Origin: a virus
DNA length: 39,448 bases
Strand: one strand, 5' to 3'
Virus record (IMG/VR): IMGVR_UViG_3300035156_000364
Coordinates: 1 to 39,448 of that record
The translations under genes were made by a program, and so were the position numbers. Shown one piece after another: positions 1-39,448 of this stretch (positions within the stretch are counted from its first letter, which is position 1; each line of letters begins with the position of its first letter). Below the pieces are notes generated by a model, which saw nothing but the letters and a program-made list of their open reading frames with translations, was not told where the DNA came from and made no database searches.

Positions 1-243
1 ATGAACCAACTTACTGACGAACAAAAGCTCATTGACAGTGCTTTGAATCATAAAACCGTTCGGGGCGTGACGATGTATTCGGTTTCGGAGGCGGACCCCG
101 GGACGACAGGGTTGAAGATTTTTTTCGCAGATAACTCAGCCCTTGAGTTGAAGGTAGGTGGCGTTACGGCAGGCGGACATCCTTCGCTCATCGTCAACCA
201 TATTCCGGACGTCTTTGTCGCTGAGGCTGAAAAGAAAGCATAG
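1..243 (+). CDS. Hypothetical 80-aa protein at left edge
   Basis: An 80-residue soluble, acidic protein that I do not recognise. It has no signal peptide or membrane segment. Alternating hydrophobic stretches around residues 36-54 and 58-75 suggest a small beta-rich fold. It lies on the plus strand, opposite to the neighbouring SOS-boxed gene and the late genes, and begins on the first base of the window, so its promoter is not visible. A GC-rich hairpin follows its stop at 256-271. It may be a prophage accessory gene or the first host gene; the sequence does not decide this. Confidence 0.5.
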   Translation: MNQLTDEQKLIDSALNHKTVRGVTMYSVSEADPGTTGLKIFFADNSALELKVGGVTAGGHPSLIVNHIPDVFVAEAEKKA

Positions 244-255
244 TAAGGATTACAT

Positions 256-287
256 GGGAGCGCGAGCTCCCGATAGTCCAAATTTTT
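256..287 (+). terminator. Weak terminator-like hairpin after first gene
   Basis: GGGAGC (256-261), loop GCGA and GCTCCC (266-271) form a perfect 6-bp stem 12 nt after the stop of the first gene. The T-run (283-287) is 11 nt beyond the stem rather than directly attached, so termination efficiency is doubtful. The rest of the gap to position 414 shows nothing I can name. Confidence 0.3.
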
Positions 288-414
288 CTATTGAGTTTTT
301 AAAACGGCTCTTCAGGAGCATCGAAAACACCCTGATGATGGCTCAGTGTCTTTTCCTATAGGAATTCACGCCAACTCTGCAACGTTACGCCAGAAGCTAC
401 GCCGTCGATTTGCC

Positions 415-657
415 CTACTTGATCCTCAACCGCTCATCCTCGATGACACAGGGCTCGTTGCGAAGATCCTCTCGCAATGACTCCAGCAGGATGCTCAGGC
501 CACCACTGAGCGTGATGGTGCGCTGCACTTGATCAATCTTCAAGGCCAGAGCACGCAGCCGCTTGATCTCCCAAAGAAGTTCAACAATGTCCTGCGGATC
601 TTTGCGCACGCCGATGTCGTGCAGGCGCTCACGTGTGAGTGGGGGCTTGAAAAGCAT
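415..657 (-). CDS. SOS-boxed small protein of unknown function
   Basis: An 80-aa, mostly helical, charged protein starting MLFKPPLTRERLHDIG. I do not recognise the family. The ATG at 657 is preferred over an in-frame ATG at 732, because a full LexA-type operator (667-686) and a 16-bp palindrome (699-714) lie directly upstream and would otherwise be inside the coding region. No strong Shine-Dalgarno is visible. It sits alone after the holin gene, reading leftward at the genome end. An SOS-controlled orphan at a prophage edge recalls LexA-controlled prophage genes such as 186 Tum (antirepressor), but there is no visible sequence similarity to support that role. Confidence 0.6.
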   Translation of the reverse strand: MLFKPPLTRERLHDIGVRKDPQDIVELLWEIKRLRALALKIDQVQRTITLSGGLSILLESLREDLRNEPCVIEDERLRIK

Positions 658-666
658 AGGATCTAA

Positions 667-686
667 TACTGTACAAAACCACAGTA
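667..686 (-). promoter_or_regulatory. LexA (SOS) box
   Basis: TACTGTACAAAACCACAGTA matches TACTGT-N8-ACAGTA, the gamma/betaproteobacterial SOS box (CTGT-N8-ACAG plus the flanking TA pairs). Its edge is 9 nt upstream of the ATG at 657. A minus-strand TTGCCA (-35-like) partly precedes it. This predicts LexA repression of the 80-aa gene and induction by DNA damage. Confidence 0.8.
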
Positions 687-698
687 TATGGCAAGCGA

Positions 699-714
699 GT
701 GCAGACGTATGCAC
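699..714. repeat. 16-bp palindrome GTGCAGACGTATGCAC (copy 1)
   Basis: One of three copies in the window of GTGCAGACGTNTGCAC, a palindrome varying at one position. This copy is 13 bp from the LexA box and upstream of the 415-657 gene, and is itself embedded in AGTGCA...TGCACT. The other copies are at 24750-24765 and 33995-34010. It is likely a protein-binding site; the binder is unknown. Confidence 0.6.
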
Positions 715-769
715 TCCTCCCCTACCGATCAACTGTAGCTAAGTCATCGACGTGCCAGCGCTATGGCAA

Positions 770-1303
770 TCAGCGCGCATCGCCAGCCGGTGGCGCCTGA
801 GCCAGCAGCGCGCTCTTCGCCTCGCTGCCCTTCGTGCTGCCATAGTAGTACGCCACAATGCCCCCGAAGGTGCTGCCCAGCACGCCGAGCATGATGTTCA
901 CAATGTCGCGGTTCTCGCCTGGGATCGGCTTGAACAGCATGAACACCAGCATGCCGAAGAAGCCTGCGGTGACCAGGTACGCCAGAATCTTGGGCGTACG
1001 GTCCTTCACCTGGATCTCGCGGTTCCGCGCCGAGTCGCGGTCGGCATTGTCCAGCGCCGCCATCTTTTCCATGTTGTCGAAGCCCAATGCCTGCATCTTG
1101 GAAGCGAAGTCGTTGTCGGCCGCCTTGAGAGCGAGCATCTGCTCCGGAGTGGCGCCACCGAGTGCCGACTTGATGGCGGCTTCCGTCTTGTCGGATAGCC
1201 CAAGCGCATCGGCCGCCGCGGTGACGGCCATACCGCCCAGCGGCCCGCCCAGGGCAGTGCCGATCCATGGAGCCACGGTCTTGAGGATTGAGGTGATATC
1301 CAT
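770..1303 (-). CDS. Holin, 3-TM (GTA-holin-like) family
   Basis: A 177-aa membrane protein. It has an N-terminal hydrophobic/amphipathic region (residues 10-33), a charged helical middle with many D, E and K residues, and two clear C-terminal membrane segments around residues 106-123 and 133-150. The final SEAKSALLAQ-type tail fits the three-transmembrane holin family (PF11351-like). It follows the endolysin by 14 nt and has an AAAGG Shine-Dalgarno. Predicted role: inner-membrane permeabilisation releasing the endolysin. It is the last gene of the lysis cassette. Confidence 0.7.
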   Translation of the reverse strand: MDITSILKTVAPWIGTALGGPLGGMAVTAAADALGLSDKTEAAIKSALGGATPEQMLALKAADNDFASKMQALGFDNMEKMAALDNADRDSARNREIQVKDRTPKILAYLVTAGFFGMLVFMLFKPIPGENRDIVNIMLGVLGSTFGGIVAYYYGSTKGSEAKSALLAQAPPAGDAR

Positions 1304-1317
1304 ACGTTGCCTTTCGA

Positions 1318-1863
1318 TTAAGCGACTTGCACTCGGTTCAGCATCCAGCCGAAGAAAAATTCTTCGTTGGCTGCGCGGTTCTCAGTGATTTCCATGTAAT
1401 AGGCGCCCTGCAGGCAGTTGAGCGCACGCAGGATGACCTTCTCGCCGTCGAGGCCGCGCTGGTGCAGCACATACAGCAGGGCGGTCTGCGTAGCCAAGCC
1501 TAGCGCGCCATCGACGACCAGATCGGGGAACAGCTTGGCCTGCCGATTGAGCAGGTTTAGCGTTCGCTGCAACCACTTGCCAGGGTGGCCAGTGCCGCAG
1601 TTCACTCCAGAGTCGACCAGCTCTTCGGCAATAGCCAGGTTGATCGAGGCGATGCGGGTGAACCCGGGCGCGGTGACGTACTCGCGCATATAGATTGCGG
1701 AGGCCTGGTCGCGCGTCAGTTCGCGCATGGCGGAGGCGTAGCCATTGCGGCGCGCCGTGGCGATCGTGATCCCCCACATGGTTTCACCCCCAGCGTCGTT
1801 CGGATTGTTGGCGTAGCCCTTTTCGCGATCGAGCACGCCCTCGATGATCGTTTGAATGCTCAT
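1318..1863 (-). CDS. Endolysin, glycoside hydrolase 108 with PG-binding domain
   Basis: A 181-aa peptidoglycan hydrolase. The GH108 signature is at the N-terminus: DREKGY (Glu14 the predicted catalytic acid), NPNDAGG and TMWGIT. The C-terminal half, with conserved CGTGHPGKWLQRTLN and VDGALG, matches the PG_binding_3 domain usual in this family. There is no signal peptide or SAR segment, so export should depend on the holin. The ATG overlaps the stop of the collagen-like gene (ATGA), which fixes the start. Confidence 0.92.
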   Translation of the reverse strand: MSIQTIIEGVLDREKGYANNPNDAGGETMWGITIATARRNGYASAMRELTRDQASAIYMREYVTAPGFTRIASINLAIAEELVDSGVNCGTGHPGKWLQRTLNLLNRQAKLFPDLVVDGALGLATQTALLYVLHQRGLDGEKVILRALNCLQGAYYMEITENRAANEEFFFGWMLNRVQVA

Positions 1864-2171
1864 TTGCCACCTCCCCAGAATCCGTTACCCTTGGCACCCG
1901 TGGCGCCGGTATTGCCCTTTTCGCCGGACTTGCCCTGGTCGCCGCTCTTGCCCGTCTTGCCGCGCGCGCCGGCGTCACCGTCCGCACCAGCCTCGCCGGC
2001 CGGCCCAGCTCGCCCTCGGTCACCCATTAAGCCTTGCGCGCCGACAGGGCCGGCCGGCCCGCGCACCGTTGCCGGCGGATACAGCCACGCCACGACGATG
2101 AGCGCTAGTGCCACGCCGACGAAGATGCGCAGCACCCAGTAAAAAGAAACCGACAATTTCGTGTCCTTCAT
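1860..2171 (-). CDS. Membrane-anchored collagen-like protein in lysis cassette
   Basis: A 103-aa protein. It has a short cytoplasmic N-terminus, one membrane segment (about residues 12-31), then exactly 20 uninterrupted G-X-Y triplets (residues 38-97) and a short FWGGGK tail. The triplets are rich in Lys, Asp, Glu and Arg, as in bacterial collagen-like rods. The start at 2171 is chosen because its ATG overlaps the stop of the XhlA-like gene (ATGA) and it excludes an N-terminal stretch in shadow coding. The neighbours are lysis genes, so a periplasmic rod anchored in the inner membrane is predicted. The role is unknown; a spanin-like structural part is one possibility. Confidence 0.8.
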   Translation of the reverse strand: MKDTKLSVSFYWVLRIFVGVALALIVVAWLYPPATVRGPAGPVGAQGLMGDRGRAGPAGEAGADGDAGARGKTGKSGDQGKSGEKGNTGATGAKGNGFWGGGK

Positions 2172-2455
2172 TTGATATGCCCTCCTGTGATGAGGTTGAC
2201 GATCCATGTGGCCATGCCCACCACGGCAAGCCCTAGCGTGCTGATGCCCCACCGCAGCGCCTTGTTGCGCTCATCCTCCAAGGCCTTGATACGTAGCTCG
2301 GCGTTCTTGGCGTCGGCCTCGGCCTTCAAGCACACACGGTGAATTTCGCCCTCTGCCTCGCGCTTGTTCTCCTCAATTTCTCGCTCTATAAAAGTGATTC
2401 TCTGAATGGCCAGCAATAGCTGAGCCTCGTTTGATGCGGTCATTGCTGGCGGCAT
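2168..2455 (-). CDS. XhlA-like membrane protein of lysis cassette
   Basis: A 95-aa protein. Residues 10-68 are charged and heptad-like (coiled coil), followed by one C-terminal membrane helix (about 69-90) and a short polar end. This coiled-coil plus C-terminal TM plan is that of XhlA/haemolysin-type phage membrane proteins that cooperate with holins. AAGGGG precedes the ATG at 2455. It is the first gene after the terminator at 2510-2536, so it opens the lysis cassette. The family call rests on architecture only. Confidence 0.55.
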   Translation of the reverse strand: MPPAMTASNEAQLLLAIQRITFIEREIEENKREAEGEIHRVCLKAEADAKNAELRIKALEDERNKALRWGISTLGLAVVGMATWIVNLITGGHIK

Positions 2456-2509
2456 AGGCGCCCCTTGGAGTTAGCCTGCGCGGGCAGGCGGTGGTGGAAA
2501 GCTGATGCG

Positions 2510-2536
2510 AAAAAGCCGCTCGATGGCGGCTTGGCT
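2510..2536 (-). terminator. Intrinsic terminator between tail fibre and lysis genes
   Basis: On the minus strand, AAGCCGC, a 6-nt loop and GCGGCTT are followed by a T5 run. It lies 15 nt after the tail-fibre stop and about 55 nt before the XhlA-like start, inside what otherwise looks like one late operon. Confidence 0.7.
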
Positions 2537-2551
2537 TTTGATATCAGAATT

Positions 2552-4225
2552 CTAGGCATTCGCACTTGGGGCGCCGATCTGGAAAAATGTCCCGCCGCTG
2601 CAAGCGAACAGCACGCATTGCAAGTGAGCTAACACAACAGCCCCCCCGCCGGCGGTGCGCATATTGGCGTTGCGATTGATAGTGACCGGGGCGCCTGAAG
2701 CATTAATGAGAGTGACTAAACGGTGTCCAGCACTGCTACCGACTAGGCCACCTGCGATAACACCCGCGGCGCCAAAGGTAATCTGGTCCATGAAGTCAAC
2801 GTTGACATTTGCAGGAACTGAGAAATACGTGCCGTTTGAGTAATTGATCGGCTTTGAATAATCCACGGTGGACTCGGAGAACGACACAACCCTCTGACCT
2901 GCGTTGTTCAGGATGTCAAACGACCGATTAGGGCTGATGGTCAATTCCAGGAGGAACGTGGTGCTGTTCACCCGCATGTAGTAATTGTCCAGGTTTGAGT
3001 TCGCGGTCCAATGCGCCCCACGCGATGTGCTAGGGATACGGATAGCATCGCCCCGGTTCCCGTCATAAATATAGATATTGGCTTCGTAACAGGAATCAGT
3101 GTAGAAGGCCAATCCGAAGTTCCACCTATTGTCACCAAGCCCGTTCGTCGGGGTCCTCGTGGCCTGCACAAAGTACGCCGAACGGGGGCGATAGTCGCCA
3201 CCGGACACCACGACGCTTCCCCTTATGATCGGGCTGGTGTCGGTATCGCAATTCCTGTTGAAGTTGTTCGCATCTATCTCCTGCACTAGCACCTGTGCCG
3301 TACCCGTAGCAGCGCCCTCAAGTTGGCCTAGCAGGGCCTGCGCCCATCCCTGCGCATTCGGAGCAGCTACGCGAATACGGCCGTCTATCGAAACAGCATC
3401 AGTCAGCGTGCCTTCGTAGCCCGCAGCAGGGGAGTCGGTAACGTTCGTCCAGAACACGCCATTCCATAAACGGTGCATGTAATTGGGGATCGACTCTGCG
3501 TAACTCATCAGTTTGACTTTGAACGCGCGCGGGTTTATGCCTTCCGACCTCTGGATAAAATAGTGGAATGGCATGAGGCCAGGGCCGCTAAACCAAGAGG
3601 GGGACGCTAATACCCCAGTGTTCCTAGGAATCGTAGGTGAACTGTTCAGCAAGTAGCTGACGGATGGTGCTGGGACCTCCACGCTCGTCCCAATCTCAGC
3701 CGCCCGAGCCGCCGCATTAGCGAACGCTGCGGTATCGTCTGTTACGCCGTCGCCTTTGGCTCCGAAGCCCATGACGCTGACGCGCTCGCGCAATTCGTCT
3801 TGCACGCTGCGTTTAATAGCACCCACTCCGAGCTGGATAAAACCCATTAGCGACGAACCAAGCGCCGCCGCTAAATCAGCAAAGACAATTCCTTGAATGA
3901 GCCGAAATTTTGCGGTCTCAAACGTCCCGCTCGTAACAAAGGGCAGACTTCCCGAGTTCGGCGCATAGGTGTTCCCTGCGTACGTCACCGTCTGCGATCG
4001 CAATGTCATGCTCAAGCCGGTCGCGTATGTCACCGGCGGCGAATATCCCAGTCCCGCCATCACTGCGTCGGCCGCCAGACCGATATTGATCATTGCCCCT
4101 TGCAGCGTCAGCTTGATCCGACCCAGACGATCTGCCGTGGTCGGCGCCGTCGACGTCGCAACGGCCGCAATATGGTCAACGTCTGCCTTCGCGTTGTTCA
4201 GGTCGTTGATATTAATTGATGGCAT
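2552..4225 (-). CDS. Tail fibre / tailspike-like protein
   Basis: A 557-aa virion protein downstream of the J-like hub, the usual position for a receptor-binding fibre. Residues 1-125 look like a fibre base. Residues 148-170 carry the VSVMGFGAKGDGVTDDT motif that begins the pectin-lyase-like beta-helix of many tailspikes. After that motif the chain lacks obvious long parallel beta-helix repeats and ends in beta-rich, Gly/Asn-rich sequence (ITFGAAG, VTLINASGAPVTI). AAAGGA precedes the ATG. A terminator hairpin (4241-4264) sits just upstream. No separate fibre chaperone gene is visible. Confidence 0.75.
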   Translation of the reverse strand: MPSININDLNNAKADVDHIAAVATSTAPTTADRLGRIKLTLQGAMINIGLAADAVMAGLGYSPPVTYATGLSMTLRSQTVTYAGNTYAPNSGSLPFVTSGTFETAKFRLIQGIVFADLAAALGSSLMGFIQLGVGAIKRSVQDELRERVSVMGFGAKGDGVTDDTAAFANAAARAAEIGTSVEVPAPSVSYLLNSSPTIPRNTGVLASPSWFSGPGLMPFHYFIQRSEGINPRAFKVKLMSYAESIPNYMHRLWNGVFWTNVTDSPAAGYEGTLTDAVSIDGRIRVAAPNAQGWAQALLGQLEGAATGTAQVLVQEIDANNFNRNCDTDTSPIIRGSVVVSGGDYRPRSAYFVQATRTPTNGLGDNRWNFGLAFYTDSCYEANIYIYDGNRGDAIRIPSTSRGAHWTANSNLDNYYMRVNSTTFLLELTISPNRSFDILNNAGQRVVSFSESTVDYSKPINYSNGTYFSVPANVNVDFMDQITFGAAGVIAGGLVGSSAGHRLVTLINASGAPVTINRNANMRTAGGGAVVLAHLQCVLFACSGGTFFQIGAPSANA

Positions 4226-4240
4226 GTTTTCCTTTGGGCG

Positions 4241-4264
4241 AAAAAAAACCCACCGAAGTGGGCT
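4241..4264 (-). terminator. Intrinsic terminator upstream of tail fibre
   Basis: Minus strand CCCAC-TTCG-GTGGG followed by eight T. It lies between the hub stop (4283) and the fibre start (4225), leaving 15 nt to the start codon, enough for the AAAGGA ribosome site but not for a promoter. It has the same TTCG-loop design as the hairpins at 11376, 13138 and 19740. Confidence 0.7.
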
Positions 4265-4282
4265 CTATCGAAATGCAGATTT

Positions 4283-6790
4283 TTAATTGATCACTGAGTC
4301 ACGCGCTGGAGTTGCCGCGTAATCCATCTGGTAATAACTCGGCGAATAATTCACCGCTCGCAGCGTCACGTACTGGCCGTCCGACAAGTCAATCTCCTGC
4401 ACGAGGTACGCCATCGACCCGCGCGCGCTGTCGGCCGCGAAGCTAAAGATCGTCCTGATGCCGGCAACACCGCCGCGCGTCACGATCGCTTCCGCTGGCA
4501 GCGCCTGCAGCACGACCTGGTTGACTTCCGCGCCAGGGCTGGCGGCAATGCTCTGCAGCGACCCGTCGCGCCGCATCAGCACGATGCTGTGCGCCAGCCC
4601 GGGCGTGAACACCACGTCCTGGCTCAGCGTCAGCGTCAGGCCGTCCTGCCCCACCACTTCGCCGTCGTATGACTTGAAGCGCGTGTTGTCGACAATGTCG
4701 ATGCGGGCGTTCGGCAGCAGCGCCCGGGCGTCCAGGGTCGTAGTGGTCTCGATGTTGATGCGCTGGCCACGGATCTTGAAGTACTCGCGGTTGGCGCGCA
4801 GCCAGGCCTGCTCGAAAGAACGGATGCCGGCGATCTCAAATTTCTTCAGCCTGGTGTAGCTGCCATCGAGCGGCAGCGTGATCGTTTCCGACTGCTGGGT
4901 GTCCGGGTCGACATACACAAATTCGACACCGTCATAGTCAGCATCCGAGGCGAAGTTGCGCGTCACCGTCTCGGCACGCGGTTTTTTGTTGCGATGGGTG
5001 AACAGCGCGGTGCTGGCTGGCTGGGCCCGGTCGAGCGCCAGGCGGATCTTGCCGTTCTGCCGGTAGGCGATGCAGAAGCCAGCGTTGGCAATGTTCACCA
5101 GTGTCTCCTCGAACGATGTGTTGTCCGTGTCGAAGGTGTAGTTGAACTGGCCGCAGGCAAAGTTCCAGGCATCAAGCGCCTGCTGCACGCCCCAGATCTG
5201 AGCCATATCCACCTCGGTGGCGAGGTCACGCGCGCCGATCTTCGGGTCGACCGCCACTGCAGCGATGATGTCGACCAGGCGGGACGTCCGCGCGATGGTT
5301 CCGCTGACGTGCCGGCCGGCGGCGTCGAACGCTCCAGAGAACGACGAGCCGTCGTAGACCGGTAGCCGGCGCGATGCGATGACGTTCAACTGGCGCGACT
5401 TCACCGCGGTGGCCCGGGCTGTGGCCTGGGTGATCGTATGGATCGTCGTCTTGTTGCCAAAGTGGGCTTTCGTCACCGGCGTCACGCTGTACAGGTCACC
5501 CCACTTGATCTCGTCCTGAACGGTTCCTTTGAAGACGAAGTCGTGTTCCGACGTGCGTTTCATGCGAACACGAGCGGGACCGGTCCAGCCGGTGGCGTGT
5601 TCCACGGTATCGGCACGCTCATCGGTATCGACCCCGGTCAGAGAACCCGCCACGGTTTCGACGATCCCAGTCGGCTGCAGCGCAGCATCCAGCTTCTCGA
5701 TGTAGATCTCGAAGCCGACAGTGCATTCAGACTTGCCACCGTCGTCTTTGAACAGACCATTTGCTGCGACGATGTTGCACCAGACCTGCGTACGCCCTTT
5801 ATCCGAAAGCGTCACCCAGCCTTCGTCCTCTGCCACTGGAGGTAATGTCACAATGCCGGTCACGCTGGTATCACCTTCATCCCAGGCCGTGTCGACGACG
5901 ATGTAGCCGTCACCCACTTCGGTGACGAAATATGTTCCCGAATACGGGTAGGTAGTACTTGCCGAGGCCGCGATGATCACGTGGTCCCCGACCTCCACGA
6001 CCGAATTGAAGTTGGGAGTTTTGTCCTTTTGTTCAATCCGCCCTCCCTCGAAAAAAGCATATTGCTTGTTGACGTTCGGCAGGCCGGTCTGATTCGGAGC
6101 CTTGAGCGTGATCCCATCCACCTCTTCCGCACGCCGCACAGTGATCACCTCGTCAATGATCGCATCGCCGACCAACACCTGCGGCGGGTCGCCGCTGTTC
6201 GGCGACGTGAACGGCGGGTAAACCGCCGCGCTGGCGCCCCTGATGTCCTCGATCAGCGTGTCACCGTCGGAAAGATCATCGATGTCGTAGTAGCCGCGCC
6301 CGATGCAGTAATAGCCGTACTCGTATTTCTTGTTGTCGATGTACTTGTTATACGTCGGCATCATCAGCGACGGGATCGACTTCACCGTGCCGTAGATGTC
6401 CTCCACGCGCTCGAGGAGACGGGCCTTGTTCTCGCGGCTGCCAAGCGCATTGTTCGGGCTCTGCTGGGTGCGGTTCACGTTGCCAGGCATGACCGGCTTC
6501 GGGATCAGCACGTACACCGCCGCGGCGAAGACAGCCGCAATCACGAAATACGCCCACACCGGCAGCCCCGGGCTTTCGAGGATGACATACTCGGCGGCGC
6601 TGTTGGCCATGATCGCAGCCACGTCGCGGCTGATGTCGCTCTCGGCTGACGGCTCGCCGGCATAGATCTGCACGTTGACCTGTGGCGCGGCGCCGTAATG
6701 GTCCAGCAGCCACTCGGCCAGGCTGTCCACCTCGAACAGCTGCGGCGCCGCCACGGCGAACGGGTGATCATAAAGTCGGATCGTTGTCAT
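4283..6790 (-). CDS. Tail tip hub / central fibre, TipJ (lambda J-like)
   Basis: An 835-aa protein that forms the baseplate hub at the tail tip and contributes to host specificity. It has an N-terminal ThiF-like/ubiquitin-like stretch, a hydrophobic segment at about residues 78-96, then the conserved 'NALGSRENKARLLERVEDIYG' region and later J-type blocks (GVQQALDAWNFACGQFNY, FKIRGQRINIETTTTLDA, YQMDYA). The order tail peptidase then J-like hub matches lambda K/I-J. The start at 6790 is preferred to 6805 because it forms an ATGA overlap with the NlpC gene. It is shorter than lambda J (1132 aa), common for TipJ-family hubs. Confidence 0.85.
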   Translation of the reverse strand: MTTIRLYDHPFAVAAPQLFEVDSLAEWLLDHYGAAPQVNVQIYAGEPSAESDISRDVAAIMANSAAEYVILESPGLPVWAYFVIAAVFAAAVYVLIPKPVMPGNVNRTQQSPNNALGSRENKARLLERVEDIYGTVKSIPSLMMPTYNKYIDNKKYEYGYYCIGRGYYDIDDLSDGDTLIEDIRGASAAVYPPFTSPNSGDPPQVLVGDAIIDEVITVRRAEEVDGITLKAPNQTGLPNVNKQYAFFEGGRIEQKDKTPNFNSVVEVGDHVIIAASASTTYPYSGTYFVTEVGDGYIVVDTAWDEGDTSVTGIVTLPPVAEDEGWVTLSDKGRTQVWCNIVAANGLFKDDGGKSECTVGFEIYIEKLDAALQPTGIVETVAGSLTGVDTDERADTVEHATGWTGPARVRMKRTSEHDFVFKGTVQDEIKWGDLYSVTPVTKAHFGNKTTIHTITQATARATAVKSRQLNVIASRRLPVYDGSSFSGAFDAAGRHVSGTIARTSRLVDIIAAVAVDPKIGARDLATEVDMAQIWGVQQALDAWNFACGQFNYTFDTDNTSFEETLVNIANAGFCIAYRQNGKIRLALDRAQPASTALFTHRNKKPRAETVTRNFASDADYDGVEFVYVDPDTQQSETITLPLDGSYTRLKKFEIAGIRSFEQAWLRANREYFKIRGQRINIETTTTLDARALLPNARIDIVDNTRFKSYDGEVVGQDGLTLTLSQDVVFTPGLAHSIVLMRRDGSLQSIAASPGAEVNQVVLQALPAEAIVTRGGVAGIRTIFSFAADSARGSMAYLVQEIDLSDGQYVTLRAVNYSPSYYQMDYAATPARDSVIN

Positions 6791-7158
6791 GCTGCCTTCG
6801 CCCAAAATTCAATCAATGCGTATTCGTCGCCGATAACGCTCATCTCCTGGTACTGCCCGCCGCTCTCCAGCATGTGCAGCACGCGGCCCTGGTAGTAGAT
6901 GCCGCAATGGTGCAGGCCGGTGCGCGCCGACTTGCCAAGCAGGACCACGCAGTAATCGACCGGCTCGGCGAGCTGCGCGAAGCCGTGCGCGGACTTGTGC
7001 AGTGCCAGGCGGAAGGCGCCGGCAATGGCACGGATCGACGCGTTCACCGTCTTATAGTCGCTGACCGTGTCGTCCAGCTCGTTTGTGTAGACGTCTGCAA
7101 TCAGACACCAGCACGGTGGAAAGGGGTATTGGCGCCCCAGGTATTCATTCACGTTCAC
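6787..7158 (-). CDS. NlpC/P60-like tail assembly peptidase
   Basis: A 123-aa protein of the phage tail K-like NlpC/P60 type. The predicted nucleophile is Cys16 in PPCWCLIADVY, where the usual family text is DCWGLV..VY. The predicted His is in GLHHCGIYYQGRVLHM (His84), with a second His95. It lies between DUF1833 and the J-like hub, as in lambda-like tails, with ATGA overlaps on both sides indicating translational coupling. The Asp before the catalytic Cys is replaced by Pro, and the Gly after Trp by Cys, so activity may be altered. It is probably part of the tail tip, digesting cell wall or assisting assembly. Confidence 0.8.
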   Translation of the reverse strand: MNVNEYLGRQYPFPPCWCLIADVYTNELDDTVSDYKTVNASIRAIAGAFRLALHKSAHGFAQLAEPVDYCVVLLGKSARTGLHHCGIYYQGRVLHMLESGGQYQEMSVIGDEYALIEFWAKAA

Positions 7159-7649
7159 AGGAAGCCTCGCAACATGGGATTATCTCTCGGGGAATACAGC
7201 TCGCCAGTGCGGGTCACGTTCAAGCGCGGCGACACCGCGGAGATACTGGCCGCGCCGGTCTCGAACGACACGCTCTCGGCCTGCAGGACGGCCGTCGCCT
7301 GGGCCGCACCCAGGTCATCGCTTAAATACTCGCGGTACACGACCCGGATTTTCTCCTCGGTGTCGACCGGGATCCGGTCTATCTGCTCGCGGAACTCGTC
7401 CTCGATGTCGACCAGGCCGAGCCGGATATCGAACTTTTGATCGAGGTGACCTTCGCTGCCGGCCAGCTTCACTTCGAAGTTGGCCATCTGCATGGCGAAG
7501 CCGCCGGCCACGCCCTCATAAGGTTCACGCCAAAGGTGATAGGTTTTCGACATGGCCGAGTGACTGAACTCCAGCGTCTGGATGGTCCATACGGACTGCG
7601 GCGCCGACGCCAGAAACTGGCGCATGCGCGATTCAAGATCAAGGCTCAT
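7155..7649 (-). CDS. DUF1833 minor tail protein
   Basis: A 164-aa protein with the features of the DUF1833 phage tail family: an N-terminal VWTIQTLEFSHSAMSKTYHLW region, a central LDQKFDIRLGLVDIEDEFREQIDRIP block and a C-terminal PRLNVTRTGELYSPRDNPMLRGFL. It sits between the duplicated tail protein and the NlpC/P60 gene, the position of lambda M/L-type tail tip genes. Both ends overlap neighbours by a few bases. It is likely a baseplate component linking the distal tail to the hub. Confidence 0.8.
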   Translation of the reverse strand: MSLDLESRMRQFLASAPQSVWTIQTLEFSHSAMSKTYHLWREPYEGVAGGFAMQMANFEVKLAGSEGHLDQKFDIRLGLVDIEDEFREQIDRIPVDTEEKIRVVYREYLSDDLGAAQATAVLQAESVSFETGAASISAVSPRLNVTRTGELYSPRDNPMLRGFL

Positions 7650-8545
7650 CAGAAATCCAGTACCAAAGAATCGACAACAGCAAATTGCGCCAGGCGCGCC
7701 AGCAGCGCTGCCGTCTCGATGCCGTTCTCCGCATAGATCGCCAGCAGCGATTCGGCGCCGGCGCGACCAAGCGTGTACAGCGTGCTTTCGGCCTCGACCG
7801 AAAAGCTCACGATGGAGATCTCGCCGTTGCGTGTCACCGAATAGGATCCCGGCAGCACGGTCACCAGGTGCGGCACCAGGCCCAGTCCGCTATCGAGCGG
7901 CATGTCGAACGACAGCCCGCCCTTGCGAACCAGGCGATAGAACCAGATGGTCCAGATGCGCATCTGCGCCGGCGTCAGGATGATCGTGCAGGTGAAGTCC
8001 TGCACGCCGCCCATCCAGTCCTGGCCGAACTGCCCGAAGCTGCCGGCCACGTCGCCGCGCATCGAGCCGGGGATGCCGCCATGGCCGTAGCCGGACACGA
8101 CCGGAGACAGCCCCAGGGGGATCGCCAGCGGTGTCAATCCGTTGACTGCTACCTCGGCAGCCACTTGCGCGTCCGACAGCGCGTAGACCCCGCTGGTGGT
8201 CTCCACGGTGAAGTCGATGAAGACCAGCGCTCCACCCTCATGCGAGACTGAGTACGAGCCGGGCACAACGTTCACGACGTGCGGCCGCAAGCCGAGCCCG
8301 CTGTCGAGCGGCATCGCGAACGCAAGCGCGCCCTTTGCAATGCTGTACAGGTAGAACGCGCTCCACACCGAGTACTGCAGTTTGTCGAGCACCAGGCGGC
8401 AGGCGTGCTGTTGCGTGCCGCGATCCCAGTTCGTCACGAAACGCCCGCGGCCGCCGGCGACATCGACGCGATCGACACCGCCAGGAGCGCCTTGGCTGTA
8501 GCCGCTGACGATCGGCGCCATACCCTGGGGAATGGTTATCGTCAT
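7649..8545 (-). CDS. Tail protein made of two tandem related domains
   Basis: A 298-aa protein directly after the tape measure, where a distal tail protein is expected. The first half (about residues 5-120) and the second half (about 138-255) are clearly homologous: both contain IP.G..P.VSGY, a DVAG.-GQF/GRF block, an aromatic tract before KG.L.F.MPLDSGLGL.PH.V.V.PGSYSV, and end in YAL/YTL. The C-terminal 40 residues are unique. I do not know a firm family name; a tail-tip ring built of two like domains is a reasonable inference. It overlaps the tape measure stop by ATGA. Confidence 0.7.
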   Translation of the reverse strand: MTITIPQGMAPIVSGYSQGAPGGVDRVDVAGGRGRFVTNWDRGTQQHACRLVLDKLQYSVWSAFYLYSIAKGALAFAMPLDSGLGLRPHVVNVVPGSYSVSHEGGALVFIDFTVETTSGVYALSDAQVAAEVAVNGLTPLAIPLGLSPVVSGYGHGGIPGSMRGDVAGSFGQFGQDWMGGVQDFTCTIILTPAQMRIWTIWFYRLVRKGGLSFDMPLDSGLGLVPHLVTVLPGSYSVTRNGEISIVSFSVEAESTLYTLGRAGAESLLAIYAENGIETAALLARLAQFAVVDSLVLDF

Positions 8546-11364
8546 CCGCGCGTCCTTGGTGTATTGAAATTGCGGCTCATCGAACGCGATGTCTTGCTGT
8601 TCGGGTCACCCATCTGGCTGGCCGTGGCCGCCACCGCTTCGGAAATGATCAACGCGCGCTCGGTCGAACTGATCTGGCGCTCCTCCACCTGGGCGATGCG
8701 GGCCGACGTGTTGTTGACGATGGTGTACTTCGTCGGGCCGTTGTTGGCGCCAGCGCCGCCAGCTGACTGCCCCAGGCGCCGGATCGTGTCGGCGTGCTGC
8801 GCCGGCAGCACCATCTCCTTTTCGTGCAGCTGGGTCAGCGGATTGATGCCGGCAGGGATGTCCATGCCGCCTTCAGCGGACAGGACGCTGATGCTGGCGG
8901 CCGCGGTCGCGAGGCCAGCCATGACCTCTGCAGCTGCCACTGCACCTGCTGCCGCCTCCGGTGCCAGGAACGGGCCGACAACCGGGATAGCGGCCGTCGA
9001 CGCGAACGCGTTGAGACCCGCCATAGCAACCATCGCCTGCGACTGGGCGGCAATGGTCCCTGCGAATGCGCCAGCGCTGACCTTGTCAACGAGCAGCTTC
9101 TGGATGCCGATCTTGATAAAGGCAGCGATGAAGCTCTCCGCGATGCTAAGCGCCACGCTCTTAAGTGAATCGCCCAGGCTCTCACCCGTGACGATCGTCT
9201 TGGCGATGCTGTTCGACACACCGTCTGCCATTCCTTCGAACGCATTGGTGAAAGCCGCAGACGACTGTCCAGCGACGTCCTGCGCATGCGTCAGGTAGTT
9301 TGCCCATGCATCCTGCGCGCCGAGCAGCCAGTCGCCCTGGGCGGCGTCCAGCTTCGCCGTGCGGTCGTTGTATGCGGCCACCTCGGCGGCATAGGTATCC
9401 GTCGCGATCTGCAAGTACGTGTCGTATTGCTTTTGCGTGATCTGGTTGTTGCGCAAACTGGTATCGAGCGCATCGACCTTGCTGTCCTTGGCGTCCGACA
9501 TCTGGCCCCGCGCGGACTGATCCTGGCGGAACTTGTCACCTTTTCCGAGACCGGCGATAGTGCGGCCATCCTGCTTTTTGATCGTCGCGAGGTATTGTTC
9601 TGCGGCTTTGGTCGCGTCGACGTAGGATTGGGCGATACGACGATTCGCCGCTTCCTCCTGAATCGTGTTGACTTCGATTGCTGTTACGGCATCCGTGCGC
9701 AGCTTGTCGATTTTCCCCTGGGCCTCGGCAATCTTTTTTTGGTTATCGATCTTTTGCTTACCGATCGCACTGTCCTTCTGGAGCCGGTCGATTTCCGCCT
9801 GCAGCTCATCTTCCTGCGCCGAGCTACTGAGGCGAATGAAGCCCAGCTTCGCATCGTAGTAGTCCTTGTCATCGGTCAAACCGGCCGAACGGAGCGTTTC
9901 CATCACGCGCTCCGCATTCGAATATGCCTCGATCTGAGCCTGTCCGGCTTTCCTGATGTTCTCCAGGTCAAGGCCGAGCTGAGCGTTTGCCAGCTTCGCA
10001 GCCTCTTTGGCTTTTGACGTATCTGCAACGCCGTTGTAGGTCAGTACCGGCTTGGCTGGCTCCTTGGATTCTGCACCGGGCAGCTTGTTCTCTGCATTGA
10101 ATTGCGCGATCTGGCGTTCTGCGATTCTCTTCTTCAAGCCAGTCGAAAAGAGCGGCCTGTCTTCAATCGCTTTCATTGCGGCTTGGGCATCTTTGCCGAC
10201 CTGAATTCCTTCGCTAAATTCACCGTGAAGCGCGAGCAGCAGGCCCTTGTTACTCGCCGCTTTTGCCAACTGCACCTCCTCGATGGCACGGCTCACTGCC
10301 GTAAAACCGTCGACAAGGCTGGCGACAGAAAGCGCCGCAGTATCGGCCCACTCGGCGATGCTGGTGATATTCTTCAGATCCGTCGCGCTTTTCCCAACGC
10401 CAGTTATCTGCTTCGCGAATTCTACTGTCGCACCAGTCAGGTCGGTCAGCGACGGCAGCAATTCCGTTGCGATCGACTGCGCATAAAGCGATACCTGCGT
10501 CCGCATTTTTGCCTGCTTGTCCGCGTAATCGTCGGCCAGCGCAATTTGCTTGTCGGTGAGGATCAGCTGGCGCCCGCCCTCCTGGCCCAGCTCTTTCAAG
10601 AACGGTAACGCTTCGGCGCCAGCCTTGCCAAGCAAAGCGATTGCCACGTCGCCCTTCACTGCGCCGTCAGCGAAACCGTTGAGCGCTTTTGCGACCGCTT
10701 CCAGGCGATCAGCAGCCGCCATTTTTTTCAGATCCGCAAGGTTCAGCCCCAGCGCCTTCACGGCCATGCCTGCCGCCGCAGAATCGTCGTCGACGCCTAC
10801 CAGGTTCTTCGACAGCTTGATGGCCAGATCCGCGACGGCAGACATCTCGATGCCCGCGGTACCGGCCGCAACTGCCAGCGAGGCAATATTCTCCGCGCTG
10901 TCGCCGGTTTTCTCGGACATGTCCTGAAAGTCGCCGGCACCTTTCACCAGGTGATCGAAGGCGCCATATGCGGCAATTGCGGCAGCCCCAATAGCCAAGA
11001 CGCCGATACGAACGTTCTTCGCGATACTGGCGCTGCGGGCTTCCGCTTCTGCTGCGCGCGTAGCAGCATCGCGTTGCGCGTCGGCCTGCGCATGCGCAGC
11101 GTCAGCCGCTGCCAGTTGAGCGACCGTGGCGCCCCGCAGCGCCAGGCGGTACTGATCCGCTTGACGGGTCGACATGCCCATTGTCGCGTTCTGGACCTGC
11201 AGGCTCTTCACGTAGTTGTCGATCGATTTCGATGCGCGGCCTGATGCCTGCACTGCTACGTCACCCATACCAGCAATCGACCGCTTGGCGTCCTCGATCC
11301 CGACCTTCAACTTTGTGGCGTCGGCAGATACCTCAATAACGCCGCGGCCGATAGTTTCGCTCAT
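8542..11364 (-). CDS. Tape measure protein
   Basis: A 940-aa protein that sets tail length and is ejected with DNA. It has long Ala/Lys/Asp-rich helical and coiled-coil stretches, an N-terminal ADATKLKVGIEDAKRSI-type start typical of lambda H-like proteins, a hydrophobic segment near residues 117-138, and a hydrophobic Ala/Gly-rich region near 770-840. At about 0.15 nm per residue (known scaling) it predicts a tail near 140 nm. There is no Shine-Dalgarno between the terminator hairpin (11376-11397) and the ATG; only a four-codon leader ATG at 11373 overlaps the start. Confidence 0.92.
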   Translation of the reverse strand: MSETIGRGVIEVSADATKLKVGIEDAKRSIAGMGDVAVQASGRASKSIDNYVKSLQVQNATMGMSTRQADQYRLALRGATVAQLAAADAAHAQADAQRDAATRAAEAEARSASIAKNVRIGVLAIGAAAIAAYGAFDHLVKGAGDFQDMSEKTGDSAENIASLAVAAGTAGIEMSAVADLAIKLSKNLVGVDDDSAAAGMAVKALGLNLADLKKMAAADRLEAVAKALNGFADGAVKGDVAIALLGKAGAEALPFLKELGQEGGRQLILTDKQIALADDYADKQAKMRTQVSLYAQSIATELLPSLTDLTGATVEFAKQITGVGKSATDLKNITSIAEWADTAALSVASLVDGFTAVSRAIEEVQLAKAASNKGLLLALHGEFSEGIQVGKDAQAAMKAIEDRPLFSTGLKKRIAERQIAQFNAENKLPGAESKEPAKPVLTYNGVADTSKAKEAAKLANAQLGLDLENIRKAGQAQIEAYSNAERVMETLRSAGLTDDKDYYDAKLGFIRLSSSAQEDELQAEIDRLQKDSAIGKQKIDNQKKIAEAQGKIDKLRTDAVTAIEVNTIQEEAANRRIAQSYVDATKAAEQYLATIKKQDGRTIAGLGKGDKFRQDQSARGQMSDAKDSKVDALDTSLRNNQITQKQYDTYLQIATDTYAAEVAAYNDRTAKLDAAQGDWLLGAQDAWANYLTHAQDVAGQSSAAFTNAFEGMADGVSNSIAKTIVTGESLGDSLKSVALSIAESFIAAFIKIGIQKLLVDKVSAGAFAGTIAAQSQAMVAMAGLNAFASTAAIPVVGPFLAPEAAAGAVAAAEVMAGLATAAASISVLSAEGGMDIPAGINPLTQLHEKEMVLPAQHADTIRRLGQSAGGAGANNGPTKYTIVNNTSARIAQVEERQISSTERALIISEAVAATASQMGDPNSKTSRSMSRNFNTPRTRG

Positions 11365-11375
11365 TGTATGCCCAT

Positions 11376-11397
11376 AAAAAAAGCACCCGAAGGTGCC
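11376..11397 (-). terminator. Intrinsic terminator upstream of tape measure
   Basis: Minus strand GCACC-TTCG-GGTGC with a T7 tract. It ends only 11 nt before the tape measure ATG and follows the lipoprotein stop by about 25 nt. The core is almost identical to the hairpins before the tail tube and capsid genes. Confidence 0.75.
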
Positions 11398-11421
11398 TTG
11401 TGTGTTTCGTTGCTAAACGCT

Positions 11422-11808
11422 TTACTCGCGCTCTGGCTGTCGTTGCCCCAGCGTATTCGCGCTATAGGCAGTGTCGCTAAGATGGTAATTTGTCAACCTA
11501 CCACTCGCATCGAAAGAGAATGTTGCGGAATTGATTTTCATATCCGAACCGCCAGCGAAAAGACCGACCACCGGAACGAAAGTCGCGCCTCGAATCGAAG
11601 TATTGATGGAGGCGTAGGAAATGATGCGACCGTCCATGCTAGAAGTTGCACTGATCGGCTTACCAAGCGCAGCGACGACCTCTGCCTCTGTGGTGACTCC
11701 CTTCTGGAACCCAGCAACGATCTGCGTAGTAATCGGGTTGTAAGGCCGTGGCGCAGCGCAGCCGCCGACGCCAAGGCCAAGGATTACGCACAAAGCAAGT
11801 GTTCGCAT
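11422..11808 (-). CDS. Small lipoprotein, BamE/SmpA-like
   Basis: A 128-aa lipoprotein. It has a signal peptide (residues 1-16), lipobox VGGC with Cys17 as the lipidation site, then a BamE/OmlA-like block (FQKGVTTEAEVVAALGKP) and beta-rich remainder (INSATFSFDASGRLTNY). GGAGGCGAT gives a strong ribosome site. It interrupts the usual tail order between the chaperone extension and the tape measure, in a locally AT-richer gap. Phage lipoproteins are known to block superinfection (for example T5 Llp) or act as o-spanins; which applies here cannot be told. It is probably a moron acquired into the tail operon. Confidence 0.75.
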   Translation of the reverse strand: MRTLALCVILGLGVGGCAAPRPYNPITTQIVAGFQKGVTTEAEVVAALGKPISATSSMDGRIISYASINTSIRGATFVPVVGLFAGGSDMKINSATFSFDASGRLTNYHLSDTAYSANTLGQRQPERE

Positions 11809-11846
11809 ATCGCCTCCATATTTTGATAATGGGCAATATTACACGG

Positions 11847-12164
11847 TTAGTTTTTCGGCTCGTGCATTTTTGTTAGAGCCGCATCCTCCATCGTACGAAC
11901 GCCTTCGAACACCTCCGCTCGATCAGCAGCAGAGATACCCGTCAACCGCATCACTGCCGGGAGCGCGCCGTAGTCAAGCCCGGTAGCGCCGGCCATGCCC
12001 ACCCGCCATTGCGTGCTCATGGCAATGAATACGCTGATCGTCGGAATATTGTCCGGCCAAACTTCAACCGGTGGCCCGCTTGCCTCTTCCACGGTCAACC
12101 CCCAGGCAGCCGCCTCCGCCGCGCTCGGCGCCTTCGAGTAGAGCGCGACGGCGGCGGCCTTTAG
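11847..12164 (-). CDS. DUF1799 frameshift extension of tail chaperone
   Basis: This open frame lies -1 relative to the tail chaperone and has no convincing start of its own (only a TTG at 12098 with no useful ribosome site). Read from the slippery site it adds 105 residues, ending in the DUF1799 signature (VWPDN, STQWRVGMAGATGLDY, VMRLTGI, RTMEDAAL). The predicted fusion product is 103 + 105 = 208 aa, the equivalent of lambda gpGT, which binds the tape measure and tail tube during assembly. Annotated as a separate gene it would be misread. Confidence 0.82.
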   Translation of the reverse strand, partial: LKAAAVALYSKAPSAAEAAAWGLTVEEASGPPVEVWPDNIPTISVFIAMSTQWRVGMAGATGLDYGALPAVMRLTGISAADRAEVFEGVRTMEDAALTKMHEPKN

Positions 12165-12170
12165 TTTTTT
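12109..12170 (-). promoter_or_regulatory. Programmed -1 ribosomal frameshift signal
   Basis: Minus-strand order: slippery heptamer A-AAA-AAC (12170-12164) in the chaperone frame, a 5-nt spacer that includes the zero-frame stop TAA, then an 18-nt arm (12158-12141), a 14-nt loop and an 18-nt arm (12126-12109). The arms pair at 17 of 18 positions, counting one G-U and excluding one G-A mismatch. Heptamer, spacing and stem are all textbook for -1 frameshifting. Confidence 0.88.
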
Positions 12171-12472
12171 ACTTTGGCCTGCGACAGTTCTTCGATGTAC
12201 TTTTTATAAATCGCCACCGCGGCTCCGATGTAATTCTGGAGCATCGTCTCGACCGACTCCGGCGTCAACGCTTCACAAAAGTCCCATCCCGACGCCATTT
12301 CGAGCAACGCTTCCGCGTCGGACCGGCCCTCACGCGATGAGAGGAAGGCCGCCAACTCATCCTTGGTGCGGTGCTTGAACGTGAATTCGACGTCGATCGG
12401 CGTGCTGCCGGCGACCGGGATCGATACAGGCGCTTTAAACGTCGGCGCCGCGACGATTGAGAGCTTCGCCAT
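12161..12472 (-). CDS. Tail assembly chaperone (gpG-like)
   Basis: A 103-aa protein between tail tube and tape measure, the position of the gpG/gpGT chaperone in siphoviruses. It has a beta-rich N-terminus (FKAPVSIPVAGSTPIDVEFTFKHRTKDEL) followed by helices (ALLEMASGWDF, ESVETMLQNYIGAAVAIYKKYIEEL), as in the DUF1789/TAC families. It ends KVKN just after the slippery A-AAA-AAC, so a fraction of ribosomes should continue into the DUF1799 frame. The start lies 2 nt after the tail tube stop. Confidence 0.85.
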   Translation of the reverse strand: MAKLSIVAAPTFKAPVSIPVAGSTPIDVEFTFKHRTKDELAAFLSSREGRSDAEALLEMASGWDFCEALTPESVETMLQNYIGAAVAIYKKYIEELSQAKVKN

Positions 12473-12474
12473 GA

Positions 12475-13116
12475 TTACGACGCGTAGCGCACTGGCTCGG
12501 CCAGCAGGGACAGCGTCACTTCACACGCCATGATCTCGTTGACGGTCAGCGATGGCGTCTTGTTGAGCGAGACGTAGGCGTTGTACAAGATCTTGGCCAG
12601 CGACGGCAGATCGATACGTACGCCGCGCGGAAGGCGGTCATCATTGGCCGCCGATGCCAGCTGGTAACCAGGCAGCGTCGGATCGTCACCCACGCTGAAG
12701 GTCAGGCCGGCCGCGCTCTTGACAGTCGGGATACGTTTCTGCGAATCGCCTTCCAGCAGCTGGTATTCCAGGAACTGCTGTTCGCCGCCGGACGAACTGG
12801 ACGAGAGAATCTGCGACAGCTGTGTCCAGGTCAGGATCTTGCGGAAGGCGCCGACACCAGCACCGGCCGGATAGATGTTCGTCAGCGTCGTGTCGTAGCC
12901 TTCCAGCACGAACGTGGTACCAGTGGCGGAGAGGACGCGTACAACCTTGCCGGACAGACGCGACCATCCGGAAGTGATCTCGACGTAATCGCCCGCCGCA
13001 AGCGTATTGGCTGCGGTGACGACGGCGCCTGCAGCATTGCTGATGCCGGTAATCGGGGCGGATGCTGCGTAGGTGGCGGCCAGCGAAATGATGGCACCAT
13101 TTGGAAGAGTAATCAT
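12475..13116 (-). CDS. Major tail tube protein
   Basis: A 213-aa protein upstream of the chaperone and downstream of the tail completion genes, the standard place of the tail tube subunit. Beta-strand-rich sequence includes LAAGDYVEITSGWSRLSGKVVRV, QQFLEYQLLEGDSQKRIPTVKSA and a long C-terminal block RGVRIDLPSLAKILYNAYVSL, consistent with the phage_tail_3 type tube fold. AAGGT precedes the ATG. A strong hairpin terminator stands 21 nt upstream. Confidence 0.82.
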   Translation of the reverse strand: MITLPNGAIISLAATYAASAPITGISNAAGAVVTAANTLAAGDYVEITSGWSRLSGKVVRVLSATGTTFVLEGYDTTLTNIYPAGAGVGAFRKILTWTQLSQILSSSSSGGEQQFLEYQLLEGDSQKRIPTVKSAAGLTFSVGDDPTLPGYQLASAANDDRLPRGVRIDLPSLAKILYNAYVSLNKTPSLTVNEIMACEVTLSLLAEPVRYAS

Positions 13117-13137
13117 TTTTACCTTTTAATCGAACAT

Positions 13138-13160
13138 AAAAAAAGCCACCCGAAGGTGGC
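13138..13160 (-). terminator. Intrinsic terminator upstream of tail tube
   Basis: Minus strand GCCACC-TTCG-GGTGGC with T7, ending 21 nt before the tail tube ATG and 30 nt after the DUF3168 stop. The six-bp GC stem with the stable TTCG loop is the same as at 19740-19762. Confidence 0.8.
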
Positions 13161-13190
13161 AGGCTTGTTGCGCGCCCGGGGGCGGTGAAA

Positions 13191-13541
13191 CTAATTCCAG
13201 AAGCTGAAGTCCTGCATGCACCCTTTTAATTTGGTGTCCGGTTCGTAGACGGCTATCGCCGCGCCCAACACGGTGGTTTGCAGCGCCGCTACGCCGCGCA
13301 AGGCATCTTCGATACTCGCGGACAGGTCATTAGCGTCAAGGCGCGTGGCGGCCCACACGTTGACCTGCACGCGCGCGTTCTTCTTGCCTGGCACGCCGGC
13401 GTCCACGAAGTTCACCGGCACGCCGCCAACCTGTTGCCAGGTAATGTAGGGCCGTTCCGTGTCTTCCGGTGCGATGTCAGGGAACACGCGGCCGCCCGCG
13501 AACTGGGCCAGCGCCGCCTGCAGGATGGTTGCCATGCTCAT
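13191..13541 (-). CDS. DUF3168 tail completion / terminator protein
   Basis: A 116-aa protein beginning MSMATILQAALAQFAG and containing the DUF3168 pattern (RVFPDIAPEDTERPYITWQQVGG, KNARVQVNVWA, DANDLSASIEDAL, DTKLKGCMQDFSFW). The start at 13541 overlaps the HK97-gp10-type stop (ATGA), excluding an out-of-frame N-terminal extension to 13757. By analogy to HK97 gp11/lambda U it caps the tail tube at the head-proximal end. Confidence 0.85.
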   Translation of the reverse strand: MSMATILQAALAQFAGGRVFPDIAPEDTERPYITWQQVGGVPVNFVDAGVPGKKNARVQVNVWAATRLDANDLSASIEDALRGVAALQTTVLGAAIAVYEPDTKLKGCMQDFSFWN

Positions 13542-14035
13542 CGTGACCCCATCAGTTCTTTGTATTTCGCAGCCATCGCGCGCGCCATGGCTTCCAGGGC
13601 GTCCTTCTGTTTGCTGTCGTAAGCGGGCCGCATGAAAGGCCGCGCCGGTGCCGACGACGATCCGTACTCCATCTGCATCGCCGCCCGGTGCGCCTTCCAG
13701 GTAGTGCCCTTCTTTTTCCGGGGCACGAAGCTGTGACCGTATTCCACCCAGCGCCAATAGAACGCATCACCTTCGACGTTCATCTTGCCCTTCCGGACAG
13801 TCACGTAATACGTTTGCCGGGTGGCGCCATCCGATTTCTCTTCGATGCGCTTAACGATGATGTTGCGCCTGATGGTTCCGCTGGCGACCGGCACTCGGCG
13901 GATGGCTTCATCACAGAAGACCGCAGCGCCGGCAGATCCGCCAGCACGCAGCATCGCCTCCCCCTCGGGTCCGAGCAGCTTGTCCAGACCTGACAGCATG
14001 TCGCCGGTCATCTTGATTTCGACTGAGCTACCCAT
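13538..14035 (-). CDS. HK97 gp10-family tail completion protein
   Basis: A 165-aa protein. It shows the HK97-gp10 layout: an N-terminal VEIKMTGDMLSGLDKLL helix, the central VPVASGTIRRNIIVKRI motif (usual 'P..TG.L+..I' region), WVEYGHSFVPRKKKG, and C-terminal SAPARPFMRPAYDSKQKDALEAM. It joins head and tail. It overlaps the adaptor gene upstream and DUF3168 downstream, within a coupled connector-to-tail cluster. Confidence 0.88.
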   Translation of the reverse strand: MGSSVEIKMTGDMLSGLDKLLGPEGEAMLRAGGSAGAAVFCDEAIRRVPVASGTIRRNIIVKRIEEKSDGATRQTYYVTVRKGKMNVEGDAFYWRWVEYGHSFVPRKKKGTTWKAHRAAMQMEYGSSSAPARPFMRPAYDSKQKDALEAMARAMAAKYKELMGSR

Positions 14036-14363
14036 CGTTCTTCCCCCGCGTGCACATCAGATCCAGCCAGCGATTATCTCGCTCGAGCACCGCCTCGATG
14101 TCGTAGACAGCCTGGCGATGCAGCACGCGCATCTTCGCTTCGACGCCGTCACGCTTGCGGATCCGGATTTCGGTAAGCACCGCGTTCTGGGTTGCCGCCG
14201 CGGCGATGAACTGGCGCCCGGTCATGTCGCGCACGCGCGCCCACAACTTGCCGTCACCAGCTGCGATGACGTTCTGCCAGTTGGCGATCGGCTCGTTCAG
14301 TGCGTTCTTCGTTGCTCCTAGCTGCTGCAGCGTGACACGCTGGTCCAGTTCGCCCGGGTTCAT
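14028..14363 (-). CDS. Head-tail adaptor (head closure, SPP1 gp16 family)
   Basis: A 111-aa protein starting MNPGELDQRVTLQQ, the classic opening of the phage head-tail joining family PF05521, with VRDMTGRQFIAA and IRIRKRDGVEAKMRVLHRQAVYDIEAVLE following. It closes the capsid portal after DNA packaging and accepts the tail. ATGA overlap with the gp6-like connector above. Confidence 0.9.
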   Translation of the reverse strand: MNPGELDQRVTLQQLGATKNALNEPIANWQNVIAAGDGKLWARVRDMTGRQFIAAAATQNAVLTEIRIRKRDGVEAKMRVLHRQAVYDIEAVLERDNRWLDLMCTRGKNDG

Positions 14364-14923
14364 CCGTACACTCCCATCGGATCGAGCAGCCGCTCAATGA
14401 AGCGGCTCGGCTCGGTGTCCTTGAATTCCCGATCGGCAGGGTCCCATTGCTGGGCCAGGCGCGCCAAGACGTACAACTTCACGCAGGCCGGCGTCGACGC
14501 GCTGTCCGGGCCATGCCCCGCGATGAAATCGACGGACACCACATTCAGGCCGCAGGCCGTGCGCGGCCAGCTGCGGCCGGACCCGGGAACAACGTACCCC
14601 GGCTCGGTCACCTTGTCGGCATAGTAGTCCTGCGGATCGAGCGTCTGCTCCGCGCCATCCGGATCGAAAAACTTGACGCTCTCCACGCTGAATGTCGGCG
14701 CGGCCAGGCGGATAGCATCGGGGAAGCGGTCGAGCGTCACGCGCATTGGACGGTTGATGAAGCACATGCCCGTTTGATGCTCTGCCTCAGCAACGATGCC
14801 GTTGATGTAGGTAGTCAGCAACGGATCGAGCGTGCTGTCGTCCTGCTCGATGCGCAGATTGGTTTTGGCTTCGGCCAGCGATACTGCCAATTCGGCAGGT
14901 TCTGCCAACTTCTTCAGGGTCAT
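14360..14923 (-). CDS. gp6-like head-tail connector
   Basis: A 187-aa protein with the HK97 gp6/PF05135 helical pattern: SLAEAKTNLRIEQDDSTLDPLLTTYINGIVAEAEHQTG, an NRPMRVTLDRFP strand, and the C-terminal CVKLYVLARLAQQW helix. It forms the ring under the portal. Its ATG overlaps the stop of the LamG-repeat gene by four bases, so that gene is co-translated with the connector cluster. Confidence 0.88.
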   Translation of the reverse strand: MTLKKLAEPAELAVSLAEAKTNLRIEQDDSTLDPLLTTYINGIVAEAEHQTGMCFINRPMRVTLDRFPDAIRLAAPTFSVESVKFFDPDGAEQTLDPQDYYADKVTEPGYVVPGSGRSWPRTACGLNVVSVDFIAGHGPDSASTPACVKLYVLARLAQQWDPADREFKDTEPSRFIERLLDPMGVYG

Positions 14924-16590
14924 CGCTTGTTCCTTTGCAAAGCCGCCGGCCGCGCCGTGGCGGCAGCGGTCGGGCGGTGGATGGATTCGGTCTGCTGGGC
15001 GGCATAGCCGGTTCCTGCCGGCGCACGCGCATATTCGATTTGCTGGCCATATAGCAGCCTGGCCGGCCCGCCCGTGACGGCCAGCGCACCAGCCACACCG
15101 CGCAGGCGTCTCGCTGCCCGCAGGCCGGCGCCAGTGCCGACCAGGGCAAGCGCACCGCCGACGGCAACAAGCGAGTACGTCGGACTCGTCGACGCAGAAT
15201 CGGGCGCGTAATGCAGCGTCGCGGTCACGCTTGAAAACGAGAACAGCGCGGCAGCTACCGGCAGGCGGCGCGCGGCGCGCAACCCTGCTGAGCCAACACC
15301 AGTGGCGAAGGAACCGGCAGTTGCTGGCAGGCGGCGCGCTGCTACCACGGTTGCCGGCCTGCCTACGGCGCTGTATGCGCCGGCCGCCACGACCAGACGC
15401 CGCGCCAGCTGCATGCGCCCGGTGGCAACCGTCAGCAGGAACAGGCCGCTGCCACCGGTCAGGGTGTAAGTGGCGCCGGTACCAGCTTGTGCAGACGTGT
15501 AGACAAATGTCGCCGCACTGCCGGCGAGGGCGAATGCGCTAGAGACGGCGGTTAGCTTGCGGGCTGCGAGCAACTTGGCAGCGGTACCGGACAACGCGAT
15601 GGCGCCTACAGCAGCTGGCAAGCGCCGGGCAGCCCTGAGGACGGCGACCGTGGTGGTGAGTGACAGTGCACCTGGTGCTGCTGTGATCCGACGCGCAGCT
15701 TGTAGTGACGCGGCCGTTGGTGTCAGTGCGTAGCCGGCGGCGGCAGCAGCGAGACGCCGGATGCCAATCAAACGTGCGCTGACTGAGGTCAAGGCAAAGC
15801 TTCCGGTGCCGAGTGCTAGAGTGTACTTCGCCCCTGTTACTGCAGCAGCCACCCACAGCCGGCGCGGCGGCGCTCTGAATACCTGCCAAGGATTCGCCGA
15901 CAGTGACGCAACTTCCGCCGGCGACAGGCACCGCCGAAAGATCAGAACCAGTGATTGCCCTGCACCAGTTAACGTTTCACCGCCCCCAACGCCCCGAGCA
16001 AACAGCGCCAATCGATCGTTGCTGGTACTAAAGCCATTCCCCTGTGCAGCAGACGCAGACAGATTGCCGTCCAGATATATGCGCGCCGTCGCAAGGTCAA
16101 ACGTTGCGGCGATAGGCAGGGGGCGATTTGCCAGGGGCGTCAGAGCCCCGGCAACGCTCGCGGTAACTGCACTGGTCGGGCTACCACCAGTTCCATACGT
16201 GATCGCCTGCGAGCCGCTGTTGATGGCAAGGCGATAATCGTGCGAGCTGGAAACACGCCCAAGGAATGAGCCATCACATGAACCGGGGGTGGCGATCATC
16301 GCAAGCGAAAACAGTGTCTGCCCTGGCGCTCCACTAAATTTCAGGTCATTACGTGCCGCGTATTCAATTTGGCCAGTGCCAACCCCGAGCATCTGGCGCC
16401 CGCTTGCGCTGACAGACCGGGTCAGGCGTGTACCAGATTCAACGCCAAAGACGCTGGCTGATAAGTCGAGCGCCTCCTGTGCAGCGGACCACGCAAAAAC
16501 CAAACCTTGCGTGATCGGGTTGCTGCGGTCAATCGGCGCGGCCTGCTGGGGCTGCTGCGTAAAACGCGAAGGCAGGATCAACTCTGCCAT
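14920..16590 (-). CDS. LamG-like virion protein with ~11 Ala-Leu repeats
   Basis: A 556-aa protein. Residues about 25-235 resemble a LamG/concanavalin-like sandwich (NPITQGLVFAWS, LFSLAMIATPG, ARIYLDGNLSAS, FRRCLSPAEVASLSANPWQVF). Residues about 255-525 are roughly 11 units of about 22 residues with the pattern G-A-hydrophobic-A-L-T/S-G...A-x-L...AARRL-x-A. A basic tail follows. It lies between the small head genes and the connectors, overlapping the latter, so it is probably a structural or decoration protein with carbohydrate binding. Function is an inference from architecture. Confidence 0.7.
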   Translation of the reverse strand: MAELILPSRFTQQPQQAAPIDRSNPITQGLVFAWSAAQEALDLSASVFGVESGTRLTRSVSASGRQMLGVGTGQIEYAARNDLKFSGAPGQTLFSLAMIATPGSCDGSFLGRVSSSHDYRLAINSGSQAITYGTGGSPTSAVTASVAGALTPLANRPLPIAATFDLATARIYLDGNLSASAAQGNGFSTSNDRLALFARGVGGGETLTGAGQSLVLIFRRCLSPAEVASLSANPWQVFRAPPRRLWVAAAVTGAKYTLALGTGSFALTSVSARLIGIRRLAAAAAGYALTPTAASLQAARRITAAPGALSLTTTVAVLRAARRLPAAVGAIALSGTAAKLLAARKLTAVSSAFALAGSAATFVYTSAQAGTGATYTLTGGSGLFLLTVATGRMQLARRLVVAAGAYSAVGRPATVVAARRLPATAGSFATGVGSAGLRAARRLPVAAALFSFSSVTATLHYAPDSASTSPTYSLVAVGGALALVGTGAGLRAARRLRGVAGALAVTGGPARLLYGQQIEYARAPAGTGYAAQQTESIHRPTAAATARPAALQRNKR

Positions 16591-16593
16591 GAT

Positions 16594-17037
16594 TTACGGC
16601 GCCGCTTTGTTGGACCGGGGTGTCACTTTCAGCGTCCAGCCCGCTGAGAGGCTCTGCCCTGTACCGTTGTTGTGAACGTAATACGACGCCAACCGGGGCA
16701 AGTCATATGCGATCAGTTCGAGCGGCTGCGCGATGGTCGTGTTGTTGACCGGAAACGCGCCGATGAACCGTCCGGGACGCGTAGCCTCTGGAACGTCGGT
16801 ATCAAGCGTGCCATCAATATCGAGCACCTGGGCGTACAGGGCGAGAATCGCGCCCTCGACCGGTGCCGTGGCAAATGTTCCGACAAGTGCAAACACCGCG
16901 TCGGGAAAGCTGCCGCCGTCCGCGACAACGCCGTACGTCGCGTCGTCCGCCTGGATGACTGCACCATTCGCGACAGCGGCGCCGGAGGCTTCAAGCGTTT
17001 TGGCCGTCCCGAACACCACAATGTTCTCACCACTCAT
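16594..17037 (-). CDS. Hypothetical head-module protein (147 aa)
   Basis: I do not recognise a named family. The protein is beta-rich and neutral: ENIVVFGTAKTLEASGAAVANGAVIQADD at the start, then GSFPDAVFALVGTFATAPVEGAILALYAQVLDIDG and a C-terminal YYVHNNGTGQSLSAGWTLKVTP block. It is coupled to the 17034-17489 gene by ATGA and followed 3 nt later by the LamG-repeat gene. By place and composition a capsid decoration or minor virion protein is plausible. Confidence 0.7.
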   Translation of the reverse strand: MSGENIVVFGTAKTLEASGAAVANGAVIQADDATYGVVADGGSFPDAVFALVGTFATAPVEGAILALYAQVLDIDGTLDTDVPEATRPGRFIGAFPVNNTTIAQPLELIAYDLPRLASYYVHNNGTGQSLSAGWTLKVTPRSNKAAP

Positions 17038-17489
17038 AGCGTCATCCGTCCTTCTGCGACGTTCAGAACGCGCGATACATCATTGAAATGAAACGGGTCC
17101 GCGACATAGCCGAGCGACTGGAGTACCTGCAAAGGCTCGGCAAAGTCAGGCAGTAGCGCGGCAAGCTTGTCCAGCCATGCCTGCGCCGACGGCAAGCCGA
17201 GATCGAAGTCGCCCCGCCGGATTGGGTCCATGCCCCAGTACACATCGCGGTTGGTCTCGCCCAGGGCATTAATGGCGTCAAGGCATGCGCCACCGTGCGG
17301 GTCCATGGCAACCACGACCGTGCCGGGCCCAACAAGCATGCTCCGCAGCCGCTTGCGCCCGACCGACAGCACTTCGGCGATGGCGAAATCATTCCGCGCT
17401 GGCAGCAGCACGTCGATCTGCGTCACCTCATCGGCAGTCAGCGCGCGGTCCGCCAATGTTTCGAGCGCCTCTTGCTGTGCCGGCGTCAT
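17034..17489 (-). CDS. Hypothetical phage protein (151 aa)
   Basis: The N-terminal 55 residues ([22 protein letters not shown] and [21 protein letters not shown]) form a helical block I have seen in phage head-module proteins without known role. The C-terminal part is Trp/Asp-rich ([31 protein letters not shown]). It shares ATGA overlaps with both neighbours, so it is translated together with them. Confidence 0.7.
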
Positions 17490-17902
17490 GCCAGGGTCAG
17501 CAGGCCGGCCGCCTGGTCGAGATCGAGCAGCAGCGTCTCGCCGTCGTTCAGCGTGACTGCCGCCCCATAGTCGTAGAAGCCGACCAGGTCCTTGTTGGTC
17601 GCGGTGTCGTTGTACAGCACCGCATAACGAAACGGGCCGACGGCGCCGCCGGTCGCGGTCAGGGTCAGGTCGGACAGCGTCAGCTTGTAGATGCCGCCAG
17701 CCTGGGCCGCGGCGCTCGTCGTCAGGTTGCGTGTCGAGCAGTAGGTGTACGCGACCTCGGTAATGTCCGCCAGCACAGCGGCCGACGCCACCACCGGCAG
17801 AGTGTTCGTCAGCGCGATCTTCAGCTGATCGGTGCTGAGGTTATGCTTCTTTTCGGCGACCGCTTTCACGAACGCATAAATCTTGGTGTACGCAGATGGC
17901 AT
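17486..17902 (-). CDS. Hypothetical virion-associated protein (138 aa)
   Basis: A 138-aa protein starting [22 protein letters not shown], with [41 protein letters not shown] and [25 protein letters not shown]. This beta-rich chain is common in head clusters and may be a decoration protein; no family name is certain. AAAAGG lies before the ATG. It is the first of three coupled genes. Confidence 0.72.
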
Positions 17903-17934
17903 AGTCGCCTTTTCAGTTTGGTTGATTCAGGGGG

Positions 17935-18189
17935 CTAAAGCGCGATGGTTTTCATGCGACCGTGGCGCTCAAGCATCACGGTCGTGACGCCGCTCTCGCG
18001 CAGGAGGTCGAGCGTCTTGGCCCACGTCTCGCGGTCGACCGTACCAACAGCGCCGTGCAGATAAACGATGGTGTCGGTCAGGTGGCTGACCGTGACGATG
18101 GCCAGGTAAGGCAGGCGGCTATCGTAGCCGCCCGGTTCGTTGTAGGCGCGAATGTTCGACGTCGCGGGCGTCATCTCCAGGTGGATCAT
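17935..18189 (-). CDS. Hypothetical protein (84 aa)
   Basis: An 84-aa protein with an alpha/beta pattern: LPYLAIVTVSHLTDTIVYLHGAVGTVD then a helix WAKTLDLLRESG and strand VTTVMLERHG. The ATG follows GGAGGCGCG closely. Within the small-gene cluster between capsid and connectors. Function unknown. Confidence 0.65.
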   Translation of the reverse strand: MIHLEMTPATSNIRAYNEPGGYDSRLPYLAIVTVSHLTDTIVYLHGAVGTVDRETWAKTLDLLRESGVTTVMLERHGRMKTIAL

Positions 18190-18204
18190 CGCGCCTCCGG
18201 TTTC

Positions 18205-18381
18205 TTACTTCGCCAGCGACTCGGCGTAAGTGACGGCGGCCGGCTCAGCGTCGACGACACCGGCAAGACTTTCGAGGCTAGTCTCATCGACAGCGACGAC
18301 GTCGTTGCAATTGCCCAGATCGCAGTCGACGAGGACGCGTGCTTTAACTTGGCCTTCGGCCAGTTGCTGTTTCTTTGCCAT
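18205..18381 (-). CDS. Small 58-aa head-module protein
   Basis: A short gene read as MAKKQQLAEGQVKARVLVDC followed by DLGNCNDVVAVDETSLESLA and a short acidic end (YAESLAK). It starts 57 nt after the capsid stop and ends 15 nt before the next gene. The basic N-terminus followed by a VRVL.D...G...VV-type strand is common in small proteins next to HK97-type capsid genes. A weak GAAAG site precedes the ATG. It is below most length cut-offs and easily missed. Confidence 0.68.
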   Translation of the reverse strand: MAKKQQLAEGQVKARVLVDCDLGNCNDVVAVDETSLESLAGVVDAEPAAVTYAESLAK

Positions 18382-18438
18382 GATGTTCTTTCGTAGTGGA
18401 AGGAGGAAAGGCGGGCCGCAGCCCGCCGTGCTGCCGGC

Positions 18439-19692
18439 TTAGGTGGCCGAGTTGGTGTACGCCTTGACGGCGCCGCCAACATCGATCAGGTTGCCGCCCG
18501 AGCGCTGAAACGCCAGGAAGCCGATCTGGCCTTTGCGGGTGTAGGCCGAGTCGGTCATGCGGAACAGCGTCAGGTCCATCACATCGCGGATCAGATACTT
18601 GCTGAACATGCCGAACACGACCGACTTGGCATTTGCGGCCATGACAGGGCAGTGCTGGTTGATCGTGATCTCGCGACCCATCAGGCGATCCGGCGCGCCG
18701 CCCGGGTTGCCAGCCTCGTAGCCAGGCACAAAGATCGGCCGGCCCTGCGTGTCCTTGACCTTGCGTACGGCTTTCAAGGTGGTGTCGTGGAACATGTACC
18801 CCACACCCGGACCACTGCGATACGCCGGGTCAACCGAGTGCTCCAGGTCGACCAGGTCATCGTAGCCAATCAGGACGGTGTTGCCAGTGGCGCCAACCTT
18901 GCCAACGCCCGCTGCGGTCACCAGACCCATCGGCTGACCGGTGCCAGTACCAACAGTGAAGTGACGATTCTGGATACGGCCGAGGCGCAACGCCAGCAGC
19001 GTCTGGATGTAGGTCTCGATATCGATGAAGCTGTCCTGCACCAGCTCGAACGGCAGCGCGATATCCTTTGACGAGTACTTGTACACATCCATCGTCGCAT
19101 TGCCGAAGGCGGTTTCACCGGTGGTCGATTGTGCGTTCTGGCCCAGGATCTCGCCTTCTTCCGAAGTCGCATCGGTAGTCGGGAAATTCATCTGCGTGCC
19201 AGTGGCGGTGCGGATGGTCTGCGCAACGGCACGCATGCCACCGAATGCCTTGATCGCCGCTTCCAGCGTGCGCTGGTATTCAGGCGTTGTGGTGTAGCCG
19301 CCTTCGGTACCGGTCGTGGTCGACATGGCCGCGCGAATATCTGGCGTCTGGCGCGCAAGCATGCGGGTGCGGTCAGCGTCGGCCATGTTGCTGACACCAC
19401 CAGCAAGGAACGAGCGCATGGCCTGAGCTTCAGGACCGTGGCTACCAGGCTCGCGGGTCGCCGCATTGAGCGCCGCTTCGTGTTGCGCCTGCGGGTTGTC
19501 GATCGCCTGGGCGAGCAGGCGCTGCTCACGCGTGATCTCGCCATCGATCGCTTCGACGCGCGACAACACTGCATCCAGCTTTTCAGCGTCGGCAGCCGGC
19601 ATGCGCTCGTTGGCCGGGAATTTGTTGTTGAGGTCGTTAGCCTCTTTTGATGCGGCTTCGCGCTGTGCGCGCAGTTGGGCAAGCTTGCTCAT
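18439..19692 (-). CDS. Major capsid protein, HK97 family
   Basis: A 417-aa protein. Residues 1-105 are a coiled-coil delta/scaffold domain (KLAQLRAQREAASKEANDLNN, LDAVLSRVEAIDGEITREQRLL), to be removed by the protease encoded just upstream. The remainder has HK97 fold landmarks: TTGTEGGYTTTPEYQRTL, FELVQDSFIDIETYIQTLLALRLGRIQNRHFTVGTG, LVDLEHSVDPAYRSGPGVGYMFHDTTLKAVRKVKDTQGRP and SVVFGMFSKYLIRDV. AAAGG precedes the ATG; a terminator hairpin lies 47 nt upstream. Confidence 0.95.
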   Translation of the reverse strand: MSKLAQLRAQREAASKEANDLNNKFPANERMPAADAEKLDAVLSRVEAIDGEITREQRLLAQAIDNPQAQHEAALNAATREPGSHGPEAQAMRSFLAGGVSNMADADRTRMLARQTPDIRAAMSTTTGTEGGYTTTPEYQRTLEAAIKAFGGMRAVAQTIRTATGTQMNFPTTDATSEEGEILGQNAQSTTGETAFGNATMDVYKYSSKDIALPFELVQDSFIDIETYIQTLLALRLGRIQNRHFTVGTGTGQPMGLVTAAGVGKVGATGNTVLIGYDDLVDLEHSVDPAYRSGPGVGYMFHDTTLKAVRKVKDTQGRPIFVPGYEAGNPGGAPDRLMGREITINQHCPVMAANAKSVVFGMFSKYLIRDVMDLTLFRMTDSAYTRKGQIGFLAFQRSGGNLIDVGGAVKAYTNSAT

Positions 19693-19739
19693 GTACTGCC
19701 TTTCGTTGGTGTGGTCCGCTCTCGCGGCCGGTTGGGGCG

Positions 19740-19762
19740 AAAAAAAGCCACCCGAAGGTGGC
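19740..19762 (-). terminator. Intrinsic terminator upstream of major capsid gene
   Basis: Minus strand GCCACC-TTCG-GGTGGC and T7, placed between the protease stop (19784) and the capsid ATG (19692). A 47-nt GC-rich gap with AAAGG follows and contains no convincing promoter. Confidence 0.8.
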
Positions 19763-19783
19763 GTGCTTAGTGGCGCGAGAGCG

Positions 19784-20551
19784 TCAGCTAATGTGTTGAA
19801 GGCGTGTCAGCATGCTGACGCGCTGCTGCTGGCGAGCCCGGTGATCGTCCGATGCCGACGGTACGATAATCACCGGCGCCGGTGGTTCGGTGACCGCCGG
19901 CGCGTTCGCGTACGCCGATAGATTCCAGCGCGACGCCGCAGGCTTCTCGGTAGCGGTAGTGATGACCGCGTCAGCGAAGCCATTGGCCACCGCTTCTTCT
20001 GCCGTGAACCAGGTCTCTGCCGCGCACCAGGCGACGACTTGTTCCATCGTGCTACCAGAGCGGCGAATGTATTCGTCGTACATGGAACCATCGCACTTGC
20101 GCAGCAGCTCGACCACAGCCAGCAGGTCGGTCGCATTGCCCATGGCGAATGTCCACGTGTTGTGGATCATGTACTTCGATGCCGGCGTCATGTTGACCAC
20201 ATCGCAGGCGCAAGCGATGGCGGTTGCCGCACTGGCGGCATAGCCCTCGACCTGCATCGTGATCTTGGCGCGGTGTTCGCGCAGTGCCTGGCACATTGCC
20301 TCCGCGGCGAAGACATCGCCGCCAGGGCAGTTCGTGTAGATCGTGATCTCGTCGGCGTCAATGGAGCGCACGGCCGGCACGAAGTCCTGCGGACACACGC
20401 CACCCCACCACTCCGCCGTGGCACGGTCGCCGACAATCGGGTCGTACAGGTAGATCGCTGCGCCGGCCACGCCGGTGGGCGCCACGATGCGCGACTCGAT
20501 CGGCGTAAACTTGCGCCGGTTTTCATTCAGCAGTTGCAGGAGATTTTTCAT
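19784..20551 (-). CDS. Head maturation protease, ClpP-like
   Basis: A 255-aa serine protease of the ClpP/S14-like prohead family. Visible elements: the oxyanion-type NCPGGDVFAAEAMCQAL block, nucleophile Ser107 in GYAASAATAIA, and His130 in SKYMIHNTWTFAMGN, followed by SMYDEYIRRSG and WFTAEEAVANGFAD. It should cleave the capsid delta domain. It overlaps the portal gene end by 29 nt. The C-terminal 50 residues are Pro/Ala-rich and likely flexible. Confidence 0.92.
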   Translation of the reverse strand: MKNLLQLLNENRRKFTPIESRIVAPTGVAGAAIYLYDPIVGDRATAEWWGGVCPQDFVPAVRSIDADEITIYTNCPGGDVFAAEAMCQALREHRAKITMQVEGYAASAATAIACACDVVNMTPASKYMIHNTWTFAMGNATDLLAVVELLRKCDGSMYDEYIRRSGSTMEQVVAWCAAETWFTAEEAVANGFADAVITTATEKPAASRWNLSAYANAPAVTEPPAPVIIVPSASDDHRARQQQRVSMLTRLQHIS

Positions 20552-21821
20552 CAGGTTCGGTCTCGGTTGGATTTGGGGCTGGTGCAGTAGCGGCGGTCAC
20601 TTCAAGCAGTTCGTCGCCGCCGTCTTTCGGCGGCAGATTCTTGACACGGCGCACTTCGTTCTGCGTCATCCAACCGGGTTCGCCAGCACGGCCGAGCGCG
20701 ATGCGCAGCGCTTCGTTCTCGGACTTCAAGTCGCCGCGCTCGATGTCAGCCAGGTCGAAACGCACGAACAGCTCTTGGCGTTGCGGCCACAGCTTGCGGT
20801 TGAATTCCTGCTCGAACTTGACCAGGTCGCGCTTCAGAGTGAACTTAACAAAGCCACGCCCCATCTGCTCGACGCCCGATCCGAACGACGTGTTCTTGTC
20901 GGTCTTGCCGATCATGTGCGGCGGAACGCCCAGGATGCGCGCGATCTCTTCGATCTGGAACAGGCTCGTCTCCAGGATCAGCGAGTCGGATGCTGACAAG
21001 CTCAGCTGCTTGACATCTAGGCCGCCCGTCAGCACCGCCGGCATATGCGACCGTGTGACACCGCCGTGCTGGTCAGTCCAGGTGGCGCGGATGATTTCCG
21101 CCTGCTCCTTGGAGATTGTCTTTTCGGACATAATCGCAAAGTCCGGCCGAGCACCGTTGGTAAAGAAGCGCGCGCTGTACTCGGTTGCGCTCAGCGCTGT
21201 CTCGACCGCATGCCGCGCAGCGTAAGTAATTGGCGACGGGCTGCGCAGACCGTCGAAGCCCAGACTGGGGACATGAATCATGTCGGCTGGATTGAGCGTA
21301 TATTGCGGCCCGAACTCCGGTGTGATGCGATACCACAACCGCCTGTCGGTGTCGCGGAAAGGCTGCACCCGGTCGGGATGATGCGGCAGAAAGCCCTTGA
21401 CTGCCGCGCTGCGAAACGATGGCCGCTGGATCTCAGCGAAACAGTCACCTCGGAATAGGCGCGAACTCACCAGGTATTCCCAGAACACGGCAGCGGTAAT
21501 GTCCTCATTCGGCTGTTCGTTCAGCAGCCAGTAGTACGGGTGCTCTACCTGCCCGGCCGGCGTGCCGGTGGTCGACCGTTGAAACACTGGCATGGGCAGC
21601 GTTGAGACGGCGCCGCCGAGCAATGCCACGCCGGCATACACCGCGCTGACACGCATTGCTGAAGCCTCGCTGATGTGCACGCCGGCGCTGCCGCCGCCGG
21701 TGAGCAGGTTGACCAGCTCCTGCGGGTTCGCCGTTGACGCTGTTTGCGTGGTGGCGTTCTGCACCACCGGCGCCCCCGCTGGGGCCCGGCCGCTGAAGAC
21801 TGATTGCAGCCAATTTTTCAT
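20523..21821 (-). CDS. Portal protein, HK97 family
   Basis: A 432-aa protein starting MKNWLQSVFSGRAP. Portal hallmarks include SAMRVSAVYAGVALLGGAVSTLPMPVFQR, HPYYWLLNEQPNEDITAAVFWEYLVSSRLFRGDCFAEI, DMIHVPSLGFDGLRSPSPI and LFQIEEIARILGVPPHMIG. The start at 21821 overlaps the large terminase stop (ATGA); a longer reading to 22346 would run in a shadow frame of the terminase. It makes the dodecameric DNA channel. Confidence 0.94.
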   Translation of the reverse strand: MKNWLQSVFSGRAPAGAPVVQNATTQTASTANPQELVNLLTGGGSAGVHISEASAMRVSAVYAGVALLGGAVSTLPMPVFQRSTTGTPAGQVEHPYYWLLNEQPNEDITAAVFWEYLVSSRLFRGDCFAEIQRPSFRSAAVKGFLPHHPDRVQPFRDTDRRLWYRITPEFGPQYTLNPADMIHVPSLGFDGLRSPSPITYAARHAVETALSATEYSARFFTNGARPDFAIMSEKTISKEQAEIIRATWTDQHGGVTRSHMPAVLTGGLDVKQLSLSASDSLILETSLFQIEEIARILGVPPHMIGKTDKNTSFGSGVEQMGRGFVKFTLKRDLVKFEQEFNRKLWPQRQELFVRFDLADIERGDLKSENEALRIALGRAGEPGWMTQNEVRRVKNLPPKDGGDELLEVTAATAPAPNPTETEPDEKSPATAE

Positions 21822-23650
21822 AGTTGTAGGATTCCTGGTTCGACTGCGGTTTGATGTGCTGCGATCCGGCTCAGCGCCATGACCGTCGCGACGATCCCGT
21901 CGATACGACCGTTCGCATTCGACTTCTTTTTGTCCGGCCTGAAGTTGCCGTTCGTGTCGAACAGCAGCGCCGTGTTCATCGCGCACCAGCGCAGGACCGG
22001 GTTGCCGCCGTGCTGCAGCAGCAGCCCGTACACCAGCTCCTCGAGGAGCTTCGCGCCCGGGTGCATGCCGCCGGTGTTCTGCGGGATTTCGACCAGGGGC
22101 ACGTCGGCGTCGATCAGCTGGTTGGCCAGCTGCTGCGCGTTCCACTTGTCGTAGCCGACTTCGACCACGTCGTAATCCTTCATCGACAGCAGGATCCTGC
22201 GGCGCACCACCTCGTAGTCGGTGACGTTGCCATCGGTGCCGGTGATCCATCCCGCCTTCTGCCACGCCTTGTAGGGCGCAGCGTCGTCGTGTTCCTGCGT
22301 GTCGATCTTCTCCTGAGGACACCAGAACCACACCAGCACGCGCCACTCCGGATCCTCATCGGTCGGCGGAAACACCAGCGAATAAGCCGTGAGGTCGCGC
22401 GTCGACGCCAGGTCCAGGCCACCGAAACACCGCCGGCCCTTGAGCATGTCCGGGTCGAATTTCTTGCCACCCTTGTCCCACGTGGTGAGCTCAAACCAGC
22501 CATCGGCGCTGTTGCACCAGATATTCAAATCCTTCGTGAAGAAGTTGGCCCGCGCCCCGGGCATGGCGGCAGCCTTCCGCGCCATGCCGCGCATGTATTC
22601 GAGGGTCTTCGACTTGCCCAGGCCCGGGTTGGACTTGATCCAGTTGGCCTCTGCGAACGGATCGTCGTCGGCATCGAGCGTGTAGATGTAGCCGAACCAG
22701 CTGTCGTCGACGCGCTTGCCTTCGAGGATCGACGTCAGGTACGACCGCACCTCAGTGCAGATGCCGTCCAGGATGAAGCCGGCGGTCGTGATTGCCGACA
22801 GCAACGGCTGCTTCCGCGCACCCATGGCGGTCTCCATCACGTCCCACACGTCGCGGCTTTTCTGCGCGTGCAGTTCGTCGAACAGAATGGCCGATGGGTT
22901 CAGGCCGTCCAGGTTCTCGGCGTTCGCCGGCAGCGGCGCGAACACTGAGGCGTCGAGCAGCACGCGCTCCTGGTTGATGCCGTTGTTGATCTTGAACGAG
23001 CGCGCTACGCCGGGCGAGCGCCGTATCCAGCGCTTGATGTTGTCGAACGCCGGCTTGAAAACCGTCATCGCCTGGGCGCGTGTCGTCGCAACCGCGTACA
23101 CCTCAGCGCCCTCCTCGCCATCCATCGAGAACAGGTAGGCGCCTTGCGGCCCGGTCCACGTGGACTTGCCGTTCTTCCGTGCCACCTCTTCGTAGGCGCG
23201 GCTGAAGCGCCGGCCACCGTCGACGGCGCGGCGCCAGCCATACTTCACCGCGGTCCAGAACTTCTGCCACGGGTCCAGCAGCATCGGCTTGCCGGCCAGC
23301 GGCCCCTTGATGTGCACGAAGAACTTTTCGATGTAGCTGATGATGTGCCAGCCATGCGCCGGCACGAACACCAGGCCGCGCGCAGCGCCCTTGACCAGGT
23401 CGGTGTAGTGCCGCACTACCGCCAGGTAGACGATCTTGCCAGTCACCAGCTCGCCGCGCAGCACCGGCAGGCCGTAGGCCGCGTCCCACTCCTCCTGCAC
23501 CGCCGGGATCAGTGCTGCGATCTTGTGTTTGGTGAGGAGGTGGCGTGGTTTACGAGATCGCCGAACAGGTCGTCCTGTCCGCCCGCCGTGCCCGTGTCCT
23601 TCCGGACCCGCGCCAGCGACGGGATTGTCAAACATGCTTTTGGTAGCCAT
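21818..23650 (-). CDS. terL: Terminase large subunit
   Basis: A 610-aa packaging motor of the P27-associated type. Walker A-like ARKNGKST is at residues 157-164, Walker B AILFDE at 254-259, the coupling region follows, and the RuvC-like nuclease begins with FGGLDLASTRD (Asp413). The conserved YDKWNAQQLANQL lies in the C-terminal domain. The start at 23650 is chosen because of MATKSMFDN after GGAG; it overlaps the small subunit gene by 142 nt in another frame, unusually long for this pair. Confidence 0.95.
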   Translation of the reverse strand: MATKSMFDNPVAGAGPEGHGHGGRTGRPVRRSRKPRHLLTKHKIAALIPAVQEEWDAAYGLPVLRGELVTGKIVYLAVVRHYTDLVKGAARGLVFVPAHGWHIISYIEKFFVHIKGPLAGKPMLLDPWQKFWTAVKYGWRRAVDGGRRFSRAYEEVARKNGKSTWTGPQGAYLFSMDGEEGAEVYAVATTRAQAMTVFKPAFDNIKRWIRRSPGVARSFKINNGINQERVLLDASVFAPLPANAENLDGLNPSAILFDELHAQKSRDVWDVMETAMGARKQPLLSAITTAGFILDGICTEVRSYLTSILEGKRVDDSWFGYIYTLDADDDPFAEANWIKSNPGLGKSKTLEYMRGMARKAAAMPGARANFFTKDLNIWCNSADGWFELTTWDKGGKKFDPDMLKGRRCFGGLDLASTRDLTAYSLVFPPTDEDPEWRVLVWFWCPQEKIDTQEHDDAAPYKAWQKAGWITGTDGNVTDYEVVRRRILLSMKDYDVVEVGYDKWNAQQLANQLIDADVPLVEIPQNTGGMHPGAKLLEELVYGLLLQHGGNPVLRWCAMNTALLFDTNGNFRPDKKKSNANGRIDGIVATVMALSRIAAHQTAVEPGILQL

Positions 23651-23994
23651 TGGCCCAACTCCATCTTGAGCCGCTTCTCGTCGTCCGCCCAGGGCGTCGG
23701 CGTCGACCATCCAGTTTTCGAGGTTTGCGACCGGCCCTTCTCGGCGCACTCTTTCGACGCAGCGATCCAGTCGATGAACGTCCGCACGATCACGGCCAGC
23801 GGCATGCCGGCGGTGACGTGCTCGATGCCGGCCACGCGCAGCGAGTCGCAGATGTATTCGTACACCTGCTGCTCGTCGGACTTCAGGTTGATGACGGGCG
23901 GCGGGTCAGGCGAAATGACGGGGCCGCCGGTGGTGCGAACGTTCGATCCGCCCACGGCCGGCAGCGCCGTTTCAAAAGAATTCTTTTCGTCCAT
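23509..23994 (-). CDS. terS: Terminase small subunit, P27 family
   Basis: A 161-aa protein. The N-terminal 35 residues are flexible; then come EQQVYEYICDSLRVAGIEHVTAGMPLAVIVRTFIDWI and helical SKECAEKG, then KRLKMELGQWLPKACLTIPSLARVR, the typical P27 C-terminal helix and oligomerisation region. It binds the packaging start site and feeds DNA to TerL. The last third overlaps the TerL start in a different frame. Confidence 0.85.
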   Translation of the reverse strand: MDEKNSFETALPAVGGSNVRTTGGPVISPDPPPVINLKSDEQQVYEYICDSLRVAGIEHVTAGMPLAVIVRTFIDWIAASKECAEKGRSQTSKTGWSTPTPWADDEKRLKMELGQWLPKACLTIPSLARVRKDTGTAGGQDDLFGDLVNHATSSPNTRSQH

Positions 23995-24139
23995 ACCTGC
24001 CCTGTCCGCGCCGGTCCGCGCTGTACCTGGTGCGCTGGGAATGGTCGACCGCCCACAACAACATCAACCCAACCGCGAGTCCGACCAGGACGATGAGCAA
24101 AGCGACTACCGCCATGGCGGTGATGATCAAATCAAGCAT
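23972..24139 (-). CDS. Small single-TM protein upstream of terS
   Basis: A 55-aa open frame with ATG at 24139: a strongly hydrophobic segment covering residues 3-29 and then a basic tail (DHSQRTRYSADRRGQGRYG). Its stop lies 23 nt inside terS, typical coupling for this genome. A modest AGAAAG ribosome site lies upstream. Function unknown. The hydrophobicity followed by an Arg-rich tail is hard to get by chance, but there is no family support. Confidence 0.5.
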   Translation of the reverse strand: MLDLIITAMAVVALLIVLVGLAVGLMLLWAVDHSQRTRYSADRRGQGRYGRKEFF

Positions 24140-24292
24140 GGTTTGCTTTCTCGGGACGGCGTTAATTGGGAAAATCAGGACACAGCGTTAACCCCAGGGG
24201 GGTAGTTTTCGATGTCCATAAAAATGCAGGTAACCATTCGGTTTCCGGGGCCGCGACCTTAGACATTTGATGCCCCCCGGCATGTTGTAAAC

Positions 24293-24327
24293 AAACAACA
24301 TATTGCATCTGATGCAACATGTTTCTT
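24293..24327. repeat. 35-bp imperfect palindrome between HNH and terS
   Basis: Centred on 24310: TTGCATC-T-GATGCAA is perfect (15 bp), and extending to 17-nt arms gives 14 of 17 matches. It lies in an untranslated AT-richer gap (24140-24387) flanked by G6 (24197-24202) and C6 (24273-24278) tracts. In HK97-like phages the cos site is near the HNH-terS junction, so this is a candidate packaging or cleavage region. No gene is supported in the gap. Confidence 0.5.
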
Positions 24328-24387
24328 ATTGATAACTTGTTACTCCTGCGCAATGGTTCGCGTGATGAAAGCGATTCCCATTCAGGT

Positions 24388-24738
24388 CTAGCGCGTCCGG
24401 CCTGCACGCGCCCGTTCGGCCTTGCTCTTGATGTCGTGGCACGCCAGGCACAGCGCCTGTTCGTTCGTCTCGTCATCGAGGCCACCCTCTTCGAGCGGGA
24501 TCTCGTGGTCGCGCTGGGTGGCTGCGGTGGCAATGCCCTGCTCCAGGCACAGTACGCAAAGCGGCTGGCGCGAGAACAGCCGAGCACGCATGGCCTGCAA
24601 TCGCCGGCCGGTGATGCGCTTGACAGGCGTGCGCTTGACCCACTGCTCGCGCTGATGGTCAGCACAGCGACCGCTGCCATCGCGTACAAGGGCACAGCAG
24701 CCCAGCTGCGTGCAGGGTCTTGGTGCTGCCTTCGGCAT
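24388..24738 (-). CDS. HNH endonuclease
   Basis: A 116-aa nuclease with two Cys pairs and the HNH core: CVLCLEQG, RDHEIPLEEGG (His and acidic residues), then NEQALCLACHDIK. N-terminal CTQLGC and CADHQ give an extra zinc-binding pair. AAGGA five bases before the ATG at 24738 supports this start over 24765. Its location directly before the terminase genes matches HK97-type gp74 HNH proteins that assist terminase cleavage at cos. A copy of the 16-bp palindrome sits immediately upstream of the ribosome site. Confidence 0.92.
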   Translation of the reverse strand: MPKAAPRPCTQLGCCALVRDGSGRCADHQREQWVKRTPVKRITGRRLQAMRARLFSRQPLCVLCLEQGIATAATQRDHEIPLEEGGLDDETNEQALCLACHDIKSKAERARAGRTR

Positions 24739-24749
24739 AGCTATCCTTC

Positions 24750-24765
24750 GTGCAGACGTGTGCAC
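24750..24765. repeat. 16-bp palindrome GTGCAGACGTGTGCAC (copy 2)
   Basis: Same motif as 699-714 and 33995-34010, here 11 bp upstream of the HNH start and adjacent to the AAGGA ribosome site. Such a location fits an operator or a protein-binding site at the head of the packaging genes. Confidence 0.6.
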
Positions 24766-24882
24766 ATGTGCGGGGTGTCGTTGCCCGTGCCTGGTGAAGC
24801 CAAAGCGAGGAGTGCGGCGTGTACGTCAACGACTGTGCCTGTTATTCGCCACTGGAGGCACGCTGGCGCCATGACCTGACTC

Positions 24883-25221
24883 TCAGCCGCAGGTGTACTT
24901 CGCGTACCGCCAATGGTCCATATATCTCTGATGAGCAGCGTCGATGCGCTCGCGCATCCACGCATCGAACGAGCGTCCACCACAGATCGATACTTCAGCC
25001 TGAACTGGATTGCTCGGGATGAAGCCATACGTTGCCCACGCGGTCTTGAACTTGTCGCCGTCCACTGAGGGAACACCGTTCAGCAAGGGGTAGTACTCGC
25101 ATGTCACGGTCACCAGCCCACCAACAGCACAGCGAAGCTCGAAGGACCTTGCACTCGCAGGAACGCCGAGCAGTTTCATCAGGTCCTGAACCACGTGGTG
25201 GCTTGAATGAAGATGTTGCAT
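24883..25221 (-). CDS. Hypothetical protein (112 aa)
   Basis: A 112-aa protein starting MQHLHSSHHVVQDLMKLLGVP with a strong GGAGGT four bases before the ATG at 25221. It contains FELRCAVGGLVTVTCEYYPLL and a C-terminal helical FDAWMRERIDAAHQRYMDHWR. It resembles small proteins in phage middle regions but has no function I can name. First gene after the terminator pair at 25323 and 25487, so perhaps the first gene of the late transcript. Confidence 0.7.
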   Translation of the reverse strand: MQHLHSSHHVVQDLMKLLGVPASARSFELRCAVGGLVTVTCEYYPLLNGVPSVDGDKFKTAWATYGFIPSNPVQAEVSICGGRSFDAWMRERIDAAHQRYMDHWRYAKYTCG

Positions 25222-25322
25222 TTGTACCTCCGTTGGACAACTGCCCACAACTTCACCGGCCGGACCGTCCAGCTTTTGCTAGGCGGTCAGCACCTGATCG
25301 AACTACCATGGGTGTACTGAAG

Positions 25323-25344
25323 AAAAAAGCCCGGCGAACCGGGC
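25323..25344 (-). terminator. Intrinsic terminator before late genes
   Basis: Minus strand GCCCGG-TTCG-CCGGGC with T6: a six-bp GC stem with a TTCG loop. It lies about 100 nt upstream of the 112-aa gene and all terminase, head and tail genes, so these need an antiterminated transcript or a promoter in the 100-nt gap. Confidence 0.82.
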
Positions 25345-25486
25345 GAAACGGAAACCGTGTGTATCCCCCGCTATGCTGCGGATCGAGACTGGATCACCAC
25401 CTTTCGCCGTTGAATAACTGGTGCGCTTCACGTTATCGCCCAACGTCGCCGCGCGGTGAGCAGCGGCCGAACTGATCGCAGAATGC

Positions 25487-25510
25487 AAAAAGCCCGCACA
25501 AGGCGGGCTT
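25487..25510 (-). terminator. Intrinsic terminator after Q-like gene
   Basis: Minus strand AGCCCGC, a 5-nt loop and GCGGGCT followed by T5, located 68 nt after the stop of the Q-like gene. Ends the leftward early transcript. Confidence 0.8.
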
Positions 25511-25577
25511 CGGACACAACAACTGCGAGAATGACCGAAATATATACTCGCTGGAACACTTTCGTCAACGCATTAAT

Positions 25578-26549
25578 TTAAAGTCGGCAAGATATACCGT
25601 GTTCAACAAACAACGGTTCGAGCCATTCGATAGCGCTTTCCTCCAGCTGGCGGAGGTGATTCTTCATCTTCATCGACGCCCTCAAATATTGCGTGTGATT
25701 GCCGCCGAACTGCTTCGCCAGGTCGCGCGCACTGATGTCGATCTTCTTGTGGTTGGCGAACATCCGGCCCAACATGCACGTGATCGCCAACGGCTTGATA
25801 GTCGTGAACATCGGCTCAAACCACGTGGCCAGCCCATCGATGGCTGCGATGCGCTCCGCTGAGAACGAGAAGCGTCGGCGCGTGACCGCACCATCTGTAC
25901 CGGCCCGGCCATTGTCAACCAGGCTGCATGCCGCCATGCGGTCGCACGCGATACGCGCTTCGCGCTCCTTCCGCTCTGCCGTCGCCAGCGCAAAGCCCAC
26001 GTCGCGCACGTCATCCCGTGCTCCCTGGTACTGCATCCGCATCGAGTCATGTGCATCCGGGTGCATGATCCGCGTTTCCGCTGCAAGGTGACGATCACGC
26101 CACACGTCCAGGGCGGCGCGTGCCTGCTTCATCTTCAGGCGCTCTTCCCTCACATCACCTCCTGCCTTCTCCAGCGCCGCCGCCAGCGCTGCGTTCCCGC
26201 CCTCCACCACGTCCTCGAAGTCAGTCTGGCCATACTTCGCCTGCAGCACCCACCGCTGCGCGGCCGGCAGCTTCTTCACCGCCTGGGTGATCATCACGCA
26301 CTGGGCCCGGATCTCGCTGCCTTGCAGCCCTTCGAAGTTCACCTTGCCGCCGCCTTCGCCGCGCAGCTGGTCGAGCCAGTGCTGCTGGCCGTTGTCCAGC
26401 TTGATCGACTCCATCGCCTTGATGATGGCCTTGCGCAGTGGCGCGTCCTGGGTCGCCTCCTGCGCCATGATCAGGAACGCCACGTGCACTGCCTGCCCAG
26501 CATTTTCAAATATCGGTTGATCCATCACCACGCCCGCTGCACCCATCAT
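25578..26549 (-). CDS. Candidate Q-like late regulator
   Basis: A 323-aa basic protein. An N-terminal helical block (VAFLIMAQEATQDAPLRKAIIKAM) is followed by GSEIRAQCVMITQAVKKLPAAQRWVLQAKYGQ, which resembles the pattern of phage antitermination Q-type proteins. Then come a long charged coiled-coil-like middle, and a C-terminal HTH-like ISARDLAKQFGGNHTQYLRAS. It is the last early gene, followed by a terminator and then the late genes, as with lambda Q. The start at 26549 gives ATGA overlap with the upstream gene. The family call is from position and pattern only; another DNA-binding role is possible. Confidence 0.45.
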   Translation of the reverse strand: MMGAAGVVMDQPIFENAGQAVHVAFLIMAQEATQDAPLRKAIIKAMESIKLDNGQQHWLDQLRGEGGGKVNFEGLQGSEIRAQCVMITQAVKKLPAAQRWVLQAKYGQTDFEDVVEGGNAALAAALEKAGGDVREERLKMKQARAALDVWRDRHLAAETRIMHPDAHDSMRMQYQGARDDVRDVGFALATAERKEREARIACDRMAACSLVDNGRAGTDGAVTRRRFSFSAERIAAIDGLATWFEPMFTTIKPLAITCMLGRMFANHKKIDISARDLAKQFGGNHTQYLRASMKMKNHLRQLEESAIEWLEPLFVEHGISCRL

Positions 26550-26842
26550 TGATCCCTTTCTGTTGCGGGACGGTACCGCCCGTCCACGTATAACCACCGC
26601 TTGCCCTGCCTATCGACATGGGCCGTCTTGCTGGCCTTCGACCCCTGCCCTGCCGTTCTGCCCTCCGCCTCCTTCGTGCCCACCGTGTGCCCGTTCTCGC
26701 TGGCCCAGAACACCGCCTCGCCCTTCATGCCCTTCCGTATCTGCCCATCGATGTGCTCCGCGCCGAACGCCAGCCTCATCGTGTCGATCCAGGCAGCCGT
26801 GACGGGCATCACCTCGCGCATTCCTCCTTTGTTTGCACCCAT
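26546..26842 (-). CDS. Hypothetical protein (98 aa)
   Basis: A 98-aa basic protein. MREVMPVTAAWIDTMRLAFGAEHIDGQIRKGMKG forms the conserved-looking part; the C-terminal half is polar and Lys/Gly-rich. GGAGAG precedes the ATG. Placed immediately downstream of the iteron array and upstream of the Q-like gene. I do not recognise a function; a small DNA-binding or replication accessory role is possible. Confidence 0.65.
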   Translation of the reverse strand: MGANKGGMREVMPVTAAWIDTMRLAFGAEHIDGQIRKGMKGEAVFWASENGHTVGTKEAEGRTAGQGSKASKTAHVDRQGKRWLYVDGRYRPATERDQ

Positions 26843-26869
26843 CCCCTCTCCTTATTTCTTCTATGCAAA

Positions 26870-27137
26870 CCCTCAACACCGTCAACATAGTGTCAACACC
26901 CTTAACCTATTGATTTCATTTACTTTGTTGACAGTGTTGAGACTATTGAGGGTTAAATTGAAATTGGTAAAAATAAAATTGCTTATCGATGTTGCTTCGT
27001 TGTCTTGCCTATCTCGCGTGCGCGCACATGGAGCTACAAACAACCCTCAATACCCTCAACACTCTCAACAAATCCAGTATTCATGCGGGTTCCAGCGTGT
27101 TGGGGGTTGCCGGAATGTTGGGGGTTAAGTGTCAACA
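26870..27137. repeat. Iteron array, candidate replication origin
   Basis: Short repeats of a CCCTCAACA-type 9-mer in both orientations. Three sit head to tail with no gap: CCCTCAATA (27044-27052), CCCTCAACA (27053-27061), CTCTCAACA (27062-27070). Other direct copies: 26871-26879 (CCTCAACAC), 26881-26887, 26891-26900. Inverted copies: GTTGACA (26927-26933), GTGTTGAG (26934-26941), ATTGAGGGTT (26945-26954), TGTTGGGGG (27098-27106 and 27116-27124). The middle (26945-26990) is strikingly AT-rich against a GC-rich background. It lies right after the primase-helicase stop. These are features of an iteron origin with an unwinding element. Confidence 0.65.
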
Positions 27138-29860
27138 TGACCGCCCCGATGACGGTAAGCCTTCAAATCCACGTCGAACAGGTCGCATGCCGCCTCGGTC
27201 CAGTCGCGCAGGCTCGTGCCTTCCGGCTTGTCGCCGATCAGGAATACGAAGCGCTGCTTCACCTTCTCGCCGTACTCGTACTTGATAGCCTTCTTGCTGA
27301 TGGCGTTGCCGGCATAGCGCTCCACTGTCGGGCTGAATATCGTCAGCGACGTGTACTTCGATTCGCCCGACCGGTTGCACCACACCTGGAAGGCGTCGTA
27401 CAGCTGCTGCACGCCGCACGTGAGGAACGGCAGCGGCAGCAGGCCCCGGGACCACTCGCGGTAGAAGCGTTCGGCCGGCGCCAGGCTCTTCTCGATCAGG
27501 TTGTCCTTGGCCTTGTTGTAGAGCGGCTTGGTGTGCTCGTTGAAGTCGCCCATGTCCAGCTCGTGCACCAGGTAGTGGTAGAACGCCTGGATGCCGCCGG
27601 CGTCGATCTCGTCGGCCACGCCGACATAGAACGTGCTCGCCAGCGCCGGCGGCGTCCACACCACCAGGTAGCGCCGGTCCGTCTTGTCGAGCGCGAGCGG
27701 TTGCAGCTCGTTCGACAGGAATACGAAATTCATCTGGTTCTTTTCGCTGTGCTCAGGCATGCCCTTCGGGTTGACGATGACCGTCTCGCCCGACACCAGG
27801 TACTTGAGCTTGCCCTTCATCTGCTTCAGTTCGGAACGGGTCACCACCTCGTCGGCCACCATGAACAGCTTCATCGAGGCCCAGTCGTTGAAGTTGGACT
27901 CCAGCTGCGCATTGCCGATCACGTAGCCGTACTCGCCATAGATGGCCTTGACCACTTTTTCAAAGAAGAAGTTTTTGCCCGAACCTTCGTCGCCGTGCAT
28001 GATGATCGACGTTTCCATCTTGGCGCCCGGGTTGCGCAGTGGGTACGCCAGCCAGCGCGCGATCCACATCTCCATGTCCTCGTTGCCATCGCACAGGTGC
28101 GACAGCAGCGTGAGGATCTGGATGCACGTGCCCTTCTTCGGGCGCATCTGCCAGCCGCTGAACAGGTTGACGGTGGCTGTGGGGCCGCTCACTGCCGGAC
28201 TAGGGGTCTCGGTGGGGTCGAACACAATGTTCTTCTTGAGCACCCACTTGCGTGCGTCACCCTTCCAGAATTTCATCACATCGCTGTCGGCGATGATGGT
28301 CTTCATTGCGGCCACACGCATCAGCATGCGCTGGCGGTTATCCCACACCAGGTCATCGCCGTAGACGAGGATGAAGTTTTCCAGCGTGTCGTCGACTAGA
28401 TTCCAGTGCGCCTGCCCGTATTCCTTCTTGGGCTTGTCCTTTTTCGCCGGCTTTTCCGCTTCGCCCCCCTCCCCCGGCGCGACAGCGTCGCCAGGCACAG
28501 CCAAGGCAGCGTACGTGGCCACCGTCGACTCGAACTCGCTATCAAACCGACTGACGATGTCGCTTGAGATCTCGTCATTCGCGCTCGCGCGCGGCTGCTC
28601 CGCAGCAGGGGGTGCGGGGGATTCAAGAACAACGTCAGACGAAGGGATCGAGGCGTCGACGATTGCGGCCGCTGGCGCGGGAGAGAGGGCGGGAGAACCA
28701 TTTGTGTGCTGCTCCGCAGCAAGGATGGAAAAGACAGCAGCAGCTAGCTGCGCCTTGACGACATCGACGCCCTCTTCGATTTGCAAATCGTTGAAATCGG
28801 TCAGCTTGCGCCCGGCCCGGGCTGCGAACAGCGGCAGCACCACGGACGCGTTGCCCACGGCAGAGGCAGCAGCGTGGCACGCGGCCACGCCTGCGTTCTT
28901 GTACGGGTAGTTGCGGTGCTGACGGCCCTTGCGGATGTCGGACTCAATGTACTCGATTCCCTGCTTGTCCTTGCGCCACCAGGCGGTGACGTCGACCAGC
29001 TCACCGTCGTCGGCCAACACTTTGTGCGAGTGCCCGTCGATCGGCACGGGCGCGGAGACATTGAATTCCTCGCGCAAGCGCTCGGTCAGTCGTTCAGCAA
29101 GGAGGTAATCGTCGTCAGCGAGGAAAAGCAGATGCGCCGCGGGATTCTCTCGGCGCAAGCACTTCGCCACCGCCATGATCGAGCCGGCATCGAAGGCAAC
29201 CGCCACTGGTAGATCGAAGTCGGGCTGTGCCAGGGCAGCACGCGAACTGGCGCACGTGGCCAGCCCTTCGCCGATGCCGATGATGCTCGCACCCGCAGCC
29301 GTGCCGAGCATGAAGTACGCCTCGGCCTTGTCCATGTCCTTGTTGTAGCGCTTGGCGCCGTCCGCTTCGATCTTCTGCAGGCCCACCAGATGGCCGCCGC
29401 GTTGAAGCGGAACCAGCAGCGTCCCGGCGCTGTCGACGCGCAGCCCTTCGGCCACGATCTGCTTGCGCACGATGTATGGGTGGGACTGGGGATCGCCGCC
29501 GGCGCCGGCCCACTGGCCGCGCGCGCGATTTGCCGCCAGGCGCACGGCGTTGTCGCGCTTCTCGGCTTCGGCCTTCTCGACGGCGCGCTGCTGCCGACCG
29601 TACTCGGCGCGGTCCTCTTCGGTCATTGCTTCTGCGTCGACGGTGACCGGCACCGTGTTGCGGCTTTCGCCCACGAAGAAGCCGAACGCGCCGGTCACCA
29701 CCGTGCGGCCGGACGTCAGCGTCATTTCACGCAGGATGTACCAGCCCTTCTTTTTCGGGCCGAAGCGCTTGTGCGTGCCATCCAGTACAGGATGTCCAGC
29801 GGGGAGAGTCGGCAAACCGTGGTCCAGCATCATTTGTACTACCTGCCCCACGTCGCTCAT
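27125..29860 (-). CDS. Primase-helicase (TOPRIM plus SF3/DUF5906)
   Basis: A 911-aa replication protein. The N-terminal half is a primase-like TOPRIM region: Glu198 in IIGIGEGLATC, FDAGS, and LLFLADDD (246-251). The middle is Pro/Ala-rich and low in complexity (about 400-470). The C-terminal part is an SF3/DUF5906-type helicase: RWLAYPLRNPGAK, Walker A GDEGSGKN near residue 627, Walker B-like FMVADE, sensor-type MNFVFLSNE and DRRYLVV. It should open and prime at the neighbouring iterons. Its C-terminal domain has a degenerate second copy at 35334-36038. ATGA overlap with the gene above. Confidence 0.9.
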   Translation of the reverse strand: MSDVGQVVQMMLDHGLPTLPAGHPVLDGTHKRFGPKKKGWYILREMTLTSGRTVVTGAFGFFVGESRNTVPVTVDAEAMTEEDRAEYGRQQRAVEKAEAEKRDNAVRLAANRARGQWAGAGGDPQSHPYIVRKQIVAEGLRVDSAGTLLVPLQRGGHLVGLQKIEADGAKRYNKDMDKAEAYFMLGTAAGASIIGIGEGLATCASSRAALAQPDFDLPVAVAFDAGSIMAVAKCLRRENPAAHLLFLADDDYLLAERLTERLREEFNVSAPVPIDGHSHKVLADDGELVDVTAWWRKDKQGIEYIESDIRKGRQHRNYPYKNAGVAACHAAASAVGNASVVLPLFAARAGRKLTDFNDLQIEEGVDVVKAQLAAAVFSILAAEQHTNGSPALSPAPAAAIVDASIPSSDVVLESPAPPAAEQPRASANDEISSDIVSRFDSEFESTVATYAALAVPGDAVAPGEGGEAEKPAKKDKPKKEYGQAHWNLVDDTLENFILVYGDDLVWDNRQRMLMRVAAMKTIIADSDVMKFWKGDARKWVLKKNIVFDPTETPSPAVSGPTATVNLFSGWQMRPKKGTCIQILTLLSHLCDGNEDMEMWIARWLAYPLRNPGAKMETSIIMHGDEGSGKNFFFEKVVKAIYGEYGYVIGNAQLESNFNDWASMKLFMVADEVVTRSELKQMKGKLKYLVSGETVIVNPKGMPEHSEKNQMNFVFLSNELQPLALDKTDRRYLVVWTPPALASTFYVGVADEIDAGGIQAFYHYLVHELDMGDFNEHTKPLYNKAKDNLIEKSLAPAERFYREWSRGLLPLPFLTCGVQQLYDAFQVWCNRSGESKYTSLTIFSPTVERYAGNAISKKAIKYEYGEKVKQRFVFLIGDKPEGTSLRDWTEAACDLFDVDLKAYRHRGGHVDT

Positions 29861-30288
29861 TCTTGCGTTGCTCCGAGCCCTGGGTAGCCGGCCTTGAATG
29901 GCACGCGCTGTTCGCCATGCCGCGACGGCACGTCGCGGTAATCGAACGCGCCGGCGCGGATCGGCAGCTGGCGCACGCGCTTGACCAGATCACGGCCAGG
30001 CGCTTTGTATGGACTGGCAACCGGCTCGCGCGCCACGGTTGGCTCGAGTGTAGGAGGATGGATATAGCGCCGACCGGCAGCGGTAATCGACACGGATGCA
30101 TCAAGCACCTGGACGTAATCCAAACGCTGCAAACGACCGAGGACGATATTCCGGAATTCGTGCGGAGCCAGGGTGCCGGCGCACTTGTCACGCAGCTGCA
30201 GGACGCTGGCCGCGCCACCTGCAACGATCAACGTGACCATGACGTTGTACGCGCGGCTGTCGGCGCGTGGTCCCTCGTGAGCGGTCAT
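29857..30288 (-). CDS. Winged-helix-like hypothetical protein
   Basis: A 143-aa protein. SRAYNVMVTLIVAGGAASVLQLRDKC and FRNIVLGRLQRLDYVQVLDASVSITAAGRRYI resemble a winged-helix fold with the final beta-hairpin; the C-terminal 60 residues are basic and disordered. It lies between the CII-like gene and the primase with four-base overlaps on both sides, so a replication accessory or regulator is likely. No firm family. Confidence 0.65.
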   Translation of the reverse strand: MTAHEGPRADSRAYNVMVTLIVAGGAASVLQLRDKCAGTLAPHEFRNIVLGRLQRLDYVQVLDASVSITAAGRRYIHPPTLEPTVAREPVASPYKAPGRDLVKRVRQLPIRAGAFDYRDVPSRHGEQRVPFKAGYPGLGATQE

Positions 30289-30746
30289 TGCCCGCCCCCT
30301 GGTGCTTGCGCCGTGTACAGCTGCAGCGTCAGCGCATGCAGCTCACCCATGACCTTGTGCACGCGCGCGGCGCCGGCCTCCAGCGTGACGCGCTCCTTCT
30401 TGTCGATGACATTGTCAGCGGTGGCCGTGCGGATATCCTGGAAGTACTGGCCGAGCTCGATGTACAGCGCATGCGATTTGGCCATCAGGCATTCGTTCGC
30501 GTCCGATAGATCGTCGGGCAGCGTGACGAAGATGCCGCCGCTGGCCGTGGCCACCGCCTCGGCGAAGTGCGTCGTGGCGGAGAAGGACTGCATCTGCAGT
30601 GCCAGATCGACACCGACATCCTGGCCCTTGCGCTCGTAGATGCGGTTTTCCAAAGCGTTCCGGCTCATGCCGAGCGCACCGACGATTGCATCCCAGCCGC
30701 CCGGGAATGCCTTGATCATTGCAAGGTAAGATTGTTTTAAAGTCAC
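30285..30746 (-). CDS. CII-like regulator (Phage_CP76 family)
   Basis: A 153-aa protein. TLKQSYLAMIKAFPGGWDAIVGALGMSRNALENRIYERKGQ is the hallmark of the Phage_CP76/CII-like regulators (an HTH followed by 'N-R-I-Y-E'), then LALQMQSFSATTHFAEAVATASGG and a C-terminal helical oligomerisation region. The start is a GTG at 30746, five bases after GAGGA, preferred to an ATG at 30803 that adds residues unlike the family. As with CII it probably influences the lysis-lysogeny choice. Confidence 0.82.
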   Translation of the reverse strand: MTLKQSYLAMIKAFPGGWDAIVGALGMSRNALENRIYERKGQDVGVDLALQMQSFSATTHFAEAVATASGGIFVTLPDDLSDANECLMAKSHALYIELGQYFQDIRTATADNVIDKKERVTLEAGAARVHKVMGELHALTLQLYTAQAPGGGQ

Positions 30747-30916
30747 AACATCCTCAATTTCTTGGTGGTTGCCGGAAACTCGCCGGCGAAATATTCTTGT
30801 CAAACTGGCTCATTTATCTGTCATTGCACGCAAGATATTTCCTCATGGAAACTTTCTATGCGCACCTCTGCAAATTGAAAACGATGCTAAAAAAGAAATT
30901 TGCGAACGCTAGAGGT

Positions 30917-31186
30917 TCAAGTTGCTGCGGCCATCTGCGACCGATGAGCAGGATTCTTCTCGCCAGGTTCGGTCGCTGCATCACCTGCGTCTGACGAGCA
31001 CTGAACCACGTAGCGGCCATGGAGCGCCGTGATTGCGCGGTATGTCGTCGATTTGCAGTCTGATTGGCCGTTCAGAATTCGACTTACCGTCGGCTGACTT
31101 GTGCCGATTTGGTCCGCGATTTGCGACTCAGTCCACCCAGTTGCCTGTTTGACCTCCCGGAGGAGTGTCGAGATTTGGTTATCCAT
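30917..31186 (-). CDS. Cro-like transcriptional regulator
   Basis: An 89-aa protein: MDNQISTLLREVKQATGWTESQIADQIGTSQPTVSRILNGQ gives a clear HTH (residues about 17-42), and the tail is polar. It is transcribed divergently from CI, with the control region between. The start at 31186 is favoured; an in-frame ATG at 31198 is possible but abuts the first operator. About 170 nt separate it from the CII-like gene; that gap is AT-rich, holds no supported gene and has a TTGACA without a clear -10. Confidence 0.82.
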   Translation of the reverse strand: MDNQISTLLREVKQATGWTESQIADQIGTSQPTVSRILNGQSDCKSTTYRAITALHGRYVVQCSSDAGDAATEPGEKNPAHRSQMAAAT

Positions 31187-31198
31187 ACATCGCAGCAT

Positions 31199-31213
31199 AT
31201 ACACGAATGAATA
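31199..31213. promoter_or_regulatory. Operator-like site ATACACGAATGAATA
   Basis: First of four related 15-mers (consensus ATACVCGAAYGAATR) placed on both sides of the CI gene. It overlaps the -10 of the leftward promoter. The others are at 31222-31236 (same orientation) and at 32368 and 32392 (opposite orientation). Confidence 0.7.
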
Positions 31214-31240
31214 ATCATGCAATACCCGAATGAATGTAAA
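31211..31240 (-). promoter_or_regulatory. Leftward promoter (PR-like) for Cro operon
   Basis: Minus strand TTTACA (31240-31235), an 18-nt spacer and GATTAT (31216-31211). It faces the Cro-like gene and is covered by two operator-like 15-mers, so CI would repress it. Confidence 0.6.
31222..31236. promoter_or_regulatory. Operator-like site ATACCCGAATGAATG
   Basis: Second 15-mer between Cro and CI; matches the consensus at 13 of 15 compared with 32392-32406 (reverse strand). It covers the spacer and edge of the -35 of the leftward promoter. A further GTATGCGCGCGCGTAT element (31252-31267) in the CI promoter spacer may be a third, weaker site. Confidence 0.6.
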
Positions 31241-31241
31241 T

Positions 31242-31270
31242 TTGGTTCTGCGTATGCGCGCGCGTATATT
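31242..31270 (+). promoter_or_regulatory. CI promoter (PRM-like), probably leaderless transcript
   Basis: TTGGTT (31242-31247), a 17-nt spacer and TATATT (31265-31270). The CI start ATG at 31277 lies 6 nt after the -10, so transcription should begin at or next to the A of the ATG. Lambda cI from PRM is also leaderless. The -35 is back to back with that of the leftward promoter. Confidence 0.65.
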
Positions 31271-31276
31271 CTGGAG

Positions 31277-31969
31277 ATGACTATTGGAAAACGACTCGAT
31301 GAAGCGATGAAGGCCGCAGGAATCTTCAGCCAAAAATCGCTCGAAGAAGCCTCAGGCGTCCCTCAGCCTACGATTAGCCGAATACTCAAGAATTCCGGAA
31401 AAAAGGGACCCGAGGCGCACACAGTCAAAAGTCTCGCGGCCGCGTGCGGAGTGTCATTCGAATGGCTTTATGACGGGGTCGGCCCAATGCTTCCCTCACA
31501 TATAGGCGCCGGACTTGGCGGGGTATTTAAAGTCACCAGTGATGAGGCAGAGGGCAACTTTGTTGGCATTAAATTGCTTAAGCGGCAAGTTTATCTCGGC
31601 CTCGATGGAGCCGACGCGGACTGGGAATACGAGGACGAAGTAACCCTCAGCCTGCCTTTGGAATGGCTGAAGACAAAGCGGCTGGCACCCGCCGATCTTT
31701 TCGCTTTCCGAGCCAGCGGCCAGAGCATGTATCCGACAATTCGCGACGGGAACTTGATGGTAGCAACACGCGCCGAAACTCAGCCCGTGGACGGCAAGCT
31801 CTTCGCCGTGAATCATAATGGGCGTCCGTGCGTCAAGCGACTCGAACGCGAAGGCGGCGTCTGGTATCTCTCCTCAGACAACCCGTTACCGGAATATCGG
31901 CGCCGGCCCGTAGACAACGACTCCCGGATCATCGGCAAGATCGTACGGATGGAAACGGATTTCGACTAG
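31277..31969 (+). CDS. CI-like repressor with S24 peptidase domain
   Basis: A 230-aa phage repressor. Residues 1-65 form an HTH_3 domain (SQKSLEEASGVPQPTISRILKN). Residues about 95-225 form the LexA/UmuD-type S24 peptidase with Ser150 (GQSMYPTI) and Lys187 (CVKRLE). An Ala-Gly pair (78-79, GAGL) in the linker is a plausible RecA-stimulated self-cleavage site. The start at 31277 is preferred to 31217 because of the promoter spacing and because the extra residues are basic and lie in the operator region. It represses both early operons. Confidence 0.92.
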   Translation: MTIGKRLDEAMKAAGIFSQKSLEEASGVPQPTISRILKNSGKKGPEAHTVKSLAAACGVSFEWLYDGVGPMLPSHIGAGLGGVFKVTSDEAEGNFVGIKLLKRQVYLGLDGADADWEYEDEVTLSLPLEWLKTKRLAPADLFAFRASGQSMYPTIRDGNLMVATRAETQPVDGKLFAVNHNGRPCVKRLEREGGVWYLSSDNPLPEYRRRPVDNDSRIIGKIVRMETDFD

Positions 31970-32253
31970 TGCACATCAGCTTCACCGAAGTAAGCAACCA
32001 TGGCGCTCCTCTTGTTGTTGCCATTGTCCCTTCCGAATTTACTCTCCCTGGCAATGGCCTCGGCCTTATCGACAAGATACAAAGGCATATGCAAACGATG
32101 CCGATCATGCTCGTCTCCATCGAGGACAACGGCCCACGTGCGTACGCGACCTTCGAGACACATATGCTGCTCGCCCTGATCCAGCTTGAAAACCTGTTCA
32201 TGACGGTACTCGATCTGGACGCGCTGCCTCCCGAAGAAGCCCTGCCCTTTTAG
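31969..32253 (+). CDS. Hypothetical protein coupled to CI
   Basis: A 94-aa protein starting with GTG that shares its first base with the CI stop (TAGTG). The sequence is HISFTEVSNHGAPLVVAIVPS, then LIDKIQRHMQTMPIMLVSIED and ATFETHMLLALIQLENLFMTVLDLD: an alpha/beta, non-membrane protein. The stop-start coupling means it is made only with CI, in the lysogen. No family recognised; a maintenance, immunity or repressor-modulating role is possible. Confidence 0.7.
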   Translation: MHISFTEVSNHGAPLVVAIVPSEFTLPGNGLGLIDKIQRHMQTMPIMLVSIEDNGPRAYATFETHMLLALIQLENLFMTVLDLDALPPEEALPF

Positions 32254-32367
32254 CAGCTGCGGTAGCGTCCGCCTGGCGCGAAACCCCGCCTCGATGACTT
32301 AATCCCACATTCACGCTTACATAAACGCCGGTCTTTCCCGCGTTTTGTGCATATTCTCGTCGATTTT

Positions 32368-32382
32368 TATTCGTTCGCGTAT
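32368..32382. promoter_or_regulatory. Operator-like site (reverse of ATACGCGAACGAATA)
   Basis: Reads TATTCGTTCGCGTAT on the plus strand. It ends at the -35 of the rightward early promoter and lies 24 bp from the next copy. Together with the sites at 31199 and 31222 it forms an OL/OR-like pair of clusters flanking CI. Confidence 0.7.
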
Positions 32383-32409
32383 TGCTTTAAGTATTCATTC
32401 GCGTATAGT
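32382..32409 (+). promoter_or_regulatory. Rightward early promoter
   Basis: TTGCTT (32382-32387), a 16-nt spacer and TATAGT (32404-32409, five of six matches to TATAAT). It precedes the 51-aa gene at 32442 and so the ParB-like operon. Overlapped by two operator-like sites. Confidence 0.6.
32392..32406. promoter_or_regulatory. Operator-like site (reverse of ATACGCGAATGAATA)
   Basis: TATTCATTCGCGTAT on the plus strand; 14 of 15 identical to the site at 31199-31213 on the opposite strand. It covers the spacer and -10 of the rightward promoter. Confidence 0.7.
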
Positions 32410-32441
32410 TGCCTCGTTTAGTCAATTTCTGAGGCGAATCA

Positions 32442-32597
32442 ATGCGCACCTTCACCGTCACTATCCGCACCAGCACTACCACGCGGTCGTACCCAGCCAT
32501 CGCCCCGTCGATCGCATCTGCCCATGCTGCCGCTGAAGCCACGCAGGACGATGAGCCATTCGGTATCACCGTCGTGCCGGCAGCGAGCGCCCAATGA
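32442..32597 (+). CDS. Small protein (51 aa), first rightward early gene
   Basis: A short gene starting MRTFTVTIRTSTTTRSYPAI and ending FGITVVPAASAQ, Thr/Ala/Ser-rich with no membrane segment. GAGG lies 10 nt before the ATG, and the stop overlaps the next start (ATGA). It is the first coding region after the rightward promoter. Function unknown. Confidence 0.62.
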   Translation: MRTFTVTIRTSTTTRSYPAIAPSIASAHAAAEATQDDEPFGITVVPAASAQ

Positions 32598-32812
32598 ACG
32601 CCGCCGCCTTTCGTAAAGCAATCGACCTGGCGATCACGCGCGCCACGGAGGCAGGTCCTGATGGAAACCCGGCGGTCCCCGAAACCCAGCTGGTCATGTT
32701 CATAGGCGCTCTGGAAGGTGGGCTCACCTTCAACGAACCTGCACTGGCTAGTCGCCTGAGCAAAGTCGGCCGCATTGAAATCAGCCACCTTGTTTCGGCA
32801 CAGGCGGCGTGA
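32594..32812 (+). CDS. Hypothetical protein (72 aa)
   Basis: A 72-aa helical protein (MNAAAFRKAIDLAITRATEAG, then LVMFIGALEGGLTFNEPALASRLSK and a short C-terminal helix). Overlaps on both sides indicate a coupled early operon. No family known. Confidence 0.65.
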   Translation: MNAAAFRKAIDLAITRATEAGPDGNPAVPETQLVMFIGALEGGLTFNEPALASRLSKVGRIEISHLVSAQAA

Positions 32813-33144
32813 TGCATTCGACCGCCACTCGCCCGAAGCCAGTCGGCGCGCCGATCGGCACCGGCCACCTGCACCAGGCGCTTGAAAACGCACGCGACCT
32901 GTCGAAGCTGAAGCAATTCTGCGCCGCCGTCGACTGCACCGCCGCCGAGGCCTCGTCCGACGGCGTTCACCTGGACGTCCTGCGCGTGCCCGACCTGATG
33001 CGCAGCCGTGGCTACAAGGCCAGCGCGCCCATCAAAGCGCCGCACCAGCCCCGCCGCGACCTCACCACTTGGCTCATCGACGTCACCCTCCCGAACAACG
33101 GCCCTTCCGTGCGGCTGGGCCTCGTCACGCTCAACAGTTCGTAG
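32812..33144 (+). CDS. Hypothetical protein (110 aa)
   Basis: A 110-aa basic protein; LHQALENARDLSKLKQFCAAVDC, then a polar middle and a C-terminal beta-rich LTTWLIDVTLPNNGPSVRLGLVTLN. The start ATG shares its A with the upstream stop. A GTG three bases earlier is possible. Function unknown; located directly before the ParB-like gene. Confidence 0.65.
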   Translation: MHSTATRPKPVGAPIGTGHLHQALENARDLSKLKQFCAAVDCTAAEASSDGVHLDVLRVPDLMRSRGYKASAPIKAPHQPRRDLTTWLIDVTLPNNGPSVRLGLVTLNSS

Positions 33145-33189
33145 TGCCGCTTGCTCCTCCACTTCCCCTAACTTCACACGGAGCATCAC

Positions 33190-35337
33190 ATGAGCAAGTC
33201 GAAAAAATCACCACAAGCAGCACCGGAAACATCCCCGCCAATCGTCACCGCCGGTCTGTACGGCGACTACGAACTGTCCCGCATTCGCATCTCGCCGGAC
33301 AACCGCAAGCGCTTCAATGAAGCCGCGTTGAACGAACTGGCTGAGAGCATCAAGGCCATCGGCATCGCCCAGCCGATCCTGATGCGCCCGGTCACGCCAA
33401 CCGCCGACGCGCCGGCGGACTTCGAGATCGTCGCCGGTGAGCGCCGCTTCCGCGCCTCGAAGATCGCCGGCCGCGACACCATCCCAGCCGTTGTACGCGA
33501 CCTCAGCGACATCGATGCTGCCAAGCTGCGCATCCTGGAGAACCTCCAGCGCGAAGACCCGCATCCGATCGAGGAGGCCGAGGGCTACCAGCTGCTGATG
33601 CTGCAGCACGGCTACAACGCCGACCAGCTGGCCGACGAGATCAAGAAGAGCCGCGCTTATGTCTACGGCCGCTTGAAGCTGCGCGCCCTGACGACCGAGG
33701 TGCGCGAGATGGTTTTTAACGATGTGATCCCCACGTCGACGGCGTTGCTCATTGCGCGAATCCCGGTACCGGCGCTGCAATTGAAGGCGCTGCACGCCAT
33801 CATCCGGCCGGATACGCTCTCAGGTGAGCAACTGTCCGTGCGGCGCGCCGCCGAATACATCCAGCACAACTTCATGCTGGACCTGACCACGGCTATCTTC
33901 AAAACTACAGACGCCAAGCTGGTACCGGCAGCCGGCCCATGCACAACATGCCCAAAGCGTGCAGGCAATGACCCGCTCGTCTTCGAAGGCATTCGTGCAG
34001 ACGTCTGCACGGACCCGGGATGCTTTACAGAAAAGAAGGCGGCGCATCATGCCGCCATCGTCGAGATGGCCGCCAAGAACGGTATCCCGGTCGCTGAGGG
34101 CGAGGAGCGGAGCCAGATTCTGTTGCACCGTTGGGTATCTAGCGCCGAGTACGTGCGTCCTGATGCGAACGTATTTCAATTTCAGCGGAATGCGCCGGCA
34201 ACGAAAAATAGCGGCACGCCCCTGTCGCTCCTCGGTACTGAGGGGCTACCAGCTATTGCGCTGTACACCAAGGACGACGACGGCACCACGCTGCCCTGGT
34301 ACCGTCGGTCCGACATTCAGGCTGCTCTCGAATCAGTAGGTGCATGCGAGACGGTCGAGCAGCATGCAGAGCGCACTCGTGGCGCGTTGAAAACCATCAT
34401 CACGCCGCCTCAGGAACCTAAAGCCGGCGCAGCAGCATTACCGGATCCGTACGTGAAGATCGCCCAGGACGAGAACGCCTTCCGGTTGGCGCTGTACAAG
34501 AAGCTGCGCGCTAAGGGCGCCGCTAGTGGCTTCAGCCTGGATTCATTACGCGCGTTCACGAAGCGCGCTGTCTGGATGATGCCGCTACCGGACGACTTGC
34601 TTGGCGACGTCTATGATTTCGACACCACCACCGAAACCACCATTTGCGAATACGTCGACCAGGCCGGCCTGCCAGAAATTCAGCTGCTGCTTATCGACCT
34701 GGTCGTCGGCGAGGCGCTGGCGACGGACCCGGCTTCAATAAAGAATGGCAGCTGCATCCGCGACGACTTCCGCACCGTGTTGCGCATGGCTGCCCATGAA
34801 GGCATCGATGCCGACGCGCTGCGCGAGGAGTTGTTTCCGACACCGATCAATGTCGACGACGCGACACCAACCGCCCTGGCTGCATTTATCACCAAGTACC
34901 CGCACCGGCTCGCCGAGCTGACGGACGTCGTGCTCAAGCATCCGCGCGGCGACCTGGTGGGCATGCTGGAACGCGCCGCCAAAGAAGCCGGCTACGTGTA
35001 CGCCCGGGGCGGCTTCGAGAAGCTGCCGCCGCTGCTGGTCGGCGTCGATCTGGCTGCGCCGGCAGCCGATATCTGCCCATCACTGAGTACAACCATCGTT
35101 GACCAGGGAGACGCAGGCACGGCCGGCGACGAATTCCTCGGAGAGATGATGGAAGCGCCGGCGCCGGTGCCGAAAAAGCAGCCCAAGGGCAAAGCTGCGA
35201 AAGACAAAACTGTGCTTGCACCGCCCGCGGCCTGGCCGTTCCCGAAATCAAGCGACGGCGTGCGGGCCACCACGCCAGCAGCATCCGCCGACCCAATCCC
35301 GCAAGTCACCGAAACCGCCCAGGAGATTCCAGCATGA
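33190..35337 (+). CDS. ParB/Spo0J-like protein with long C-terminal extension
   Basis: A 715-aa protein, much longer than standard ParB (about 300). Residues about 26-125 form the ParB N-terminal CTPase fold with GERRFRAS (83-90) and ENLQRED (117-123). Residues about 135-190 are an HTH (NADQLADEIKKSRAYVYGRLKL). A Cys cluster (CTTCPKR, CTDPGCF, about 247-285) may bind zinc. The long C-terminus is unrecognised and ends in a Pro/Lys-rich tail. GGAG precedes the ATG. A 16-bp palindrome lies inside the gene at 33995-34010. It may act in replication, partition-like spreading or regulation; no ParA is present. Confidence 0.85.
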   Translation: MSKSKKSPQAAPETSPPIVTAGLYGDYELSRIRISPDNRKRFNEAALNELAESIKAIGIAQPILMRPVTPTADAPADFEIVAGERRFRASKIAGRDTIPAVVRDLSDIDAAKLRILENLQREDPHPIEEAEGYQLLMLQHGYNADQLADEIKKSRAYVYGRLKLRALTTEVREMVFNDVIPTSTALLIARIPVPALQLKALHAIIRPDTLSGEQLSVRRAAEYIQHNFMLDLTTAIFKTTDAKLVPAAGPCTTCPKRAGNDPLVFEGIRADVCTDPGCFTEKKAAHHAAIVEMAAKNGIPVAEGEERSQILLHRWVSSAEYVRPDANVFQFQRNAPATKNSGTPLSLLGTEGLPAIALYTKDDDGTTLPWYRRSDIQAALESVGACETVEQHAERTRGALKTIITPPQEPKAGAAALPDPYVKIAQDENAFRLALYKKLRAKGAASGFSLDSLRAFTKRAVWMMPLPDDLLGDVYDFDTTTETTICEYVDQAGLPEIQLLLIDLVVGEALATDPASIKNGSCIRDDFRTVLRMAAHEGIDADALREELFPTPINVDDATPTALAAFITKYPHRLAELTDVVLKHPRGDLVGMLERAAKEAGYVYARGGFEKLPPLLVGVDLAAPAADICPSLSTTIVDQGDAGTAGDEFLGEMMEAPAPVPKKQPKGKAAKDKTVLAPPAAWPFPKSSDGVRATTPAASADPIPQVTETAQEIPA
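33995..34010. repeat. 16-bp perfect palindrome GTGCAGACGTCTGCAC (copy 3)
   Basis: A perfect palindrome inside the ParB-like coding region, covering the codons just before the CTDPGCF motif. It matches the sites at 699-714 and 24750-24765 at 15 of 16. Two weaker relatives at 7085-7100 and 15489-15504 match at 14 of 16. ParB proteins commonly have sites near or within their own genes. Confidence 0.6.
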
Positions 35338-36038
35338 AAGCCTTCTTCACCACCATCAAAGCATTCTTCAACAGCCTCACCGCTGACGCGCCAGTGGCGC
35401 AGGTGCCCACCAGCTGCGGCAACATCAACGCCCTGCTGCTGCACCTGTGCGACTTCGACTACGAGCTGCACATGTGGGTCCTGCGCTGGCTGGCGTACCC
35501 GCTGCGCAACCCAGGAGCCAAGCTGTCGACCTGCATCCTGGTCAACGGCGGCGATCGCGACGGCAAGTCGATGTTCTTCGCGGACGTCATGGCCGAACTG
35601 TACGGCGACACCGCCCGCCAGCTACGCCCCGCAGCGCTGCAGCCACGCGCCCTGGAGTGGGCGAAAGGCGCCGAGTTCGTCGTCATCGACGGCCGCTATT
35701 CAGACGCCTCCCTGGGGCACTTGAAGCACCTGGTCACCGACTCCGCCCTCTACGCGGTCGCTGCACACAAACGCGCTGCCTCGCTCCATCCAAACCGGAT
35801 GAACTTCGTGTTCCTCACCGGCGAAATCGACTTTTTGCCGACCGACGTCGCCAACCGCCGCTTCGTCGTCATCGAGGCCCCGCCGGCGCGCCAGCCGAAG
35901 TTCTACCTGGCCGCGCGTTTCGAGATCGAGAACGGCGGCGCTGAGGCGTTCCGCGACTATCTTATGCGCGGTATCGACATGGCCGACTTCAACGCCACCA
36001 CGCCCCCGCCAGTGGCGCGCATGAGAGAGGTAGCATGA
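35334..36038 (+). CDS. Orphan helicase-domain paralogue (DUF5906-like), probably degenerate
   Basis: A 234-aa protein homologous to the C-terminal domain of the primase-helicase at 27125-29860: RWLAYPLRNPGAK is identical, and N-x-MNFVFL, RRF/RRY and the DF/NE-like end match. Walker A is GGDRDGKS (72-79, against GDEGSGKN); the Walker B position reads VVIDG where the primase has ADE. The TOPRIM half is missing. It shares ATGA with the ParB-like gene, so the two are made together. It could be a regulator of, or decoy for, the replicative helicase. Loss of the Walker B acid suggests it does not hydrolyse ATP efficiently. Confidence 0.75.
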   Translation: MKAFFTTIKAFFNSLTADAPVAQVPTSCGNINALLLHLCDFDYELHMWVLRWLAYPLRNPGAKLSTCILVNGGDRDGKSMFFADVMAELYGDTARQLRPAALQPRALEWAKGAEFVVIDGRYSDASLGHLKHLVTDSALYAVAAHKRAASLHPNRMNFVFLTGEIDFLPTDVANRRFVVIEAPPARQPKFYLAARFEIENGGAEAFRDYLMRGIDMADFNATTPPPVARMREVA

Positions 36039-36643
36039 GCACCGTCACCCACATCACGATGGATGAAGCACACACGTTCGCCCAGGGGCTGATCGCAGAC
36101 GGTTGGCTGAACAGCGATCCGAATTGCGTAGACACGTTGCACCGGCAGCTGGTGGCTACGCTGGCGGACCGGCTTGAAGGTTCAATTTTCCCGGTCAGGG
36201 GCGTGAACATAAGGCAATGGCTGTCGAGCGGGATCTGTACGTGCCCGAGCGGCGACGGCTCGCTGCGCTGGCCGTGCCCTTCGCACTTGCCCCTTGTCAT
36301 CCCAATCGATCAAGTGTTCCAGGTATCGCCAAGCGCGTGCGATGTGATTGCAGAGCGGCGCCGGCAGATCGAGCAGAAAGACTACCTGCCTGAGCATGAC
36401 GACGAGCATGCGTGCGGTGAACTGGGTGCGTATGCCGCCTTCTTCGCGATGCCCGACGCCACCCGCGACTGGCCAGCGACAGAGACTGGCTACGGCGACA
36501 CGTTCGGCCAGGCCATCGTTCCCGCCGACTGGGCCAGGCCGAAGACGGGTGATCGGCGCCGCGAGCTGGTGAAGGCAGGGGCGCTGATCCTGGCAGAGAT
36601 CGATCGCATGGACCGTGCCGACAAGACAGGCGGCCCAGCATGA
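36035..36643 (+). CDS. Phage protein with EHDDEH domain (MazG-like candidate)
   Basis: A 202-aa protein. The N-terminal half is variable and includes CTCPSGDG...WPCP, a Cys-rich patch. The C-terminal half has the pattern ERRRQIEQKDYLPEHDDEH...GELGAYAAFFAMP...GDRRRELVKAGALILAEIDRMDR found in many phage early genes. The acidic EHDDEH/E helices resemble all-alpha NTP pyrophosphatases (MazG-like), but I cannot confirm. Overlaps at both ends place it in the ParB-like operon. Confidence 0.6.
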   Translation: MSTVTHITMDEAHTFAQGLIADGWLNSDPNCVDTLHRQLVATLADRLEGSIFPVRGVNIRQWLSSGICTCPSGDGSLRWPCPSHLPLVIPIDQVFQVSPSACDVIAERRRQIEQKDYLPEHDDEHACGELGAYAAFFAMPDATRDWPATETGYGDTFGQAIVPADWARPKTGDRRRELVKAGALILAEIDRMDRADKTGGPA

Positions 36644-37041
36644 GCCACGACATGGAACACGACATTTTCGGCGACACCGACTACGGCAAGCTCGCCCTGA
36701 AGCGCATAGCCGATCCACATCCTGATTTTCGCTTGTACTCAGCCGGCTGGCTGGGCAAAGGCAACGACCGCCATGTCATGCGCGTGACCGGCGCGGTGTT
36801 TCGTCGGGCGCTGCGTGGGCCGAACATTGGCAAGCTGAGCAAGCTCGTCAAAGGAACTGAACGCACCGCCTACCTCACGGCAGCTGAGCTCGCCGACAAG
36901 GCCGCCATGGCCATCACGCCGCGATCGACAACTGACGCTCGCTGCAGTGTGCGCGAAACCATCCAGCACGCGCTCGACAAGTGCGTGGCAGGCGCGCCAG
37001 TACCACCAGCACCCGCACCGACAGATTCACCGAAGGATTAA
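36640..37041 (+). CDS. Hypothetical protein (133 aa)
   Basis: A 133-aa basic protein: DYGKLALKRIADPHPDFRLYSAGWLGKGNDRHVMRV, then KLSKLVKGTERTAYLTAAELADKAAM and a Pro-rich end. No family recognised. ATGA overlap with the gene above. It may be a small early protein of the same operon. Confidence 0.65.
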   Translation: MSHDMEHDIFGDTDYGKLALKRIADPHPDFRLYSAGWLGKGNDRHVMRVTGAVFRRALRGPNIGKLSKLVKGTERTAYLTAAELADKAAMAITPRSTTDARCSVRETIQHALDKCVAGAPVPPAPAPTDSPKD

Positions 37042-37043
37042 AA

Positions 37044-37322
37044 ATGCAAGCCACCCTGGACACCAACATTATCGAGCAGCTGGCAGCTGCAGTCGCAGCG
37101 CACGTACGGCCCGCGATCTCGCTCGACATCGCGCTATGGGACATCGCCACGATCGCGGCTTACCTGAACCGTACCGAGAACCAGGTGCGTCAACGCATGG
37201 CCTGCCTCCCCGATTTCCCAAAGGCCATCCGCTTGCCGTCCGCAAGTGCCGCGCGAGGCCATGCCCTTTACAAAGCAAAGGAGGTAATCGCGTGGGCAAC
37301 CAAGTATCAAGACCGGAATTGA
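37044..37322 (+). CDS. Excisionase-like HTH protein
   Basis: A 92-aa protein. A leading amphipathic helix is followed by LWDIATIAAYLNRTENQVRQRMACLPDFPKAIRLP...GHALYKAKEVIAWATKYQ, a MerR/AlpA-like winged HTH with the 'FP.AIRLP...YK..EVIAW' ending seen in excisionases. GAAGGA precedes the ATG at 37044 (an earlier ATG at 36981 would overlap the gene above by 60 nt). It is the last gene before the terminator at 37336. It may act as directionality factor for the integrase or as an AlpA-type activator. Confidence 0.72.
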   Translation: MQATLDTNIIEQLAAAVAAHVRPAISLDIALWDIATIAAYLNRTENQVRQRMACLPDFPKAIRLPSASAARGHALYKAKEVIAWATKYQDRN

Positions 37323-37335
37323 TCAACACTATCGC

Positions 37336-37362
37336 AAAGCCACCACCCGGTGGCTTTTTTTT
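37336..37362 (+). terminator. Intrinsic terminator ending rightward early operon
   Basis: AAAGCCACC-ACCC-GGTGGCTTT followed by five more T. It closes the ParB-like/excisionase operon and separates it from the TIR-like gene. Confidence 0.85.
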
Positions 37363-37430
37363 GAGCTATGGGTTCACATCAAACCAAGTGTACTATGGAA
37401 CAATTGACAATTTCCTAACAAGGCGCTGAT

Positions 37431-38252
37431 ATGATCGATCTTACAAACGAACCGAGCGTGCAACACAGCTGCGGTATTATCATGCCAATTTCCGCATTCG
37501 ATGGCTATACTGCCGAGCACTGGAGCGACGTAAAGTCAATCATTCAAGAAGCAGTGGAAGGAATCACTAACCCTAAATTTTCTGCTCGTTTAGTTAGTGA
37601 GGCTGACGATGTAGGAATCATCCACAAGCGAATCGTGCAGGGCGTGTACACGTCGGACATTGTAGTCTGTGACGTTAGTGGCAAGAATGCGAATGTGATG
37701 TTTGAGCTTGGATTGCGTCTAGCCTTCGACAAGCCAACAATTATCATAAAAGATGATCGAACCGATTACAGCTTCGACACAAGTGTTATCGAACATATCC
37801 CGTATCCACGTGATCTCAGATTTGGTCAAATTGTTAGCTTCAAAAAGATGCTCGCCGATAAAGTTTTAGCCACTGTGGAGGCTGCCAAAAATCCCGATCA
37901 CTCAACGTTTCTAAAGAGTTTTGGAACCTTTACAGTCGCCAGACTAGAACAAAAAGAGGCGTCAGCGCAAGAGCTTATGATCGACGCTATAAGCGACCTT
38001 CGACGCGACATACGACATTTAAGCCGTATACCATCCTCCAGTAAGCGTAACGAAAGTCCAATCGATGAGAGCTTGCTCAAGGCTCTTATCCGCATTTCCC
38101 TCGAAGAGCAGCCGGGCCAACTCTTGGAGGTGAACGATCAACTGATCAACCGTCTCGCTTCGCTACCCAACATGGCTGAAAACTACTCGTCGAGAGAATC
38201 GTTCACTGCGGCGGTGGATAAGTCTTGCCGACTTATTAACAAAGCTCCGTAA
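37431..38252 (+). CDS. TIR / nucleoside deoxyribosyltransferase-like protein, candidate defence gene
   Basis: A 273-aa protein. Residues about 13-110 form an alpha/beta domain: CGIIMPIS at the first strand, GYTAEHWSDV, RLVSEADDVGIIHKRIVQ, SDIVVCDVSGKNANVMFELGLRLAFDKPTII. The V-C-D-V-S-G-K-N-x-N-V-x-F-E-L-G block is the ligand or catalytic signature of TIR-like and nucleoside 2-deoxyribosyltransferase-like proteins (Glu92 the candidate catalytic residue). Residues 130-273 are helical without an assigned domain. The gene is visibly more AT-rich than its neighbours and lies between two terminators as its own unit, typical of a moron. AAGG lies upstream. No convincing promoter seen. Confidence 0.7.
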   Translation: MIDLTNEPSVQHSCGIIMPISAFDGYTAEHWSDVKSIIQEAVEGITNPKFSARLVSEADDVGIIHKRIVQGVYTSDIVVCDVSGKNANVMFELGLRLAFDKPTIIIKDDRTDYSFDTSVIEHIPYPRDLRFGQIVSFKKMLADKVLATVEAAKNPDHSTFLKSFGTFTVARLEQKEASAQELMIDAISDLRRDIRHLSRIPSSSKRNESPIDESLLKALIRISLEEQPGQLLEVNDQLINRLASLPNMAENYSSRESFTAAVDKSCRLINKAP

Positions 38253-38392
38253 GTTGGGCGCCAAAATCCTAGCGGTTACATGCTGCTGACAAAAATTAGA
38301 AATATTTTCGAGTACGGGAAATTATGCCTTTAGCCAGTAACCGTATGAATCTTTTAGGCGAAAATATCAACACAACGATTGATCCCCAACGC
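38253..38392. other. AT-rich spacer between TIR-like gene and integrase terminator
   Basis: 140 nt with no supported gene. An inverted pair CGGTTAC (38273-38279) and GTAACCG (38337-38343), 57 nt apart, is visible, with AATATTTTCG-type AT tracts between. Proximity to int suggests arm-type or excisionase sites, but no direct evidence. Confidence 0.3.
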
Positions 38393-38420
38393 AAAAGCCA
38401 CTAGGCAGTGGCTTTTTTTT
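38393..38420 (+). terminator. Intrinsic terminator, bidirectional
   Basis: AAAAGCCACT-AGGC-AGTGGCTTTT with T8 on the plus strand and T4 on the minus strand. It lies between the convergent TIR-like and integrase genes and can serve both. Confidence 0.85.
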
Positions 38421-38437
38421 CATCGGCCGTCGCTTCG

Positions 38438-39448
38438 TCAATCCAGGCGAGCAGCCGTCGTTTCGGCGTGCTCGTTGTAGTAAACCATCAACTGCTTCAA
38501 ATCACGATGCCCAACCATCCGCGCAAGATCGAGCACATCAATCTTCTTCGACAGGCGCGTGATGGCCAGGTGGCGAGTGTCGTGAAAGGTGGCCTCCGCA
38601 ACGGCTGCACGCTCCCTGACCTTTCGGAATATCGCATCGAGTGACGCCGAGGTAAGGTCGAACACCGTACCCTTGTCGCCAGGCGCCGGCAGGCGCTTGA
38701 GCAGGGCTAGGGCCGCCGTGGACAGCGGCACCGAACGGCTGTGGCCGTTCTTGGTCAACTCGGGCGGCAGCTTCACCACGCGGCCGGAGACATGCGCCGG
38801 CTTGAAGCCGCAGATCTCGCCGGCGCGCATCGCCGTTTCGATCGCGAACAAGAAGGCGATGGCCACCTGCTCGTATTTCGTTTTGACCTGGTCGACCTGG
38901 TCGACGTCCAGCCCAAGCGCCAGGCACAGCCGGTCTACCTCATCCTGGGTGTACAGGCGATCGCGCGGCGGCGGGTTCTTCGGGCGGCGCACATCCGACG
39001 TCGGTGACTTGGCAATCCACTTCCACTCCTTCACTGCCGTCGAGAACACGTGCGACAGCATATTGAGGTCGCGATTGACGGAAGACCCCGCGACCGTAAG
39101 CAGCCGCTGGTCGCGCCATGCGCCCAGCACCGCCGGCGTCACGTCGGCCAGCTTCATGTCCGCCAGCTTCACCCCGCCAATTTCCATTTTCCCCAGCGCT
39201 GCAAGCCGTACGCCTTCGGCCCGCTTGGTTTTCTTGTGCACCGAGACTTCCTTCTCGTAGCGCCGAAACGCATCGTCGACGGTGCGGCCGCGCTGCACCC
39301 CGGTGGTCGCCTCGAGGCGTATCTCAGTCTCGCGCGCGGCTGCCCAGCTGGTTGCTTCAGCCTTCGTCGCAAAGATCTTCGAAGAGCGCACGCCGTTGAT
39401 GGCGACCTGGGCGCGCCAACCGGTGGCCCGCTTCGCGAATGCTGCCAT
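38438..39448 (-). CDS. int: Tyrosine integrase
   Basis: A 336-aa site-specific recombinase. The N-terminus (MAAFAKRATGWRAQVAI) resembles the arm-binding AP2-like domain; residues about 58-150 are the SAM-like core-binding domain; the catalytic domain has Arg208 (TAMRAGEICG), Lys233, His289-x-x-Arg292 (FHDTRHLAITRL), His314 (MVGHRDLKQL) and a Tyr at 323/324 (VYYNEH). All catalytic residues are present. The ATG is the last three bases of the window, so the upstream region and attachment site cannot be inspected. It reads inward, so att is expected near its 5' side, beyond the window. Confidence 0.93.
   Translation of the reverse strand: MAAFAKRATGWRAQVAINGVRSSKIFATKAEATSWAAARETEIRLEATTGVQRGRTVDDAFRRYEKEVSVHKKTKRAEGVRLAALGKMEIGGVKLADMKLADVTPAVLGAWRDQRLLTVAGSSVNRDLNMLSHVFSTAVKEWKWIAKSPTSDVRRPKNPPPRDRLYTQDEVDRLCLALGLDVDQVDQVKTKYEQVAIAFLFAIETAMRAGEICGFKPAHVSGRVVKLPPELTKNGHSRSVPLSTAALALLKRLPAPGDKGTVFDLTSASLDAIFRKVRERAAVAEATFHDTRHLAITRLSKKIDVLDLARMVGHRDLKQLMVYYNEHAETTAARLD

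Follow-up and report, generated by a model that had tools for sequence, protein, structure and literature searches.

How is the DUF1799 domain expressed when its reading frame lies next to the end of a tail assembly chaperone gene, out of register with it and with no credible start codon of its own? The question is raised by the window analyzed here, a stretch of 39,448 nucleotides from the IMG/VR virus record IMGVR_UViG_3300035156_000364, in which the cassette and its tail gene neighbors are all encoded on the minus strand. Our data indicate that a chaperone-DUF1799 fusion would be produced by programmed -1 ribosomal frameshifting of the lambda G/GT type, a reading to which we assign a probability of roughly 0.95 from sequence comparison. 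Frameshifting in tail chaperones as such is established. What the comparison settles is the most likely mode of expression of DUF1799, which is omitted or half-annotated in some records.

Gene content of the cassette

The chaperone ORF matched the Phage_TAC_4 profile (PF08748, E 3.5e-26), and the -1 frame that follows it matched the DUF1799 profile (PF08809, E 4.2e-29). A single protein family, PHROG 17368 (213 aa), spans both, with its first half aligning to the chaperone and its second half to the -1 frame. The chaperone ORF lies between the tail tube and tape measure genes, with a lipoprotein-like ORF inserted before the latter. A fold like that of the solved tail chaperones of the HK97 gp13 type was sought; the models had mean pLDDT values of 81.5 and 79.9, and neither the sequence search nor the structure search of the PDB returned a match at E ≤ 0.001. 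The features of the cassette are collected in Table 1.

Table 1. Features of the chaperone-DUF1799 cassette and flanking tail genes
Feature	Position	Strand	Remarks
Major tail tube protein (Phage_tail_3)	12475..13116	-	upstream of the chaperone
Tail assembly chaperone ORF, zero frame (Phage_TAC_4)	12161..12472	-	103 aa, C-terminus ...AKVKN*
Slippery heptamer A_AAA_AAC	12164..12170	-	same site in relatives
Zero-frame stop TAA	12161..12163	-	intercodon, flush with the heptamer
5′ arm of presumed stimulatory stem	12141..12158	-	
Loop	12127..12140	-	14 nt
3′ arm of stem	12109..12126	-	
-1 frame extension, DUF1799 domain	11847..12164	-	105 aa + stop
TTG	12096..12098	-	first possible (not credible) DUF1799 start; -1 frame codon 23
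Tape measure protein	8542..11364	-	downstream

The lipoprotein-like ORF (11422-11808, minus strand, 128 aa, phrog_3135) separates DUF1799 from the tape measure gene. Of the loci retrieved, many of which hold little downstream DNA, only L002/L029, L030 and L031/L174 contained a relative, at the equivalent place in L002, L030 and L031, and the ORF looks like an insertion in the clade of the window. Elsewhere in the window, the structural gene block includes a gene (14920-16590, minus strand) whose 556-aa product carries a Laminin_G_3 domain, of the concanavalin A-like lectin type. A 715-aa ParB_N/HTH_ParB protein (33190-35337, plus strand) and a phage integrase (38438-39448, minus strand) are also encoded; the phage is likely to be temperate.

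Slip site and reading frames

The zero frame ends with GTA AAA AAC TAA, which places the heptamer in the X_XXY_YYZ register required of a slippery site, and the -1 frame then runs for 105 codons to its stop. The initial annotation had proposed an in-frame A_AAA_AAC, a TAA immediately behind it and a fusion of 208 aa, and all three were borne out, the last as the sum of 103 and 105 residues. It had also held that the downstream frame lacks a credible start. From its upstream stop through codon 22 the -1 frame contains no ATG, GTG or TTG, so that the earliest candidate is indeed the TTG at 12098, at codon 23. The heptamer alone was set aside as proof: A_AAA_AAC occurs three times in the window against 2.7 expected, and since this frequency is at chance level the motif was not counted as evidence by itself.

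The last zero-frame residue is asparagine, and the sequence at the junction therefore depends on the timing of the slip. A tandem slip in the P and A sites, or a slip after translocation, would give the junction V-K-N-L-K, while a slip before the second codon is decoded would give V-K-K-L-K.

Conservation of the arrangement among relatives

Loci were gathered by homology to the chaperone or to DUF1799 from viral contigs, species genomes and 19 named phages. The viral-contig loci comprised 27 loci, the best 80 of 115, and the best 80 of 589 confirmed among at least 600 candidates; 45 loci came from species genomes. The named phages were chosen by hand from listed records (1056 records match DUF1799 and 758 the chaperone), some of them for labels hinting at a chaperone annotation. 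The resulting 252 sequences (251 loci and the window) included 240 with both domains, of which 207 were distinct; these are distinct in sequence yet related, and the counts below ignore kinship. Twelve of the 252 had no chaperone match and were excluded from the frame count; 11 of these 12 carry AAAAAAC or GGGAAAC, in any register, upstream of the DUF1799 domain.

DUF1799 lies in the -1 frame relative to the chaperone in all 207 distinct loci, including all 19 of the sampled named phages; the +1 relation and a single continuous frame were each found in none. Together with the two profile matches and the family that spans both, this uniform relation supports the proposal of the initial annotation that a -1 frameshift joins the chaperone to DUF1799. 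In 206 of the 207, no stop interrupts the -1 frame from upstream of the slip site into DUF1799; the exception is L091, which has one. A heptamer was found in 199 loci. It is flush with the zero-frame stop in 183 (A_AAA_AAC in 92, G_GGA_AAC in 89 and G_GGA_AAT in 2), one codon before the stop in 14 and three codons before it in 2. G_GGA_AAC accounts for 102 of the 207 loci, with 13 of these sites one to three codons ahead of the stop. The eight loci without a heptamer in the last codons scanned consist of seven with a terminal A_AAA or A_AAG tetramer, flush with the stop in three, and L214. Both L091 and L214 are counted in the 207, the former among the flush loci and the latter outside them. 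In L214 an in-frame TAG (L214:1364-1366) interrupts the chaperone gene and is followed by a normal C-terminus and a flush AAAAAAC site.

An obligatory flush stop was dropped as a description, given the 16 loci in which the stop comes one to three codons later and the seven tetramer sites. A stop flush with an AAC-type heptamer is nevertheless the rule, with few exceptions, in the sampled family, and is its less-described trait. The literature searched, largely open-access, yielded no description of the flush stop as a family trait, and for DUF1799 it yielded only the phage VarioGold, where, in the accessible part of that report, the domain is a separate gene.

Codon-like evolution of the -1 frame junction

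The first 22 codons of the extension, all of which lie upstream of the TTG at 12098, evolve as codons of the -1 frame. Over this stretch in 182 flush loci, the mean column entropy was 2.14 in the -1 frame (one of whose columns, a leucine, is forced by the stop) compared to 2.74 and 2.88 in the other two frames, and the +1 frame contains a stop in 83 of the 182. When the window was compared with relatives that share at least 65% identity with it across these 66 nt, substitutions fell at positions 3, 2 and 1 of the -1 frame codons in the ratio 242:138:73. In the 16 loci whose heptamer is not flush, the -1 frame still starts with CTC (Leu), and nothing forces that there. As for start codons in the scanned stretch, 62 of the 183 flush loci, the window included, have no ATG, GTG or TTG through codon 22 (61 of 182 when L091 is left out), and the other 121 have some start-like codon within the -1 frame stretch scanned.

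Two features of the junction were rejected as evidence. In flush loci the leucine at extension residue 1 and the A or G that opens codon 2 are both forced by the stop, and the absence of -1 stops in the 182 loci follows from their having been chosen for an open -1 frame.

RNA structure downstream of the slip site

A stable RNA structure is present 3′ of the slip site, and its stimulatory role is presumed. The 18-position stem of the initial annotation was recovered with 17 positions paired, one of them as U-G, and with one G-A left unpaired. The 5-nt spacer given there stands when read as TAAAG (12163-12159); the predicted fold adds one outer G-U pair to the stem, so that the spacer may also be read as 4 nt. 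The 60 nt that start at 12163 had the lowest folding energy (-39.4 kcal/mol) of 15,756 stretches of 60 nt, taken on both strands of the window in 5-nt steps, and the stretches ranked second and third overlap it. When the 80 nt past the slip site were compared with synonymous-codon shuffles of the -1 frame, 2 of 100 shuffles folded as well (z -1.99), and dinucleotide shuffles gave z values of -2.24 for 69 nt and -1.59 for 114 nt. The stem was absent from a whole-window inverted-repeat search that used 9-base exact seeds, its longest Watson-Crick run being shorter than the seed, and Rfam returned no family at the gathering threshold.

The stem had also been described as unusually long and GC-rich. 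This holds for the window and a few near relatives, but other loci have different or weak hairpins: the stem is nearly complete in 4 of the 182 other flush loci, with 17 of 18 folded pairs in L030 and L040 and 16 of 18 in L002 and L031. The long stem occurs in the same loci as the phrog_3135 ORF. L040 has it too, and there DUF1799 is directly followed by the tape measure gene. From 94 distinct loci, 60 representatives were taken that share less than about 85% identity across 90 nt; in these, the 80 nt that follow the heptamer had a mean z of -1.49 against synonymous shuffles, 31 falling below -1.5 and 29 failing to reach that value. With 60-nt windows the mean z was -1.23 at the slip site and -0.73 at +15, compared to 0.00 to -0.55 at 13 other positions along both genes, which shows that a weak background is present. 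The first pair lies 4-9 nt past the heptamer in 35 of the 60.

Compensatory changes, which had been suggested as a check on the stem, gave a mixed answer. In eight sequences that were hand-picked partly for good pairing, and are therefore biased towards the stem, the number of paired cells was matched by 0 of 500 shuffles and the covariation score by 6 of 500, but pairs changed on both sides were at least as numerous in 208 of 500, and a +3 slide of the 3′ arm gave a higher score (0.216 compared to 0.145). In 30 distinct sequences of at least 58% protein identity, 5 of 500 shuffles matched the paired cells and 23 matched the score, and the +3 slide scored nearly the same (0.119 compared to 0.128). 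Covariation of this exact stem is weak, and the case for structure rests on the energy tests. The structure seems to have been re-made in the course of evolution rather than kept pair by pair.

Proposed mechanism and alternative explanations

Most ribosomes would end the 103-aa chaperone at the TAA. A minority, held up by the stem ahead, would slip back one base on A_AAA_AAC and read the -1 frame through DUF1799, giving the 208-aa fusion. By analogy with lambda, the short form may coat the tape measure protein, and the long form, made less often, may recruit the tail tube protein through its DUF1799 part, which is likely to act like the T domain of lambda. We infer the slippage itself, its rate and this division of labor between the two products. 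Several points weigh against the frameshift reading: the start-like codons in 121 of the 183 flush loci, the 29 representatives that do not reach z -1.5, the covariation that a +3 slide equals or surpasses, and the low shift-proneness of A_AAA_AAC in E. coli. DUF1799 would thereby gain a likely role, as the counterpart of lambda T.

The domain could instead be translated alone, by initiation or termination-coupled re-initiation at the TTG at 12098, with the heptamer incidental; an independent product from this TTG was what the initial annotation had named as the outcome that would speak against frameshifting. A GGAGG at 12117-12113 precedes the TTG by 14 nt, and several GenBank entries list the downstream ORF separately. 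However, that spacing is long, the GGAGG is inside the 3′ arm of the stem, and a start at the TTG would drop the 22 residues whose codons evolve in the -1 frame. Since 62 of the 183 flush loci also offer no start through codon 22, such a start is disfavored, and we consider separate translation highly improbable. Runs of A can serve as substrates for polymerase slippage, and the six consecutive A in the window are a possible one; a single A added to the mRNA would produce the same frame change. The 102 loci that use G_GGA_AAC have no comparable run and yet keep the register for a tandem slip, and both the stem and the codon register speak for a ribosomal event, which makes transcriptional slippage extremely improbable as the source of the fusion.

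A different matter is whether, within ribosomal frameshifting, the stop codon contributes to the mechanism. If the slip took place mainly after translocation, in the E and P sites while the A site already holds the stop, release factors would compete with it and set the ratio of the two chaperone forms; the peptide would still read V-K-N-L-K, but its production would be sensitive to release factors. The stop is flush with the heptamer or tetramer in most loci, and nine different amino acids, for the most part K, R, I and T, occur as extension residue 2 across the 183 flush loci, so conservation of this residue cannot alone account for the stop. With the HIV heptamer in bacteria, a stop at the equivalent place cut shifting and extra RF2 abolished it, and Rous sarcoma and barley yellow dwarf viruses are named as natural -1 cases, according to the available sections of that study (PMC4373837). 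On the other side, flushness is not required, as the stop comes one codon later in 14 loci and three codons later in 2, and it may merely fix the C-terminus of the chaperone. This refinement of the frameshift reading is possible but doubtful. We suggest only tentatively that the Phage_TAC_4/DUF1799 modules could form a large natural bacterial -1 class in which the stop is a working part and the balance between short and long forms is tuned by the supply of release factors. The family in any case provides many natural sites at which to probe -1 slippage with a stop already in the A site.

Comparison with known systems

The flush A_AAA_AAC and G_GGA_AAC heptamers of this family are of the kind most slippery on mammalian ribosomes. 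In E. coli, A_AAA_AAC is much less shift-prone than A_AAA_AAG, as stated in the consulted part of a review. The same A_AAA_AAC operates in bacteria in IS1 insA-insB' (A6C), for which the portion of the source seen reports about 2% frameshifting, and there the -1 frame continues with C-TC and hence, as at the junction predicted for the window, with leucine. IS1 differs in encoding a transposase and in that the E. coli K-12 IS1A has five sense codons between the heptamer and the insA stop, which rules it out as a precedent for the flush stop. The flush position in the window also contrasts with the mean heptamer-to-stop distances, 26 nt for SEA-PHAGES and 36 nt for the Xu set, given in the accessible part of the PRFect report.

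Joined expression of the Phage_TAC_4/DUF1799 pair is already annotated in GenBank. A joined CDS is given in 4 of the 19 sampled phages (Sushi, Skenny, Sazh and Smarc2, the last three with the term 'frameshift product'); these phages were hand-picked, and 4 of 19 thus says nothing about the general frequency of such annotation. In the GenBank records behind L112, L121 and L113, those of HK639 and YP10S2 have no gene over DUF1799, and that of KarlBarth has just one small ORF, which covers the domain in part. The tape measure chaperone of the Drexlerviridae (Klebsiella phage Sushi, Citrobacter phage Sazh) belongs by profile to the same two families and is given as a joined CDS. In the weberviruses Sushi and Skenny the heptamer is replaced by a tetramer, A_AAA, one codon ahead of the stop, whereas Sazh has the flush AAAAAAC of the window.

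A fusion from a flush AAAAAAC is already predicted for Acinetobacter phage Loki, where the motif stands right before the chaperone stop in gp12-gp13 and a fusion with the next gene was proposed (PMC5313236). IME_AB3 shares the flush AAAAAAC and the predicted fusion; both phages are likened to the window by motif, not by family assignment, and in the available text of that paper the prediction comes without stem or comparative analysis alongside (PMC5313236).

A further close parallel is lambda G/GT. It differs from the window in its protein families, which are other than Phage_TAC_4 and DUF1799, and in its heptamer, GGGAAAG, which is of the AAG type compared to the AAC type of the window. In both, the chaperone adjoins the tape measure gene. 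The shift is in the -1 direction in lambda and would be so in the window, and the short and extended chaperones serve the tape measure and tail tube proteins in lambda, as described in the section of the review available, and would do so in the window.

Follow-up and report, generated by a model that had tools for sequence, protein, structure and literature searches.

A Stand-Alone D5-Fold Helicase Domain with Lost Catalytic Residues, Encoded beside a ParB-Like Gene in Phages: A Possible Accessory Subunit of Ring Helicases

Introduction

The usual view is that homohexameric SF3/D5 helicases such as poxvirus D5, NrS-1, and SaPI Pri/Rep need no dedicated loader for their assembly. Helicase-only forms are found alongside the full form in T7 (gp4B) and in AAV (Rep40/Rep52).

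The closest described systems are the helicase domain of the NrS-1 polymerase (PDB 6k9c/6lrb; PMC7102993) and the DUF5906/D5 primase-helicases. R555 and R556 of NrS-1 point at the nucleotide of the neighbouring subunit, and their mutation lowers NTPase activity 7- and 15-fold, respectively. NrS-1 without its Tail is a monomer, and the Tail is required for hexamers (PMC7102993). The VapE-type PriRep and Pri proteins of staphylococcal islands (PDB 7pds, 7ola; PF05272) are active replication initiator-helicases with further domains. An ATPase-dead subunit inside an AAA+ assembly is known from the clamp loaders, where it is represented by E. coli delta prime (PMC3331839).

The window is the whole stretch of viral DNA analysed here and is 39,448 nucleotides in length. 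It encodes a stand-alone protein, referred to below as the orphan, which shares the fold, the P-loop, the basic hairpin residue, and the Arg fingers of NrS-1 and the DUF5906/D5 enzymes. Unlike these enzymes, it has no primase, Head, or Tail, no catalytic Glu, and no sensor-1 Asn, and its gene stands alone beside a ParB-like gene. Its Pfam match and core fold (Z 14–17) resemble those of PriRep and Pri, from which it differs in their activity and additional domains. Like T7 gp4B and AAV Rep40/Rep52, the orphan is a helicase motor without a primase or nuclease half, but those forms are active enzymes, each encoded within the gene for the full-length protein. The likeness to delta prime is a functional analogy only: both are non-hydrolysing, and in the clamp loader the neighbouring subunits depend on Arg fingers supplied in trans. 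At the family level the clamp loader subunits are unrelated to the orphan, which is known here from its sequence and a model.

The Orphan Gene and Its Operon

The features of the window are listed in Table 1.

Table 1. Positions of the orphan, its partners, and the putative regulatory elements in the window.
Feature	Position	Strand	Remarks
Full-length primase-helicase, 911 aa	27125..29860	-	Proposed ring partner; DUF5906 helicase core at residues 621-730; GDEGSGKN / MVADE / FLSNE / DRR
Two CI-operator-like repeats, ATACRCGAAYGAATA	31199..31236	.	At start of repressor gene
CI-like repressor	31217..31969	+	HTH and S24 peptidase
Two exact copies of the ATACRCGAAYGAATA repeat, inverted	32368..32406	.	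Upstream of small ORFs and the ParB-orphan operon
ParB-like protein, 715 aa	33190..35337	+	ParB_N and HTH_ParB; C-terminal WPFP; overlaps orphan by ATGA
Orphan (stand-alone pseudo-helicase), 234 aa	35334..36038	+	Walker A 72-79; D119-G120 at Walker B; hairpin K146; G163 at sensor 1; R175/R176
N-terminal amphipathic helix of orphan, MKAFFTTIKAFFNSLT	35334..35381	+	Occupies place of primase half
Phage protein, 202 aa	36035..36643	+	ATGA-coupled to orphan
Protein without family match, 133 aa	36640..37041	+	ATGA-coupled to 202-aa gene
Intrinsic-terminator-like hairpin and T run	37336..37357	+	Probable operon end

The orphan ORF is intact and contains no frame break. Its start codon overlaps the stop codon of the ParB-like gene in the ATGA at 35334-35337, which bears out the coupling of the two genes claimed in an earlier note on this DNA. 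Two further ATGA overlaps, at 36035-36038 and 36640-36643, join four genes in total.

Four copies of the 15-bp repeat flank the CI-like gene, three of them exact and one with two mismatches. With up to three mismatches allowed, the repeat has 9 matches in the window (1.7 expected). The copies look like repressor operators and are treated here as candidates. Because CI-operator-like repeats lie upstream, the sequence suggests that induction is followed by early synthesis of the orphan.

A gene at 37431-38252, located after the terminator and before the integrase, encodes a protein of 273 aa that weakly matches nucleoside-deoxyribosyltransferases and TIR-like effectors (PADLOC E 1.5e-6). It is a possible cargo or defence gene.

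Comparison with the Primase-Helicase of the Same Phage

The orphan aligns by BLASTP with residues 578-779 of the 911-aa primase-helicase, which is the motor core only, with 39% identity and 57% similarity over 203 aa (E 6e-46). Chance or artefact as the source of this likeness is ruled out by the E value and by the existence of 37 relatives. The two proteins have the RWLAYPLRNPGAK and MNFVFL blocks in common, as the earlier note had reported, and the absence of the whole primase half is likewise confirmed. Missing as well, and omitted from that note, are about 130 aa C-terminal of the core (residues ~780-911 of the primase-helicase).

The motif blocks of the orphan read GGDRDGKS, VVIDG, FLTGE, and NRRF, and those of the primase-helicase read GDEGSGKN, MVADE, FLSNE, and DRRY. 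The Walker B acid had been described as lost. This is correct for the catalytic Glu of MVADE, which is replaced by Gly120, but the first acid is still present (VVID119). The sensor-1 Asn of FLSNE is replaced by Gly163 (FLTG163E), a loss that the earlier note missed. Retained are the Walker-A Lys78, the basic DNA-hairpin residue K146, and both Arg-finger residues, R175 and R176. The motif losses agree with the description of the orphan as a catalytically impaired paralogue of the primase-helicase motor domain, as far as sequence can indicate. On its own the orphan is not expected to hydrolyse ATP, yet it carries arginines that could act on a neighbouring motor. Of the proposed co-assembly with the active hexamer, the part that stands is that the pattern of kept Arg fingers and a lost catalytic acid and sensor 1 would fit docking onto an active ring.

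The hydrophobic moment of the N-terminal helix exceeds that of 99% of shuffles. A short amphipathic N-terminal helix is present in the window orphan and in the majority of the relatives tried.

In Pfam, the orphan matches the VapE-like domain (PF05272) with 32.1 bits, above the curated cut-off of 25, and misses the cut-off of DUF5906 (PF19263) with 25.3 bits against 27.6. Despite this sub-cut-off score, its nearest BLAST matches are DUF5906-type primase-helicases. None of the protein libraries searched recognises a distinct family for it.

Structure Model

An AlphaFold2 model built on the orphan alignment has a mean pLDDT of 83 and a pTM of 0.80; about 20 residues at the N-terminus and a few at the C-terminus are ill-defined. 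Helix 2-15 belongs to the low-confidence portion (pLDDT 52-56). The best match by Foldseek and VIA-align is the C-terminal region of NrS-1, with a Z of 21.3 and an rmsd of 2.5 Å over 199 residues. The matched part of the NrS-1 chain is 400-608, the helicase core only, and ends before the Tail (619-718). The next matches are the SaPI5 primase-helicase (Z 17), the African swine fever virus PrimPol (17), and D5/E5 (14). The model therefore has the SF3/D5-type AAA+ core fold.

In the alignment with NrS-1, whose residue numbers were counted by hand from the chain offset set by Lys453, Gly120 corresponds to Glu495, Gly163 to Asn543, Lys146 to the DNA-hairpin Lys525, and R175/R176 to the Arg fingers R555/R556. 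The orphan thus has the trans-acting arginines of an SF3/D5 enzyme and lacks the two features of an active motor, the Walker B catalytic acid (E to G120) and sensor 1 (N to G163). Walker B of NrS-1 reads Asn-Glu, so that the acid kept by NrS-1 is the one lost in the orphan. Since the Tail that NrS-1 needs for hexamers is missing, the orphan alone is probably unable to close a ring, judging from the model.

Distribution and Origin of the Orphan

A direct search gave one close relative with 67% identity. Scans with the sister enzyme (the DUF5906-type primase-helicase) and the orphan alignment, followed by a profile search over all open frames, found a stand-alone orphan in at least 37 further viral records (38 including the window). 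This number is a lower bound, being taken from the best 80 of 447 encoding stretches. The frames of the 37 relatives are intact.

The catalytic Walker-B position over the 38 orphans is Gly in 33, Asp in three, Thr in one, and Glu in one. The sensor-1 Asn is absent in 34, and each orphan is missing at least one of two residues, this Asn or a catalytic-position acid. The Walker-A Lys is present in 35 and missing in three relatives. Arg occupies the R175 position in 36 and the R176 position in 37, so the Arg fingers are among the best-kept functional residues of the family; K or R is found on the DNA hairpin in 29. In the 67 full-length enzymes aligned with the orphans, all these residues are retained nearly without exception. 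Gly120 is conserved at 91% (weighted, rank 50 of 232 columns), and the inactivation is therefore old and fixed.

A maximum-likelihood tree was constructed from the 38 orphans together with 27 primase-helicases, some of them distant enzymes of Stenotrophomonas, Pseudomonas, Halomonas, and Moraxella phages. A single branch (100/100) separates all orphans from the primase-helicases, among which the window primase-helicase is placed. The orphan had been described as a degenerate copy of the phage's own helicase, and neither part of this description holds. Because the orphan clade is separate from all 27 primase-helicases, a copy of the phage's own enzyme made recently in this lineage is ruled out. 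Decay is refuted for the family by the intact frames, the 37 relatives, and pairwise dN/dS values among orphans of 0.15-0.57, which are those of purifying selection; a relic confined to the window should have a broken frame, and its frame is whole. The single clade, the purifying selection, and the conserved position beside ParB together identify the orphan, on sequence grounds, as an old, maintained pseudoenzyme. It evolves faster than the primase-helicase: between the window and L003, identity is 67% for the orphan and 95% for the primase-helicase.

A tblastn search with the orphan gave no match above 60% identity in named phages, and among the matches listed there the underlying features are primases, split primases, or unnamed proteins. 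Pattern scans of bacterial genome contigs, with short conserved patterns that can miss relatives, found none. In the open-access literature, a scope that leaves most subscription papers outside, no account of this kind of protein turned up. One further fragment was seen in L159 (13253-14287), where an Rv2179c-like exonuclease has the N-terminus NFVHVTSSRDFLPKDTQERRWFVVDN, apparently an in-frame fused piece of a second orphan copy.

The ParB-Like Neighbour

The window ParB-like protein resembles Noc and the PRTRC ParB, in both cases below the family cut-offs; for PRTRC_parB the score is 132 bits against 278.6. It is thus a distant relative of the ParB of the PRTRC cassette, which also has a ThiF-related member. 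The window differs from that cassette in this sub-cut-off score and probably also in its gene content, as none of the PRTRC genes A, B, C, E, F, and ThiF was noticed adjoining the orphan. The window contains no match to a ParA-type ATPase and no Spo0J-type parS site at up to three mismatches. The window orphan protein has no plasmid match, and together with the lack of a ParA-type ATPase match in the window this rules out a plasmid partition pair.

The ParB-like gene accompanies the orphan in 26 of the 37 relatives, directly upstream and on the same strand. The pairing thus recurs in 27 of 38 phages including the window, and does not extend to the other 11. Two of these 11 carry a PRTRC cassette. 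A small ORF of about 80 codons sometimes lies between the two genes. It is conserved (e.g., LSEHTISAIARALLDARRDLSK...) in L021, L024, L096, and others, and is absent in the window.

The reverse case, a ParB-like gene without an orphan, is found in VarioGold, Aval, and six IMG/VR phages (L075-L080). L075-L080 have the same ParB and primase-helicase, and the orphan is therefore not essential. The WPFP near the C-terminus is conserved in many phage ParB-like proteins whether or not an orphan is present. Its occurrence in orphan-less phages rules it out as an orphan-specific docking site.

Orphan and ParB distances correlate with r 0.40 (27 pairs, confounded by kinship), and orphan and helicase distances with 0.39. 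This mirror-tree test does not discriminate between ParB and the helicase as the partner of the orphan.

Ring Helicases in Orphan-Bearing Phages

Orphan-bearing records above 6 kb number 36, and all but one of them also encode a D5-fold primase-helicase, which is DUF5906-type in 24 (23 of the 37 relatives and the window) and VapE-type in 11. The two other records are fragments shorter than 6 kb. The VapE-type enzyme (~840 aa) replaces the sister enzyme in G049-G055, G061, G065, G066, and G068, and is found at the corresponding place in all nine genomes whose gene order was read. The exception is G048 (41 kb), in which no DUF5906-type, VapE-type, or DnaB-type helicase was found in addition to the orphan.

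The orphan is only loosely associated with the sister helicase, since it persists with the VapE-type enzyme in 11 phages. It is thus untied to the sister enzyme, yet almost every genome that encodes it also encodes a D5-fold ring helicase, a co-occurrence to which phage lineage may contribute. Exceptions to the Arg-finger pair occur in L060, L100, and L115, all of them phages without the DUF5906-type enzyme. They amount to 3 of 14 phages without and none of 24 with the sister enzyme, a weak, post hoc signal (one-sided Fisher p ~0.04 by hand).

Proposed Role

We favour, tentatively and at somewhat short of an even chance, a role for the orphan as an ATPase-dead accessory subunit of the phage's D5/SF3-fold ring helicase that helps to load or anchor it at ParB-marked DNA. 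The basis is that the residues acting in cis are lost and the Arg fingers acting in trans are kept, as expected of a subunit in an AAA+ assembly. The orphan would dock side by side with a primase-helicase subunit and offer its Arg fingers to the ATP site of this neighbour. An open or part-formed ring could in this way be completed or activated by the orphan, itself no motor. The co-made ParB-like protein would position the orphan on phage DNA, through the amphipathic N-terminal helix or by direct contact, and helicase loading or restart would then take place at ParB-marked sites. Against this role, docking would have to tolerate the much more distant VapE-type enzyme, G048 has an orphan and no ring helicase that was found, and 11 of 38 phages are without a ParB-like gene. 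Conserved Arg pairs may, moreover, serve a structural purpose.

Confidence in the accessory subunit is limited because a partner of ParB alone is at least as simple an explanation for an orphan that outlasts the replacement of its sister helicase. Such a protein would bind ATP without hydrolysing it, would work with the ParB-like clamp in loading, locking, or silencing, and would belong to the ParB or PRTRC module and not to the replisome. This is unlikely, although 27 of 38 orphans have a ParB-like gene immediately ahead of them, two phages have the orphan as the last gene of a PRTRC cassette after ThiF, and the window has no ParA-type ATPase that could be found. The distance correlation with ParB is matched by that with the helicase, 11 phages lack the ParB-like gene, and the kept DNA hairpin and Arg fingers are features of a ring helicase. 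Some ring motors are poisoned by dead subunits, and the orphan, an ATPase-dead homologue that shares most genomes with an active ring enzyme, could also enter the primase-helicase ring to lower unwinding and limit replication. We consider such a throttle, put forward in the earlier note, quite unlikely. A pure poison has no need of Arg fingers, and their retention leans towards recruitment or activation; the operon is apparently early and CI-repressed, so that the protein would be made when the phage wants to replicate; and the orphan lacks the Tail required for NrS-1 assembly.

An unusual but active NTPase, in which Asp119 or another residue substitutes for the Glu in an independent helicase or loader, would account for the mostly retained Walker-A Lys and first acid and for the four relatives with an acid at the catalytic position. 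It is improbable given that three relatives lack the Walker-A Lys, that 34 of 38 have lost sensor 1, and that the active NrS-1 has the Glu and not the first acid. A decoy, a helicase look-alike that binds a host sensor or inhibitor directed against phage primase-helicases, would suit the accessory early region with its variable neighbours and the faster divergence of the orphan. This reading is very improbable: the orphan matches no defence family, Arg fingers would be dispensable in a decoy, and a constant set of core residues is maintained across the family. The loss of the catalytic residues and of two domains could also mark a functionless, decaying relic of a duplicated helicase domain. 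The intact frames of 37 relatives, their single old clade, the dN/dS values, and the conserved operon place render this extremely improbable. The accessory subunit is thus preferred over the throttle, the partner of ParB only, and the defence decoy.

More broadly, and with appreciably less confidence than for the window itself, the orphans might be an unnamed phage family of dedicated pseudo-subunits for D5/SF3 rings of two helicase kinds. Their Arg fingers would cap, open, or load the ring, steered by a ParB-like clamp or, in some phages, by the ubiquitin-like PRTRC cassette; we regard this as a possible but rather doubtful generalisation. If this generalisation is true, it would amount to a mode of helicase loading that is not known among SF3 helicases. 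A widespread co-encoded pseudo-subunit that selectively retains its trans-acting residues would open ring assembly and loading to direct tests in a small phage system, and would assign ParB-like proteins without ParA a part in phage replication. The proposal also supplies a function hypothesis for a gene whose product has no family of its own in the protein libraries searched.

Other Neighbouring Genes

The accessory neighbours of the orphan vary and include reverse transcriptases, C5 methylases, and PRTRC genes. In L109 and L060 the orphan ends a PRTRC cassette and lies directly behind the ThiF gene; these are the two of the 37 relatives with ThiF near the orphan. The PRTRC genes beside it are E, C, F, B, A, and ThiF in L109/G060, and B, A, and ThiF in the partial set of L060/G048. 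Complete or near-complete PRTRC cassettes with E2-, E1-, and JAB-like proteins are thus present in viral contigs (L109:2994-7891 and L060:6459-9164).

A reverse transcriptase of ~480 aa is located behind a 117-codon ORF in L106 (4451-6204) and L108 (6111-7882), and also in L107, L113, L119, and L129. This layout near the orphan suggests a candidate diversity-generating retroelement. C5 DNA methylases lie beside the reverse transcriptase, near the orphan, in several of these loci.
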